Assembly (NCBI GenBank): GCA_003133645.1
Contig: PKYI01000200.1
Location: 1-64,000, forward strand
DNA from: Acidobacteriota bacterium
GTDB taxonomy: Bacteria; Acidobacteriota; Thermoanaerobaculia; Thermoanaerobaculales; Thermoanaerobaculaceae
Direction: 5' to 3'
Length of the DNA stretch: 64,000 nt
Each line of letters opens with the position of its first letter. Position 1 is the stretch's first letter. The notes beneath the pieces were generated by a model. That model had not been told where the DNA came from. It saw only the letters and a list, made by a program, of their open reading frames with translations, and searched no databases. The position numbers were made by a program, and so were the translations under genes. Positions 1 to 64,000 of this stretch are shown piece after piece.

Positions 1-1
1 G

Positions 2-385
2 GCGCCCGGTGCGCCGCCCGCCGCCGCCCCCGGCGCCGCGCCGGGCGGCCCCAACCCAATCGCCTCGGCGGCCGGCGGCATCGCGCTCGGGGCCGGAGGC
101 GCCGGCGAGGAGCCGTTCCCGTTCTCGTACTACCTCAACCGCGTGCTGGCGCTCATCGAGGGCAACTGGTTCCGGCCTCCCGCCTCCGCCGGAACGACGT
201 GCCAGGTCCGCTGCGTGATCGCGCGCTCCGGCCGCCTCGCCGAGGCCGGCCTGGAATCCGCGAGCGCCTCGCCGGCGTTTGACCGGGCGGCGTTGCGGGC
301 AGTGTATGCTGCGGCGCCGTTCCCGCCCCTCCCGGAAGGGTTCGGGGGGACGGAATTGACGTTACACCTGGAGTTTGGCCCTTGA
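2..385 (+). CDS. TonB/TolA C-terminal domain protein (5' truncated by window edge)
   Basis: Frame-2 reading gives ...FSYYLNRVLALIEGNWFRPPASAGTTCQVRCVIARSGRLAEAGLESASASPAFDRAALRAV..., TonB C-terminal-like; directly upstream of tolB. Confidence 0.7.
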   Translation, partial: APGAPPAAAPGAAPGGPNPIASAAGGIALGAGGAGEEPFPFSYYLNRVLALIEGNWFRPPASAGTTCQVRCVIARSGRLAEAGLESASASPAFDRAALRAVYAAAPFPPLPEGFGGTELTLHLEFGP

Positions 386-1671
386 TGAACAGGACCTTGG
401 CATTGTTCGCGGTCGCACTGGCGGTGGGGCAGCTCGCCATCGCCCAGGACGAGGTCTACCTCAAGGTCACCAACCCCGGCTTGTCCCGAGTGGTGATCGC
501 CGTCCCGGAGTTCGCGTCCCGCCCGGGGACCGATCCGGCGGCGGCGGCGCTCCTCCTCGCGACCCTCCGGAAGGATCTCGACGAGACCGCCGTGGTCGGC
601 GTCGTCCCGGCGGAGAACGCCAAGCTCGTCGTCGTCGACCCAACCAACCCGACCCTGACCCGCCAGCGCTGGCGCGCGGTGGGCGCCCAGTTCCTCCTCG
701 ACGGCAGCTTCGCCGGCGCCGGCAACCAGCTCGTGCTCGAGACCCGGCTCTGGGACCTCACCTCGGGCGAGGTCGCCTACTCGCGGCGCATCCAAGGCAC
801 CGTGAGCCTGGCGGCGACGATGGCCCACACGTTGGCGAACGAACTGGTCCACCTGTTCACCGGCCGCCCGGGCCCGTTCCTCTCCCGCATCGCGTTCGTT
901 TCCGATCGCACCGGCGCCAAGGAGCTGTGGGTGATGCGCTGGGACGGGACCGAGGCGCAGCAGCTCACGACCTATCGGTCGATCGCGCTCTCTCCGGCGT
1001 GGTCGCCCGACGGCGAATGGCTCGCGTTCACCAGCTTCCTCCGCGGGCCGCCGCAGCTGTTCGTTCTCCGGCCGACGCAGGGGTACCTGAAGACGCTCTC
1101 GACGCTCCCCGGAGTCAACTCGTCCCCCAACTTCTCGCCCGACGGGAAGACCGTCGCGTTCGCGGCCGGAGCGGCCGGCGTGACCGATGTCTACGTCGTG
1201 CCGGTCGATGGCGGAACGCCGATGCGGCTGACCCACACCCTCGGGATCAGCACGCAGCCCGCGTGGTCGCCGAGCGGCCGGCAGATCGCGTTTACGTCGA
1301 ACGCGGGCGGCTCCCCCCAGCTTTACGTCATGGACGCCGAGGGGACGAACGTCCGCCGGCTCACCTTCGACGACACGTACGCCGACGAGGCCGCCTGGGC
1401 CCCGGACGGCGTCAAGATCGCCTACACGACGCTGGTCGGCGACCGTTTCCAGATCGCGACCCTCGACCTGAGGACGAACGCGCGCACCATCATCCCCGGC
1501 CCCGGCAACAACGAGTCGCCGTGCTGGTCGCCTGACGGCACCGTCCTCGCGTTCGTGTCCGACCGTACGGGCGCACGGCAGATCTTCATCACGGACCCGG
1601 CCGGCAGGCCACAGCAGATCACCGACAAGGGGAACAACATCCAGCCGGCCTGGGTTGCGCAGGTTCAGTGA
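382..1671 (+). CDS. tolB: Tol-Pal system beta-propeller protein TolB
   Basis: Signal peptide, TolB N-terminal domain, repeated WSPDG propeller motifs; upstream of pal. Confidence 0.93.
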   Translation: MMNRTLALFAVALAVGQLAIAQDEVYLKVTNPGLSRVVIAVPEFASRPGTDPAAAALLLATLRKDLDETAVVGVVPAENAKLVVVDPTNPTLTRQRWRAVGAQFLLDGSFAGAGNQLVLETRLWDLTSGEVAYSRRIQGTVSLAATMAHTLANELVHLFTGRPGPFLSRIAFVSDRTGAKELWVMRWDGTEAQQLTTYRSIALSPAWSPDGEWLAFTSFLRGPPQLFVLRPTQGYLKTLSTLPGVNSSPNFSPDGKTVAFAAGAAGVTDVYVVPVDGGTPMRLTHTLGISTQPAWSPSGRQIAFTSNAGGSPQLYVMDAEGTNVRRLTFDDTYADEAAWAPDGVKIAYTTLVGDRFQIATLDLRTNARTIIPGPGNNESPCWSPDGTVLAFVSDRTGARQIFITDPAGRPQQITDKGNNIQPAWVAQVQ

Positions 1672-1735
1672 GACGGGTTGGCAAGTCCACGGCGCTTGGT
1701 GTACAGTCCGCTCGTCGAAAGCGAAAGGAGGCATT

Positions 1736-2338
1736 GTGTCTACTCTCTGGAACAGCAAGGCCTTAGGTCCCGTTCTGCTCGGCGTTCTCCTGATTGCCGC
1801 GGCGTGCGCCCACCGCCAGGCGGTGGTCGCGCCGGAACCCCAGAGCGTCCCGGCTCCGGCTGCGGCCGCGCCCGCCCAGGAAGCCCCGGGTGCCGGCACG
1901 ACGACCGTCGCGCCCGAGCCCCGCATCAGCCCCGCCGAGAACCCCGAGGGCGGGATCAGAACCAGCGAGCTCCCGGCCGACCTCGAGCAGCTGAACAAGG
2001 CCGGGTACCTGAAGGACGCGTTCTTCGACACCAATAAGTCCGCGCTGCGCCCCGACGCGCGCGACGCCCTCGCCGCCGACGCCGCCTGGCTCAAGGAGCA
2101 CCCCACGGTCAAGCTCACGATCGAAGGCGACTGTGACGAACGCAACACGGAGGAGTACAATCTCGCGCTCGGCTGGCGCCGCGCCAACGCCGCCAAAGAC
2201 TACCTGGTGTCGTTAGGCGTCGGCGCGGGTCAGATCGCGACGATCAGCTACGGGGAGGAGAAGCCGTTCGCAACATGTCACAACGAGAGTTGCTGGTCGC
2301 AGAACCGGCGAGCACACTTCGTGATCACGGCACGATGA
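1736..2338 (+). CDS. pal: Peptidoglycan-associated lipoprotein Pal (OmpA family)
   Basis: Lipobox-like AAACAH; OmpA C-domain FFDTNKSALRPDARDAL...IEGDCDERNTEEYNLALGWRRA; GTG start after gaaaggag. Confidence 0.92.
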   Translation: MSTLWNSKALGPVLLGVLLIAAACAHRQAVVAPEPQSVPAPAAAAPAQEAPGAGTTTVAPEPRISPAENPEGGIRTSELPADLEQLNKAGYLKDAFFDTNKSALRPDARDALAADAAWLKEHPTVKLTIEGDCDERNTEEYNLALGWRRANAAKDYLVSLGVGAGQIATISYGEEKPFATCHNESCWSQNRRAHFVITAR

Positions 2339-2349
2339 GGAGGTGGCGT

Positions 2350-3159
2350 ATGCGATGGCTGATCGTTTCCTGCCTAGCTGTTGGCGCAGCGGGGTGCGTC
2401 TCCAGCGGCGACATCACGCTCCTGCACCGCGAGATCACCGACGTCTCGCGCCAGGTCGAGAACCTCGGCAAGCAGTCCTCCGGGAAGCAGGACCTGCAGG
2501 CGATGAGCACGAAGCTCGCGGACCAGAACGCGGAGGTCCTCAAGTCCAGCGCGGATATCCAGCTCGAGCTGCGGCAGCTGCGCGACCAGATCCAGGCGCT
2601 GCAGTCGAACCTCGACGCGACCAACCAGCGTCTCGGGTCGCTCTCCGCAGAGCTGGCCGCAACGCGCGACAAGCTGACCGCCGCTGCCGCCGCTCCACTG
2701 CCGCCCGCCCAGCCGGGCCCGGCAGGCACCGCGCCCGCCACCGGCCAGACCCCCACCCAACCCGCCGCGACCCTGCAACCCGCGCAGCTCTACAACGCCG
2801 CGTACGAAGACTACCTGCGCGGCAACTTCGACCTCGCGATCCAAGGTTTCTCCGAATACGCCAAGCGTTACCCGACGACCGACCTCGCCGACAACGCGCT
2901 CTACTGGATCGGCGAGTGCTACTACTCGAAGAAGCAGTTCAAGAAGGCGATCGACGCCTTCACCCAGCTGATCAACACTTACAAGACGTCGGACAAAGCG
3001 GCAGCTGCGCTGCTCAAGAAGGGCCTCGCCTATCTCGAGCTCGGCGACCGATCGCAGGCGGTGATCAACCTGCAGTACGTGCTCTACGAACACCCGGGCA
3101 CCAGGGAGGCGGAGCTGGCACGCTCCCGCCTTGCTGCCCTCGGGGTCAAGGTGAAGTGA
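2350..3159 (+). CDS. cpoB: Tol-Pal associated periplasmic TPR protein CpoB/YbgF
   Basis: Lipobox-like AAGC, coiled coil, then TPRs (AYEDYLRGNFDLAIQGFSEYAKRYPTTDLADNALYWIGECYY); follows pal. Confidence 0.88.
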   Translation: MRWLIVSCLAVGAAGCVSSGDITLLHREITDVSRQVENLGKQSSGKQDLQAMSTKLADQNAEVLKSSADIQLELRQLRDQIQALQSNLDATNQRLGSLSAELAATRDKLTAAAAAPLPPAQPGPAGTAPATGQTPTQPAATLQPAQLYNAAYEDYLRGNFDLAIQGFSEYAKRYPTTDLADNALYWIGECYYSKKQFKKAIDAFTQLINTYKTSDKAAAALLKKGLAYLELGDRSQAVINLQYVLYEHPGTREAELARSRLAALGVKVK

Positions 3160-3184
3160 GTCGAAGGGATTCAAGGGAGATTTC

Positions 3185-3466
3185 ATGGCAAAGAGGATCA
3201 AGTCGGGACTGAAGCGTCGTCGTCAGAACGAGGTCCGCCGCAACCGCAACCGGGCGGTGCGCACCCGCGTGCGCAACGCGATCAAGGTGCTGCGCGCCGC
3301 CATCACGTCCGGCGATGCCGGCCAGGTCAAGGAGTTGCTGCCCCGCACGGTGTCCGTCATCGAGGGCGGCGTCCGCAAGGGCGTCTTCCAGCGCAACACC
3401 GCATCGAGGTACAAGTCCCGCCTGACCGTGCAGGCCAACGCGGTGCTGCAGCCCAAGCAGAGTTAG
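3185..3466 (+). CDS. rpsT: 30S ribosomal protein S20
   Basis: MAKRIKSGLKRRRQNEVRRNRNRAVRTRVRNAIK...RNTASRYKSRLT. Confidence 0.93.
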   Translation: MAKRIKSGLKRRRQNEVRRNRNRAVRTRVRNAIKVLRAAITSGDAGQVKELLPRTVSVIEGGVRKGVFQRNTASRYKSRLTVQANAVLQPKQS

Positions 3467-3470
3467 TCCG

Positions 3471-4376
3471 GTGGCGACGCCCGCGCCATTCCCGTCCGCC
3501 CCGCTCTTCCCCGGACGGCTGCTCCGGCGCGGCAAGGTGCGCGACGTCTACCAGGCGGACGGCGAGCGACTGGTCATCGTCGCGAGCGACCGCATCAGCG
3601 CCTTCGATGCCGTGCTCGATCCCGGCGTTCCCGGAAAGGGCATCGTCCTGACCCAGCTCTCGAACTTCTGGTTCGAAAGGCTGGCGGACGTCGTCCCCAA
3701 CCATCTCGTCGCGACCCGGCTCGCGGATTTTCCGCGACCATTCTCCGGGGAGGCGCTGCTCGAAGGCCGCGCTTGCCTGGCGAGGGCGGTCCGCATCGCT
3801 CCCGTCGAGTGCGTCGTCCGCGGGTTCATCGTCGGATCGGGGTGGAAGGAGTACCAGGCGCTGGGAAGCGTGTGCGGGGTCCGGTTGCCGGCCGGCCTAC
3901 GGCAGGCCGACCGCCTCCCCGCGCCGGTCTTCACCCCGTCCACCAAGGCCGAGGTCGGCCACGACGAGAACATCCCGTTCGACGAGGTCGTCCGCCTCGT
4001 CGGTGCCAAGGTGGCCGAACAGCTCCGGGCCGTCTCGCTCGAGCTGTACCGCAGGGCGGCCGAGCTCGCCGAGGCCCGCGGCATCATCATCGCCGACACC
4101 AAGTTCGAGTTCGGCCTCGACGACGAGGGCAGGCTGGTCTGGGCCGACGAGGCGCTGACGCCCGACTCCTCGCGCTTCTGGCCCGCCGACCTCTACCGGC
4201 CCGGGAGCAACCCTCCCTCATTCGACAAGCAGTTCGTCCGCGACTGGCTCGAGGGCTGCGGCTGGGACAAGCGGCCGCCCGCCCCGGTGCTCCCGCCCGA
4301 CGTCGTAGCCCGGACCCTGGCGCTCTACCTCGAAGCGCACCGCCGCCTCACCGGACGGGAGCTGGCGCTCGGGTGA
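3471..4376 (+). CDS. purC: Phosphoribosylaminoimidazole-succinocarboxamide synthase
   Basis: GKVRDVYQADGERLVIVASDRISAFDAVL...IIIADTKFEFGLD...DSSRFWPADLY...SFDKQFVRDWL. Confidence 0.95.
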   Translation: MATPAPFPSAPLFPGRLLRRGKVRDVYQADGERLVIVASDRISAFDAVLDPGVPGKGIVLTQLSNFWFERLADVVPNHLVATRLADFPRPFSGEALLEGRACLARAVRIAPVECVVRGFIVGSGWKEYQALGSVCGVRLPAGLRQADRLPAPVFTPSTKAEVGHDENIPFDEVVRLVGAKVAEQLRAVSLELYRRAAELAEARGIIIADTKFEFGLDDEGRLVWADEALTPDSSRFWPADLYRPGSNPPSFDKQFVRDWLEGCGWDKRPPAPVLPPDVVARTLALYLEAHRRLTGRELALG

Positions 4377-4602
4377 GACGAACGGGAACAGTGGAGAGTT
4401 GAGAGTGAAGACTGGAGAGTTGTAGAAGCAAAGAGAATAGACCGGATGAAGTCCTGTCTTTGCCGACCACGGACCACTGACCACGGACCACGTCTTTCGC
4501 TGCCCGACCCGCGAACCCCGAGCCCCTTCCTTTCGCCGCTTCCGTTTCCCCCGGCCGATGGATATACTTCCCGGACTCTGTGCGACGGGAGGTCGGCTGA
4601 AC

Positions 4603-6696
4603 ATGGCAGCAAACCCAGTCCCCAGTGAGAGAATCAGAAACGTGGCGGTCGTCGGTCACTCCTCAACCGGAAAGACCACCTTGATCTCCGCCATCCTGTA
4701 CGACGCCAAGGCGGTCAACCGGCTCGGCAAGGTCGACAAGGGTACCGCGGTGACCGACTTCGACGAGGAGGCGGTGGAGCGGAAGATCACGATCGCCGAT
4801 GCGTTGGCGTACGCTCACCACCGCGACTGCAAGCTCAACCTGATCGACACTCCCGGATATGCCATCTTCACGACGGAGGCCGTCCAGGGAGTCAAGGTGG
4901 CGGAGGCGGCGCTCATGCTGGTCTCCGCTGTGGCAGGCCCGGAAGTTCAGACAGACAAGATCTGGAAGATCTGCACCGCGACATCCAAACCCGTGATCTT
5001 CGCGGCAAACTGCATGGACCGCGAGCGCGCCTCGGCCTCGCGCACGTTGCAGCAGCTGCAGAAGAGGTTCGGGCGCGAGGTGCTGCCGATTCAGCTCCCG
5101 ATCGGCGAGGAGACCCACTTCTCCGGCGTCGTCGACCTGCTGCGCGGCAAGGCGTACAGCTTCCCGGCCGACGAGAGCGGCGCGATGCAGGAGGTGGCGG
5201 TCCCTGCCGAGCTGAAGGACGAGGCCGTCGCGGCCCGCAACGCGATCATCGAGATGGTCGCCGAGCAGGACGAGGCGCTGCTGGAGAAGTTCTTCGCCGA
5301 GGGGACGCTCGCGGACGACGAGTTGGTCGCCGGCCTCACGAAAGCGGTGGCGGCCCGCAAGCTGTTCCCGCTCATCTTCTGTTCCGCAGGGCGCAACCAG
5401 GCGGTGCAGCCTCTCATGAGCGCGCTGGTGGAACTCGTCCCCAGCCCGTTGGCGTCGCCGGTCTCCGCGAAGAACGTGGCGGGGGAGGAGGTCCAGCTCG
5501 CCCCCGGCGGCGACACGCCGGTGGCATACGTGTTCAAGACGATCGCCGACCCCTACGCCGGGCGGATCACGCTGCTGCGCGTCTTTTCCGGCGAATTCGC
5601 GTCGGACGGCACGTATTACAACCGCCAGCGCGACGTCGCGGAGCGGTTCGGCCCGGTTAACTGGATGCAGGGTAAGGACCTCGTCGCGGTGGAAAAGCTC
5701 GCCACCGGCGACATCGGGGCGGTCGCGAAACTCAAGGAGACGCACACCGGCGAAACGCTGACGAGCAAGGACGGTGCGATCGTCGTGCCCCCGGTTCCGA
5801 TCCCGGAGGCCGCGATTTCCTTTGCCATCGCGGCGAAAGCAAAGGGGGACGAGGACAAGATCGCCCAGGGCCTCGCCAAGCTCAAGGACGAGGATCCCAC
5901 CCTTCACATCGGCCGCGATCCGCAGACCAAGGAGCAGCTCGTCGCCGGCGCCGGCCAGCTCCACGTCGAGATCGCGGTGGCCCGCCTGCACAAGCGGTAC
6001 AAGGTCGACGTCACCCTGCAAGCGCCAAAGGTCCCGTACCGCGAGACGATCACGAGGTCGGTCGAGATCACCGCCCGCCACAAGAAGCAGACCGGCGGCC
6101 ACGGCCAGTTCGCCGAGGCCAAGGTCCGTCTGGACCCCCGGCCGCGCGGCGGCGGTTACGAGTTCGTGGACAAGATCTACGGCGGCTCGATCCCGAACAA
6201 CTACCGCCCCTCGATCGACAAGGGCATCGTCGACGCGGCCGAACGCGGCGCGCTCTCCGGCAACCCGATGGTGGACTTCTCGGTCACGCTCCTGGACGGA
6301 AAATTCCATGCCGTGGACTCGTCCGACATGGCGTTCCGGACGTGCGGGCGGAAGGCCTTCCGCGAAGGCGTGAAGCAGGCCGGGCCGACGATCCTTGAGC
6401 CGGTCATGCACGTCGAGATCACGGCCCCGGACGAGTTCCTCGGCGACATCATGGGCGACCTGAACTCACGGCGCGGACGAGTCCAGGGAATGGAGCCCGC
6501 CGACGGCCAGACGGTGGTGAAAGCACAGGTGCCGCTCGCCGAGATGCTCACCTACTCCCAGACGCTGCGCTCGATCACCGGCGGGAGGGGCGACTTCCAC
6601 ATGGAGTACTCGCACTACGACGAGGTGCCGCGCCAGATTCAGGAGAAGATCATCGCCGCGGCGGTTGGAGGCGAAACCGAGGAGGAGGAGGAGTAG
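4603..6696 (+). CDS. Elongation factor G-like GTPase (EF-G2 type)
   Basis: Full EF-G domain order, P-loop GHSSTGKTT, DTPGY, C-terminal EF-G domains; NKxD motif reads NCMD. Confidence 0.88.
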   Translation: MAANPVPSERIRNVAVVGHSSTGKTTLISAILYDAKAVNRLGKVDKGTAVTDFDEEAVERKITIADALAYAHHRDCKLNLIDTPGYAIFTTEAVQGVKVAEAALMLVSAVAGPEVQTDKIWKICTATSKPVIFAANCMDRERASASRTLQQLQKRFGREVLPIQLPIGEETHFSGVVDLLRGKAYSFPADESGAMQEVAVPAELKDEAVAARNAIIEMVAEQDEALLEKFFAEGTLADDELVAGLTKAVAARKLFPLIFCSAGRNQAVQPLMSALVELVPSPLASPVSAKNVAGEEVQLAPGGDTPVAYVFKTIADPYAGRITLLRVFSGEFASDGTYYNRQRDVAERFGPVNWMQGKDLVAVEKLATGDIGAVAKLKETHTGETLTSKDGAIVVPPVPIPEAAISFAIAAKAKGDEDKIAQGLAKLKDEDPTLHIGRDPQTKEQLVAGAGQLHVEIAVARLHKRYKVDVTLQAPKVPYRETITRSVEITARHKKQTGGHGQFAEAKVRLDPRPRGGGYEFVDKIYGGSIPNNYRPSIDKGIVDAAERGALSGNPMVDFSVTLLDGKFHAVDSSDMAFRTCGRKAFREGVKQAGPTILEPVMHVEITAPDEFLGDIMGDLNSRRGRVQGMEPADGQTVVKAQVPLAEMLTYSQTLRSITGGRGDFHMEYSHYDEVPRQIQEKIIAAAVGGETEEEEE

Positions 6697-6748
6697 CTGG
6701 GGCCGCGGCCCTTGCCACGGATACTTCCGTTGGGACGAGCGAGAGGGC

Positions 6749-6780
6749 TTGACAACCGGCGGCGACCGTGCAAATATAAC
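6749..6780 (+). promoter_or_regulatory. Candidate sigma70 promoter for the csp leader
   Basis: TTGACA at 6749-6754 and an AT-rich -10 (AAATATAAC) at about 6772-6780. Confidence 0.5.
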
Positions 6781-6831
6781 GACGTGAGTTTTTTCGGCAG
6801 TTGCGGAGCAACGCAGAGTTGAGGTAAACCC

Positions 6832-6862
6832 GCCGCAAGGGGCAGCGTCCTTGCGGCTTTTT
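6832..6862 (+). terminator. Intrinsic-terminator-like hairpin inside the csp leader
   Basis: Perfect 9-bp stem GCCGCAAGG / CCTTGCGGC with 8-nt loop, followed by TTTTT, 74 nt before the csp ATG. Confidence 0.6.
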
Positions 6863-6935
6863 GGCGTACGCCGGGACGCTCCCGGCACAGAGAAGGGCGG
6901 CGTCAGAAAGCCGCCAGCAACAAGGAGAAAGCAGC

Positions 6936-7136
6936 ATGGCGCAGGGAACTGTCAAGTGGTTCAACGATACCAAGGGCTTTGGCTTCATCACCCAGGAGGG
7001 CGGCGAGGACGTGTTCGTCCACTACACCGCCATCGCCGGCGAGGGCTTCCGCACTCTCAAGGAGGGCGCGAGGGTCGAGTTTGACGTCGTGCGTGGCCCC
7101 AAGGGCCTGCAGGCGGCGAACGTCCGCGCGATCTGA
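6936..7136 (+). CDS. Cold-shock protein (CspA family)
   Basis: [69 protein letters not shown] aaggag. Confidence 0.95.
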
Positions 7137-7159
7137 CGATCGGCTCAGCCGACAAGCCA

Positions 7160-7193
7160 GGGGCGGCGCTTCGGCGCCGCCCCACGTTTTTTT
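7160..7193 (+). terminator. Rho-independent terminator of csp
   Basis: GGGGCGGCGC-TTCG-GCGCCGCCCC followed by acgTTTTTTT. Confidence 0.9.
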
Positions 7194-7242
7194 GGTCGCA
7201 CCCCCCGTCCCCCACCCGGACGTCACCCCCAGCGGGCGAACC

Positions 7243-7836
7243 TCAGCGCGGCGGCTGCGAGGCCCTGACCGGGATCGGCAGCTCGATCCGGCTGCGCGGA
7301 GCGCCGTAGTACGGCCGGTAGCCGAGGTCGAGCTGCTCGTACGGGCCCTTCTGTAGCAGCTGGTCGAGTCCGACGACGGCCTCGGCGCGGCCTGCGAACG
7401 CCATCTCGTGCGTGCGCGACATCACGATCGCCTCCTTTGGGCAGGCGTCGACGCAGAAGCCGCAGTAAACGCAGCGCAGGAGGTCGATCGTGAAGACCTT
7501 GGGGCGCTTTTCGTACTCGATTGTCGGGCTGGCTGGGTCCTCCTCCGCCTCGATGTGGATGCACTCCGCCGGGCAGGCCTCCTCGCACATGTAGCACGCG
7601 ACGCAGCGCGGCGACCCATCTGGCCTCGCCAGCAAGATGTGGCGGCCCCGAAGACGCTCGGAGTACTCCCGCTTGACCTCGGGCCACTCGACGGTGACCG
7701 TGTACTTGCGGGCGAAGAGGTTGCCCAGGAAGTGACGCAGGGTCACGGCCAGGCCTTTCGCAACCTCGACCAGGTAGAAGCGCTGCAGGGTGCCCAGCGG
7801 CTTGGGATCGCACACGACCACGTCGCGGGTCATCAT
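7243..7836 (-). CDS. nuoI: NADH-quinone oxidoreductase subunit I
   Basis: Two 4Fe-4S motifs (CVACYMCEEACPAECIHIE; CVYCGFCVDACPKEAI). Confidence 0.92.
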   Translation of the reverse strand: MMTRDVVVCDPKPLGTLQRFYLVEVAKGLAVTLRHFLGNLFARKYTVTVEWPEVKREYSERLRGRHILLARPDGSPRCVACYMCEEACPAECIHIEAEEDPASPTIEYEKRPKVFTIDLLRCVYCGFCVDACPKEAIVMSRTHEMAFAGRAEAVVGLDQLLQKGPYEQLDLGYRPYYGAPRSRIELPIPVRASQPPR

Positions 7837-9530
7837 CGGTCGAGCTCCCCGGCGATCACGTTGAAGCTGCCCAGCATGGCAACGGCGTCGGATACCGTGT
7901 TCCCTTCGAGCATATGGGGGTACGCCTGGAAGATCGCGAAGCACGGCGGCCGGACCTTGATGCGGTACGGCTTGCCTCCCCCGTCGGAGACGATGTAGTA
8001 GCCAAGCTCCCCGTTCGCCCCTTCGCTGAAGCCGTACCCTTCTCCGGCCGGGACCTTCATGCCCTCCATGATGAGCTTGAAGTGCCAGATCAGGGATTCC
8101 ATCTCCGTGTAGACCTTCTCCTTGGGAGGCAGCGCGACGTTGTGGTCGTCAACGATGACCGGGCCCGGTTCGAGCCGCCCCAGCGCCTGCTCCACGAGCG
8201 CGAGCGACTGCTTGATCTCCTCGACGCGAACGAGGTAGCGCCCGTACGTGTCGCCGGCGTGCGACACCGGCACCTTGAAGTCGTACGTCTCGTAGCCCAG
8301 GTACGGGTAGGCCTTGCGGACGTCGTAGGCGACGCCGCAGGCGCGCAGGCACGGCCCGGTCCACCCCCAGTCCACCGCGTCCTCGGCCGAGAGCCTGCCG
8401 ATCCCCTCGGTGCGGTCGCGGAAGATCCGGTTCTCGGTGATCAGCGTCTCCATGTCGCCGATGAGCGTCGGGATCCGCTTGAGGAGGTACCGCACCGAGT
8501 CCGCGAAGTCGTGCGGCACGTCGTGCGAGAGCCCCCCGATGCGCACGTACGACATCGTCAGGCGGCTGCCGCAGCATGCCTCGAGCAGCGAGTAGATCTC
8601 CTCCCGCGCCTCGTACATGTACAAAAAAGGCGTCATGGCGCCGAGGTCGTTGAGGTTCGCCCCGATGTCCACGATGTGGTCCATAATCCGCGAGAGCTCC
8701 GACAGGATGAGACGGATCGTCTGAGCCCGCGGTGGTGCCGACACTCCGAGCATGTTCTCGACGGCGAGCGCGTAGCCGACGCCGTTCATCATCGCCGAGC
8801 AGTAATTGAGGCGGTCGGTGTACGGGATCACCTGGTTCCAGGTGTGGCTCTCCGCCATCTTCTCGAAGCAGCGGTGCAGGTACCCGATTTCGACCTCAGC
8901 CTTGGTGATGATCTCGCCGTCCAGCCTGACGACCATGCGCAGGGTGCCGTGCGTGGCGGGGTGCGAAGGGCCGAGGTTGAGCACCTGGGTCTCGAAGTGG
9001 TCGGCGTCCTCCGGATGCTCCTTCGCCCACGCCGGCATGTCGTCCTGCTCCGCCTCGCGGAGCAGCCAGCGCTGGCCGGGGTCGTAGTCCTTGCGTAACG
9101 CATGCCCTTGGAACGCCTGGTGGCACAGGATGCGCTTGAGGTTCGGGTGGCCTTCGAACCGGATGCCGAACATGTCGAACGCCTCGCGCTCGAACCAGTC
9201 CGCCGCCCGCCACACGCCGTAGACCGAAGGGACGACGAGGTCGTCCTCCCGCACCGGCACCCTGAGGCGGATCCGCTGCCCGCGTTCGAGCGAGGCCGCG
9301 TGGTACACGACCTCGAAACGCTCGTCGCGACCGGGGTAATCGACGCCGCAGACGTCGAGGAGGAGCTTGAAATCCAGCGCCGGATCGTTCTTGAGGTGGC
9401 GGGCGAGCTCCGGCAACACGCGGCGGTCGACGCGGAAGGCCTGCATCTCCCCGCCGGGGAGCTCTTCCACGCCCGCGCCCTCGGGAAAGATGTTGCGGAT
9501 CACGGCCACCGTCTGTTCGCGGTTCTCCAT
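7833..9530 (-). CDS. nuoCD: NADH-quinone oxidoreductase, fused C/D subunits
   Basis: NuoC domain ([25 protein letters not shown]) followed by NuoD ([23 protein letters not shown]...[13 protein letters not shown]). Confidence 0.93.
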
Positions 9531-9547
9531 TCGCCCCCTCGCTCCGC

Positions 9548-10111
9548 TCACGCCCCCGCCGCCTTCGCCGCCGCCAGCGCCCGCTGGTAGCGGGTCTCGC
9601 CCCTGACGATCATCTCTTGCAGCTTCACGACGCCTTGCAGCAGCGCCTCGGGCGTCGGGGGACACCCCGGCACGTACACGTCCACGGGGATGAACTCGTC
9701 GATTCCCTGAACCACGTGATAGGCCCGGTAGAAGCCCCCGGTGCACGCGCACACGCCCATCGAAATGACGTACTTCGGTTCGGCCATCTGCTCGTAGATG
9801 CGCACCATCACCGGAGCCATCTTGTCCGTCACGGTCCCGGCCACGATCAGCAGGTCCGACTGCCTGGGCGAGAAACGCACGACCTCCGCCCCGAAGCGCG
9901 AGATGTCGTAGTGCGACATCATGAACGACATGAACTCGATGGCGCAGCAGGCGGTGCCGAACGGGAACGGCCACAGGCTATTCTTTCGCGCCGCGTCGAT
10001 CCAAGCGTTCACCCGGGTCGTGAGGAACGCCGGGTCGCCGTCCTTCTGGCGGATGGCCGCCCCGGCCCCCCCCGCCACGGGCAACGACAGCTTCGGTTCA
10101 GGCTCGCGCAT
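9548..10111 (-). CDS. nuoB: NADH-quinone oxidoreductase subunit B
   Basis: [32 protein letters not shown] motifs. Confidence 0.93.
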
Positions 10112-10171
10112 CGATCCCTCCCGCACACTCTGGCCAACCGCCTGCTCCGGCCCCGTGTTCCTCGCCGGATG

Positions 10172-10192
10172 ATGCACGTGCATTATACGTGC
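10172..10192 (-). promoter_or_regulatory. Candidate promoter/operator upstream of nuoB
   Basis: Minus strand TGCACGTATAATGCACGTGCA: TATAAT between repeated TGCACGT elements; no convincing -35. Confidence 0.4.
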
Positions 10193-10201
10193 AATCACAA
10201 C

Positions 10202-10960
10202 TCACCCGGCACCGGCACCGGGGTGCTCGGGACAGTACCTCGCGTACACCCTGCGAACGAAATCGCGCGTCTCGCGGTACGGCGGCACGCCCCCGCTCTT
10301 GGCCACCGTGGCAATGCCGGCGTTGTACGCTGCCAGCGCCAGCGTCAAGTCGCCGAAGCGGTCGAGTAGCGCTCTGAGGTGACGGCAACCGGCCCGAAGG
10401 TTGGCGGCCGGGTCGTACGGGCTGGCGAGCCCCTGCCCCAGCCAAACCGAGGGCATGAGCTGCATCAGACCTCCGGCGCCCACCCGCGAGACCGCCCAGG
10501 GCTTGAACGCCGATTCGGCCGCCACCACGGCCGCGACGAGGACCGGGGAAAGGTTGGCGGTCTTGCTGGCGCGCCGGATTTGGGCCGCAAAGGGCGTGTT
10601 CGGAGGCAGCGACTGGCCGGCGTAGTCGAAGCGGCACGAGGCCTCCGGGATCGGCTCCGGTTTCGCCTCCACCTCGGCAGCAATCACGCGGTCGAGGCGC
10701 GCCAGTGGGACCTCGATCGACCCGCCTCCCGGCAGGTCCAGGTGAATGCTCCCCGTGCCGACGAGCCTCGCCGCGGTGACCTTGAGCAGGCGGCCGTCCA
10801 CGAACACCGCCAGGTACTGCGCCCAGGCGATCCCCCGCCAGCCGAGCACGCCCGTCACAGCGGCCGCCACCGCCATGGCGAGACAAATCCGTCCGGCGAC
10901 ACGGGCTGGCAACGTCCCATGCCGAAGGCTGCGAGCGGGCGCTGGGGTGGCGTCTCTCAT
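10202..10960 (-). CDS. Lytic transglycosylase (SLT domain)
   Basis: AAVVAAESAFKPWAVSRVGAGGLMQLMPSV...NLRAGCRHLRALLDRFGDLTLALAAYNAG. Confidence 0.88.
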   Translation of the reverse strand: MRDATPAPARSLRHGTLPARVAGRICLAMAVAAAVTGVLGWRGIAWAQYLAVFVDGRLLKVTAARLVGTGSIHLDLPGGGSIEVPLARLDRVIAAEVEAKPEPIPEASCRFDYAGQSLPPNTPFAAQIRRASKTANLSPVLVAAVVAAESAFKPWAVSRVGAGGLMQLMPSVWLGQGLASPYDPAANLRAGCRHLRALLDRFGDLTLALAAYNAGIATVAKSGGVPPYRETRDFVRRVYARYCPEHPGAGAG

Positions 10961-11868
10961 GCGCGCGGGTGTTTGCTGTCGTACAGCGACCGCAGCCGCT
11001 CGCGCGTGATGTGGGTGTAGATCTCCGTCGTCGAGATGTCGGCGTGTCCGAGCATCGCCTGCACCGCCCGCAGGTCCGCCCCGTGCTCGAGCAGGTGCGT
11101 CGCGAACGAGTGCCGCAGGACGTGCGGCGAAAGGTGCGCCGCGAGCGCCGCCTTCCGCCCATGCGCCTTGATCAGATGCCAGAAGCACTGGCGCGTCATG
11201 CCCTCGCCCCGCACCGTGAGGAAGAGCTCGTCGCAGCGCCTGGTGTCCAGTCCGGGCCGCGCGTCCTCGAGGTACCGGCCCAGCCACGCGCGCGCGTCCG
11301 AGCCGACAGGCACGATGCGCTCCTTTCCGCCCTTGCCCCAGACGCGCACGTACCCAGGGTCGAGGCGGAGCTGGCTCAGCGTGAGTCCCACCAGTTCGGA
11401 GACGCGGACGCCGGTCGCGTAAAGGGTCTCGATCATCGCGCGGTCGCGCAGGCCGAGAGGGCGCGAGACATCGGGCGCCGCCAGGAGCGCATCGATTTCC
11501 TCGGCGGTGAGGAAGTGCGGCAATCCCGGCATCAGCTTCGGCGACTCGAGGTCGAGCGTCGGGTCGTGCGTGCAGGCGCCGCGTTCGACCAGGTATCGGT
11601 ACAGCCCGCGCAACGCCGCCAGCGCCCTCGCCGCCGAGCGCGCCGCCAGGCCCCGCCCGCGCAGGACCGTGAGGTAGCGCCTGAGGTCGGAGCGCTCGCA
11701 CGTCTCGGCCTCGAGGCGGCGCCCAGCCAACCACCTGCCAAAGCTCTCGAGGTCGCGACGGTACGACGCCACCGAGTTCGACGCGAGGCCCCTCTCCACC
11801 AGCAGGACCGCCAGGTAGTCCGGCAGGACCAGCTGCAAGAACCGCGTCTGGGGAACGGTTGGGCCCAT
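10957..11868 (-). CDS. xerD: Tyrosine recombinase XerD-like
   Basis: Phage-integrase fold; TGVRVSELVGL, HLSPHVLRHSFATHLLEHGADLRAVQAMLGHADISTTEIYTH. Confidence 0.92.
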   Translation of the reverse strand: MGPTVPQTRFLQLVLPDYLAVLLVERGLASNSVASYRRDLESFGRWLAGRRLEAETCERSDLRRYLTVLRGRGLAARSAARALAALRGLYRYLVERGACTHDPTLDLESPKLMPGLPHFLTAEEIDALLAAPDVSRPLGLRDRAMIETLYATGVRVSELVGLTLSQLRLDPGYVRVWGKGGKERIVPVGSDARAWLGRYLEDARPGLDTRRCDELFLTVRGEGMTRQCFWHLIKAHGRKAALAAHLSPHVLRHSFATHLLEHGADLRAVQAMLGHADISTTEIYTHITRERLRSLYDSKHPRA

Positions 11869-11905
11869 GCGGTGCGATTCTAGACCCAGAGTGCGTCGCT
11901 CCCGC

Positions 11906-12370
11906 TCAGCGCCGCACCCGCACCCTCCGAACGGGGGGCTCGTGCCGCCAGCGCGCGAGATCGAGCGTGCCGTCGAGACGAAACTCCACGCCCTCCCTCT
12001 CGAGGAGGCTCCGCTGCAGTCCGGGGGGCAGGTCCCCCCGCCGGTCGGTCGCGCAGCGCCCGAGGGCGTTCACCACGCGCTGCCACGGCACGTCATCCGG
12101 GCACGCGTGCATCGCCCAGCCGACCGCCTTCGGCGAGAGCACGTTCCCCAGCAGAGCGGCAATCTGGCCGTAGGTCATCACCCGCCCGGGTGGAATCGCC
12201 CGCACCAGGATGTACACCCGCTCCCACGCTCCCCCGCCGGACGGGGCCGCAACCTCGCCATGCACTCGGGCATCCTGGGCCCGGCGCCGGACCCGCGGTG
12301 AGGCGGTCGCCTTCACCGGGCCGGCGCCGATCTGTTGTTTCGGCGGACGTCGTGTACGGGGCGTTGCCAC
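11906..12370 (-). CDS. Alkyltransferase-like (MGMT-fold, ATL) protein
   Basis: IPPGRVMTYGQIAALLG...VGWAMHACPDDVPWQRVVNALG; PCHRV active site replaced by PWQRV. Confidence 0.8.
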   Translation of the reverse strand: MATPRTRRPPKQQIGAGPVKATASPRVRRRAQDARVHGEVAAPSGGGAWERVYILVRAIPPGRVMTYGQIAALLGNVLSPKAVGWAMHACPDDVPWQRVVNALGRCATDRRGDLPPGLQRSLLEREGVEFRLDGTLDLARWRHEPPVRRVRVRR

Positions 12371-12378
12371 GGTCTCTT

Positions 12379-13083
12379 TCAGCGCTGCGCCCGCGGCGGA
12401 GCCGGCGGCGCGATGGCAGCCCTCCGGGGCAACCCCGGGTCGTCCTTGACCGCCTGCGCCTGGCTCAGGTGTCGGCGCTCATGGGCCGCGAGGACCAGCA
12501 AAAGTTCATACAGGTTGAGTCTGAAAACCTTTGCCCCGAACGCCGCCACTTTGGGCCGCGAGATGTCGAGGCCGGTGGCCGCCCTGACGCGGGCGCCGAA
12601 CTGGCGGTTGAGATCGAGCAGCGCCGAGAGGACGAGGTCGACCGCCTGGTCCCCAGCCGCCACGTGTTCGGGGCGGGCCCGCCGCTTGCTCCGGACCGGT
12701 GGTTCGGTGGCCGCGATCAGCCGCCGGCCGACGAAGGCCACCCGGAGCGTCCCCTGTCTGTACCACGCGTGCCGCCGCGCCTCGCCGATGGCGGCGTCGA
12801 TCAGAGGGAGAAGCTCCGACCCGATCATGTTGAGGTGCCCGAAACACTCGGCGATCGACCAGCGGCCCGAACTGGAGCGCCAGTTGAACTGCCGCTCCGA
12901 GAGCCCTCCGGCGATACGCTCCGCGTCGCGGCCGGCGTCGTCGAACTGACGGACGAGACCGCTCAGCTCCGGCGTCAACCCTCCCGCGGCGGCTTTCGGG
13001 AGGCTCGTGCCGGCGGTCGACCGGCGGCCCGGCCGCCCGAACAGCGCGTCGAGATCCCCTGCGCCCGACTCCTTGCTCACCAT
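12379..13083 (-). CDS. DinB superfamily protein
   Basis: FNWRSSSGRWSIAECFGHLNMIGSELLPLID...LLVLAAHERRHLSQAQAV. Confidence 0.75.
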   Translation of the reverse strand: MVSKESGAGDLDALFGRPGRRSTAGTSLPKAAAGGLTPELSGLVRQFDDAGRDAERIAGGLSERQFNWRSSSGRWSIAECFGHLNMIGSELLPLIDAAIGEARRHAWYRQGTLRVAFVGRRLIAATEPPVRSKRRARPEHVAAGDQAVDLVLSALLDLNRQFGARVRAATGLDISRPKVAAFGAKVFRLNLYELLLVLAAHERRHLSQAQAVKDDPGLPRRAAIAPPAPPRAQR

Positions 13084-13150
13084 GTCCGTTCCTCTCGTCG
13101 TCCCGGAGCGTCCGCCCAAAGCGATCGGGGCCGCATGCTTGGGCGATGGC

Positions 13151-13762
13151 TCACGAGGTCCTGAACCCTCGTCTGTTCGCGAGCTCGATCAGCGCCTTGC
13201 GGTGGCGCTCGTCGGCGGCGTGCAGGTCGCCGAGCATGCGGGCGACATCCGGGTTTGCCTTCGCGATCGCCGGGCGCGCGTGGAGCTCCGCCACCCCGCC
13301 TTCGAACTGGATGGCAATCACCAGGGCCTCGTGCAACGAGAACCGCCGCGTCGCCTCGAGCGCCTTCTCCAGTTCTTCGACCTCCCGCGCGAGCACATCG
13401 GGGTCGATCTCCACGTCGCCGAAGTGCGTCGAGTTCTGCCGCACCAACCGGCGCAGGAACTGCACCTGCCTGAGGTGCGAGCCCTCCTCGAAGGCGAGCT
13501 TGGAGAACAGCCCCGCGGCCTCGGCGTCATCCGAGAAGGCGTCGGCAAGCTCGTTGTAGATCTGCTGCATCAGCCTCTCGAACTGCTCGAGCGGCCGCAA
13601 CACGCTCTGAATCTCCGCCAAGGGACCCCCCCCGGTGCCCGTCCTCGACCTGCCCGCAGCCTGCTGTCCCGCGCCGGGCTCAAGTGATTCTACCGCGGCG
13701 ACGCGCCCGTCGCCACCTGACCCCACCCCGGCGAGCGGGACGCTACTCAAGCGGGTCGCCAC
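13151..13762 (-). CDS. Ferritin-like/rubrerythrin-like helical protein
   Basis: LFSKLAFEEGSHLRQVQFLRR...HAADERHRKALIEL helical Glu/His pattern. Confidence 0.5.
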   Translation of the reverse strand: MATRLSSVPLAGVGSGGDGRVAAVESLEPGAGQQAAGRSRTGTGGGPLAEIQSVLRPLEQFERLMQQIYNELADAFSDDAEAAGLFSKLAFEEGSHLRQVQFLRRLVRQNSTHFGDVEIDPDVLAREVEELEKALEATRRFSLHEALVIAIQFEGGVAELHARPAIAKANPDVARMLGDLHAADERHRKALIELANRRGFRTS

Positions 13763-14486
13763 CCAGCGGCAGAGCGGTCAAAATGAACACCATGGTAGGG
13801 ATGACGGGGTAAAGCAGCGCCTGAAGAAACACCGGGGCTACGAGCAATCGTCTGGTCCAAGGCGGAGGGTCTTCGACCGCAGCCATGATACGCATCGCCT
13901 TGAAGGTGAATTGCTCATGCCGCAACCGTGCCTCTTTGAACATGCCAATGAGTCTACGGTGGCTGGGCGGATTGCAGTCATAGAAGGCCCCACGACGAAA
14001 GAATCGCAGGTATACAGACCGTACCTGCGACGGAACCCAGCTCAGAAATGCCAACCGGAAATGCGGTTCAACCACTGTCCAACGATTGGGTACCGCAAAA
14101 TAGACGAAGCCGCCTTCCCGCAAGACGCGCCGGATCTCCCGGAGGTGATCCGCCTGCTGCTCGAGGTCGCCGACATGCTCGAACACGTGATTTGAAACCA
14201 CGACGTCGAACGTGGCATCCGGGAAAGGAAGACGGCTATTCTCGACCAATTCGAAATCGTAGCCGCCGGCGATTTGGCGTTGATCGGCAATATCCACCGC
14301 CATCACCTTTCCGCCGCTGCCGACGGCTTCCGAAATGCAATGCGCGATGATGCCCGAACCAGTTCCGACTTCAAGCACATGCCGCCCCGTAAGATCCGTC
14401 TTGCTCTGAAGCGCGGCAACGATCTTTCTTCCCTTCTTCGTTCTTGACTCGCAGTCCAGAATGGCGTGGGGAAGGCGCTTCATCAA
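13743..14486 (-). CDS. Class I SAM-dependent methyltransferase
   Basis: HVLEVGTGSGIIAHCISEAVGSGGKVMAVDI...FPDATFDVVVSNHVFEHV. Confidence 0.88.
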   Translation of the reverse strand: MMKRLPHAILDCESRTKKGRKIVAALQSKTDLTGRHVLEVGTGSGIIAHCISEAVGSGGKVMAVDIADQRQIAGGYDFELVENSRLPFPDATFDVVVSNHVFEHVGDLEQQADHLREIRRVLREGGFVYFAVPNRWTVVEPHFRLAFLSWVPSQVRSVYLRFFRRGAFYDCNPPSHRRLIGMFKEARLRHEQFTFKAMRIMAAVEDPPPWTRRLLVAPVFLQALLYPVIPTMVFILTALPLGGDPLE

Positions 14487-14499
14487 AACCTACACGATC

Positions 14500-15546
14500 T
14501 CAGTACTGCCGGTGGCAGCAACGCCCGCAATCCCCGAATACGCCCTTGCGGGCCAGCTCCTTGCGATAGCCGCGGAAACGCGGGCTGTTCCACACCTGCG
14601 CGAATGTCCCGGACTTGGTGGTCACGTTGTCGACGACGAAGCCCCGGCACGGCGTGATGTTGCCGAAGGTATCGACATGGATCACGTACCAGGGGAAAAC
14701 GCACGCCCGCTTCAGATCGCGTTCGTCTCCGCCGTAGTAGGCTCGGAGCTGTCTGTCGCCCATCTTTGGAAACAGGGTGACAGGCAGGCCGGCTACCCGG
14801 GCCGCCTGTTTCAATAGGGGGACCATCACCAGCAGCTGCTCCAAAGCGGGCACCGTTGCTCCCCCCTCAGCGCCGCAGCCGGCAAAGATCAGGTGCTGAT
14901 AGCTCAATGCGTCGGCGCCGGCGGTCTTGGCGATGTCGATCATCTCCGGCAGACGGGCCAGATTTTCACCCGTAATGACGGTGTTGATCGTGATCGCGGG
15001 CCTGTACGATGCCCCGGCAGAGCGCGCAGCCACCAACGCTTGAATCCCCCCTATCGCCAGATCGTACGCCCCGCGAATGCCGCGCTCCGCGTCGTGCACC
15101 TCACGCGGTCCGTCGATCGAAACGTTGATGCGGTCGAGGCCGAGCCCGACCAATTCCTCGGCGTGACGCTGCAACAACAGGCCGTTCGTCGTCAGGGAAC
15201 ACTGAAAGCCGCGCGCCTTGATGTAGCGTGCGAGCGTGATTGCATCCCGGCGCAGCAAGGTTTCGCCCCCGATGAGGTGAATCAACGGCCGGATCGGGAA
15301 CGAGGTGCGCAGGTCATCCACGACCGCTTCAAGCTGCTCCAACGTCAGCTCGGGGTACTCCGTTTCTTCCCGCATCTGCACCTGCGGGCACATCTGGCAG
15401 GCGAGGTTGCAGCGCATCGTGAGCGAGAGGACAACGCCCATGGGGAAAGGAGTCCAGCCACCCAGGTACCGAATGAGGTTAGGCAGGCCCAGGTGCTGGG
15501 CGTTCTCCATCGCCTTCAAGCTCAATCGGCGGCCAAGAAATAACAC
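14500..15546 (-). CDS. Radical SAM protein with SPASM-like C-terminus
   Basis: LTMRCNLACQMCPQ; C-terminal Cys cluster (ITPCRGF...GDCGRCCHRQY); GTG start after GGAGGG. Confidence 0.85.
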   Translation of the reverse strand: MLFLGRRLSLKAMENAQHLGLPNLIRYLGGWTPFPMGVVLSLTMRCNLACQMCPQVQMREETEYPELTLEQLEAVVDDLRTSFPIRPLIHLIGGETLLRRDAITLARYIKARGFQCSLTTNGLLLQRHAEELVGLGLDRINVSIDGPREVHDAERGIRGAYDLAIGGIQALVAARSAGASYRPAITINTVITGENLARLPEMIDIAKTAGADALSYQHLIFAGCGAEGGATVPALEQLLVMVPLLKQAARVAGLPVTLFPKMGDRQLRAYYGGDERDLKRACVFPWYVIHVDTFGNITPCRGFVVDNVTTKSGTFAQVWNSPRFRGYRKELARKGVFGDCGRCCHRQY

Positions 15547-15670
15547 GATCAACCCTCCACGGATGCGGTATGGGTGACAGGAGCGCACTTTCTCATGATT
15601 TCGATGATAGATGATAGTCGATGACGGACAAGCGCTCGGCGCCCGACTCGAGCCGGCGGCGGCGCGTAGA

Positions 15671-18094
15671 ATGGCCGCGGTGGCAGTCCGTATCGACCTC
15701 GACACCCGGCAGGTGACGTGCTCCGTCCATGACCTCCTCCCCGAGACGCTCCGGCCCGGTCTCGGGGGCCTCGGGGAGGGGTTTGCCCGCCTCTCGGTGG
15801 GCGCCGAGCTGCACCGTACCGTCCAGGCCCAGCGTCACGCCTCCGACCCCCGTTACGCCAGCGAGATCGCGGTCGACGCCAGGTTCGCGGCCGACGGCTG
15901 GGAGATGCGAGTGCTCGGTCGCGCCGACGGCGTCACCCGCGGGGATGACGGCAGGCCCGTCGTCGAAGAGATCAAGACACTGCACTTCAAGAGTGAGCTC
16001 CACCATCCCCTGGCACACGAGCGGCTCGAGCGCTTCCGCTGGCAGGCGCGGCTGTACGGGTGGTGCCTGTTCCCCGACGGCGGCGCGAGCGTCCGTCTCC
16101 TGCTCGTCGATCTCGGTGGCGGCGACCACCGCGTCGAGGAGGTCCCGTGGTCGGCGCGCGAGGTCGAAGCCTACCTGCGCACGCGGCTGCACGTGCTCGT
16201 CGCGGCCGAGCAGGCGCGGGAGCGCACGCGCGCCGCGTGGCGCGAGGCCGCGCTCGAACTCCCGTTTCCGTTCGCGGAGGTCCGCCCGGTGCAGGCCGAG
16301 GCGATGGCGGCGGTCGAGGAGGCCCTCGGCGCCGGCCGTCACCTCTTGCTCGCCGCGCCCACCGGCGTCGGCAAGACCGCCGCCGCACTCTACCCCGCGG
16401 TCAAGCTCGCCCTCGCCACCGGCCGCCGGGTCGCGTTCCTCACCGCCAAGACGCTGCAGCAGCAGCTCGCGGTCGCGACGCTGCAGGCGATGCAGACCGG
16501 CGGCTGGCGCTCGATCCAGATCCGCGCCAAGGCCAGGATGTGCGCCAACCAGGAGGTGGTCTGCCACGAGGACTTCTGCCTCCACGCCCGCGACTATGGC
16601 GCCAAGCTGGCGCAACGCGGCGTGCTCCCGGCCCTGCTCTCGGGGCCGCCGCACCTCGACCCGGACCGGACCTTCGCGGTCGCCCACGCGGCCGAGGTGT
16701 GCCCGTTCGAGGTTTCCCTCGAGCTCGCACGCGAGGCCAGCGCTGTCGTCTGCGACTACAACTACGTCTTCGACCCGGCCATCGCCCTGTTCGGCCTCGC
16801 GGACGAGGGCGCGCTCGAGGACACGCTCCTGGTCGTCGACGAGGCGCACAACCTCGTCGATCGGGCGCGCGAGTACTTCTCGCCGCGTCTCGGCCGCAGC
16901 GCGGTCCGCCAGGCGCGTCGTATCGTCGAGGGCCATCGCCAGAAGGTGTGCCGTGACCTGGACGAGCTCCTGGGCAGCCTCGACGAGCTGATCGAGCGTG
17001 AGGCATCCGGCGCCCTCGGCGAGCGCGAGGGGAGCCGTCGTATCGAGCTCGACCCCCGCCCGCTCGCCGAGGTCCGGCTTGCGCTCGACGCGCTCGTCGC
17101 CCCCTATTTCACGTTCAAGCGCAACGCCGAAATCTGGCTGGCCAGGGACCCCGTGGTCGACGTCCTGCTGTCGCTGGCGCGCGTCACGGACCTGCTTCAG
17201 GACGGCGGGCGCGAACTCGTCCCCCTAGCCGAGCGCTCGGGCGGCGGCGAGCCCGACGAGCAGCTGCGCGTCTACTGCCTTGACGCCGCCCGCTTCACCG
17301 GCGCGACCATCGCGCGCTCGGCCGGTTGCATCGCGATGTCCGCGACCCTCGAGCCGTTCGAGTTCTACCGCGACCTCCTCGGCTTCGACCCCGACCGGAC
17401 CGACACCGTGAGCCTGCCCTCGCCATTTCCGCCGGAGAACCGCCTGATCGTCGCGGTGGACGAGGTGGACACGACGTTCCGCGCCCGCTCCCGCTGGTAC
17501 GGGCGCATCGCGGAGCTCGTCACCGAGCTGGCGCCACCCGGCCGGAACGGGCTGGTGCTATTCCCCTCCTACGCCTTCCTGCGGGAGGTGGCCAGCCGCC
17601 TGGCGGCCCCCGGCCACAGCGTCGAGGTCCAGCGCGGCGACGACTCCGACCGGCTGCGCCGCGAGATCCTGGCGCGCCTGCGCGGCGGCGGCAAGCCCGT
17701 CCTCCTCCTCGCGGTTCTGGGAGGGGTATTCGCCGAGGGGGTGGACTACCCCGGGGAGATGCTCTCGGAGGTGGTCGTGGTTTCCCCGGCGCTCCCCCAG
17801 GTCGGACCCGAGCGCGAACTGCTCAAGGCGTACTTCGACGACCGCTACGAGCGCGGGTTCGAGTACGCCTACCTCGTGCCGGGGATGACCCGAGTGGTGC
17901 AGGCGGCCGGCCGGCTCATCCGCTCGGCCGAGGACCGCGGGGTCATCGCCTTGATCTGCAGGCGCTTCCTCGCCGATCCCTACCGCTCGCTCCTGCCCGA
18001 AGCGTGGACCGGCGGGGATCCGGAATCGCTCCGGCGCGAGGACCCGGCGGCCGCGGTGCGGGAGTTCTTCGTCAACCTGGACGCACGTCCGTGA
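15671..18094 (+). CDS. DinG/XPD-family helicase with N-terminal PD-(D/E)XK-like domain
   Basis: RPVVEEIKTLHF...RFRWQARLYGWCL; Walker A APTGVGKTAAAL; DEAH as VVDEAHN; four Cys in Fe-S position. Confidence 0.85.
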   Translation: MAAVAVRIDLDTRQVTCSVHDLLPETLRPGLGGLGEGFARLSVGAELHRTVQAQRHASDPRYASEIAVDARFAADGWEMRVLGRADGVTRGDDGRPVVEEIKTLHFKSELHHPLAHERLERFRWQARLYGWCLFPDGGASVRLLLVDLGGGDHRVEEVPWSAREVEAYLRTRLHVLVAAEQARERTRAAWREAALELPFPFAEVRPVQAEAMAAVEEALGAGRHLLLAAPTGVGKTAAALYPAVKLALATGRRVAFLTAKTLQQQLAVATLQAMQTGGWRSIQIRAKARMCANQEVVCHEDFCLHARDYGAKLAQRGVLPALLSGPPHLDPDRTFAVAHAAEVCPFEVSLELAREASAVVCDYNYVFDPAIALFGLADEGALEDTLLVVDEAHNLVDRAREYFSPRLGRSAVRQARRIVEGHRQKVCRDLDELLGSLDELIEREASGALGEREGSRRIELDPRPLAEVRLALDALVAPYFTFKRNAEIWLARDPVVDVLLSLARVTDLLQDGGRELVPLAERSGGGEPDEQLRVYCLDAARFTGATIARSAGCIAMSATLEPFEFYRDLLGFDPDRTDTVSLPSPFPPENRLIVAVDEVDTTFRARSRWYGRIAELVTELAPPGRNGLVLFPSYAFLREVASRLAAPGHSVEVQRGDDSDRLRREILARLRGGGKPVLLLAVLGGVFAEGVDYPGEMLSEVVVVSPALPQVGPERELLKAYFDDRYERGFEYAYLVPGMTRVVQAAGRLIRSAEDRGVIALICRRFLADPYRSLLPEAWTGGDPESLRREDPAAAVREFFVNLDARP

Positions 18095-18132
18095 TATCGT
18101 TGCTTGGGAAGGCGAACGCAGCGGGGGGGCTC

Positions 18133-18573
18133 ATGGAAACCGTCGGCAACATCCTCGGGGACAAGGGAGGCCAAGTCTTCAAGGTCGGGCCCGATACCAC
18201 CGTCCTGCACGCCGTCCAGGAAATGTGCGCCATGCGCGTGGGCGCCGTCCTGGTCTGCGACGGGACGACGTGCTCCGGGATCTTCACGGAGCGCGACCTG
18301 ATGGCCCGCGTGATCCTGAACGGGCTCGACCCCACGACGACGCGGGTGACCGAGGTCATGACTCCGCAGGTCGCGTGCGTCGAGCCTTCGACGCCTGCCA
18401 GCGAGGCGATGGCGATCATGACCGAGCGGCGTTGCCGCCACCTGCCGGTCGTCGAAGGCGGCGAGATCGTGGGCGTCGTCTCGATCGGCGACCTGGTGCG
18501 CTGGGACAGCCGCAACCAGGCGTTCGAGTTGCGGATGCTCACTGACTACATCCACGGCAAGTACCCTGGTTGA
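18133..18573 (+). CDS. Tandem CBS-domain protein
   Basis: GAVLVCDGTTCSGIFTERDLMARVI...RCRHLPVVEGGEIVGVVSIGDLVRW. Confidence 0.9.
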   Translation: METVGNILGDKGGQVFKVGPDTTVLHAVQEMCAMRVGAVLVCDGTTCSGIFTERDLMARVILNGLDPTTTRVTEVMTPQVACVEPSTPASEAMAIMTERRCRHLPVVEGGEIVGVVSIGDLVRWDSRNQAFELRMLTDYIHGKYPG

Positions 18574-18655
18574 GGCCGATGCCAAGGCGGGCTTCCGACG
18601 CCACCTCCTCCGCGCTGTTGCTTTGCTGGAAGGCCGCTCGCGGCGGCGACTGGCA

Positions 18656-19372
18656 TTACCCCCAGAGGTTGAACTTCAGGATGCACCAGATCGCCTCGAA
18701 GCCGTCCCTCCAGCCGATCTTCTTCCCCTCGGCGTACGTCCGGCCGTTGTATGAGATCGGGACCTCGTAGATCCTGACACCCATCCTCGCAACTCGGGCG
18801 GTGAACTCCGGCTCGAACCCGAAGCGCTCGGAGGTCAGGCGGAGGCGCTCCTTCACTTCGCGGGTGAACACCTTGTAGCACGTTTCCATGTCGGACATGT
18901 TGAGGCCGGTGAACATGTTCGACAGCAACGTCAGAAACCTGTTGCCGACCAGGTGCCAGAAGAAGAGGACCCGGTGCGGCCCGCCAAGGAAGCGGCTCCC
19001 CATGACCACATCGGCCTTTCCCTCAAGGATCGGCGCGAACAGCACCGGATAGTCCGCCGGGTCGTACTCGAGGTCCGCATCCTGGATCACGATGACCTCG
19101 CCGGTTGCCTGCGCGAAGCCCGTCCGCAGCGCGGCGCCCTTGCCGCGGTTGACCTCGTGGCGGAACCAGCTGTACCGGCATGGCCGGACCCCGGCCGCCG
19201 GCGGCCGGTACGCCGCCAGCCGGGCGGCCGTCCCGTCGCGCGAACAGTCGTCCACCGCCACGATCTCGACCTCGGATACCGCCTCCGGGTATGGCGCCCC
19301 GGCCACCCGGTCCAGCACCTCGGTGATCGTGTGCTCCTCGTTGTAGGCCGGCACGACAATCGAGACCCTCAC
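18656..19372 (-). CDS. Family 2 glycosyltransferase
   Basis: [23 protein letters not shown]...[19 protein letters not shown]. Confidence 0.92.
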
Positions 19373-19443
19373 GGCTCCCCTTCCCTTCCGCCAACGATCC
19401 CCAGCCGCTTGCACGCCCGCCTCCGCGACGATAAGGTACCTCT

Positions 19444-19725
19444 ATGAGGGGGCTGCTGTCCGTTCCGGCGTTGATCCTCCTCGGCTGGAGCATGGCCGGC
19501 CTCCTGTGGTGGCACCTGCACCGCGGCGCTGCCATCACCGCGATGGTGCCGTGGACGATGGCCGGCATGGCGCTCGTGGCGATTGCGATGGGACTCCTGC
19601 TCACGGCCGTGCCCGCGCCGCCTGGCGGACAGTTGGTGCGCGCCGTCCTGCTCGTCGAGGGTGTCCTCGGGTTCTGGCTGCTGGCTCGTCACGCGCCGGC
19701 GGGGTCCGGTCATGGGCGACGGTGA
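19444..19725 (+). CDS. Small membrane protein, unknown function
   Basis: Hydrophobic segments; 14-nt overlap with the downstream Smr ORF. Confidence 0.5.
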   Translation: MRGLLSVPALILLGWSMAGLLWWHLHRGAAITAMVPWTMAGMALVAIAMGLLLTAVPAPPGGQLVRAVLLVEGVLGFWLLARHAPAGSGHGRR

Positions 19726-20020
19726 CGCGCCCGTTCCGCTGGCCATCGAGGACACGCTCGATCTCCACACCTTCGCCCCGCGGGACGTTGTGTCACTTGT
19801 GGTCGAGTACCTGCTGGCCGCTCGCGCCGCCGGTCTCAGGGAGGTTCGGCTGATCCACGGCCGCGGTCGCGGCGTGCAACGCGCCCGTGTGCGCGCGGCC
19901 CTCGCCTCGTTGCCGTTTGTCATCGCGGCACACGATGCGCCCCCGGACCGCGGGGGCTGGGGCGCCACCGTGGTCGTCCTCGATCCCCCCGAACAGGCTG
20001 ACACCGTCGCGCCCGCTTAG
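19712..20020 (+). CDS. Smr-domain protein
   Basis: LDLHTFAPRDVVSLVVEYLLAARAAGLREVRLIHGRGRGVQRARVRAAL. Confidence 0.85.
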   Translation: MGDGDAPVPLAIEDTLDLHTFAPRDVVSLVVEYLLAARAAGLREVRLIHGRGRGVQRARVRAALASLPFVIAAHDAPPDRGGWGATVVVLDPPEQADTVAPA

Positions 20021-20310
20021 TCCAGGTCCACGTCGCGGACGGGTTTGGTCACCGGCTCGCTCTTCGCCACCTCGAGGAGCTTCTTGAACTTCTCCTCCCG
20101 GATCTCGGCGCCGGCCTTTTCAACGCGCATCGCCTCGTCCATCCTTGCGCGCGCCGCCGCCCTTTCGTCGGAGAGCGCTTGCAGCCGCCCCTCGAGGGAG
20201 GCCGCCGTCTTCGGCTCCTCGTGCGGCTTCGAACCGATGATCACCTGGCGCTCGCTATCGACCTCGAGCAGCGCGCGGCAGTGCGGGCACGTCACCGAAA
20301 AGCTCGACAT
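20017..20310 (-). CDS. Small zinc-ribbon-like protein, unknown function
   Basis: MSSFSVTCPHCRALLEVDSERQVI plus charged helix. Confidence 0.55.
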   Translation of the reverse strand: MSSFSVTCPHCRALLEVDSERQVIIGSKPHEEPKTAASLEGRLQALSDERAAARARMDEAMRVEKAGAEIREEKFKKLLEVAKSEPVTKPVRDVDLD

Positions 20311-20373
20311 CGTCGCCCCTCCGACCCGATTGTACCCGTCCCGCGCCATCCCGAGCGTGCCCCGGGGGCCGTC

Positions 20374-21489
20374 TCAGGCGCCAGCACGAGCCGGGACCAG
20401 CTCGTCAAGCGCGGCGAGGAAGCGCACGTTCTCGGCGTGGGTCCCCACCGACACGCGGCCGCAGTTGACGAGGCCCGGCCCGCCGACCGGCCGGATGATC
20501 ACGCCGCGCTTCTGGAACTCGAGGAACAGCTCGCCGATGTTGCTCCAGAACTCCACCAACACGAAGTTGGTCACCGAGGGCGTGAAGGGGACACCCTTCC
20601 GCTCGAGTTCCCCTTGCAGGAAATCCAGCTCCCTCAGGTTGTGCTCCCGTGAACCCCGCACCCAGTCGGCGTCGTCGATGGCGGCGAGCGCCGCAGCTTG
20701 GGCGAGCGAGGACGTGTTGAACGGCGACCGGACGCGGTTGACCGTGGCGATGACGTCCCGCGAGGCGATGCCGTATCCGATGCGCAGCCCGGCGAGCCCG
20801 TACACCTTGGAGAAGGTGCGCAGCACCATGACGTGGCGTCCGGCCTTGACATCGTCGATTGCGTCGGGAAAGTCGGACCGCGCGACATAATCGTGGTACG
20901 CCTCGTCCATTACGACCAGCGCGCGGTCCCCGACCTCGGCAAGGAAGCGATCGAGCGCCGCCCGGGAGAAATATGTCCCAGTGGGGTTGCAGGGATTGGC
21001 CAGGAAGATGAGCTTCGTACGGTCGCCGACCGCCCGCGCAAGCGCCGGCAGGTCGTGGCCGCGCCCGCTCGTCGCCGGCATGGTCACCGCGCGGCCGTTC
21101 ACCTGGTTGACCGCAAGCAGGTAGGAGACGAACGACTGCTGCGAGAAGACTGCCTCGTCGCCGTCCGCCATGAAGGCGCGCGCCAGCATCTCGATGATCT
21201 CGACCGACCCGGCGCCCAGGATCACCTGCTCGATGTCAACGCCGTGGCGAGCGGCGAGCGCTTTGCGGAGGGCGTACCCGCTTCCGTCCGGGTACCGGTG
21301 CAGTGTGGGCAGCGCCGCCTTGACCGCGGCCACCGCCTTCGGGGACGGGCCGAGAGGGTTTTCGTTCGACGCGAGCTTGACGATGTCGCTCATCCCCAGC
21401 TCCCGCTCCACCTCCTCGATCGGCTTGCCGGGGATGTAAACGGCCAGTTTGCGGATGTACTCCGGCACCTGTGGTCCGCGCATGTTCAC
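20374..21489 (-). CDS. hisC: Histidinol-phosphate aminotransferase
   Basis: VKLASNENPLGPSPKAVAAV...IFLANPCNPTG...TFSKVYGLAGLRIGYG. Confidence 0.93.
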   Translation of the reverse strand: MNMRGPQVPEYIRKLAVYIPGKPIEEVERELGMSDIVKLASNENPLGPSPKAVAAVKAALPTLHRYPDGSGYALRKALAARHGVDIEQVILGAGSVEIIEMLARAFMADGDEAVFSQQSFVSYLLAVNQVNGRAVTMPATSGRGHDLPALARAVGDRTKLIFLANPCNPTGTYFSRAALDRFLAEVGDRALVVMDEAYHDYVARSDFPDAIDDVKAGRHVMVLRTFSKVYGLAGLRIGYGIASRDVIATVNRVRSPFNTSSLAQAAALAAIDDADWVRGSREHNLRELDFLQGELERKGVPFTPSVTNFVLVEFWSNIGELFLEFQKRGVIIRPVGGPGLVNCGRVSVGTHAENVRFLAALDELVPARAGA

Positions 21490-22234
21490 CTCTCTCGACC
21501 GCCCGCCCCCCGCGGCGAAGCCCCTCGATCTCTTCGGCCGTCAGTTCCCGCCATGCCCCCGGCCTGAGCGACGGGTCGCGCAGCGGCCCGATCGCAACTC
21601 GCATCAACCGCTGGACCGGGTGCCCGATGCGCAGGAACATCTCCCGCACCTCGTGGGTCTTCCCTTCGCCCACCACCACCCGCCACCACGAGTTCGTTCC
21701 GGAGGCGGTCGGCCGCACCAGCGCGAGATCGCGGGGGACGACCCGCTGGCCCTCGATGAACGTGCCCCGTGCGAGCTTGGCGCGGTCCGGCTCATCCGGC
21801 ACGCCCCTCACCTTGGCGAGGTACTCCCGCAGCACGCCGTAGCGCGGGTGCGCCACCCGCAGTGCGAACTCGCCGTCGTTGGTGAGGATGACCAGGCCCT
21901 CCGAACCGTAGTCGAGGCGGCCGACGGGGAACACGCGCTCGCCCACCTTGCCGCCGAGAGCATCGAGCACCGTCGGGCGGCCTTCGGGGTCGTCGTTGGT
22001 CGTGACCACACCGGGCGGCTTGTAGAGCAGGATGTAGCGCAGCGGCTGCGCCGGTCTGAGACGCTTGCCGTCGATCTTGATCGAGTCGCTGGCGAGGTCG
22101 GCCTGATCGCCAAGCTCGGCCGTTCGGCCGTTGACGGTCACGCGCCCTTCCCGGATCCAACCCTCCGCGTCGCGGCGGGAACACACTCCGGCGCGGGCAA
22201 TCAGCTTCTGGATCCGCTCAAGGCTCACTGACAC
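21236..22234 (-). CDS. rluB: Pseudouridine synthase RluB/RsuA family
   Basis: S4 domain ERIQKLIARAGVCSRRDAE, GRLDYGSEGLVILTNDG; frame continues about 250 nt into hisC. Confidence 0.85.
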   Translation of the reverse strand: MSVSLERIQKLIARAGVCSRRDAEGWIREGRVTVNGRTAELGDQADLASDSIKIDGKRLRPAQPLRYILLYKPPGVVTTNDDPEGRPTVLDALGGKVGERVFPVGRLDYGSEGLVILTNDGEFALRVAHPRYGVLREYLAKVRGVPDEPDRAKLARGTFIEGQRVVPRDLALVRPTASGTNSWWRVVVGEGKTHEVREMFLRIGHPVQRLMRVAIGPLRDPSLRPGAWRELTAEEIEGLRRGGRAVERGEHARTTGAGVHPQTGRLHPRQADRGGGAGAGDERHRQARVERKPSRPVPEGGGRGQGGAAHTAPVPGRKRVRPPQSARRSPRR

Positions 22235-22772
22235 CTTCCCCGCCCGCCTGCTCCACCTCCTCCGGAGTCGGCAGTGCGGAGAGGTCGGACAGGCCGAAGT
22301 GTACCAGGAACTCCTTGCTCGTCCGGTACAGGAGCGGGGTCCCCACCACCTGCTTGCGCCCCGCCACCACGACCAGCTTGCGCTCCACCAGCGTCCTGAC
22401 CACGCCGGCGGAGTTGACGCCGCGGAGGAAGTTGATCTCGGGCAGGGTGATCGGCTGCCGGTATGCGACGATCGCCAGGGTCTCCAGGGCCGCCTGCGAC
22501 AGCCGCGCTCGCGATCGGAACCCCAGGTACTCGTGCAGCGCCCCCTCGTGCTCGGGTCTGGTCGCGAGCAGCCACCCCCCCGCGATGTGTTCGACCCGAA
22601 TCCCGCTCCCCTCCTGCTCGTGCCTTTGCTTGACGAACTCGACCGCCGCCTCGACGAGGCCACGCTCGACCCCCTCCCCGGCCGCGGCGAGCAGGGCGTC
22701 GAGCGTGACCGGCTCCCCGGCGACCGCGAGGACGGCCTCGACCACCGCCGCGAGATCCTTGACCTCAGGCAT
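22218..22772 (-). CDS. scpB: Segregation and condensation protein B
   Basis: LSQAALETLAIVAYRQPITLPEINFLRGVNSAGVVRTL. Confidence 0.92.
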   Translation of the reverse strand: MPEVKDLAAVVEAVLAVAGEPVTLDALLAAAGEGVERGLVEAAVEFVKQRHEQEGSGIRVEHIAGGWLLATRPEHEGALHEYLGFRSRARLSQAALETLAIVAYRQPITLPEINFLRGVNSAGVVRTLVERKLVVVAGRKQVVGTPLLYRTSKEFLVHFGLSDLSALPTPEEVEQAGGEGVSEP

Positions 22773-23535
22773 CGGTGAGGGCATCCATCGGCAGCGGGAC
22801 GCCGGTCGGCGTCAGGTAGATCTCGGCGAACGGCTGGCGCTGGTGCGCCGTCGCGCTGCCGAGCCGCACCAACTCCAGCGCCGCGAGCAGCAGGGTCACG
22901 CCCTCGAGCCGGTCGGGGCGCGTCAACAAGTGGGAGAGCAGCGGGAAGCTGCGCTGCCGGCTCACCAGTTCGAACAACTCGATGATCTTCTCCCGCACCG
23001 AGAACCGGATCGGCGCGAGCTGCATCGCCGCCGGATGGTCGCGCAGGTGGCGTTCCATCACCTCGCGCAGCGCCCTGGCGAGCGCCAGCACGTCCACCTC
23101 CTCGAGGTCCAGCTCGACCTCGACCGGGGCGTCTGGGGCGGCACACCGAACCGGCTCCACGCCGCGCCGCATCTCAGCCAGGCCCGCGAGCTCCGCCGCC
23201 GCGGACTTCACCTTCTCGTACTCGACCAGGCGCTCCACCAGCTCCTGGCGCGGGTCCTTCTCCTCCCCCTCGTGGCGCGGCAGCAGCATCCGGGACTTGA
23301 TCAGCAGGAGCCACGCGGCATACACGAGGTACTCCCCGGCCACCTCGAGATCCAGCTGCTCCATGCGGTGGAGTGCGTCGTGGTACTGGTCGCAGATCTT
23401 GAGGATGGGGATGTCCCAGATCGAAACCTTTTCCTCGCGCACGAGGTGCAGGAGCAGGTCGAGCGGCCCCTCGAACGCCGGCAGGATGACGGACACCCGG
23501 ACGGGCTGCTCGCCGCCTACGAGAGCAGGATCCAT
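22765..23535 (-). CDS. scpA: Segregation and condensation protein A
   Basis: FEGPLDLLLHLVREEKVSIWDIPILKICDQY...EYLVYAAWLLLIKSRMLLP. Confidence 0.93.
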   Translation of the reverse strand: MDPALVGGEQPVRVSVILPAFEGPLDLLLHLVREEKVSIWDIPILKICDQYHDALHRMEQLDLEVAGEYLVYAAWLLLIKSRMLLPRHEGEEKDPRQELVERLVEYEKVKSAAAELAGLAEMRRGVEPVRCAAPDAPVEVELDLEEVDVLALARALREVMERHLRDHPAAMQLAPIRFSVREKIIELFELVSRQRSFPLLSHLLTRPDRLEGVTLLLAALELVRLGSATAHQRQPFAEIYLTPTGVPLPMDALTDA

Positions 23536-24206
23536 AGCAGTCCCGTCACGAACGGCCGCAGGAGGATGTTAAGCACTCCCGTCCATAGCGCCCCGAATAT
23601 CAGCAGAAACCCGTAACGCTCGAGCTGCGCCCACCGCCAATGCCACGCCGGGGGCAGCAGCGCGCCAACGACGTGGCTGCCGTCGAGCGGAGGGATCGGG
23701 ATGAGGTTGAAGACGCAGAGCACGACGTTGATCATCGCGAGGGAGAACAGCAGGTAGATGAGCGGCGCCGCGATCCCGGTCGCACCCTGGGCGCCGTGCT
23801 CCAGCATCGCGCTCAGTACCGCGCGGAATGGCGGGAACAGCGCCTTCACGACCAGCAGCACCGCCGTCACGACCACCGCCAGCGCCAGGTTGGAGGCCGG
23901 CCCGGCGAGACCCACCAGGGCCGGGTCGCGCCGCGGGTTGCGCAGGTTCCGGCTCACGAACGGAACCGGCTTGGCCCAGCCGATAATCGGGGCCCCGATG
24001 GCCGCAAGCATCAGGGGAAACAGCACCGTCCCGATCGGGTCGATGTGCTTGAGCGGGTTGAGCGTGATGCGGCCCAGCCAGCGCGCCGTCGGGTCGCCGA
24101 GGCGTTCCGCCACCCAGCCGTGCGCCGACTCGTGGACGGAGATCGCCACGGCGAACGCCAGCAGTTGGATGACGATCTCGGGCAGCCGGGCGACCAGGCT
24201 CTCCAT
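23517..24206 (-). CDS. Site-2 protease family (M50) membrane metalloprotease
   Basis: HESAHGWVAERLGD (HExxH), LFNLIPIPPLDGSHV. Confidence 0.9.
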   Translation of the reverse strand: MESLVARLPEIVIQLLAFAVAISVHESAHGWVAERLGDPTARWLGRITLNPLKHIDPIGTVLFPLMLAAIGAPIIGWAKPVPFVSRNLRNPRRDPALVGLAGPASNLALAVVVTAVLLVVKALFPPFRAVLSAMLEHGAQGATGIAAPLIYLLFSLAMINVVLCVFNLIPIPPLDGSHVVGALLPPAWHWRWAQLERYGFLLIFGALWTGVLNILLRPFVTGLLWILLS

Positions 24207-24325
24207 GGCGCGGCATGGTAGCAGACGCCGCCCCGGCCCCAAGGCGCCCGCGTCATCTGCGATAATCGTCCAGGGTGCAGCCGCGCGGCACCGGCCGGCG
24301 GCCGCCTTCCCGCGGGAGGGGGATC

Positions 24326-25939
24326 GTGCCGCACCGGCTGGCCTCGAAGCTCATCCTGGCTCTTGCTCTCATCGTCCTGATCGTCAAGACCTTCGCGATG
24401 TACATCAACGTCACGAGCCAGGAGGCGCGCCTGCTCGAGAGCATGACCCTGGGCGCCGACCAGCTCTCCCGCAGCATTACGTCGGCGACGTGGCAGATGA
24501 TGCTCGCCGACCGCCGCGACGCCGCGTACTCGGTGATGCACACGATCGCCCTCAAGCAGGGGATCGACCGGATCCGCATGTTCAACAAGGACGGCGAACT
24601 GATGTTCTCCACGGTCCCCGAGGAGCGCATCCTGGTCGACAAGCGCGCCGAGGTGTGCAACCCCTGCCACTCGTCTTCGAAACCGCTGGTCAAGGTGGAC
24701 GTCCCTAACCGGGCCCGGACGTTTCGGGACCTCGACGGCCGGCGCAAGATGGCCATGATCACTCCGATCTACAACGAGCCATCGTGCAGCAACGCCCCGT
24801 GCCACGCCCATCCGGCCAGCGTCAGCGTCCTCGGGGTCCTCGACCTCGGGATCAACCTGTCGAGGGTGGACCAGGAGATCGCCTCGATCCGAGCGCGGAC
24901 GCTGGGACTCGGCTTGGTGGAAGTGGTCCTCATCGGCATCTTCGCCGTCTTCTTCACCCGCCATTTCGTGGAGACGCCGATCCAGCGGCTGATCGACGGC
25001 ACCAGGGCGATCAGCGACATGAAGCTCGACCAGCCGATCACGATCCGCTCGAGCGTGGAGCTCGAGGAGCTGTCGCACTCGCTCAACGTCATGCGCGAGC
25101 GCCTGCAGGCGGCGATGGCGGAGAAGGCGCAGTTCACCCAGCGCCTGGAGAGCAAGGTCGAGGAGCGCACGGCCCAACTCAGGACCGCGCAGCAGAAGCT
25201 GATCCAGGCCGACCGGCTCGCCTCACTGGGCCAGCTCGCTGCGAGCGTCGCGCACGAGATCAACAACCCGGTTTCCGGCGTCCTCAACCTCGCGATGCTG
25301 ATGCAGCGCATCCTCAAGGACGATGGCATCCCTCCGGGGAGGGTCGATGAGTTTCGCCGCTATTTGGGCCAGGTCGCTACCGAGACTACGCGGGTCGGAC
25401 GCATCGTTTCCGACCTGCTCTCGTTCTCGCGCCGTTCCAAGCCCCAGAGCGCCGAGGCCGACCTCAACGCGATCGTCACGAGCACGGCGTCCCTCGTCTA
25501 CCACAAGCTCGAGCTTGCCGGCGTCGCGGTGGACCTCGACCTGGCCGACGGGCTCCCGGCCATTCGCTGCGACGCCTCGCAGATCCAGCAGGTCGTGATG
25601 AACCTGGTGCTCAACGGCTCCGAAGCGATCAAGGGAGGCGGCCGCCTGACCGTCCGGACGCGGACGGATCCCGGCGCCGCCCGGGTCGTGCTCGAAGTGA
25701 CCGACACCGGGTCCGGGATCCCGCCGGAGCTGCTGAGCAAGATCTTCGACCCGTTCTTCACCACCAAGGAGGAAGGAAAAGGGGTCGGCCTCGGCCTGGC
25801 CGTCGTCTACGGCATCGTCAACGCCCACGGCGGCGAAATCGAGGTCGCGACCCGCGTCGGCGAGGGGAGCACGTTCCGCGTGACGCTGCCTTTGAAACCC
25901 CCGGAGGCGCCAGCAACGGGCATCAATGGAGGGCTCTAG
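24326..25939 (+). CDS. Sensor histidine kinase with CxxCH-type motifs in the sensor region
   Basis: TM, sensor with CNPCH and [28 protein letters not shown]-box, GHKL ATPase. Confidence 0.9.
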
Positions 25940-26058
25940 GGCGTGCTCGCGCTCGCCGCGGCCGGGGTCGTGGACAGCGAGACTCTTCTGATCCTGCGCG
26001 ACGCCGTCGCGGCCGCGCACGACACAACACGCGGTTCGGACCGCTCTGGGGGCGTGAC

Positions 26059-27417
<1,359 letters not shown>

Positions 27418-27524
27418 GCCGCCACCCCTCCCCACCCTGCCAGCGACGGCGCTGAGTCGTCGCCTCTCCCACGACGGCCGCCTGCGGTCACCCCTGCCCC
27501 TTGCCCTCGACCCTCTTGCCGTCG

Positions 27525-27728
27525 TCAGTCATGCCCGTGCCGAGGACTCGCGAAGACTTGGTCGTCCGGGTCGAGCCCGAAACCCCAGCGCTTTCGCAGC
27601 CGTGCGAGGGCCATGGTCGCGGCTCCCCACCCAACGACGACGAAGCAGAGGAGGGTCAAGACGCCGAGCAGAATGTTGGTGATCGTCAACCACAGCGTCT
27701 TGGGATCGCCCAGCTCGATTTCGAACAT
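27525..27728 (-). CDS. Small membrane protein, unknown function
   Basis: MFEIELGDPKTLWLTITNILLGVLTLLCFVVVGWGAATMALARLRKRWGF. Confidence 0.55.
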   Translation of the reverse strand: MFEIELGDPKTLWLTITNILLGVLTLLCFVVVGWGAATMALARLRKRWGFGLDPDDQVFASPRHGHD

Positions 27729-28009
27729 GATGCGCCTCCGTCCTCGCTCGTCACTTCGACCCCCTATGCAGGGGTACGCTCGACCCTCCTTTAGCAAGAC
27801 CCATGCCGCCCACCCTACCCGTGGTGATCTCGTTGCAACCAATTGATTTCAACCTAGTGTCGAAGGGGGTCTGCGGGTTCATCCGGGCCTGCCGTGTCGG
27901 GAATTCCAACACTGGGCTCGGGAAATCCAACACGAAGGAATGCCGACCAAGAACAAGTCCATGCCGCAACCGGCACCCCTTTCTTGTTACTCTTTCCTCA
28001 GGAGGTCCG

Positions 28010-28381
28010 ATGAGCGACCGGGTGTTCATCCAGGGACTCGAGGTCTATTGCGTCATCGGCCTGCAGCCGTGGGAACGGCAGGTGATGCAGAAGGTCCGCA
28101 TCGACCTCGCGATCGAGGCCGACTGCCGCCCCGCCGGCGCCGCCGACGACCCGGCGCTCGCACTCGACTACAAGGCCGTCTCCAAGAGAGTTCAGCAGCT
28201 CGTGGAAGGGTCGGCGTTTCAGCTCGTGGAAGCCCTGGCGGAGCGAATCGCCGATGCCGTCCTCGCCGACTTCGCCGGCGCGGCCTCGTTGCGCGTGCGT
28301 GTCGCCAAACCGGGCGCCGTGCGCTTTGCCGAGGCGGTCGGTGTCGAGATCGAGCGCCGCCGCGAGGAGCCCCACCCCTGA
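28010..28381 (+). CDS. folB: Dihydroneopterin aldolase
   Basis: RVFIQGLEVYCVIGLQPWERQVMQKVRIDLAIEAD...LDYKAVSKRVQQLVEGSAFQLVEALAERIA. Confidence 0.92.
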   Translation: MSDRVFIQGLEVYCVIGLQPWERQVMQKVRIDLAIEADCRPAGAADDPALALDYKAVSKRVQQLVEGSAFQLVEALAERIADAVLADFAGAASLRVRVAKPGAVRFAEAVGVEIERRREEPHP

Positions 28382-28881
28382 TGCGCATGTTCCTCTCCAT
28401 CGGCTCCAACGTCGAGCCGCGGAAGAACCTCGCGCTCGCGCTAGCCGAACTTGCGCGCCGGTTCGAGGTGGTGGCGGTATCTCCGGTGTACCGCACCGCC
28501 CCGGTCGGTGACGCCGACCAGCCCGACTTCTGGAACCTCGCAGCCGAGCTGGCAACCGATGAGCCCCCGCTTCGTGTGCACCTGGAGCTGCGCGCCATCG
28601 AGGACGCCCTCGGACGGCGACGGAACCCGGCGCGCCCGTTCGGACCACGCACGGTGGACCTCGACCTCGTGCTCGCCGGCGGCCTCACCGGCCGGTTCGG
28701 CGACCTGGAACTTCCGTCCGGCCTCGTGCAGCGCGAGGCGTTCGTGGCCGTTCCCCTCGCCGACATCGCCCCGGAGTTCCTGCATCCGCTGCTTGGGACC
28801 ACGATCGCCGAGCTTGCTCGAGCGGCGTTGGCAGTCGCCGCTCGCCGGCCGGAGCCACTCGCCGTGGAGCTCGCCCCATGA
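28381..28881 (+). CDS. folK: HPPK (2-amino-4-hydroxy-6-hydroxymethyldihydropteridine diphosphokinase)
   Basis: MFLSIGSNVEPRKNL...GRRRNPARPFGPRTVDLDLVL. Confidence 0.93.
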   Translation: MRMFLSIGSNVEPRKNLALALAELARRFEVVAVSPVYRTAPVGDADQPDFWNLAAELATDEPPLRVHLELRAIEDALGRRRNPARPFGPRTVDLDLVLAGGLTGRFGDLELPSGLVQREAFVAVPLADIAPEFLHPLLGTTIAELARAALAVAARRPEPLAVELAP

Positions 28882-29612
28882 GCCCGACGCCGAAGGTCGT
28901 CCTCGTGACCGGCGGCGCGGTCCGCGTCGGCCGCGCGATTGCGGTCGAGTTCGCGCACGCCGGCTGGGCGCTGGCGTTCACCTATCGCTCGTCCGCAGCA
29001 GCGGCGCGGGGGTTCGAGGCGGAGCTGCGCGCCGCCGGCACTCCCGCGCTCGCGATCGCGGCCGACCTCGACGACCAGGGTTCCCGGGTGCTCGTGGCTG
29101 AGCGTGTCCAAAACGAGTTCGGCGGCCTCGACGCCCTGGTCAACAGTGCGGCCGTCTTCCCGCGCACCCCGTTTGGCGAGCTCACCCCCGCCCGCCTTGG
29201 CGATGTGCTGCGGACGAACCTCGAGGCGCCGGTGTTCCTGACGCAGGCGTGCGCCCCCGCCCTGCGAGCGCGACGCGGCGCGGTCGTGAACATCGCGGAC
29301 ATCTACGGGATCTTTCCCCTGCGCCACCACCTGGCGTACTCGGTCTCCAAGGCCGCCCTGATCGCCGCCACCCGCGCCCTCGCGATGGAGATGGCGCCCG
29401 AGGTGCGGGTCAACGCCGTCGCCCCCGGGATCGCGGTCTTCCCGGAGGGGTACGATGACGCGGCCCGCGAGCGACTGCTCGCCAAGACGCTGCTGCGTCG
29501 GGAGGGCGGCGCCGCCGAGATCGCCCGCACCGTGCTCTTCCTGATCGAAGGGGTGGATACGGTCACGGGCCAGGTCTTGACGGTGGACGGAGGACGGACC
29601 GTGGCGTTGTGA
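28878..29612 (+). CDS. SDR oxidoreductase, possible pteridine reductase
   Basis: VLVTGGAVRVGRAIAVEFA, YSVSKAAL, overlaps folK. Confidence 0.85.
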   Translation: MSPTPKVVLVTGGAVRVGRAIAVEFAHAGWALAFTYRSSAAAARGFEAELRAAGTPALAIAADLDDQGSRVLVAERVQNEFGGLDALVNSAAVFPRTPFGELTPARLGDVLRTNLEAPVFLTQACAPALRARRGAVVNIADIYGIFPLRHHLAYSVSKAALIAATRALAMEMAPEVRVNAVAPGIAVFPEGYDDAARERLLAKTLLRREGGAAEIARTVLFLIEGVDTVTGQVLTVDGGRTVAL

Positions 29613-29669
29613 GGACGGTCAAAGGAAGGGACGATGAAGAAGGCACGCCGCCACGGCGGGGGTTCCCGC

Positions 29670-30842
29670 TCATCCCACGAGGGGTGACTCGACCGGCCGC
29701 ATCGGCGGCGCGACCAGCCAGTACGGCGCCAGGACCACCAGCGTGGCCAGCGCCCGGGCAGGCGACACGGTGCCCGCGATCATCCCTGCGAAGGCGGCGC
29801 TGATCGCCTTGTTCCTGGCCCCGAAACGGAACCCGAGCCGCGGCGAGGTGTAGAACAGCCGCGCCGCGGCCCGCGCAGCCGCCAGCTCGAACCGCAACCC
29901 CGCCATCATCCGGTCGTACGCCGCCAGGGGCCGGCGCGAGCCGAGGTGGCCCAGGATCGCGCCGGCGGCGAGGGTTCCGCTGCGGACCGCGTAGTAGATC
30001 CCCTCCCCGAACAAGGCGTCGGAGAGGCCGGCGGCGTCGCCCACCAGCACGACATTGTTGCGCGCGAGCCTGGGCGCGGCGAGCCCCACCGGAATGAGCA
30101 GCGCCTTCACCTGGATCCGCTCGTGGCGGCGAAGGATCCGGTAGCGGGCGATGAACGCGTCGAGCAACCCCTTCATGTCGCGGTTGTCCGGCCGCTTCCT
30201 GAACCGGTACAGCCCGATGTTCAGATGGTCGCGTTTTGGGAACACCCACCCGTAGCCTGCCGGGATCACGCCGAGGTCGAAGATGCAGGTGTCGCCCACC
30301 ATGTCGAGGACCCCGGGTGCCGGCCACAGCAACGCCTCGATCGCCGGAACCATGAGCGGCTTCGCTCCTGGGAAGAGCTGGCTACGGACCCGGCTGTAGA
30401 CGCCGTCCGCCCCGACCAGCACGTGCGCCGTGACCGTGCCGCTCCCGGTCGTGACCCGGATCCGGCCGCCCTCGAGCTCGAAGCGCTCGAACGTCTCGCG
30501 CTCCCGCAGCGAGGCACCGGCCGCCACGGCCTGCTGCGTCATGAACGAATCGAGGGTCGCCCGCTGCGACATCGCGCCGATCCCCGCGAGCTCGCGCGCG
30601 ACGGGTTGCGAACCCTCATACGCGATCACGACCCTCCTGATCTCGCGCTCGATCACGGGGGCGAGGGAGAACGGCGCTTCGCGCAACGTCTTTGCCGACA
30701 GGCCGCCGCCGCACACCTTGTGCCGCGGCAGTGCCTCCTTCTCGAGCAACAGAACGCGAGCGCCTGCGCTGGCCAGGCGGTACGCGGCGGTGTTGCCTGC
30801 CGGCCCACACCCCACAACTACCGCGTCGAACTCGGCCGCCAT
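29670..30842 (-). CDS. Geranylgeranyl-reductase-family FAD oxidoreductase
   Basis: FDAVVVGCGPAGNTAAYRLASAGARVLLLEKE...VLVGDAAGLSDALFGEGIYYAVRSG. Confidence 0.88.
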   Translation of the reverse strand: MAAEFDAVVVGCGPAGNTAAYRLASAGARVLLLEKEALPRHKVCGGGLSAKTLREAPFSLAPVIEREIRRVVIAYEGSQPVARELAGIGAMSQRATLDSFMTQQAVAAGASLRERETFERFELEGGRIRVTTGSGTVTAHVLVGADGVYSRVRSQLFPGAKPLMVPAIEALLWPAPGVLDMVGDTCIFDLGVIPAGYGWVFPKRDHLNIGLYRFRKRPDNRDMKGLLDAFIARYRILRRHERIQVKALLIPVGLAAPRLARNNVVLVGDAAGLSDALFGEGIYYAVRSGTLAAGAILGHLGSRRPLAAYDRMMAGLRFELAAARAAARLFYTSPRLGFRFGARNKAISAAFAGMIAGTVSPARALATLVVLAPYWLVAPPMRPVESPLVG

Positions 30843-30918
30843 GGTGTCATCATATCCTGTCGCGAACTGGTCTCGCTCCCAAACGGCCGCGCACGATTGC
30901 GTCCCCTATACTCTCGCG

Positions 30919-31398
30919 ATGATCGCGATCGTGAACCCGGCCGCCGCCGGCGGCCGTCTGGGCAACACCTGGCCGCGCCTGCGCCGGCGTCTCCAGGCTG
31001 CCGGCTTCGACCCTCCTCTTGCCTTCACCGAAGCGCCGGGGCATGCAACCGCCCTCGCCGCCGACGCTGTCCGCCGCGGCGAGACTCTCGTCGTGGCCGC
31101 CGGCGGCGGCTTTCCCCTCACCCCGGCGGCGGTCCCCGACGACGGCGCGCTCGATGCGTGCCTCGTGGAGGGGACCGGGGTGCCGGCGCGTCTCTCGCGC
31201 CTCGTCGCCGGGGTGCGCGGCACGCTCGCGCACAAACCGGGTTCCCACGAGCTTCGCTTCACCCGCCTCGACCTCGAGACCGACGTTCCCATCCCCTGCC
31301 ACTTTGACGGCAACCCCTCCTCGATCGAGCCGCCTGGGATGACGTTCTCCGTGCTGCCGCGGGCTCAGACCGTGATCACCTCCGCCACCGGCGGGTGA
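30919..31398 (+). pseudogene. Internally deleted diacylglycerol-kinase-like gene
   Basis: DAGK-like N-terminus (MIAIVNPAAAGGRL) joined at GGG to a C-terminal motif (GGGFPLTPAAVPDDGALDACLV); GGDGT and PLGTxNDFA blocks absent; ORF intact. Confidence 0.6.
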
Positions 31399-31510
31399 CG
31401 GGCGGCCCGGCCTCGATGAAGAGCGTCGGGGCGCCGTGCGAGACGAACACCGTAGGGAAGAACGTTGCCACGCGGCACCTCTTGCATGGTGAACCCGCGC
31501 TGCCTTGAGG

Positions 31511-32083
31511 TTATTGCCGCGACTCTTTGGCGGCCGCGCACTCGGCGGTGCGCAGCATGTCGAGGGCCATCGCCCGCGCGGCTGAGTCGGGCTCGCCGGC
31601 GAGCACGGTCACGGCGAGACGCAGTTGGCCGACCGCCATGATCCCCTGCGTCAGGTACCGCGGCCCGGCCGCCTCCGGCTGCGGGCGGTTGTCGGTCAGC
31701 GAGTAGAAGAACCCGGCGCCGTCGGTACCGTCCACGCGCTCGAGCATGAGCTTCTTCTCGACCGCGGTGGACAACGCCCCTTCGCCCATCGTCCTGACCG
31801 TGGCTTTGATCGCCCCGGTGCTCTTCATCGCCAGCGCTCTCTCTGGAGCGAGCGACTCCATGCTCACCTCCGCCCGCGGCCCCGACTCCGGCGTTATCCT
31901 GACCTCCGCCCCGCCAGCAGCCGTCCTCTCGAGCCGCGCCGTCCACCCCTGCGGCACCGCGACCCGCAAGCTGCAGACACCCGGTATCACGAGCTCCTGC
32001 CACTCGACGAGCGCCTGCGCACCGGCGGTTCCCGCGGCAAGTACTACCACCAGGACGGCGGTGACGACCGTGCCCCGACTCAC
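31511..32083 (-). CDS. Predicted secreted protein, unknown function
   Basis: Signal peptide MSRGTVVTAVLVVVLAAGTAGAQA. Confidence 0.6.
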   Translation of the reverse strand: MSRGTVVTAVLVVVLAAGTAGAQALVEWQELVIPGVCSLRVAVPQGWTARLERTAAGGAEVRITPESGPRAEVSMESLAPERALAMKSTGAIKATVRTMGEGALSTAVEKKLMLERVDGTDGAGFFYSLTDNRPQPEAAGPRYLTQGIMAVGQLRLAVTVLAGEPDSAARAMALDMLRTAECAAAKESRQ

Positions 32084-32221
32084 GTGCTGCCTCCTCGGCT
32101 GGGGCCGTCGCCCGCCCGGGGGCGCGACCGCCAGCCACCTCTTCCACCGTCGAGTTCGCCCGCGATCTCGGGGTGGTGCGTCACCTGCGCCGTCCTGCCA
32201 ACTCTCACCGCGCGCACGGCG

Positions 32222-32710
32222 CTACGTCCGCTCCAGGAGCTTGACGTACCGGAGCGTTTCCGGCCGGTAGCCGAGGTGCTCGTAGATGGCGCGCGCCCTC
32301 AGGTTGCCATCGAAAACCGTCAACGTCAGCTTGCGGTAGCCCGCGTCCCGCCCCCACCTCTCGGCGGCGCGCATGAGCGCCTTCGCCACGCCCCTTCCCT
32401 CCGCAGGTGCAGCGACGGCGATGATTCCGACGTGGCCGTGCTCCTCGCCGGTGAAGTAATCGCGGGTCCGTTCCAGGAAGACGAAGCCGAGCGGCGCCCC
32501 GTCCCCGGCCGTCGCCACGAACACGGTCGTGCCGGGCGGCGGCGCCGCGAAGTAACCGCGGACCGCCCGCGCCTCGCCCTCGACCAGCTCCGCCGGCGTG
32601 CGCCACGACGGCGGCCCGAACTCGGGGAGCCTCTCCACCGCGCGAAGGAGGAACGCCCGGTCATCCGCTCGTGCCGGCCGGACGATGATGTCGTCCAGGG
32701 TATCGCGCAT
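32222..32710 (-). CDS. GNAT-family N-acetyltransferase
   Basis: HVGIIAVAAPAEGRGVAKALMRAAERWGRDAGYRKLTLTVFDGNLRARAIYEHLGY. Confidence 0.9.
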   Translation of the reverse strand: MRDTLDDIIVRPARADDRAFLLRAVERLPEFGPPSWRTPAELVEGEARAVRGYFAAPPPGTTVFVATAGDGAPLGFVFLERTRDYFTGEEHGHVGIIAVAAPAEGRGVAKALMRAAERWGRDAGYRKLTLTVFDGNLRARAIYEHLGYRPETLRYVKLLERT

Positions 32711-32916
32711 GCCATACCGTACCAGGAACCACGAGCCGCCGCCACGCCGCCGCGGACCGTGCCACAGCCGGGATCGACGAAGCACAGTCAACGGGACGCC
32801 AGGAAGAGGCGCCCCCTGAAATCGGTCCAGGTTGACAGTAACGGCAGGGGCGTACGGTCCCCGCCCAGAGCACGTTGTGGAGACCCTCGTCGATGGGCGC
32901 GGCGCCAACGCCCCGA

Positions 32917-34395
32917 TCAGGCCGTCACCGACGCGGCCGGCAGCGTCACCAGGAAGCATGTCCCCCGCCCCGGCGTGCTCCGGACCTCGACCCGTCCACC
33001 GTGCTGCTCCGCCGCCGCCTTGACGATCGCGAGTCCGAGACCGGTCCCCTCGCTGCTGTGGCTGCGGGCGTTGGGGGACCGGTAGAACTCTTCGAAAACG
33101 CGCCCGAGGTCCGCCGCCGGGATGCCGATCCCGGTGTCTTCCACCCCGAGCTCGATCGCCCCGCCGCGCCGCTCGAGGCGAACTTCCACCTTTCCCCCGC
33201 GCGGCGTATAGCGGATCGCGTTGCCGACCAGGTTGCCGGCCAGCTCGCGTAGGGCGGCGCCGTCGCCGACGATCTTGGCGATCTCACCGGTGATGCGGAC
33301 GTTCAGCGTCAACCCGGCGCGATCGGCGGCCGGGCGTGCATCCTCGGCCACCTCGCATACCACCGCTGCCAGGTCAACCGGCGCCAGCTCGACCGCCAGC
33401 CTTCCCTCGCGTGCACGCGAGAGCGTCAACAGGTCGGCGGTCACCTGCGCAAGGTCGCCGGTCCGCGCCTCGATCCGCTGGATCAGCTCGACGGCCGGCG
33501 GGGGAAGCTCGCCCGCCACGCCGGCGAGCAGCGCGCTCATCGTCGTGCGCATGGTCCCCAGGGGGCCGCGCAGCTCGTGCGCAACCTTGCGCAGGTACTG
33601 CGACTTGGAACGCTCCGCCTGGCTCACCCGATCGAGTGCCGCGGCGAGGGTTTCCGCCTTGCGCGAGACCTCGAGCGAGAGCACGACCACTTCGCCTTCG
33701 CGCCGCCGCAGCCGGTCGGCGATCGTGCTGCCGATGTACGCCGAGAGGTAGAGGGTGGTCGCGAAGACCAGCAACTGCGCCGACACCACGGCCGGATCGC
33801 GAAACGCCGCCGGGGCCCAGGCGCCGCCCAGCGGCCAGTGGCGGACGAGGCCGAGGCCTTCGGAGGTCGCCACCACGGCGATCAGCGCCACGCTCCAGCT
33901 CGCGTGCACGAACGTCGCCTGGCGCGAGAACAGGATCGCGGCGATGATCACGTGAAAGATGAAGAAGTAGAGGAACGGGTTCTCGACCCCCCCGGAGAAG
34001 TGAAGCAGCACCGCCAGCAGCATCAGGTCGATCGCGACCTGGAGGTTCGCGAAGAGAACAGCCGGTCCGGCCGACCCGACATCGCCCGCCCCGCCCGGTG
34101 ACCCCGGTAGCAGGAAGCGGACGAGCGGCCGGGTCCACGACCATTCGCGGCGCACCTCGCCGGCGTGCAGCCTCCGCAGCCAGAGCCAGTAGAGCCCGTT
34201 GCTGAGCGCCAGCGCGGCGAACGTCAGGTACAGACGCCACAGCGGGAGGTGGACCGGGAAGACCCTGCGGGCCACCTCCACGAAGAGCACGACGCCGGCC
34301 ACGGCGAGCCAACGAAGGCGGATCAGCCACCCCAGCCGCTCGCCCAGCTCGGCGGAAACCGGCAGCGAGCTCGAGATCGATGCGGCCACGTCCAT
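32917..34395 (-). CDS. Membrane sensor histidine kinase with RegB-like GGxxNPF motif
   Basis: Several TMs with HFSGGVENPFLYFF; KVAHELRGPLGTMRT H-box; GHKL ATPase. Confidence 0.9.
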   Translation of the reverse strand: MDVAASISSSLPVSAELGERLGWLIRLRWLAVAGVVLFVEVARRVFPVHLPLWRLYLTFAALALSNGLYWLWLRRLHAGEVRREWSWTRPLVRFLLPGSPGGAGDVGSAGPAVLFANLQVAIDLMLLAVLLHFSGGVENPFLYFFIFHVIIAAILFSRQATFVHASWSVALIAVVATSEGLGLVRHWPLGGAWAPAAFRDPAVVSAQLLVFATTLYLSAYIGSTIADRLRRREGEVVVLSLEVSRKAETLAAALDRVSQAERSKSQYLRKVAHELRGPLGTMRTTMSALLAGVAGELPPPAVELIQRIEARTGDLAQVTADLLTLSRAREGRLAVELAPVDLAAVVCEVAEDARPAADRAGLTLNVRITGEIAKIVGDGAALRELAGNLVGNAIRYTPRGGKVEVRLERRGGAIELGVEDTGIGIPAADLGRVFEEFYRSPNARSHSSEGTGLGLAIVKAAAEQHGGRVEVRSTPGRGTCFLVTLPAASVTA

Positions 34396-34443
34396 CCGCC
34401 GCTACCCTCCCACGGTGGGTCCCCGGTCGGTCCTCGGCCGTCC

Positions 34444-34872
34444 TCAGCCCTTGTGAACCAGTTCGAGCACCCTGGCGACGACGCGCAACAGCTCGACCGG
34501 GGCCACCGGCTTGTCCAAGAACTCCTGGATCGGCAGGTACTCACCGGCACGATAGCTGCCGTCGCCGCTCTCAGGGTAGAAGCGGAGATCGGTCTTCGAG
34601 TGGATCGCCGAGACGATGACGATCGGCACCTCCCGGAAGTACGAACCGGGCTTTTGCCTCAAGTTCCAGACGAAGTGAAACCCCTCGGTGGCGTCCGGCA
34701 TCATCACGTCGAGCAGGATGAGGTCCGGCCTCTCGACCTCCACCGTGGCGATCCCCTCGGCGGGGCCGGCCGCGTCCACGACCCGATAGCCCTCCTTCTG
34801 CAGCACCAGACGCATCACGGCGACCAAGTCGCGGTCGTCGTCGACGATCAGGATCTTGGCCTTTTCGCTCAT
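34444..34872 (-). CDS. Single-domain response regulator
   Basis: KILIVDDDRDLVAVMRLVL...DLILLDVMMPD...FLDKPVAP; no output domain; overlaps the upstream hydrogenase gene by 4 nt. Confidence 0.9.
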   Translation of the reverse strand: MSEKAKILIVDDDRDLVAVMRLVLQKEGYRVVDAAGPAEGIATVEVERPDLILLDVMMPDATEGFHFVWNLRQKPGSYFREVPIVIVSAIHSKTDLRFYPESGDGSYRAGEYLPIQEFLDKPVAPVELLRVVARVLELVHKG

Positions 34873-35381
34873 CCGTGCGCCTCTTTCTGCAGTATCCCAC
34901 CCTCCGCAAGCTGGTCAAGCGACTCCTGCGTGAGGTGCTCCTCGGCCACTTGCTTCGGCACCAGGCCGAGCGCCAGCGCCACCCCATAAAGGATCGCCTC
35001 GGGTCGGGGCGGGCAGCCGGGCACGTAGAAGTCGACCGGGATCACCTTGTCGGCGCCGCCGAGGACGTTGTACGAGTCGAACCACGCGCCCCCGCCGCAG
35101 GCGCATGAGCCGATCGCGAACACCAGGCGCGGCTTCGGCACCGCCTCGAGCAGCCGCCTGAGCGCCGGCGCCACCTGACGGGTGACCGGCCCGCTTACAA
35201 CGACCGCGTCGGCGTGGCGCGGCGAGCCGACGAGCTTGATGCCGAAGCGCTCCGCGTCGTAGTAGGGGGTGAGGACGTTGATCACCTCGATATCGCAGCC
35301 GTTGCAGGCACCGGCGTTGGCGTGGTAGACCCAGAGGGCCTTGCCGAACGCCTTCTTGCACGCCTTCTCGAGAAACGCCAT
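34869..35381 (-). CDS. Group 4 [NiFe]-hydrogenase small subunit (HyfI/NuoB-like)
   Basis: NAGACNGCDIEVINVLTPYYDAERFG...GSCACGGGAWFDSYNVLGG...VPGCPPRPEAILYG. Confidence 0.9.
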   Translation of the reverse strand: MAFLEKACKKAFGKALWVYHANAGACNGCDIEVINVLTPYYDAERFGIKLVGSPRHADAVVVSGPVTRQVAPALRRLLEAVPKPRLVFAIGSCACGGGAWFDSYNVLGGADKVIPVDFYVPGCPPRPEAILYGVALALGLVPKQVAEEHLTQESLDQLAEGGILQKEAHG

Positions 35382-35383
35382 CC

Positions 35384-36898
35384 TCACCTCCCCAGCGTGG
35401 CCAGCACGTTCGCGGCACGATCGAGCAACGGGAACGTCAGCCGCGGAAACACCCCGAGAACCACGCATGCAACGGCCAGCACCACCATCGGCCCCCACAT
35501 CGTCGCCGGGACCTCGCGGGCCGCGACCGCGGTCGCGGGAGCGTGCCCCCAGAACACCGTCCGCGCCACCCGCAGCAGCACCACCATGGTCAGGAGGCCC
35601 GCGGCGATCGCGATCGCCAACGCCCACCACATTCCGGCCTGCGCCAGAGCAAGGTAGATTGTGAGCTTGCTCAGGAACCCGTTGAACGGCGGCAGCCCGG
35701 CGATCGCGAGCGTCCCGATCACGAAGCACGCGCTGGTGATCGGCATCCGGTCGCGCATCCCGGACAGCTCGCTGATCCGCCGTGTGCCGGTGGCGTAGGT
35801 CAACGCGCCGACGCACATGAACAGCAGCGCCTTGATCAGCGCGTGGTTGAGCAGGTGGAACAACCCGCCATAGCAGCCCAGGTAGGTACCCAGCCCGATG
35901 CCGACCACGACGTAGCCGATCTGGCTGACCGAGGAGTAGGCGAGCAGCCGCTTGAGGTCGTCCTGCGCCAGCGCCATGACGATACCCAGCACCATCGTGA
36001 ACACCCCGAGCGCCACCACGAACACCGCGAGCGTCGGCCAGCGCGGGTAGAAGATGCTCACCGTCCGCGCCAGCGCGTACACCGCCATCTTGATCATCAC
36101 GGCTGACAGCAGCACCGATATCGGCGTCGGCGCCTCGGCGTGCGCGTCTGGCAGCCAGGGGTGGAACGGCGCGATCCCCGCCTTGGTTCCGAAGCCCACG
36201 ACCAGGAAAGCTACCGCGATCAGCGCGGTCGCGGGCGGGATCAGGTGCGCGACGCCACGCACCTCGCTGATCAGCAATGCCTGGCCGCCGGTGAGCCGGT
36301 TGGTCGCCGCCGCCGCCGCGTAGGTAAGGACGCACCCGAAGAGCGCGAAGGTGATGCCGATCGTGAGGATCATGAGGTACTTGTAGCCGGCCTCGAGCGC
36401 CCGCTTGTCCCAGTGGAAGGCGACCAGGAGGCCCGAGGTCAGCGTGGTCGCTTCGACCGCGACGTACAGCATCACGATGTTGTTGGTGACGCACCCCCAC
36501 ACCATCGTCGCGATGAACCAGAGGAAGAGCCCGTAGAAGGTGGGCAGGCGCTGCGCGGCCGCCGCGCCGACCCGCGTCAGCAGGCCCGGCTGCTTGACGT
36601 AGCGCACCGAGTAAAGTGCCGTCAGCGTGCCGACGATGCCGATGGTCAGAACCAGCAGGACCGAGAGCCCGTCGACGCGCAGCTCGTTGCCCCAGCCCGT
36701 GAGCACCGCACCGTCCACAACGCGCCGCGCCATCTCGAGGCCCAACAGCGTCACGATCAGCGGCGCCGCGACGGCCAGGAATTGCGTAAGCCGGGCACCG
36801 AGCCACCGGCCGAAGAAGGCCAGCACGCCGGCGGCGAACGGCACCAGGAACGCCCACGCCGGCATGCTCGAAGCCATGGTTGCCACCTGCTCGCTCAT
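35384..36898 (-). CDS. HyfF-like proton-translocating antiporter subunit
   Basis: LLALVFG-type NuoL/M/N fold; GFGTKAGIAPFHPWLPDAHAEAPTPISVLLSAVMIKMAVY. Confidence 0.88.
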   Translation of the reverse strand: MSEQVATMASSMPAWAFLVPFAAGVLAFFGRWLGARLTQFLAVAAPLIVTLLGLEMARRVVDGAVLTGWGNELRVDGLSVLLVLTIGIVGTLTALYSVRYVKQPGLLTRVGAAAAQRLPTFYGLFLWFIATMVWGCVTNNIVMLYVAVEATTLTSGLLVAFHWDKRALEAGYKYLMILTIGITFALFGCVLTYAAAAATNRLTGGQALLISEVRGVAHLIPPATALIAVAFLVVGFGTKAGIAPFHPWLPDAHAEAPTPISVLLSAVMIKMAVYALARTVSIFYPRWPTLAVFVVALGVFTMVLGIVMALAQDDLKRLLAYSSVSQIGYVVVGIGLGTYLGCYGGLFHLLNHALIKALLFMCVGALTYATGTRRISELSGMRDRMPITSACFVIGTLAIAGLPPFNGFLSKLTIYLALAQAGMWWALAIAIAAGLLTMVVLLRVARTVFWGHAPATAVAAREVPATMWGPMVVLAVACVVLGVFPRLTFPLLDRAANVLATLGR

Positions 36899-36950
36899 GT
36901 TGCGCTCCCCGCTCCTTCCAGTTCCGTCCTTCGCCCTCGCCCAACACGCC

Positions 36951-37625
36951 CTAGCGCTGCAGCTCGCGCAGAGCGAACGTGTCGGTAGTGCCGAACTCCT
37001 TGCGCACCCCGGCGATCACGTACAGCAACAGGAAGACCGTGACGACGACCTCGGTGGCGACGCCAAACAATGTGGTCTCGGGCAGCTCGGGCGCAAGGCT
37101 CACCAGGCTCAGGTGCACACCGTTTTCAAGCAGGCACAGGCCGATCACCGTCTTGGTCGCGTCGCGGCGCGTCAGCACGCAGTAGAGGCCGAGCACGAAC
37201 ACCGTCGAGGCCACCGCCAGGTTGGTGCGGAACACCCCTTCCTGTGCGAGCGTCGTCGGGGCGAACAGCGCAACGTGACCATGAGTAAAGCGGTAGAAGC
37301 CGGTCATCAGCAGCGCCGCCACCACCACCGAGGGGCCAAAGCCGATCAGCGGCTTGATCTCGCGGTCCTCGCCATGGCCGATGAAGCGGAACAGGAACCA
37401 CGGCGTCAGCACCGCCTTGGTGATCAGCGCCACGGCCGCCCACCAGTAGAGCGACGGGTTGACCGCCGCGAAGCTGGCGAGCAGGCCGACGATCAGTAGC
37501 GCCTGCGCCGAGTACGCCATCGCCGCGAAGCGCAGGCGTCGCACCTCGACCGCGACGACCGAGGTGATCACCACCACCATCGAGAGCGTCTGGATCAGCC
37601 CGCCGTTGAGCCCCGCGGTGCTCAC
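36951..37625 (-). CDS. HyfE-like membrane subunit
   Basis: Hydrophobic protein with NuoK-like C-terminal part, conserved position between HyfF- and HyfH-like genes. Confidence 0.8.
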   Translation of the reverse strand: MSTAGLNGGLIQTLSMVVVITSVVAVEVRRLRFAAMAYSAQALLIVGLLASFAAVNPSLYWWAAVALITKAVLTPWFLFRFIGHGEDREIKPLIGFGPSVVVAALLMTGFYRFTHGHVALFAPTTLAQEGVFRTNLAVASTVFVLGLYCVLTRRDATKTVIGLCLLENGVHLSLVSLAPELPETTLFGVATEVVVTVFLLLYVIAGVRKEFGTTDTFALRELQR

Positions 37626-38071
37626 GATCTGCCTCCGTCACTGGTACGAAAACCCGTCCTGTCCATGCGGTCGAGCGGCGTCGGCGGCGTGTAGCAGCGG
37701 CCGCACCGCTGGCACGGACCCATGAACACCTCGAGCCGCATCACCATGTCGTCGCCGCGGTCGGTCGCGGTCTCGAACTGCTGGCTCATGGTGATCGCCT
37801 GCTCCGGACACACCTCCTCGCAGCGGCCGCAGTAGGTGCACCGCCGCCACTGGAACTCGAGCACGCGGAGGAGTTGGCCGGCGTCGCGTACCTGGATGAC
37901 GCCGGCCGGACAGACGTTGGCACAGCCGCCGCAGCCGAAGCAGCGGTCAGGATCCAGCGTGATCTTGCCGCGGAAGCCCGGAGCAGGATCGTGGGGCGCG
38001 AACGGATACGGCAGCGTCACTCGCCCCGCCCTGAAGCAGATCAGCGCCTCGCGCAGCTTGGCTGTCAGCAC
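37622..38071 (-). CDS. HyfH/NuoI-like ferredoxin subunit
   Basis: CFGCGGCANVCPAGVI and CTYCGRCEEVCPEQAI, plus C-terminal CQRCGRCY. Confidence 0.88.
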   Translation of the reverse strand: MLTAKLREALICFRAGRVTLPYPFAPHDPAPGFRGKITLDPDRCFGCGGCANVCPAGVIQVRDAGQLLRVLEFQWRRCTYCGRCEEVCPEQAITMSQQFETATDRGDDMVMRLEVFMGPCQRCGRCYTPPTPLDRMDRTGFRTSDGGRS

Positions 38072-38081
38072 GGATCGCCTC

Positions 38082-38999
38082 CTACATCCCGATCACGGCG
38101 AAGGCGAGGCCCGCGAGCGCAGAGAGCGCCACCCTCATGTAGTAGCCCATCGCCTGCTCGATCCGCAACCGAGGGTTGACCGCGTCGATCACCCCCACTA
38201 GGACGAGCACGAGCAGCGCCTTGACCAGCGTCAGCACGACGTCGAGCGGCACGATGCCGAGGTGCGGCCACGGCACGAACACCTGCACAAGCAGCAGCGC
38301 GAAGATCAACTGCTTGGCCCACAGCGCCCAGCGGAAGAGGGCCAGCCGCGGGCCGCTCTGCTCGATCAGCGGGCCGCCCATGATCTCCTGGTCCGCCTCG
38401 GGGATGTCGAACGGCAGCTTGCCGGCCTGCGCCTGCAGCGCGAGGAACAGGGCGACGGCGGCGATCGCCATGCTGATGGTCGGGCCGTGCTCGGCGTTCC
38501 AGGCGAGGATACCGCCGACCGAAAGCGTCCCCGCTTTGACCGCGCCGACCACCAGCGCCACCGCCAGAACCGGCTCGACCGAGAGCAGCATCATCATCTC
38601 GCGCGAGCCGCCGACCGCCGCGTACGGACTGCCGCTCGCGAAGGCGGTGAGAATCAGAGCCACCGCGCTGGTCGTCGCCACGTAAATCAGCACGATGAGG
38701 TCCCCGGCGAACCCCAACGGCGGCGCGGCGCCGAGCGGCACCAGCGTCGCCAGCAGCAGCACCGAGCCCAGCGAGAGGGCCGGGGCGAGCGCGTACGGCA
38801 GACCGCCGGTGGTGCGCAGGTCCTCCTTGCCGAGGAGCTTGAGCAGGTCGAGGTAGGGCTGGGTGAGCGGCGGCCCCTGACGCGAGTGGACGATCGCCTT
38901 GAGCTTGCGCATCACTCCCTCGGCCAGCGGCGAAAGCAGCAGCGCCACCGCCACGTTGAGCAGGGCGAGTGCGAGCGCGAGCAGCGGTGCGGTCGTCAT
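38082..38999 (-). CDS. HyfC/NuoH-like membrane anchor
   Basis: KAIVHSRQGPPLTQPYLDLLKLLGKE...LPFDIPEADQEIMGGPLIEQSG. Confidence 0.9.
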   Translation of the reverse strand: MTTAPLLALALALLNVAVALLLSPLAEGVMRKLKAIVHSRQGPPLTQPYLDLLKLLGKEDLRTTGGLPYALAPALSLGSVLLLATLVPLGAAPPLGFAGDLIVLIYVATTSAVALILTAFASGSPYAAVGGSREMMMLLSVEPVLAVALVVGAVKAGTLSVGGILAWNAEHGPTISMAIAAVALFLALQAQAGKLPFDIPEADQEIMGGPLIEQSGPRLALFRWALWAKQLIFALLLVQVFVPWPHLGIVPLDVVLTLVKALLVLVLVGVIDAVNPRLRIEQAMGYYMRVALSALAGLAFAVIGM

Positions 39000-40696
39000 C
39001 GCCGTCCTCCCCGGCGCGTCAGGTCGCGCGACATCGCGAGAAGCTCCTTGTGTGAGTAGACCCGGCGCGTCCGCGTCCGCACGTCGATCGCCTCGACCCG
39101 CTCGGTGCAGGAGAAGCACGGGTCGAGGCTGCCGAGCGTGATCGGAAAGTCGGCGATCGCGGCGTGATCGATCATTGCCGGCATCGCCTGCAGGTTCGGG
39201 TAGGTCGGCGCGCGCACCCGCCAGCGGTAGGGGCGATTGTCCCCGCCGGTCATGACGAAATGCACGGCCTCGCCGCGCGGCGCCTCGACCACCGAGATGC
39301 CGATCCGGTCGCGCGGAATCTCGTCCACGACCTCCACCAGCACCTCGCCGTCGGGGAGCCTGGCCAGGCCCTCGCGCACCTGCCGGATCGAGTCGAGCAG
39401 CTCCTCGACGCGGACCAACAGGCGCGACCAGGTGTCGCCCGCCTGTTGCGTGCACAGGCGCGGCGGCACCTCGTCGTAGGCGGCATACGGGTGATCGAGG
39501 CGCGCGTCGATCGGCACGCCGGAGGCACGCGCCGGCGGCCCAACCACGCATACCTGTCGCGCCCACTCGCCCGTCAACACCCCGACGTTCTTCGTCCGCG
39601 CAAGCAGTGTGGTGTCGCCGACAATCGCGTCGCGGACCGCGACCGACTCGCGCTCGACCTCGTCGACCACCTTGAGAACCTTCGGGACCACGGCGGCCGG
39701 CAGGTCCCGGCGCAGTCCGCCGATGGTGTTCATGCCGTAGGTCTTGCGGTTGCCGCTGATCTCCTCCGCGAGCCACATCACCGGCTCGCGCATGCGCCAC
39801 GTCTGCATCAGCACGGTGTCGAAGCCGAGGATGTGGCCGGCGATCCCGAGCCATAGCAGGTGCGAGTGGACCCGCTCGAGCTCGAGCATGATCGAGCGGA
39901 TGTAGCGGGCGCGCCGCGGGACCTCGATGCCGGCGGCCTTCTCCACCGCCTGGCAGTACGCGGTCGAGTGGATGAACCCGCAGATGCCGCAGATACGCTC
40001 GGCAAGGTAAGGGATCTCGTTGTAGGTGAGCACGCTTTCGCCGAGCTTCTCGATACCGCGGTGGTTGTAGAAGCCGCGATAGTCGCAGCCAACAACCGTC
40101 TCGCCCTCGACGAACAGCCGCCAGTACGATGGCTCCTCGAGTACCGGGAAGAACGGACCGATAGGCAGCACGCTGGCGCCCTCTGGCGGCTGCTTCGGGA
40201 CCGGCGCCACGCCCCCGGCCGCGGGCGGGCGGTAGTCGTAGGGGAAGTCGCGTCGCAGCGGGAAGAGGCCTTCCGGCCAGTCGTCGGCGAGCAGCAGGCG
40301 GCGCGGGTCGGGATGGCCGTCCGGCGTGACGCCGACCGCGTCGCGGCACTCCCGCTCCGCCCAGTTGGCACCCGGGACCAGCGACGTAATCGAGTCGACG
40401 TGCGGGTCATCGGGATCCGCCGCGCACTCGAGCACCACGAATAGGTGCTCGGCATCGAGCGAGAAGAGGTAGAGGACGCGATAGTCCGCCGTCAGCGGTC
40501 GGGTGTCGATCCCCACCGTGATCAGGAAGCGCGCCCGCAGCCGCAGCAGCTCCTCGGTCGCGCTACGGAGTTTCTCGGGGGCTACGACGAGGCGTAGCGT
40601 GTCGGGAGGTCCCTGCGACGCGACTCGCAGGCCTGCGCCGATCCTTCCAGCCACCGCCTCGTTCACCTGTGCCGCGACGCCTTGAACGTTCGCCAT
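38996..40696 (-). CDS. Group 4 [NiFe]-hydrogenase large subunit with fused NuoC-like domain (HyfG/HycE-like)
   Basis: L1 motif RICGICGFIHS, L2 motif DPCFSCTER, C-terminal extension VEAIDVRTRTRRVYSHKEL. Confidence 0.93.
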   Translation of the reverse strand: MANVQGVAAQVNEAVAGRIGAGLRVASQGPPDTLRLVVAPEKLRSATEELLRLRARFLITVGIDTRPLTADYRVLYLFSLDAEHLFVVLECAADPDDPHVDSITSLVPGANWAERECRDAVGVTPDGHPDPRRLLLADDWPEGLFPLRRDFPYDYRPPAAGGVAPVPKQPPEGASVLPIGPFFPVLEEPSYWRLFVEGETVVGCDYRGFYNHRGIEKLGESVLTYNEIPYLAERICGICGFIHSTAYCQAVEKAAGIEVPRRARYIRSIMLELERVHSHLLWLGIAGHILGFDTVLMQTWRMREPVMWLAEEISGNRKTYGMNTIGGLRRDLPAAVVPKVLKVVDEVERESVAVRDAIVGDTTLLARTKNVGVLTGEWARQVCVVGPPARASGVPIDARLDHPYAAYDEVPPRLCTQQAGDTWSRLLVRVEELLDSIRQVREGLARLPDGEVLVEVVDEIPRDRIGISVVEAPRGEAVHFVMTGGDNRPYRWRVRAPTYPNLQAMPAMIDHAAIADFPITLGSLDPCFSCTERVEAIDVRTRTRRVYSHKELLAMSRDLTRRGGRR

Positions 40697-40706
40697 CGCC
40701 CGCTCC

Positions 40707-42713
40707 TCACCCGACCAGCCCGAGCACGATCGCCACCACGGCGACCGCACCGACGACGATCCATAGCAGGTACACCTGCGGCACGCCGACGTGGCTGCGG
40801 CTCACCGCGCCCGCCGACCGCTCGACCAGCCGGGCGACCGGCTGGTAGGCCCACGAGTCGACATCGAAGGCGCGCCGGACGCCGGCAGGGAACGCCGGCA
40901 CCCGCCAGCGGATGCGCGGGTAGATCCCTTCGAAGGCGTGCTTGAACGGCAGGTAGAAGCTCGACGCCGGGTAGCGCACGGTGGCCGCGGCATGCTCCTC
41001 GCCGCAGGTCCATACCGCGACCTCGCGGGTGCCGGCGCCGCCGGCGCGCTGCAGGCCGTAGGCGACGAGCGCGAGCACGACCATCCCGCCCACCAGCGCC
41101 AGCGGCGACCACACCGCGAGCGCGACTCCGCCGCCCGCGACCGACAGGCCCCACGGCCCGCCGAGCAGCTCGGAGGCGCTCGGCACCGTAATCGGGACGC
41201 TTGCCGCCACCGCCTCGCGGATGAAGCGCAGCGGCCAGAACGGGAGCACGCCGAGCAGCACGCAGAGCGCTGCCAGCACGATCTGCGCCGTCGCCATGGT
41301 GGCCGGCACCTCGCTCACCTGGCGCTCCGGGTTTGGCTCCCCGAGGAAAACGGCCCCGAGCACCTTCAGGAACGACGCCAGGGTGGCGAGCGAGATGAAC
41401 ATCGCCACCAAGCCGAGGATCAGGAAGAGCGGCTGCCTCATCCCCGCCAGCAAGCAGGTGGCGACGATCAGCCACTTGCTGGCGAACCCGTTGAGCGGCG
41501 GCACGCCGGCGATCGCCAGCGATGCCACCGTGGACGACCCCGCCGTCAGCGGCATCGCGGCGGCCAGCCCGCCGAGCCGGTTCATGTCGCGCTCGCCGGT
41601 GCGGTACAGCACGGCGCCGGCGCCGAGGAACAGGCACGCCTTGAAGCAGGCATGGTTGGCGGCGTGGAACAGTGCGCCCATGATCGCGAGCGCGCCCAGG
41701 GTCGGCGCCGACCGCAGACAGGCGATGCCGACACCGAGACCGAGGCAGATGTAGCCGATCTGGCCGATGGTGTGGAACGCCATCAGCCGCTTGCTGTCGG
41801 TCTGGCCCAGCGCCGTCAGGGTGCCGACGAACAGCGATGCCGTACCCGCCAGTGCGATTGCGATCCCCCACCCGACCGCGGCGGCCGAGGCCGGCAGCAC
41901 CGCACAGAAGAAACGCACCAATCCGTAGATCCCCATCTTCACCAGGGCGCCCGAGAGAGCCGCGCTCACCCCAGAAGGCGCCACCGGGTGGGCGTCGGGC
42001 AGCCAGTCGCCCATCGGCAGCACGCCGGCCTTGGTGGCGAAGCCGATGAAGAGCAGCCCGAGCACCGTGTGCGCCAGGACCGGCCGCGTGACGAGCAGTT
42101 GCGCGAGCGCCGCCAGCAGATCGCCGAAGTGGAACGAGCCGCACTCCCGCCAGAGCAACAGCGCCGCCACGACCATGCACAGCGTCGCCGCGTGGGTGAT
42201 CACGAAGTACTTCAGCCCGGCGCGTTGGCTTGCGGCGTTCTCCCGCTCGAAGGTGACCAGGAAGAACGAGGTCAGCGTCATGAGCTCCCAGCACACCAGG
42301 AAGAAGAGGAAGTCGGAGACCACCAGCACACCGACGATCGCCGCGAAGAACACCAGCAGGATGGGATAGAACTTCGCCAGCGTGTTGCCCGCGAAGTGTG
42401 TCATGTAGTCGACCGAGTAGAGCGTGGCGACCACGGCGATCGTCGCGACGATCGCCAGGAAGAACGCCGACAGTGGGTCGACCACCACCGACAGCCGCGC
42501 CCCAAGGCCCGGCAGCACGAGCACGGTCGCCTCGCCCTCCGCCGGCGACGAGAACGCCCGCAGCACGACGACCCAGATGGCGATGGCGGCGGCCGCCACG
42601 AACGCCGTGCTCACCCACCCGGCGAGCCTGCGCCAGCGCGCCAGCGCCAGGCTCGCGACTGCGCCGACCAGCAGCACGGTGATCGCGACGGCAAGCAGCT
42701 CCGCGATGCTCAT
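40707..42713 (-). CDS. NuoL/HyfB-like antiporter subunit
   Basis: FIGFATKAGVLPMGDWLPDAHPVAPSGVSAALSGALVKMGIYG. Confidence 0.9.
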   Translation of the reverse strand: MSIAELLAVAITVLLVGAVASLALARWRRLAGWVSTAFVAAAAIAIWVVVLRAFSSPAEGEATVLVLPGLGARLSVVVDPLSAFFLAIVATIAVVATLYSVDYMTHFAGNTLAKFYPILLVFFAAIVGVLVVSDFLFFLVCWELMTLTSFFLVTFERENAASQRAGLKYFVITHAATLCMVVAALLLWRECGSFHFGDLLAALAQLLVTRPVLAHTVLGLLFIGFATKAGVLPMGDWLPDAHPVAPSGVSAALSGALVKMGIYGLVRFFCAVLPASAAAVGWGIAIALAGTASLFVGTLTALGQTDSKRLMAFHTIGQIGYICLGLGVGIACLRSAPTLGALAIMGALFHAANHACFKACLFLGAGAVLYRTGERDMNRLGGLAAAMPLTAGSSTVASLAIAGVPPLNGFASKWLIVATCLLAGMRQPLFLILGLVAMFISLATLASFLKVLGAVFLGEPNPERQVSEVPATMATAQIVLAALCVLLGVLPFWPLRFIREAVAASVPITVPSASELLGGPWGLSVAGGGVALAVWSPLALVGGMVVLALVAYGLQRAGGAGTREVAVWTCGEEHAAATVRYPASSFYLPFKHAFEGIYPRIRWRVPAFPAGVRRAFDVDSWAYQPVARLVERSAGAVSRSHVGVPQVYLLWIVVGAVAVVAIVLGLVG

Positions 42714-42717
42714 AGCC

Positions 42718-44181
42718 TCACCTTCCGATCCACTGCACGAGCGGGATGCCGATCGCCGGGGCGACCAGGCAGCCGAGCATCAGCACGATGAGCACGGCCG
42801 ACATCGCCGGCGGCGGGTCCGAGTTGACGCACGCCACCGGCGTGGTCTTGCCGAGGAACACCTTCTGCGCCACGTGCAGTAGCCAGGCGAACGAGATCAG
42901 GCTCTCGACGAGTACCAGCGTCACCACGACCGGCCCGATCGCGCCGGGAAGCCGCATCGCGCCCGCCACGATCATGAACTTGCTCCAGAAGCAGCCGAAC
43001 GGGGGTACGCCAGCGACTGCCATCACGCCGATAAAGAACGCCGTCGCGGTGAGCGGCATCGTGCGCGCCACCCCGGCGAGCGCAGAGATGCTGCGCGAGC
43101 CCGTCATGTACGCCACCGCCCCGACGCACAGGAACAGCGTCGCCTTGCCGAAGCCGTGGCAGAGGATGTGCAGCATTGCACCGCGCAAAGCGGTGACCGA
43201 GCCGAGCGCCCCGAGCGCGACGCCGAGCATCACATAACCGAGATTGGCGATCGTCGAGTAGGCGAGCAGGCGCTTGAGGTCGTCCTGGATGAAGTAGTAC
43301 GACAGCGCGATGAACATCGTCAGGAGCGCCATCGCCCCCAGTAGCAGCGCCACCTTGGGGGGCACCGCCGAAGTCGAGATGACGCTGCGCGCCATCAGGT
43401 AGACGCCCGCCTTGACCATGGCCGCGGCGTGCAGGTACGCCGAGATCGGCGTCGGCGCCTCCATCGCGTCGGGCAGCCAGGTGTGGAATGGCACCTGGGC
43501 GGCCTTTGCCCAGGCGGCGATCATCAGCATCACGAACACCGCGCTGCGCCAGTGGCCGGGGAGCTGCCCCAGCGCCGCAAACTCGAACGAGCCGGTCTTG
43601 GCGAACAGCACGCAGATGGCGCCGAGGAAGAACAGCCCGCCGGCGGCGGTCATCACCAGCGCCTTGAACCCGGCGGCGAGGCTCTTCGGGGTTCCGTAGT
43701 AGGAGATCAGCGCCCACGAGCAAACCGTCGTCATCTCCCAGAAAATGAATAGCTGGAGGAAGTTGGGCGAGATCGCCACGCCCACCATGCTGGCCAGGAA
43801 GAGGAGCAGCCAGAAGTAGTAGCGGCCCTGCGCCTCCGGACCCTCCGGGTGATCCCGATTGGCCGTTGACAGGTAGCGCGTCGAGTACAGCACGGTGAGG
43901 AAGCCGATCACCGTCACCACCAGCAGCAGGATACAGCCGACCGGGTCGAGCAGCACGCCGAATACCGGCGCGGGCAGCGTCCCGGCCAGCCAGGGCAGGT
44001 CGCCGAGCGCGACCCGATAGCTGACACCGTAGCTGGCGAGGCAGCACCACACCGCGAGCACGGCTACCAGTGCCGCCGCCGTTGCCGCGACCCAGCGGGC
44101 GAGCGCTCCTTTCACCACCGCTGCGACCGCAGCAGCCAGCGCCGGCAGGAGGACCATCAGCACGAGCATCCAGGTCAACAT
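42718..44181 (-). CDS. NuoM/HyfD-like antiporter subunit
   Basis: AAWAKAAQVPFHTWLPDAMEAPTPISAYLHAAAMVKAGVYLMAR. Confidence 0.9.
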   Translation of the reverse strand: MLTWMLVLMVLLPALAAAVAAVVKGALARWVAATAAALVAVLAVWCCLASYGVSYRVALGDLPWLAGTLPAPVFGVLLDPVGCILLLVVTVIGFLTVLYSTRYLSTANRDHPEGPEAQGRYYFWLLLFLASMVGVAISPNFLQLFIFWEMTTVCSWALISYYGTPKSLAAGFKALVMTAAGGLFFLGAICVLFAKTGSFEFAALGQLPGHWRSAVFVMLMIAAWAKAAQVPFHTWLPDAMEAPTPISAYLHAAAMVKAGVYLMARSVISTSAVPPKVALLLGAMALLTMFIALSYYFIQDDLKRLLAYSTIANLGYVMLGVALGALGSVTALRGAMLHILCHGFGKATLFLCVGAVAYMTGSRSISALAGVARTMPLTATAFFIGVMAVAGVPPFGCFWSKFMIVAGAMRLPGAIGPVVVTLVLVESLISFAWLLHVAQKVFLGKTTPVACVNSDPPPAMSAVLIVLMLGCLVAPAIGIPLVQWIGR

Positions 44182-44687
44182 GACGCCGCCTTCTTTGCCC
44201 CTGTCGGGCCACACAGCGTGCCGCGCCGCGGCGGCAGCACGTCGATCAGCAGTTCGGCCAGGCTCGCCACGCTCGCAGCGACTTCGGGGCTCGGCGGCAT
44301 CGCGAGCTCGGTGTGCCGGGGCTGCACCGCGAGCACCGCGACGCGCGCGCCGGTCTCCCGCTGCACGATCTCCATCAGCATGGAAAGCGGCATGCGGTGG
44401 GTCGACGGCATGTACGACGACACCTCGCCGGCGCCCAGCAGCGCCGCGGCGCCCGGCGCCTCGCCGAGGTCGACCGCGTCGAGAAACAGCACCGCCTCTG
44501 GCGAGCCGGCGATGACGGTGCAGACGAAGCTCTCCGGCACGTCCTCTGCGTCGATGACGATCACGCCCACACGTCCGGCGAGCCGGCGGGCGAGCAGCGG
44601 GCCGAAGGCGTCGTCGCCGCGCATCGGGTTGCCGATGCCGACGATCGTGACGGCGCCGGAGAGAAGCTCCGCGAGCTCGGCGCGCAT
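44175..44687 (-). CDS. Hydrogenase maturation endopeptidase (HycI-like)
   Basis: VTIVGIGNPMRGDDAFGPLLARRL...VIDAEDVPESF. Confidence 0.9.
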   Translation of the reverse strand: MRAELAELLSGAVTIVGIGNPMRGDDAFGPLLARRLAGRVGVIVIDAEDVPESFVCTVIAGSPEAVLFLDAVDLGEAPGAAALLGAGEVSSYMPSTHRMPLSMLMEIVQRETGARVAVLAVQPRHTELAMPPSPEVAASVASLAELLIDVLPPRRGTLCGPTGAKKAASC

Positions 44688-44689
44688 GG

Positions 44690-45511
44690 TCACTCGGTCA
44701 TCTCCCGGATCTGCCGGTAGGTGAAGACCGGACCGTCGCGGCAGACGTAGCGGTGGCCGATGCAGCAGTGGTTGCACTTGCCGACCCCGCACTGCATCAT
44801 CCGCTCCAGCGTCGAGATCACGGAGTCGGGGCTGAACCCCCGCATCAGCAGGTCCTGGACGACGAACTTGATCATGACCGGCGGCCCGCAGACGTAGGCC
44901 AGCGTGGTGGCGGGCCTGAGCTCGGTCCTGTCGAAGAGGGTCGGCACCATGCCGACGTTACCGGTCCAGCCGGCCTCGCCGCGGTCGACAGTGACGTGGA
45001 GCTCGACGTCCCCCCGCCTGGCCCACTCGTCCAGCTCACCCTTGTAGACGAGATCGGTGGGCGTGCGGGCGCCATAGAGGATCGTCACCTTGTCGAAGCG
45101 GTCGCGCTCGTCGAGCACGTTCCAGATCAGCCCGCGCAGCGGCGGCAGCCCGATGCCGCCGCCAATGAACAGCAGGTCCTTGCCCGTGGCCGCGGCCACA
45201 TCGAAACCGTTGCCGCACGGCCCGCGCAGGCCAACTTCGTCGCCGGCCGCCAACTTGTGCATCGCATCGGTCAGCAGGCCGGTGCGGCGCACCGTGGTCT
45301 GGATGCACTCCGCCCGGGTGGGGCTCGAGGCGAAGCAGAACGGCGCCTCGCCGATGCCGAACACCGACAGCTCCATGAACTGCCCCGGCACGAACGTGAA
45401 GTCACGCCGCTCGCCGCCGTCGCGCAGGACGAGGTCGAACGTCTTCGTGTCCGGCGTCTCGTCGCGGACGGCGGCGATCCGCGCCACACGCGGCAGGAAC
45501 AGGTTATCCAT
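44690..45511 (-). CDS. Sulfhydrogenase gamma / PyrK-type FAD, NAD(P), 2Fe-2S subunit (HydG-like)
   Basis: FVPGQFMELSVFGIGEAPF...LLFIGGGIGLPPLRGLIW...LERMMQCGVGKCNHCCIGHRYVC. Confidence 0.9.
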   Translation of the reverse strand: MDNLFLPRVARIAAVRDETPDTKTFDLVLRDGGERRDFTFVPGQFMELSVFGIGEAPFCFASSPTRAECIQTTVRRTGLLTDAMHKLAAGDEVGLRGPCGNGFDVAAATGKDLLFIGGGIGLPPLRGLIWNVLDERDRFDKVTILYGARTPTDLVYKGELDEWARRGDVELHVTVDRGEAGWTGNVGMVPTLFDRTELRPATTLAYVCGPPVMIKFVVQDLLMRGFSPDSVISTLERMMQCGVGKCNHCCIGHRYVCRDGPVFTYRQIREMTE

Positions 45512-46556
45512 GCCACGCTCCTTTGCGAATTGCGGCCACGACGGCCGGCATGTCGGTGGTCCCCAGGCAGACTTTCACGCAGCGGCCGCAGCCGACGCAG
45601 CCCACCGCGCCGTCGCGCCGGAAGTACTGGGCGCTCACCTTGTGGAAGAAGCGCCGCTTGACCCGCTCCCGGTGCGCCTCGCGGGGGTTGTGGCCGGACG
45701 CCTCGCGGGTGAAGGCCCGGAACTGGCACGAGTCCCAGGTGCGGCAGCGGACCCAGTGCCCATCGCGCCCCTGGTCCTTCACCGAAAAGCAGTAGCAGGT
45801 GGGGCAGACGAAGTTGCAGGCGCCGCACTCGAGGCACGTACCGGCGATCTCGTCCCACAGCTCGGCGCTCACCCGGCCGACCGACACGCGCCGCATCGCC
45901 GAGGCGAAGTGGCACGTCTCGGGGCCGAACGCGCGCTTCGCCGCCTCTTCCAGCTCGTGCCGCCGCGCCACCTCCCCGGCCTCCGCCGTCCGGAACAGGT
46001 CGGCCGACGGCTCGACCAGACGACCACCCTTCTCGCTGCCCACCTCGGCGAGGAAGCGGTCGCCAAGATCGGTGAGCTGGACGTCGAACGACTCGGCCAG
46101 GAACGGCCCGGCGTCACAGCAGATGCAGAAGCCGAGCGGGCAGGGCGTGATGCACGCCACGCTCACCGAGGTCAGCGCGGCGGCACGCCGCAGGTACGCC
46201 GTGTCGGCGAGGTCGTACGCGTGCATCCGCGTGAGGAAGTCGATCCCCTTGACGTCGCAACTGTGCACCCCGAAAAGCACCCGCGGCCGCTCGTCGTAGA
46301 CCGGCTCGACCACGAGCCCGTCGGCGCCGCGGCTGATCGTGACGAGCGGGTCCGTCTGCGGCAGCACCACCTGTTTCGGCGGGAACAACGGGTTGTCGCT
46401 GCCCCACTGAACCTCGACAGGAGAGGAGATTTTGCGGAAGATCACGTCGCCGGCCTGGGCCGCCGTTGGCGCGACAACCTCGGCGTTCTCGATGAGGCGG
46501 CCGATCCACTCGCCCGTCCTCTCCTTGCCGATCGTTCGTGCCGAGCTCACCTGCAT
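45504..46556 (-). CDS. Sulfhydrogenase beta-type 4Fe-4S dicluster subunit (HydB-like)
   Basis: FGVHSCDVKGIDFLTRMHAYDLADTAYLRR...CLECGACNFVCPTCYCFSV...CVGCGRCVKVCLG. Confidence 0.88.
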   Translation of the reverse strand: MQVSSARTIGKERTGEWIGRLIENAEVVAPTAAQAGDVIFRKISSPVEVQWGSDNPLFPPKQVVLPQTDPLVTISRGADGLVVEPVYDERPRVLFGVHSCDVKGIDFLTRMHAYDLADTAYLRRAAALTSVSVACITPCPLGFCICCDAGPFLAESFDVQLTDLGDRFLAEVGSEKGGRLVEPSADLFRTAEAGEVARRHELEEAAKRAFGPETCHFASAMRRVSVGRVSAELWDEIAGTCLECGACNFVCPTCYCFSVKDQGRDGHWVRCRTWDSCQFRAFTREASGHNPREAHRERVKRRFFHKVSAQYFRRDGAVGCVGCGRCVKVCLGTTDMPAVVAAIRKGAWHG

Positions 46557-46575
46557 CTGCGCCCCCGAAGTCTTT

Positions 46576-48486
46576 TCAGGCCCGTTCGACGGCCACGCTG
46601 GTGACGCCGTGCCCACCCATCACCGGCGCGAGCGCGTCGCGGAACGCGAACGGCACCACGACCACGCCGGCCGCCAGGTCGGCGCGCATCACCGCCGGCG
46701 CCACCGCCTCCCCGCCCGCCGACTTGAGCCTCACCGGCCAGCCCTGGCGCACGCCGAGCCGGTCCATCGCCTCCTTCGACAGCTCCACGAAACCGCCCGG
46801 GAACAGCTTGCGCTGCGCGGCCGAGTCGCGGCACAACGTCGGGGAGTAGCGCACGAGCGGATCACTGCCCCAGTCGAGCACACCGTCCCAGACGGCCACG
46901 GATGGCGCCGGTTTGATCGGCTCGCACGGCGCCAGCGGACCGAGCGATGGGCGCCGGCCGCCGTTTCGCTCGGCTCTCGGCACCACCCGGGCCTCGTCGA
47001 CCTCCCGCCACCGCGCGCCAATGTCGGGAGGCATCGCCCGTGCGATCTCCCGCCGCACCTCCTCGGCGCCGTGGTACTCCGTAGCCGGCCCGAGGCGACC
47101 GAGCATCGCCGCGAGCACGGCCCACCCGGGCCGCGCCTTTCCGGGCGGTCTGACGGCCGCGCGAACCTGCCGCACGCGCCCGTCAAGTCCGGTAACGGTG
47201 CCGTCGTTCTCGGCGAAGCTGGCGATCGGCAGCACCACGGTGGCCAGTTCCAGCGCCGGCGTCGCAAAAGCGTCCAGCAACACCACGCACTCCATCCGCC
47301 TGAGCGCCTCGCGCGCGAGCGCGCCGGCCGGCATCACCGCAGTTGGATCCTCCGCTACGATCACCACGCCTCGCGCCACGGTCAGCATCTGGGCGGCGTC
47401 CAGGCCCGTCTCACGCACGGGTGGCACGCCCCAGACACCCTCAAGGCGGCTGCCGGCCCCGTCGTCGGACAGCGGTGCGAACCCCGGCAGGAAGTTCGGC
47501 GACGCGCCGACCTCGCAGGCGCCCCGCAGGTTGCCGCGTGCCGGCAGGATCAGCAGAGGACTTCCGTCTCGATCGAGGTGGCCGGTCGCCGCCGCCAGCG
47601 TCGCGAGGTCGCCGGCGAGGCGCCGCAACTCGGCCGCGTCCGCCACCAGCGGGGCGACCACGATGGCAGCCCGCTGGGCCTGCGCGTACCACCCCGCGGC
47701 GCGCGCCACCGCCTCGCTCACCTCGGCCTCGGCGAGGCTGCGGCGCAGGGCGTCGAAGGAGGCGCCGGCCGCGACGATCGTCGCAGTGTCGAGCCGGCCG
47801 CCCGCAAGTGCCGCCGCCACCAGCGCGAACGTCACCGCGCGCTCGCGCCCGGGCGTGGAGGCGATCGACAGTGCCGCCAGGCTCGTCATCTGGGAGGCGA
47901 CCGCGCCGATCGTCACCAGCCGGCATCCCGCCTTCCGGGCGCGGACGATCGCGCCCGCGACCTGCGGGTGGGTCACGGCCACGTCGCCCTCGACGAGAAT
48001 GATCACCTCGCAGTGCTCGAGGTCGGCCACCGTACCGCTCCCGGCGTGCCGCCCGGTGACGTCGTGGAGGCCGTCGAGCAGCGGCTGGTAGGTCGCCGTC
48101 AGGCACGAGACGACGTGGGGGGTCTGCAGCGCTCCCCGCGCCAGCCTCACCGCGAGGTAGTTCTCCTCGTTGGTGGCGCGCGCGGAACCGAGCACACCAA
48201 TCGTCCGGCCGGCGCGCCGCGTCGCGACCAGGCTGTCGGCTGCCGCTTCGAGAGCCGTCTCCCACGACACAGGACGCATTCGCCCCTCGTGGCGCATCAG
48301 CGGCTCGGTGAGGCGCTCGCCCCACGCCGGCGCTTCATGGCTTCCCCAACCGCGGGCGCACAGCCTCCCCCGCGACACCGGGTCACCCTCGCTGGGGATG
48401 ACGCCCTCCGTCCTTCCGTCTTGTACATGCAGGTAGAAACCGCAACCGCAGGGGCAAAACGGACAGGTGGTGAGGACGGGGTCCAC
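46576..48486 (-). CDS. Formate-dehydrogenase-like molybdopterin oxidoreductase with altered active-site residues
   Basis: CPFCPCGCGFYL...GRLCARG 4Fe-4S domain; VLGSARATNEENYLAVRLAR; LPARGNLRGACEVG; C-terminal MGD-binding domain. GTG start chosen; ORF extends to 48633. Confidence 0.85.
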   Translation of the reverse strand: MDPVLTTCPFCPCGCGFYLHVQDGRTEGVIPSEGDPVSRGRLCARGWGSHEAPAWGERLTEPLMRHEGRMRPVSWETALEAAADSLVATRRAGRTIGVLGSARATNEENYLAVRLARGALQTPHVVSCLTATYQPLLDGLHDVTGRHAGSGTVADLEHCEVIILVEGDVAVTHPQVAGAIVRARKAGCRLVTIGAVASQMTSLAALSIASTPGRERAVTFALVAAALAGGRLDTATIVAAGASFDALRRSLAEAEVSEAVARAAGWYAQAQRAAIVVAPLVADAAELRRLAGDLATLAAATGHLDRDGSPLLILPARGNLRGACEVGASPNFLPGFAPLSDDGAGSRLEGVWGVPPVRETGLDAAQMLTVARGVVIVAEDPTAVMPAGALAREALRRMECVVLLDAFATPALELATVVLPIASFAENDGTVTGLDGRVRQVRAAVRPPGKARPGWAVLAAMLGRLGPATEYHGAEEVRREIARAMPPDIGARWREVDEARVVPRAERNGGRRPSLGPLAPCEPIKPAPSVAVWDGVLDWGSDPLVRYSPTLCRDSAAQRKLFPGGFVELSKEAMDRLGVRQGWPVRLKSAGGEAVAPAVMRADLAAGVVVVPFAFRDALAPVMGGHGVTSVAVERA

Positions 48487-48702
48487 TGCCTTCCCCTCCC
48501 GACCGGTCACCTCACCGGCGTCCGCGGATTGCGTGCGCGCCGGCGCACGCTCGCTCCCGGCGTTCTTGTGACCTCGTTCCCCGAAGCAGTGCCCAGAGGC
48601 TACAGCCGGCGCGAGGCAAGGGTCCGGTGGCACCCCAAACCGATGGGGGCCTTCAGTCTCGGACTTCGCGCCGTCTGCCTCTCATGTGAAAATCCTAACA
48701 AT

Positions 48703-48731
48703 AACTTAATCGTATCCCCTGGGCATGTCAA
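48703..48731 (-). promoter_or_regulatory. Candidate promoter upstream of the hydrogenase cluster
   Basis: Minus strand TTGACA, 17-nt spacer, TAAGTT in a locally AT-rich patch. Confidence 0.4.
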
Positions 48732-48815
48732 GCCCACCGGCCGGTGATCCGATCGACCTTCGAACCCCGGGGAGAACCTATCTGCCAAGGGCCGGATTGC
48801 CGGGAACGAGACGCC

Positions 48816-49241
48816 TCATTCGAACGGCGTGCTCGCCGGCACGCCGTACTTCTCGCGCAGGATGCCAGAGTGGCGGCGCGAACGGCCGCGAACTCGTCGA
48901 GGAGCTCGGCGAAGGGGACGCCATCATGCCCCGCCAGGCGGGCGAACTCGTTCTCGTCGAACGGCGGCAAACGCGGCCTTTTCGCCGCGGGCGAACGCCA
49001 GCGCCCGATAGGCGAACACCCGCTCGGCGTCGGCGCAGTGCCCAACGACTTCGCAAACGCTCCACTTCTCTGGTGCATACCGGAATCCGGCGCCGGCCTC
49101 CGGCAGGCCTTGCAGCGTCCGGCGCACCGCCACCGCCTGCTCCTCCAGCACCGCCAGCGGGTCCTCCCCGGGCACCAAGGAGACGTACCGCTCGAAGTAC
49201 GGTGCGTACTCTCCAGCCTCGGGCCTCCCTACATTTGCCAT
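48816..49241 (-). pseudogene. DinB-family pseudogene (frameshift plus internal deletion)
   Basis: VCEVVGHCADAERVFAYRALAFARGEK, then shifted frame PRLPPFDENEFARLAG...EFAAVRAATL, then third frame ILREKYGVPASTPFE-stop. Confidence 0.7.
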
Positions 49242-49447
49242 GGCGCTCCTCCTCCCGTCCCAAGGTACCAGCGCAGCTGCGCTCGGGCCGTTGGTCCCTG
49301 CAACGCGGCCTTCCGGTCCGCCGCGCCAGCCGTTTCACGAGAAAAGGGGCGGAGAGAACCTCCGCCCCCGCTCCTACGGCACGTTCGAACTGGAACTGTC
49401 GACCGCCGCTGGACGGGCCGAGAGGCCGGCCGCCCAGCGGGCGACCG

Positions 49448-50764
49448 CTACGTCACCACCTTGCGGACCAGCTCCTCGATGACGCCGGGCTCGATCTCCT
49501 CGAGCTCGTACGTGACCTCGGCGATCGGCTTGTTGGTCTTGAGGATGCGCGTGAGGTCGATCGGCGTGCCCTCGACCACGACATCGCACGGGGTCGCGTT
49601 GATGGTCGCCTCGAGGTCCGCGATCTGCTGGTCGGAGTAGCCCATCGCCGGCAGGATCGCCCCGGAGTTCGGGTACTTCTTGTAGGTTGCGGCGATCGTC
49701 CCCACCGCGTACGGCTTCGCGTCCACGATCTCGGAGGCGCCCGCGCTCTTCGCGGCGAACCAACCCGCACCGTAAGTCATGCCGCCGTGCGTGAGCGTTG
49801 GACCGTCCTCGACCACGAGCGCGCGCTTGCCCTTGATAAGCTCGGGCTTGTCCACGGTGATCTTCGAGGCGCACTTGATCACGCGCGCCGTCGGGTTGTG
49901 TCGCTTGCAGTTCTCCAGCACCTCCTCGACCTTGACCGGGTCGGCCGTCTGGACCTTGTTGATGATCAGGAGGTCGGCCATGAGGAAGTTGGACTCGCCC
50001 GGGTAGTACGTCAGCTCGTGGCCGGGACGGTGCGGGTCGACGAGCGTAATCAAGAGGTTGGGCTTGTAGAACGACGTGTCGTTGTTGCCGCCGTCCCAGA
50101 GGATCACGTCGGCTTCCTTCTCCGCCTCGCGCAGGATCATCTCGTAGTCCACGCCGGCGTAGACGATGAAGCCGTTGTCGATGTGCGGCTCGTACTCCTC
50201 GCGCTCCTCGATCGTGCACTCGTGCGTGTCGAGGTCGGCGTACGTCTCGAAGCGCTGGCACGCCTGCTTCGCGAGGTCGCCGTAAGGCATCGGGTGGCGG
50301 ATCGCGACGACCTTCTTCCCCATCGCCTTGAGGATGCGCGACACGTAGCGGGTGGTCTGCGACTTGCCGACGCCGGTGCGCACGGCGCAGATCGCGATCA
50401 CGGGCTTGGTCGACGCGATCATCGTGCGCTGCACCGAGCAGACGCCGAAGTTCGCGCCCCACGCGATGACGTGGCTGCCCTTGTCCATCACGTACTGATG
50501 TGGAACGTCGGAGTAGGAGAACCAGACGTCGTCGATCGCATTCTCCTTGACCAGCTTCTCGAGATCGCTTTCCGGGAAGATCGGAATCCCCTTCGGGTAC
50601 AGCTTGCCCGCAAGGGACGGCGGGTACTCCCGACCCTCGATGTCGGGGATCTGGGTGGCTGTGAACGCCACCACTTCCACTTCCGGGTTGTCCCGGAAGA
50701 GGCAGTTGAAGTTGTGGAAGTCCCGTCCGGCGGCTCCCATGATCACGACCTTACGCTTCGCCAT
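49448..50764 (-). CDS. Cyclic 2,3-diphosphoglycerate synthetase-like P-loop protein
   Basis: MAKRKVVIMGAAGRDFHNFNCLFRDNPEVEVVAFTATQIPDIEGR...AVRTGVGKSQTTRYVSRIL. Confidence 0.8.
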   Translation of the reverse strand: MAKRKVVIMGAAGRDFHNFNCLFRDNPEVEVVAFTATQIPDIEGREYPPSLAGKLYPKGIPIFPESDLEKLVKENAIDDVWFSYSDVPHQYVMDKGSHVIAWGANFGVCSVQRTMIASTKPVIAICAVRTGVGKSQTTRYVSRILKAMGKKVVAIRHPMPYGDLAKQACQRFETYADLDTHECTIEEREEYEPHIDNGFIVYAGVDYEMILREAEKEADVILWDGGNNDTSFYKPNLLITLVDPHRPGHELTYYPGESNFLMADLLIINKVQTADPVKVEEVLENCKRHNPTARVIKCASKITVDKPELIKGKRALVVEDGPTLTHGGMTYGAGWFAAKSAGASEIVDAKPYAVGTIAATYKKYPNSGAILPAMGYSDQQIADLEATINATPCDVVVEGTPIDLTRILKTNKPIAEVTYELEEIEPGVIEELVRKVVT

Positions 50765-50868
50765 ATCCACCTCCTGTAGGTGCCGGCGTCTCCAAAACGC
50801 CGGGGCTCGGTATGGCGTACCGAGCTGCTCCGCCGGGTAAGGCTGAACCGGCGGCAAATTTCGGATCT

Positions 50869-50928
50869 CGGGGTTCGGGGTTTGGGGTTCGGGAACAACG
50901 AATCCCGGGCCCCGAGCCCCGAGCCCCG
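50869..50928. repeat. Long inverted repeat built from GGGGTTC-like heptads
   Basis: Arm cggggttcggggtttggggttcggg (50869-50893) pairs with cccgggccccgagccccgagccccg (50904-50928). Confidence 0.75.
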
Positions 50929-50932
50929 TTTC

Positions 50933-52465
50933 TCACTCCCACTCGATCGTGCCGGGGGGCTTGGACGTGACGTCGTACACCACCCGGTTGATCCCCCGCA
51001 CCTCGTTGACGATCCGCCGCGCCACCCGATCGAGCACCTCGGGCGGAAAGCGGTACCAGTCGGCGGTCATGAAGTCCTCGGTGGTCACGGCTCGCAGCGA
51101 GGCGACGTTCTCGTACGTGCGCTGGTCGCCCATCACGCCGACGCTGCGCACCGGCAGCAGCACGGTGAGCGCCTGAGCGATCTCGCGGTAGAGCCCCGCG
51201 GCGCGGATCTCGTCCATGAAGATCGCGTCCGCCCGCTGCAGCAGCGACACGCGCTCGGGCGTGACCTCGCCCAGGACACGTACACCGAGCCCCGGGCCCG
51301 GGAACGGGTGCCGCCAGACGAACTCCTCGGGAAGCCCGAGCGCCTCGCCCAGCCGCCGGACCTCGTCCTTGAACAGGTCGCGCAGCGGTTCCACCAGCGC
51401 CAGGCCCAGCCGCTTCGGGAGCCCGCCGACGTTGTGGTGCGTCTTGATCGTTGCCGACGGCCCGCGCACCGAGGTGGACTCGATCACGTCCGGGTAGAGC
51501 GTGCCCTGGGCGAGGAACCTCGCGTCCGGGAAGCGCTTCGCCTCCTCCTCGAACACGGCGATGAACTCGTGGCCGATCCGGCGCCGCTTCTCCTCCGGGT
51601 CCTCGACCCCGGCCAGGGTGGTGAAGAACCGTTCGGCGGCGTTGACCCGGTCAACCGCGAGCCCGAAGGCGGCGAACCGCGACTGCACCTTGTCGCCCTC
51701 GCCCAGGCGCAGGAGGCCGGTGTCGACGAAGATTGGCGCGGTCCGCTCCCCCACCGCCTCGCGGCACAGCAGGGCCGTGACGGAGGAGTCCACGCCCCCC
51801 GACAGCGCGACGATAATCCGTCCCTCCCGGACCTGCTCGCGGATCCGGGCCACGGAGTCGCGGCGGATCTCCGCCGGCGTCCAGTCGCGGCGGGCGCCGC
51901 AGATGTTGACGAAGTTGAGGAGGATCCGGCGGCCGAGTTCGGTGTGGTTCACCTCGGGGTGGAACTGGATCCCGTAGAAACGCCGCGCCTCGTCGGCCAT
52001 CGCCGCCGCCGGCGCGTTGTCCGTCTTGCCGACCGCCGTAAAGCCGGCGGGCAGCCGCGTGACCCGGTCGCCGTGCGACATCCACACCCGCTGCGTCGCC
52101 CTGGTGCCGGCGAACAGCGGGCACGCCAGGTCCGCGTCCAACTCGGCGGCGCCGTACTCCCTGCTGCCCGCCGGCTCGACCTGGCCGCCGAGCAGGTGCG
52201 CCATCGCCTGCTGCCCGTAGCACAGCCCAAGCACGGGCACGCCGAGCGCGAACACGCCCGGGTCGGGGCGGATGGCGCCCTCCTCGTAGATCGAGGCGGG
52301 GCCGCCCGAGAGCACGATCCCGATCGGGGCGAGCGCTGCGATGTCCCGGGCCGGCGCGTCGCCACGCCGGATCTCGCTGAAAACGCCCAACTCGCGCACC
52401 CTGCGCGCGATGAGCTGGGTGTACTGGGAGCCGAAGTCGAGGATCAGCAGCGTTTCATGAGCCAT
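50933..52465 (-). CDS. guaA: GMP synthase (glutamine-hydrolysing)
   Basis: LLILDFGSQYTQLIARRVRELGVF...LCYGQQAM...ALSGGVDSSVTALL...SKPPGTIEWE. Confidence 0.96.
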   Translation of the reverse strand: MAHETLLILDFGSQYTQLIARRVRELGVFSEIRRGDAPARDIAALAPIGIVLSGGPASIYEEGAIRPDPGVFALGVPVLGLCYGQQAMAHLLGGQVEPAGSREYGAAELDADLACPLFAGTRATQRVWMSHGDRVTRLPAGFTAVGKTDNAPAAAMADEARRFYGIQFHPEVNHTELGRRILLNFVNICGARRDWTPAEIRRDSVARIREQVREGRIIVALSGGVDSSVTALLCREAVGERTAPIFVDTGLLRLGEGDKVQSRFAAFGLAVDRVNAAERFFTTLAGVEDPEEKRRRIGHEFIAVFEEEAKRFPDARFLAQGTLYPDVIESTSVRGPSATIKTHHNVGGLPKRLGLALVEPLRDLFKDEVRRLGEALGLPEEFVWRHPFPGPGLGVRVLGEVTPERVSLLQRADAIFMDEIRAAGLYREIAQALTVLLPVRSVGVMGDQRTYENVASLRAVTTEDFMTADWYRFPPEVLDRVARRIVNEVRGINRVVYDVTSKPPGTIEWE

Positions 52466-52580
52466 AGGCGGGCTGCAACACAGCCCGCGGCATGCTACCA
52501 GCCCGGCCCGAACCCGGCAACCACGCACGCCGGCGCGGCCCGCCAAGCCGTTTGTCTCCGGCCCGGCCCGACGAGAGGCG

Positions 52581-53750
52581 TCAGAGGTCCCGCAACGCCG
52601 ACGCGACCGGGCGGCGCGCGGCACGGATCGCCGGGGGAACGCCGCCGACGAGGCCCATGAGGAGGGAGAACACGATCCCCTCGCCGAGCAGCGCCGGCGT
52701 GATCCGGAAGGCGAACGCCAGGTGCGAGAACGTCTGCCAGTTCATCGTGCCCGTCGTGAGGCCGTTGATGGGGAGCCCGGCGAGACACCCGAGCACGCCC
52801 CCCACCAGCGCGATGAGGAGCGCCTCGATGAGAAACGAGAACACCACCGCCGCGCTGCCGAACCCCAGGGCCCGCATCGTGGCGATCTCGCGCGAGCGCT
52901 CCGAGACCGCCGAGTACATCGTGTTGAGCGCGCCGAACACGGCGCCGATCCCCATCACGATGGCGACGAGGAACCCCAGCACCCGGATGAGCCTGGTGAG
53001 CGTGCGCGACTGCCTCTCGTAGTACGACGTCTCACGCTCGACCTGGACCGACAGGCGCGGATCGGCGGTCAGGGCGTCCTTGAACACCGCGAACGCCGCC
53101 GGCGAGTCCAGGCGCGCCGTGACCGACTGGAACACATTTCCGGGCCGCTTGTAGACCTGGTTCAGGACGTTGGCGTCGCACCAGATCTCCGAGTCGAAGG
53201 CGCTGCCGCCGGCGTCGAAGACCCCGACCACGGTCCACGTCCCGCCGCCGAACCGGACCGTCGAGCCGAGGTCGAACCCTGCGTACGAGTCGAGCGCGTT
53301 GCGGCCGACGACGAGTTCCGCGAGGCCGGGTTCGAAGAACCTGCCCCGAACGATCCGGATGTTGTCGCGAACCTGCATCGCCCTGGCCGACACGCCCCTC
53401 ACCTGGGCGTTGGCCACGGTCCCGCTCGACTTAAGCTTGAAGCCGGCGATGACGACCACCTCGCCCGACACCAGCGGGCCGCGGGCGTCGCGCGCCACCC
53501 CGGGTGCGTTCTCGATGACGTGCAGCTCGTCGAGCGTCACCGCGCTGACCATCTCCGAATCGGCGCCGGCCCGGCGTACGATCGCGTTGCGCGGCGAGCC
53601 CGAGGCGACCAGCGTCGCCCGGAAACCGTGCGCCATCGCCAGCATCGCGACGAACACGCCGACCGTGCCGGCGATACCGAGCACCGCCACGACCGCCGAC
53701 GTCCAGCGCTGGAGCACGCTCCGGACGTTGTAGGCAAAGGGTATCGCCAT
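52581..53750 (-). CDS. MacB/FtsX-family ABC transporter permease
   Basis: Periplasmic domain with C-terminal FtsX-type TM region (SERSREIATMRALGFG). Confidence 0.88.
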   Translation of the reverse strand: MAIPFAYNVRSVLQRWTSAVVAVLGIAGTVGVFVAMLAMAHGFRATLVASGSPRNAIVRRAGADSEMVSAVTLDELHVIENAPGVARDARGPLVSGEVVVIAGFKLKSSGTVANAQVRGVSARAMQVRDNIRIVRGRFFEPGLAELVVGRNALDSYAGFDLGSTVRFGGGTWTVVGVFDAGGSAFDSEIWCDANVLNQVYKRPGNVFQSVTARLDSPAAFAVFKDALTADPRLSVQVERETSYYERQSRTLTRLIRVLGFLVAIVMGIGAVFGALNTMYSAVSERSREIATMRALGFGSAAVVFSFLIEALLIALVGGVLGCLAGLPINGLTTGTMNWQTFSHLAFAFRITPALLGEGIVFSLLMGLVGGVPPAIRAARRPVASALRDL

Positions 53751-53753
53751 CGC

Positions 53754-54893
53754 TCAGACCCTCCGCAGCGCGTCCACGACCTCGAGCCGCATCGCCGAGA
53801 CCGCCGGCAGCGCGCCCGCGGCCGCGCCGACGGCGAGAGCGAGGCCGAACCCGAGCCCGACCGAGCTCCACGGCAGGTAGAACGACGCCAGCATGCCGCG
53901 GGTCGGGTCGCCCCCGAGGGTGAACAGCTTGGCGAATGCGAGGCCGAGCACGCCGCCCAGGCCTGCGATCAGGACCGCCTCGACAAGCACGAGGCCGAGG
54001 ATGTCCGGGTTCGAGAACCCCACCGTTTTGAGGACCGCGAACTCCGCCGTTCGCTCGCGGACGGCGATCGCCATTGTGTTCCCGGTGACCAGCAGGAGCG
54101 TGAAGAACACCACCGCGCCGATCGTCAGGACCAGGAGACCGATATTCCCCATCTGCTTCGCGAACGACGCGGCAAACGCCTTTTCGGTCTGCGTCAGCGT
54201 CTCGTATGGGGAGTTCGCGAAACCGCCGTCGATCGCCTCGGACACCCTCACAGCGTCGTCGGGGTTCGTCAACTTGACGACATACCAGCCGACCGTGCCC
54301 TTGCCGAACCGCCTCTGTTCTTCGAGGTAGTCGTAGCGGAACAGCATCTGTCCGGTGTCCACATCGGGCCGGTTCCCCTCGTAAACGCCGTCGAGGTTGA
54401 ACTCCCACGTCCCCGTCCAGATCGTGCCCCGCAGCGGGATGCGGTCCCCGACCTTCCACCCGAAACGCTTCGCCAGGGAGCGCCCCACGAGGCACCCCTG
54501 GCGGTCGCGCATCAAATTCGCGAGCTGCTCCTTGGGGACCACGTACTCCGAGTAGACCTTGAACCATGTGTCCCTGTCCACCGCAAACTGCGGGAAGAAG
54601 TTGCGTTCGTCCTGGTAGACGCCGCCGAACCAGGTCGCGAAGGTCACGGCGGCCACTCCGGACGCCTGCAGGAGCCGGTCGCGATAGGAGTACGGCAGCG
54701 GCATGATCAGCGAGGTCTTGTTGATCACCGTGAGGCGGTCGACCCCCGCGACGTCCGCCCCGCCGGAGAAGGCGCCGCGGATCGTCACCAGAAGACCGAA
54801 CAGGAAGAGCGCCACCGCGAACGACCCGATGGTCAAGGTGGTGCGCAGCTTCTTCCTCGCCAGGTTCGCCCACACCAGGCCGACGAACCTCAT
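53754..54893 (-). CDS. MacB/FtsX-family ABC transporter permease
   Basis: MRFVGLVWANLARKKLRTTLTIGSFAVALFLFG...VRERTAEFAVLKTVGF. Confidence 0.88.
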   Translation of the reverse strand: MRFVGLVWANLARKKLRTTLTIGSFAVALFLFGLLVTIRGAFSGGADVAGVDRLTVINKTSLIMPLPYSYRDRLLQASGVAAVTFATWFGGVYQDERNFFPQFAVDRDTWFKVYSEYVVPKEQLANLMRDRQGCLVGRSLAKRFGWKVGDRIPLRGTIWTGTWEFNLDGVYEGNRPDVDTGQMLFRYDYLEEQRRFGKGTVGWYVVKLTNPDDAVRVSEAIDGGFANSPYETLTQTEKAFAASFAKQMGNIGLLVLTIGAVVFFTLLLVTGNTMAIAVRERTAEFAVLKTVGFSNPDILGLVLVEAVLIAGLGGVLGLAFAKLFTLGGDPTRGMLASFYLPWSSVGLGFGLALAVGAAAGALPAVSAMRLEVVDALRRV

Positions 54894-55618
54894 GCCCCAA
54901 CCCCCGCGGAAACGGAACCTTCCACGAGCACGCCCTTGTCGAGGTGGAGCACGACCCCGGCGCGCTCCGCGGCGCGCGGGTCGTGCGTGACCATCAGGAT
55001 GGTCTTGCCGTGCTCGTGGACGAGGCGGCCGAGCAGCTCCATGATCTCGTCGGCGCTCTTGCGGTCGAGGTCGCCGGTGGGTTCGTCGGCGAGAAGGAAC
55101 GTCGCGTCGGCGACGATCGCCCGGGCGATGGCGACGCGCTGTTCCTGGCCGCCCGAAAGCTGGCGCGGGTAGTGGTCCATCCGGTCCAGGAGCCCGACCA
55201 CACCGAGGGTGGCCTCGACGTGCCTCCGGCGCTCGCCCTTCGAGAGCCTCGTGAGCAGCAGCGGCAGCTCGACATTGCCGAACGCCGTGAGCACCGGGAT
55301 CAAGTTGTACATCTGGAAGATGAAACCGACGTGGCGGGCCCGCCACGCGGTGAGCTTGGCGGCGGACATGTGGGTGATCTCGTCGCCCGCCACCGTGATG
55401 CTCCCCGACGTCGGCAGGTCGAGGCCGCCGAGCAGGTTCAGGAGGGTGGTCTTGCCCGAACCGGACGGGCCCATGAAGGCGACGAACTCGCCTCTCTCGA
55501 CGTCCAGGTTGAGGCCCTGCAGGACATGGATCTCCTCGCTGCCGCGCCGGTACTTCTTGTCCAGGTCGCGCACCCGGATGAGGCCGGTGCCGTTCCCCGT
55601 GCCATCCACTCTGACCAT
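54890..55618 (-). CDS. LolD/MacB-type ABC transporter ATP-binding protein
   Basis: GPSGSGKTTLLNLLGGLD, LSGGQEQRVAIARAI, LLADEPTGDLD. Confidence 0.94.
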   Translation of the reverse strand: MVRVDGTGNGTGLIRVRDLDKKYRRGSEEIHVLQGLNLDVERGEFVAFMGPSGSGKTTLLNLLGGLDLPTSGSITVAGDEITHMSAAKLTAWRARHVGFIFQMYNLIPVLTAFGNVELPLLLTRLSKGERRRHVEATLGVVGLLDRMDHYPRQLSGGQEQRVAIARAIVADATFLLADEPTGDLDRKSADEIMELLGRLVHEHGKTILMVTHDPRAAERAGVVLHLDKGVLVEGSVSAGVGA

Positions 55619-55696
55619 GCCGACCTCCGTCCGGTGCGGGGCCGAGGCTTGCCCCCGCGACCTCGCCCCTCACGCCGCAAGTCTCACGCCTCTCGC

Positions 55697-56920
55697 CTAC
55701 TTCACCTTCACCCTATGCCCGTCGCGCAGAGCTGCGGTTGAGGTCACCACGACCTCGTCGCCGGCCGCGACGCCCGCCGTCACCTCGACGTCGGAGCCGG
55801 AAGCCGCGCCCACGCTCACGGTGCGCCGTTCCAACACCCCTTGGCGGACCACGAACACGACCTGCCTGCCGTCAACCTGATGCACCGCCGCGTTCGGGAT
55901 CAAAACGCTGGGGGTGGCCCTGGCGCCGGCCGTCTCGTCGGCCAGAAATGAGACCTTCACCCCCATGTCCGGCAGGATCCGCGGGTCGAGCTTGTCGAGC
56001 GAGACGCGCACCTTCACGGTGGCCTTCTGCCGGTCGGCCGTCGGGATGACCGTCCGCACCTTCGCCGGGATGTGCCACTCCGGGTAGGCGTCGAGCACGG
56101 CGTCCACCCGCTGTCCGGGAACGACCCGGGCGATGTACGACTCGTTGACGTCGACCTCGATCTCGAGCGAGGCCATGTCCACGATCGTCGCGATCCCGGT
56201 GCGGGTGAACCCGCCCCCGGCCGAGAGCGGCGAGACCATCTCGCCGCGCTGCGCGTCCTTCGATACCACCATCCCGGAGAACGGCGCCCGCACCGTGCAG
56301 TTCTCCACGTCCTGCCGGGCCACCCCGATCTCGGCGTCGGCGGCGCGAACCTGCGCCCTCGCTGCGGCGATCTGCGCCCGCAGGCTCTCCGCAGTGGTGC
56401 GCGCGAGGTCCAACGCCTGGGCGGTCGCAACGCCCTCCCTTTCGAGATCGAACTGGCGCTTCTCCTCGCGCTCCGCGTTGGCGAGGTTCACCTCGAGGTT
56501 CTCGATCTGGGCGGCGGTCGCGTCGCGCGCCGTGCGGGAGGCCAGTAGGCGCCGATTCGCGTCGGAGTCGTCGAGGCGAGCCAGGAGCTGCCCCTCAGCG
56601 ACCTCCATCCCCTCGTCCACGTAGACGTCCACGACGCGCGCCGTGATCTTGGCGGCCACCGTGGCGCGGCGGCGCGGAGTGATGTAGCCGCTGGCGTTCA
56701 GCAGCGCGATCGCACCGCCGGGAGCCGGCCTCGCCGCAGCCGTCTCCACAACCGGGGTCCGGCCGAGGAGCGCCCAGCCCACCACCCCCGCCACGGCCAG
56801 CGCGACGATCGCGAGAACGGCGACGATCCATCCCTTGCCGCCGCCCCTTGGGCTGCGGGCACGGTCGTCGATCTTCAGTGCGGAAAGGTCCACTCCCCCG
56901 GAACCCGTGCTCTCGGCCAT
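55697..56920 (-). CDS. HlyD/RND-type periplasmic adaptor
   Basis: N-terminal TM, barrel-sandwich hybrid (VYVDEGMEVAEGQLLARLDD), coiled coil, VRAPFSGMVV. Confidence 0.9.
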   Translation of the reverse strand: MAESTGSGGVDLSALKIDDRARSPRGGGKGWIVAVLAIVALAVAGVVGWALLGRTPVVETAAARPAPGGAIALLNASGYITPRRRATVAAKITARVVDVYVDEGMEVAEGQLLARLDDSDANRRLLASRTARDATAAQIENLEVNLANAEREEKRQFDLEREGVATAQALDLARTTAESLRAQIAAARAQVRAADAEIGVARQDVENCTVRAPFSGMVVSKDAQRGEMVSPLSAGGGFTRTGIATIVDMASLEIEVDVNESYIARVVPGQRVDAVLDAYPEWHIPAKVRTVIPTADRQKATVKVRVSLDKLDPRILPDMGVKVSFLADETAGARATPSVLIPNAAVHQVDGRQVVFVVRQGVLERRTVSVGAASGSDVEVTAGVAAGDEVVVTSTAALRDGHRVKVK

Positions 56921-57199
56921 CCTGCCGCTCCTCCTCGTCACGGCCGCGGGCGCCCGTGGGCTTTCCGGCTCCCACTTGACGCCGTAGCGCCCCGCCATGA
57001 TACGCACGCGCCGCCTGGTTTTGGCCGCGTCAGGATTTTGAGGAGCGCCCCCGTCGCGCGCCGCCAGTCCGACCAGCGGAATCGACAAGCGGTCGCGTGG
57101 TTGGCGCATTCCGTGGGGCGTGCCGCCGGACGCCGCGAGCCTTCGCCGCCTTGCCGGGCTAGAATGCCGGAGCTGAGAGCTTTGTCCGAGGGAGGGTGC

Positions 57200-58156
57200 A
57201 TGTCGCTCGAGCTGGCTCGTGAGGTGCTGACGACGGAGGCAGAGGCGATCCTGCGCCTCCGGGATCGGCTCGACCACACCTTCCTTCAAGCCGTGGAGCT
57301 GCTCGTCGGCTGCCAGGGGCGGGTCGTTTGGACCGGGATGGGCAAGTCCGGGATCATCTGTCGCAAGCTCGCGGCCACGATGGCCTCGACCGGCACGCCG
57401 GCGTTGTTCCTGCACCCCGCTGAGGCGATCCACGGTGACATCGGAATGGTCGCCGCCGGCGACGTCGTCGTGGCGGTCTCGAACTCCGGCGAGACCGGCG
57501 AGCTGGTCCAGCTCATGGAGTACCTCAAGCGCCTCGACAACCGGCTGATCGCGATCACCTCCAACCCGTCCTCCACGCTCGCGGGTCACGCCGACGTCCA
57601 CCTCAACCTGGGTGTCGACCGGGAGGCGTGCCCCCTCAATCTGGCGCCGACGGCCTCGACGACTGCGGCGCTGGCCCTGGGCGACGCCCTCGCGATGGCC
57701 GTCTCCGTGCGCAAGGGGTTCAAGCCGGAAGACTTCGCCCAGCTCCACCCGGGCGGGAAGCTGGGCAGAAAGCTGCTCACGGCGGGCGACCTCATGCACG
57801 CCGGCGAGGCGGTCCCGCGGGTGGCCGCCGACACGCCGATGAAGGATGTGATCTACGAGATGTCGCGCAAGGGACTCGGAATCACGACCGTGCAGGACGG
57901 CGACGGCCGGCTGCTCGGGGTGATCACCGACGGCGACCTGCGGCGCCTGATGGAGGCCGACCCCGACCCCCTCGCCCACCGCGCCGCCGAGGTGATGCAC
58001 CCGGGGGGCGTGACGATCGCGCCCGGGACGCTCGCGACCGGCGCCCTGCGTCTGCTCGAGACCCGGCGGATCACGTCGCTCATCGTAGCCGGCCCGGACG
58101 GCCGCGTGGCCGGGATGGTGCACATCCACGACCTCTGGGGCGTCGGTCTGTTCTGA
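57200..58156 (+). CDS. kdsD: Arabinose-5-phosphate isomerase (SIS + CBS domains)
   Basis: GMGKSGIICRKLAATMASTGTPALFLHPAEAIHGDIGMV...tandem CBS. Confidence 0.93.
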   Translation: MSLELAREVLTTEAEAILRLRDRLDHTFLQAVELLVGCQGRVVWTGMGKSGIICRKLAATMASTGTPALFLHPAEAIHGDIGMVAAGDVVVAVSNSGETGELVQLMEYLKRLDNRLIAITSNPSSTLAGHADVHLNLGVDREACPLNLAPTASTTAALALGDALAMAVSVRKGFKPEDFAQLHPGGKLGRKLLTAGDLMHAGEAVPRVAADTPMKDVIYEMSRKGLGITTVQDGDGRLLGVITDGDLRRLMEADPDPLAHRAAEVMHPGGVTIAPGTLATGALRLLETRRITSLIVAGPDGRVAGMVHIHDLWGVGLF

Positions 58157-58322
58157 CCGTTCGGGGGCCGGCAACGCCCGCGGCGCCGGCGACCGGGGAC
58201 CGGCCGAGCGGGACCACTTGTCAGCCGGCGGTAACCGAGGCACAATGAACCAGCGTTCAGTCGCGGCGGTTTTTGGGGGATCCACATCCGCTGGCCAGCC
58301 GGGACGGGCAAAGGAGATATCC

Positions 58323-60740
58323 ATGCGCAGGGAGATCCGCAAGGTCGGGGTGCTGGGTGCAGGCGTGATGGGCTCCGGAATCGCCGCACACCTCGCAAAC
58401 GCCAACGTGCCGGTGCTGCTGCTCGACATCGTCCCGCCCCAGCTCACGCCGGAGGACGAGAAGGCCGGGCTTACACGCGGCGACCGCCGATTCCGCAACA
58501 AGTTCGCGCTTGCCGGCATCGAGAACATCAAGACATCGAGGCCGTCGCTCCTCTACTCCAAGCGCTTCCTGCCTCTCGTCTCGGCCGGCAACTTCGAGGA
58601 CGACTGGGACAAACTCGCCGAGTGCGACTGGATCGTGGAGGTGGTGGTCGAGCGGCTCGACATCAAGAAGCAGGTGTTCGAGCGCTTGGACAAGGTCCGC
58701 CGCCCGGGCACGATCGTCTCCTCCAACACCTCGGGCCTGCCGATCAAGAAGATGGTCGAGGGGCGCTCGGACGACTTCCGCAAGAACTTCCTGGTGACGC
58801 ACTTCTTCAACCCGGTCAGATACATGCGCCTCCTCGAGGTGATCGCGGGCGAGGAGACCGATCCTGAGGTCGTCTCGTTCATGAGCGACTACGGCCAGTT
58901 CCTCCTCGGCAAGGGGATCGTGTTCGGCAAGGACACGCCGAACTTCGTCGCCAACCGGATCGGCGTCTACGGCCTCATGGCCACCGTGCACGCGATGGTC
59001 GAGATGGGCTACCAGGTGGACGAGGTGGACGCGATCACCGGGCCCGCGATGGGGCGGCCGAAGAGCGCGTCGTTCGGCACGGTGGACCTCGTCGGCCTCG
59101 ACACCATGGTGCACGTGGTGCGCACCCTGCGCGAGGAGTGCCCCGACGACGAGTGCCAGCCGACGTTCGCGGTGCCCGACTTCGTCACCAAGATGGTCGA
59201 GAACAAGCAGCTCGGCCGCAAGACGAAGGCCGGCTTCTTCAAGCGCGAGAAGGGCCCCAAGGGCGAGAACGTGGACTTCACCCTCGACTGGCAAACCGGC
59301 CAGTACCGCCCCAAGGCCAAGCTCGACGCCCCGTCGCTCAAGCAGACCAAGGGGATCCACGACTCCGGGGTGCGCATCAAGACGCTCGTGAACGCCGACG
59401 ACCGCGCCGGCGTCTTCGCGTGGCGGGTGACGCGCGACGCTCTGGCGTATTCCTCCCGGCGCCTCGGCGAGATCTCCGACACGATCGTGGACATCGACCA
59501 CGGCGCCACCTGGGGCTTCAACTGGGACCTCGGCCCGTTCGAGATCTGGGACGCCCTCGGCGTCGCCGAGACGGTCAAGCGCATGAAGGCCGAGGGCGTC
59601 GAGCCGGCGGCGTGGGTCGGCGAGATGCTGGAGTCGGACGCCGCCAGCTTCTACCGCGACGGCCTCGACGGCCGCGAGTTCTACGACCCGCGCAGCAAGT
59701 CCTATCGGGTGGTGCCGCGCCCCGCCAGCTTCCTCGTTCTGCGCGAGATCAAGCGGCGCACGCCGGCGGTGTTCGAGAACTCCGGTGCCTCGGTCGTGGA
59801 CCTCGGCGACGGCGTGGTATGCGTCGAGTTCCACTCGGCGCTGCAGCCCAAACTCAACCCGATCGACGACGACATGATGGACGCCGTTCATCAGGCGATC
59901 GCGATCGCCGAGAAGGACTTCCGCGGTCTCGTGGTCCACCACCAGGGGGAGCAGTTCTGCGCCGGCGCCAACCTGCTGATGATCCTCGAGGGTGCGATGA
60001 GCCAGCAGTGGACGGCCATCGACGCGATGGTCCGGAAGTTCCAGGGGATGACGATGGGGCTCCGCCGTGCGCGCGTCCCGGTGGTCACCGCCCCGTTCGG
60101 CTTCACTTTCGGCGGCGGCGCCGAGATCACGATGGCGGGGGACCGCGTCTGCGCCCTGGCGGAGACCTACATGGGCCTCATCGAGGTCGGCGTCGGGCTG
60201 GTCCCCGCCGGCGGAGGCCACGTCTTCATGCTCGAGCGCGTGCTCGACAGCTTGGACGAGCCGATCCTGTCGAACATGCCGTTCCTGCGCAAGGCGTTCG
60301 AGGCGATCGCCATGGCCAAGGTCGGGACGTCGGCGGAGGAGGCCCGCGAGCTCAAGTACCTGCGGCCGTTCGACCACGTCGAGATGAACCGCGACCAGCA
60401 GCTGTGGACCGCGAAGCGCATGGCGATCGCCATGGCCGAGGAGGGGTACCGCCCGCCGCTGCCGCGCACGTTCTACCTTCCCGGCCGCGACGGGCTCGCG
60501 ACTATCCAGACGCTGCTCCACAACATGAAAGTCACCCACTGGATCTCGTCGCACGACGAGAAGATCGCGACGCACGTCGGCAACATCCTGTGCGGCGGCG
60601 ACACCACGATCAACAACCCCGTGACCGAGCACGCGATCCTCGACCTCGAACGCGAAGCGTTCCTCTCGCTGCTCGGCGAGCCCAAGACGCTGGAACGGAT
60701 CCAGTACATGCTGATGAACAACAAGCCGTTGAGGAACTGA
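58323..60740 (+). CDS. 3-hydroxyacyl-CoA dehydrogenase / enoyl-CoA hydratase fusion
   Basis: VGVLGAGVMGSGIAAHLANANVPVLLLD...THFFNPVRYMRLLEV...FGFTFGGGAEITMAGDRVCA. Confidence 0.93.
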   Translation: MRREIRKVGVLGAGVMGSGIAAHLANANVPVLLLDIVPPQLTPEDEKAGLTRGDRRFRNKFALAGIENIKTSRPSLLYSKRFLPLVSAGNFEDDWDKLAECDWIVEVVVERLDIKKQVFERLDKVRRPGTIVSSNTSGLPIKKMVEGRSDDFRKNFLVTHFFNPVRYMRLLEVIAGEETDPEVVSFMSDYGQFLLGKGIVFGKDTPNFVANRIGVYGLMATVHAMVEMGYQVDEVDAITGPAMGRPKSASFGTVDLVGLDTMVHVVRTLREECPDDECQPTFAVPDFVTKMVENKQLGRKTKAGFFKREKGPKGENVDFTLDWQTGQYRPKAKLDAPSLKQTKGIHDSGVRIKTLVNADDRAGVFAWRVTRDALAYSSRRLGEISDTIVDIDHGATWGFNWDLGPFEIWDALGVAETVKRMKAEGVEPAAWVGEMLESDAASFYRDGLDGREFYDPRSKSYRVVPRPASFLVLREIKRRTPAVFENSGASVVDLGDGVVCVEFHSALQPKLNPIDDDMMDAVHQAIAIAEKDFRGLVVHHQGEQFCAGANLLMILEGAMSQQWTAIDAMVRKFQGMTMGLRRARVPVVTAPFGFTFGGGAEITMAGDRVCALAETYMGLIEVGVGLVPAGGGHVFMLERVLDSLDEPILSNMPFLRKAFEAIAMAKVGTSAEEARELKYLRPFDHVEMNRDQQLWTAKRMAIAMAEEGYRPPLPRTFYLPGRDGLATIQTLLHNMKVTHWISSHDEKIATHVGNILCGGDTTINNPVTEHAILDLEREAFLSLLGEPKTLERIQYMLMNNKPLRN

Positions 60741-60798
60741 TGCGCCGCCAATTCCCGACTCTCATCCCACAGGCTTCAAACCGCAGTCGGAGGTGACC

Positions 60799-61962
60799 AT
60801 GCCCAAAGCCGTGATCGTTTCCTACGCCCGCACCGCAATCGGCCGCGCCAAGAAGGGCAGCCTCAAGGACACCCGGCCGGAGGAGTTCGCCGCGCCGGTG
60901 CTGCAGGCTCTCCTCAAGCGCACGCCCGGACTTGAAGCTTCCATGGTGGACGACGTCATGCTCGGCTGCGCGATGCCCGAGGCTGAGCAGGGCATGAACG
61001 TCGCCCGCATGATCGCGCTGCTCGCCGGCTTTCCCGTCGAGGTCCCCGCCACGACGTTGAACCGCTTCTGCTCGTCGGGCTCGCAGTCGATCGCGTGGGC
61101 CGCCGACGTCATCCGCTCCGGCAACGCCGACGTGATCGTCGCCGGCGGCGTGGAGTCGATGTCGATGGTGCCGATGGGCGGCAACAAGATCATCGCCGAC
61201 CCGCCGCTCGTCGATGCCATGCCCAACGCCTACGCCTCGATGGGCACGACGGCCGAGGTCGTCGCCCGCCAGTTCGGGATCGGCCGCGAGGAGCAGGACG
61301 CCTTCGCGCTGCGCTCGCACCAGCGCGCCGCGGCCGCGATCGCTGCCGGGAAGTTCAAGGACGAGATCGTTCCCCTCAATGTGCGCACCATGGACAACGC
61401 GACGTGGCGCGAGTTCGTCTTCGACACCGACGAAGGCCCGCGCGCCGACACCTCGCTCGCGGCGCTGGCCAAGCTCAAACCGGCGTTCGACCCGCGCGGC
61501 ACCGTGACCGCCGGCAACTCCTCGCAGATCAACGACGGCGCCGCCGCAGCCGTCGTGATGTCGGACACGAAGGCAGCGGAGATGGGCCTCGAGCCGCTGG
61601 CGTTCGTGCAGAGCTGGGCGGTCGCCGGAGTCCCGCCCGACATCATGGGGATCGGTCCCGCGAAGGCGGTACCGAAGCTCTTGAAGAAGACCGGGCTCTC
61701 CCTCGCCGACATCGACCTCGTCGAGATCAACGAGGCGTTCGCGAGCCAGTCGATCTACTGCACCCGCGAGCTGGGGCTCGACCCCGAGAAGACGAACGTC
61801 AACGGCGGCGCGATCGCGACCGGCCATCCCCTCGGGGCGACCGGCGCGGTGCTGACCTGCAAGATCCTCGGCGAGATGAAGCGCCGCAACGCGAAGCGCG
61901 GCATCGTCACCATGTGCATCGGCGGCGGGATGGGGTTCGCCTACCTGCTCGAGCGCCCCTGA
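60799..61962 (+). CDS. Acetyl-CoA acyltransferase (thiolase)
   Basis: [58 protein letters not shown]. Confidence 0.95.
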
Positions 61963-62014
61963 GGGTTCCGCCGTCCGGTTGTGGACACGGGACCCGCGCG
62001 CGCGGGCCCTTCCG

Positions 62015-62395
62015 CTACCCGAGCCCGTCGGCGCGAAACGCGGCGCGCAGGTGGCGGACGGAGGGCCGCCACGCGCTGACGGACACCGCGACGACGTCGA
62101 ACCGGCACGGCGGCGTCTCGCTGCCGCGGGCCAGATAGACCTCGGCGAGCCGCACCAGGCGCCGCTGCTTCGCTTGGGTGACGGCCTCCTCCGGAGTTCC
62201 TGCGCGGCCGCCGGTGCGTGTTTTCACCTCGACGAACACCAACGTGTCGCGGTCCCAGGCGACGATGTCGATCTCGCCGGCTGGACAGCGCCAGTTGCGC
62301 GCCTCGATCTTGAACCCTTTGAGCCTCAGGAACAGGGCCGCAAGCGCCTCCCCGCTCCTGGCGACGTTGGCTCGGTGGTCGCGGCGCTCTCCCAT
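62015..62395 (-). CDS. YraN/UPF0102 family endonuclease-fold protein
   Basis: GEALAALFLRLKGFKIEARNWRCPAGEIDIVAWDRDTLVFVEVKTR. Confidence 0.9.
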   Translation of the reverse strand: MGERRDHRANVARSGEALAALFLRLKGFKIEARNWRCPAGEIDIVAWDRDTLVFVEVKTRTGGRAGTPEEAVTQAKQRRLVRLAEVYLARGSETPPCRFDVVAVSVSAWRPSVRHLRAAFRADGLG

Positions 62396-62426
62396 CGCCA
62401 GGCGCCCTCGTCCCGACACCACGGCG

Positions 62427-64000
62427 TCAGCTTCCGGACGCGGGCTGCGAGCTGTCCTTCGCGAGCGCCTGCGCTGCGAGCGTGATCACGTCCACCGTCC
62501 GCGCGTCCTCCATCCCCAGCTCCTGTTGCGCATTCCCCACCATGACGGCACAGAACGGGCAGGCGACGGCGACGTCCGTGGCGCCGGACTCCTGCAGCTG
62601 CTGCATCCGGGTCTGGTTGATCCGCGTGCCGAGCTTCTCCTCGAGCCACATCCGCCCGCCGCCGGCGCCGCAGCACATCGCCTTCTCGCGGGACAGCGGC
62701 GCCTCCTTGAGCGTCAGCCCCGGAATCGCCCCCAGGATCGCGCGCGGGGCCTCGTACTCGTGGTTGGTGCGCCCCAGGTAGCACGGGTCGTGGAACGTCA
62801 ACTCGCGACGCACCTCGCTCGTGAGCGTCAAGCGCCCGCTCGCCACGAGCTCCGCGATCAGCTGCGTGCCGTGCTTGACCTCGTACTGCCCGCCGAAATC
62901 GGGGTACTCGTGCGCCAGCGTGTTGAAGCAGTGCGGGCAGTTCGTGACGATCCTCTTGACGCCGCGCCCGTTCAGCATCTCGACGTTGGCCGCCGCCAGC
63001 GTCTGGAAGAGGTACTCGTTGCCGAGCCGGCGCGCCGCATCGCCGGTGCAGCGCTCCTCCGAGCCAAGGATCGCGAACTTCACGCCCGCGGCGTGCAACA
63101 GCTTGACCATCGCCTGCGAGGTCCGCTTGCCGGCGTCGTCGTACGACCCGGCGCACCCGACCCAGAACAGGAACTCGAACTCTCCCCCATCCGACGCCAG
63201 CGGCACGCCCAATCCCTTTGCCCAGTCGCCGCGCGTCTCCGGCGGGAGCTGCCAGGGGTTGCCGTTGACCTCCATTCCTCGGAACGCGGGCTCGGCCTCG
63301 CCGGGGAAAACGGCCTTCTCGAGCACGAGGTGCCGCCGCATCTCCACGATCCTGTCGACGTAGGAGATGAACAGCGGGCATGCCTCCTCGCACCACCGGC
63401 ACGTCGTGCACGCCCACACGACCTCGGGGTCGATCACGTCGCCGGCCAGCTCCCGGCTGGGCGTGCCGGGGGAACGCCCCGGATCGCCGATGATCTGGCC
63501 GGAGGAGGCCTTGAGGTGGTCGCGGAGCGCGATGGTAAGGTCGCGCGGAATGAGAGGCTTCTTGGTGATCGTGGTCGGGCACACCACCGTGCAGCGGCCG
63601 CACTCGGTGCAGGTGTAAAGGTCGAGCAGCTGCTTCCAGGTCAGGTCGGTGACCTTGGCGGCGCCGAGAGCGGTGCCTTCGACGATGTTCTCGAGGTCCA
63701 TCTTGCCGAGCCGGCCCGGCTCGTCGAGCGGCCTGAGCAGCACGTTCGGCAGCGCGGTGTAGACGTGGAAGTGCTTGGAGTACGGCAGGTAGTTGGCGAA
63801 CACGTAGAGCACCGTCAGGTGCACCCACCACGCCCCGACGTAGAGCCCGTGCAGCGCCGCCGCAGGGACTCCCGCGAGCCAGGCGCCCACCGCGGCCGAG
63901 GCCGGCGTCCACGCCCACGGGCCCGGCGACCCTCCGGCGATCCGCGCTCCGTCCACCAGCAGGTCCGTCACCATCAGGGCCGCGATCAGGCCGAGGATCA
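62427..64000 (-). CDS. Membrane Fe-S oxidoreductase, HdrD/GlpC-like with TM region (runs off window)
   Basis: N-terminal hydrophobic region, CTECGRCTVVCP, CTTCRWCEEACP, two CCG-type domains (FWVGCAG; HDPCYLGR...AMCCGAGGGRMW). Confidence 0.85.
   Translation of the reverse strand, partial: ILGLIAALMVTDLLVDGARIAGGSPGPWAWTPASAAVGAWLAGVPAAALHGLYVGAWWVHLTVLYVFANYLPYSKHFHVYTALPNVLLRPLDEPGRLGKMDLENIVEGTALGAAKVTDLTWKQLLDLYTCTECGRCTVVCPTTITKKPLIPRDLTIALRDHLKASSGQIIGDPGRSPGTPSRELAGDVIDPEVVWACTTCRWCEEACPLFISYVDRIVEMRRHLVLEKAVFPGEAEPAFRGMEVNGNPWQLPPETRGDWAKGLGVPLASDGGEFEFLFWVGCAGSYDDAGKRTSQAMVKLLHAAGVKFAILGSEERCTGDAARRLGNEYLFQTLAAANVEMLNGRGVKRIVTNCPHCFNTLAHEYPDFGGQYEVKHGTQLIAELVASGRLTLTSEVRRELTFHDPCYLGRTNHEYEAPRAILGAIPGLTLKEAPLSREKAMCCGAGGGRMWLEEKLGTRINQTRMQQLQESGATDVAVACPFCAVMVGNAQQELGMEDARTVDVITLAAQALAKDSSQPASGS

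Follow-up and report, generated by a model that had tools for sequence, protein, structure and literature searches.

Among described systems, formate hydrogenlyase-2/hydrogenase-4 (Hyf, group 4a) of E. coli and Pectobacterium (PMC7384014) shares with the locus reported here the subunits HyfB, C, D, E, F, G, H and I, a HycI-type protease and intact NiFe ligands. In the present locus, however, the FdhF-like subunit lacks the molybdenum (Mo) ligand, HydB/HydG-type subunits take the place of HyfA/HycB, and two-component regulator genes are found where Hyf has HyfR. The nearest solved relatives of these HydB/HydG-type subunits (beta and gamma) are HydB and HydG of Pyrococcus sulfhydrogenase 1, with which they have flavin, NAD(P) and Fe-S motifs in common. 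Sulfhydrogenase 1 is a soluble group 3b enzyme with neither a membrane arm nor an FdhF-like subunit, while the present system has both.

Domains of FdhF fold that contain no Mo are already known. NuoG (Nqo3/NDUFS1) of complex I has the formate dehydrogenase (FDH) fold, no Mo ligand and an N7-type [4Fe-4S] site, and so resembles the FdhF-like subunit described here, part of a probable NAD(P)H-linked relative of complex I, which differs in lacking the N-terminal [2Fe-2S]/[4Fe-4S] domain, in beginning directly at the CxxCxxxC domain, and in having HydB/HydG rather than NuoE/NuoF as partners. A paper on the E. coli formate hydrogenlyase places cluster N7 of complex I off the electron path (PMC9474812), and NuoG is thereby a precedent for an inactive FdhF-like domain. 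The FdhF-like domain of StnC, from the Stn transhydrogenase, is also stated to be catalytically inactive (PMC10482914) and, as is probable here, is accompanied by Fe-S clusters in a complex linked to a nicotinamide cofactor, NADPH in its case. StnC, however, also carries a fused GltD-like domain and belongs to a soluble, bifurcating complex that has no hydrogenase.

A similar group 4 cluster has also been published. In Saganbacteria RX5A a cluster described as "enigmatic" combines hydrogenase and Mrp-like subunits with asrA, asrB and a molybdopterin oxidoreductase that its authors could not classify as an FDH; by this description it is similar to the present cluster, from which it differs in also having cooF (PMC6349859). 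HydDB lists groups 4f and 4g without a determined role (PMC5037454). In the literature that we searched, with most subscription journals outside its scope, we found no description of active-site loss in such clusters.

Operon and gene products

The window, by which we mean the whole 64,000-nucleotide stretch of DNA that was analysed, contains a 14-gene operon on the minus strand, encoding in order FdhA', beta, gamma, HycI, HyfD-B-G-C-H-E-F-I, a response regulator and a kinase. The first gene, for the FdhF-like subunit FdhA', lies in an open reading frame at 46576-48633 and probably starts at a GTG at 48486, preceded by a GGGAGGGG stretch. This start gives a 636-residue product and agrees with the limits of 46576-48486 that had been proposed from the sequence before; all residue numbers below are counted from it. 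By name the best whole-protein family match is formate dehydrogenase alpha (E 1.7e-84), but with 284 bits the protein stays well below the curated TIGR01591 cut-off of 666, and for NuoG it reaches 119 of the 470 bits needed. An AlphaFold model made with 15 relatives as input (pLDDT 86, pTM 0.90) has an intact fold of the FDH type, with TM-scores by query length of 0.86-0.88 to 7vw6, 1fdi and 7z0t and a TM-score of 0.72 to mycobacterial NuoG.

The next two minus-strand genes encode a HydB/AsrA-like beta subunit with a 4Fe-4S dicluster (45504..46616, likely start near 46556), whose sole PDB match is sulfhydrogenase 1 beta, and a HydG/AsrB-like gamma subunit (44690..45511), best matched in the PDB by sulfhydrogenase 1 gamma. 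The gamma subunit retains FAD motifs, NAD(P) motifs (GGGIGLPP, CGPP) and a four-cysteine [2Fe-2S] motif. Homology and these motifs point to a sulfhydrogenase-type module, though one that does not reach the NCBIfam equivalog cut-offs. The HycI-type maturation protease follows (44175..44792, start probably inside the frame), and then the antiporter-type membrane subunits HyfD (42718..44214, which exceeds its NCBIfam cut-off, 511 against 430) and HyfB (40707..42713).

The HyfG/HycE-like [NiFe] large subunit, with a NuoC domain (38996..40750), has E. coli HycE as its nearest solved structure (E 6e-129). As both of its NiFe-binding cysteine pairs, RICGIC and DPCFSC, are intact, it belongs to a hydrogenase and we rejected assignment to the ligand-less Ehr complexes. 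Downstream of it the minus strand encodes a HyfC/NuoH-like membrane subunit (38082..38999), a HyfH-like ferredoxin subunit (37622..38071), a HyfE-like membrane subunit (36951..37625), a HyfF-like antiporter-type subunit (35384..36898) and a HyfI/NuoB-like small subunit (34869..35381). The operon has both features of a group 4 [NiFe] hydrogenase, the two CxxC pairs that bind NiFe and the complex-I-like membrane partners. A response regulator (34444..34872) and a sensor histidine kinase (32917..34395) end it; this pair (32917-34872) trails the operon in both of the families described below and could place it under H2 or redox control.

Two families of FdhA'

The gene order is conserved in 10 genomes, six from Acidobacteriota including that of the window and four reached as Gemmatimonadota, in operons that are full or truncated by contig ends (loci L036 to L041 and L128 to L130). 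A contig scan with the single FdhA' protein gave only two loci. A profile search across 396 genomes of the window's phylum, Acidobacteriota, found a second, divergent family. In the eight genomes of this family that were examined (L085-L092) the order is FdhA'-HydB-HydG-(HycI)-HyfB-HyfG-HyfC-HyfH-HyfI, followed by the response regulator and histidine kinase genes. This family has fewer membrane subunits than the first, and its FdhA' shares 28-32% identity with that of the window.

No version of first-family FdhA' with selenocysteine (Sec) was found, as the TGA codons flagged there (matches to L009/L010) fall outside these genes. A Sec FDH of about 32% identity in genome G038 (L017/L053/L054) was considered as an active version in the same operon and rejected, because no HydB, HydG or Hyf genes were found adjoining it. 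In genome G428 a canonical Cys FDH stands between HydG- and HydB-like genes (L127:8990-12809), with no hydrogenase genes within the 20 kb read, and the beta/gamma module may therefore also serve working FDHs. A second HydB/HydG-like pair lies directly upstream of the operon at L039:1963-3590 and L040:208-3999; the L040 pair is followed by a weak match to a hydrogenase large subunit, possibly of a group 3b hydrogenase.

Loss of molybdenum-site residues

The original prediction placed Thr-Tyr of FdhA' at the Sec140-His141 position of FdhF, and several independent alignments agree. Thr132 (codon ACC, 48091-48093) and Tyr133 (TAC, 48088-48090), together at 48088..48093 on the minus strand, pair with Sec/Cys-His in phmmer alignments to FdhF (1aa6), HDCR FdhF and F420-FDH without a local gap, and also in multiple alignments. 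In tblastn searches six FDHs from relatives have their in-frame Sec codon, TGA, exactly at Thr132, and their TGA-His falls on Thr-Tyr. The replacement of the conserved lysine by arginine was likewise borne out, FdhF Lys44 corresponding to Arg45 in a multiple alignment (C43-A44-R45, 48352..48360, minus strand). The later arginine had been thought to be retained, but in two multiple alignments FdhF Arg333 falls on Pro315 (P315-A316-R317, 47536..47544, minus strand), and a match to Arg317 would need a two-residue gap. Proline occupies this position in 10/10 first-family orthologues, where the invariant Arg317 aligns with FdhF Gln335.

The 18 FdhA' proteins encoded beside group 4 hydrogenases were compared with 24 canonical FDH sequences from the same genome collections, and the two sets differ by more than chance would give. 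Lys44, His141 and Arg333 are each present in 24/24 canonical FDHs and the Mo-ligand Cys/Sec in 23/24, while among the FdhA' proteins Lys44 and Arg333 are found in none (Arg stands for Lys44 in all), the ligand Cys in one and His141 in four, all from the second family; in the first family the His141 position is mainly Tyr. At the ligand position the 10 first-family proteins have Thr in five and otherwise Ala, Ser, Gly, Glu or Cys; the eight of the second family have Gly (five), Trp (two) or His. The Arg333 position in the second family is Thr, Val, Ala or Pro. In all 18 proteins the Asn of the pterin motif GSN is replaced by Asp and the Asp of DPR is gone. The first family retains 29 of 72 FDH-invariant columns, the second 34.

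The iron-sulfur site shows the opposite pattern. All four cysteines of the [4Fe-4S] motif (CxxCxxxC...C) are present in 18/18 proteins, the first three being Cys 8, 11 and 15 in the window's CPFCPCGC (48442..48465, minus strand) and the fourth Cys43. Conservation of the cluster segment stays at the 98th-99th percentile. Positions within five residues of the ligand, by contrast, rank at the 90th percentile in canonical FDHs but only at the 45th and the 31st in the two FdhA' families. Two orthologues that are 84% identical have Thr and Ala respectively at the ligand position, and variation of this kind would not be expected of a catalytic ligand. Judged from these residues the Mo site of FdhA' is dead throughout the family. 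Of the residues and motifs expected of an FdhF-type Mo/W FDH, the window's FdhA' has the [4Fe-4S] motif but neither the ligand, nor His141/Lys44/Arg333, nor GSN/DPR.

That FdhA' is an ordinary FDH, with Thr-Tyr an artefact of alignment, is suggested by the name of its best family match; we consider it very improbable, as several independent alignments put Thr132 at the Sec/Cys position, no other Cys fits there, and the score is far below the family cut-off. Still less credible is a decayed pseudogene or an assembly error. The window does come from a draft MAG of 216 contigs, but the reading frame is uninterrupted, and 17 other genomes with a conserved operon context show these losses too. Two single proteins deviate from their groups. 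L130 (G540:C57), of the first family, has Cys at the ligand position without Lys44, His141, Arg333 or the pterin motifs, which could be chance or a remnant, and L013 (G042:C119:2240-4174), an otherwise canonical FDH-like protein, has Gly for Sec/Cys ahead of the catalytic His (RVGHAP).

A missing Cys/Sec ligand alone does not exclude Mo from a protein of the DMSO-reductase superfamily, and arsenite oxidase has no protein ligand to Mo. FdhA' could on this model bind Mo or W through an unusual protein ligand, or through none, and act on another substrate. The tolerance of the superfamily, the intact fold and the Mo-cofactor genes found in some genomes of both families are consistent with such an enzyme. 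The variable ligand position (T/A/S/G/E/C), its change between close orthologues, the loss of the pterin-binding Asn and Asp in 18/18 proteins and the five first-family genomes in which MoaC, MoeA and MoaA were not detected argue against it, and we regard it as improbable.

These five are among the six Acidobacteriota genomes of the first family and are 89-96% complete; the sixth, G010, has all three genes, and MoaA is also present in the relatives G001, G011 and G013-G016. FdhD, which E. coli requires for FDH activity, was found in 3/18 family genomes and HypD in 15/18; the MAG of the window, which is 89% complete, gave no HypD match. In G033, FdhA' is the only PF00384 protein at E<=1e-15. 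Such absences need care, as cofactor genes can cluster and their joint absence is therefore not independent evidence. FdhD was not found in two control genomes that have canonical FDHs (G050, G428), and G192 has a canonical Cys FDH (L162:7816-10530) in a genome where MoaA, MoaC, MoeA and FdhD were not found. We therefore no longer take the absence of cofactor genes as proof of a Mo-free FdhA', and treat the pattern as supporting but not decisive. The MAG of the window also encodes a PsrA/PhsA-like protein (G000:C127:8213-9904; L001, L051) that begins in twin-arginine fashion and in which Cys is the apparent Mo ligand (SFAQCRGPR); MoaA, MoaC and MoeA were not found in this MAG.

When 54 proteins were placed in an unrooted maximum-likelihood tree, a branch with good support set each FdhA' family apart from the rest (100/100 and 100/97). 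The groups that lack the Mo ligand, including NuoG-like proteins encoded beside a NuoF-like gene, all stand together against the canonical FDHs and a nitrate-reductase-like outgroup (100/98). The tree allows a single loss of the ligand but does not prove it, since it is unrooted, the ligand-less stems are long and many rows deviate in composition. A third ligand-less family consists of NuoG-like proteins, with Gly in 8/8 at the ligand position (L043:6328-13271 and, in the window's genome, G000:C127:24614-26047, L049). Their genes adjoin NuoF-like and GltD-like genes, an arrangement that resembles Stn/Nfn-type complexes.

A probable relay role for FdhA' and its consequences

We consider it probable that FdhA' is a Mo-free, FdhF-like relay or scaffold subunit, carrying only its [4Fe-4S] cluster, and that the group 4 [NiFe] hydrogenase to which it belongs is energy-converting and linked to NAD(P)H. 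The gamma subunit would exchange electrons with NAD(P)H through its FAD and [2Fe-2S], and these would pass by way of the predicted [4Fe-4S] clusters of beta and then that of FdhA', and onward through HyfH and HyfI to the NiFe site of HyfG, with their flow coupled to ion movement through HyfB/C/D/E/F. These proteins would form one physical complex with FdhA' on its electron path. The potentials of NADPH and H2 are near -370 mV and, at 1 bar, -414 mV, so that release of H2 would be favourable only when H2 is low, and the reverse, H2 uptake that yields NAD(P)H, is just as plausible. FdhA' does not appear to supply the catalytic FDH subunit that a formate hydrogenlyase has.

The expectation that the protein does not oxidise formate and is structural or electron-relaying is well supported by the family-wide loss of catalytic residues and pterin motifs, by a ligand position that is free to vary, by the retained [4Fe-4S] site and by the neighbouring NAD(P)H/flavin input module. 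The third option raised at the time, action on another substrate, fares worst, as a catalytic metal site is unlikely to tolerate T/A/S/G/E/C as ligand. The Cys of L130 and the His kept in four second-family members count against a Mo-free FdhA'.

The main rival to the relay is a purely structural relic, in which the cluster would lie off the electron path as N7 does in complex I and the HydB-like subunit would pass electrons directly to HyfH/HyfI. Among the electron-transfer, catalytic and membrane subunits of the first family, conservation is lowest in FdhA', with a mean identity of 48.8%, equal to that of the protease, against 77.7% for HydG, 77.3% for HyfI and 69.6% for HyfG. That FdhA' evolves more quickly than its electron-transfer and catalytic partners accords with the Mo-free relay, but poor overall conservation would fit a passive scaffold too. 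The beta subunit of sulfhydrogenase serves its small subunit without an FdhF-like partner, and N7 of NuoG has been described as off-pathway (PMC9474812). The four invariant cluster cysteines and the near-maximal conservation of the segment around them speak against a relic, which we judge unlikely.

A bolder and less probable reading makes these operons a kind of NAD(P)H-linked energy-converting hydrogenase that has so far gone unrecognised. In it a catalytic subunit of FdhF type would have become a Mo-free relay like NuoG, and the system would be a present-day counterpart, or even a relation, of the step in which a hydrogenase complex gained complex I's NADH-input arm.

Annotation by name labels such genes formate dehydrogenase and their clusters formate hydrogenlyase. 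When H2 and formate exchange is modelled on that basis, Acidobacteriota and Gemmatimonadota would be credited with a formate activity that is probably absent. If the Saganbacteria cluster is the same, the loss of the Mo site would be a concrete answer to a published puzzle, that of a group 4 cluster linked to asrAB whose molybdopterin subunit defied classification (PMC6349859). Two bacterial phyla share the present arrangement, which recalls the reuse of such a protein by complex I. It may offer a natural and testable example in which a subunit of FdhF fold turned into a Mo-free relay beside a working hydrogenase, which bears on how complex I gained NuoG (discussed in PMC9474812).
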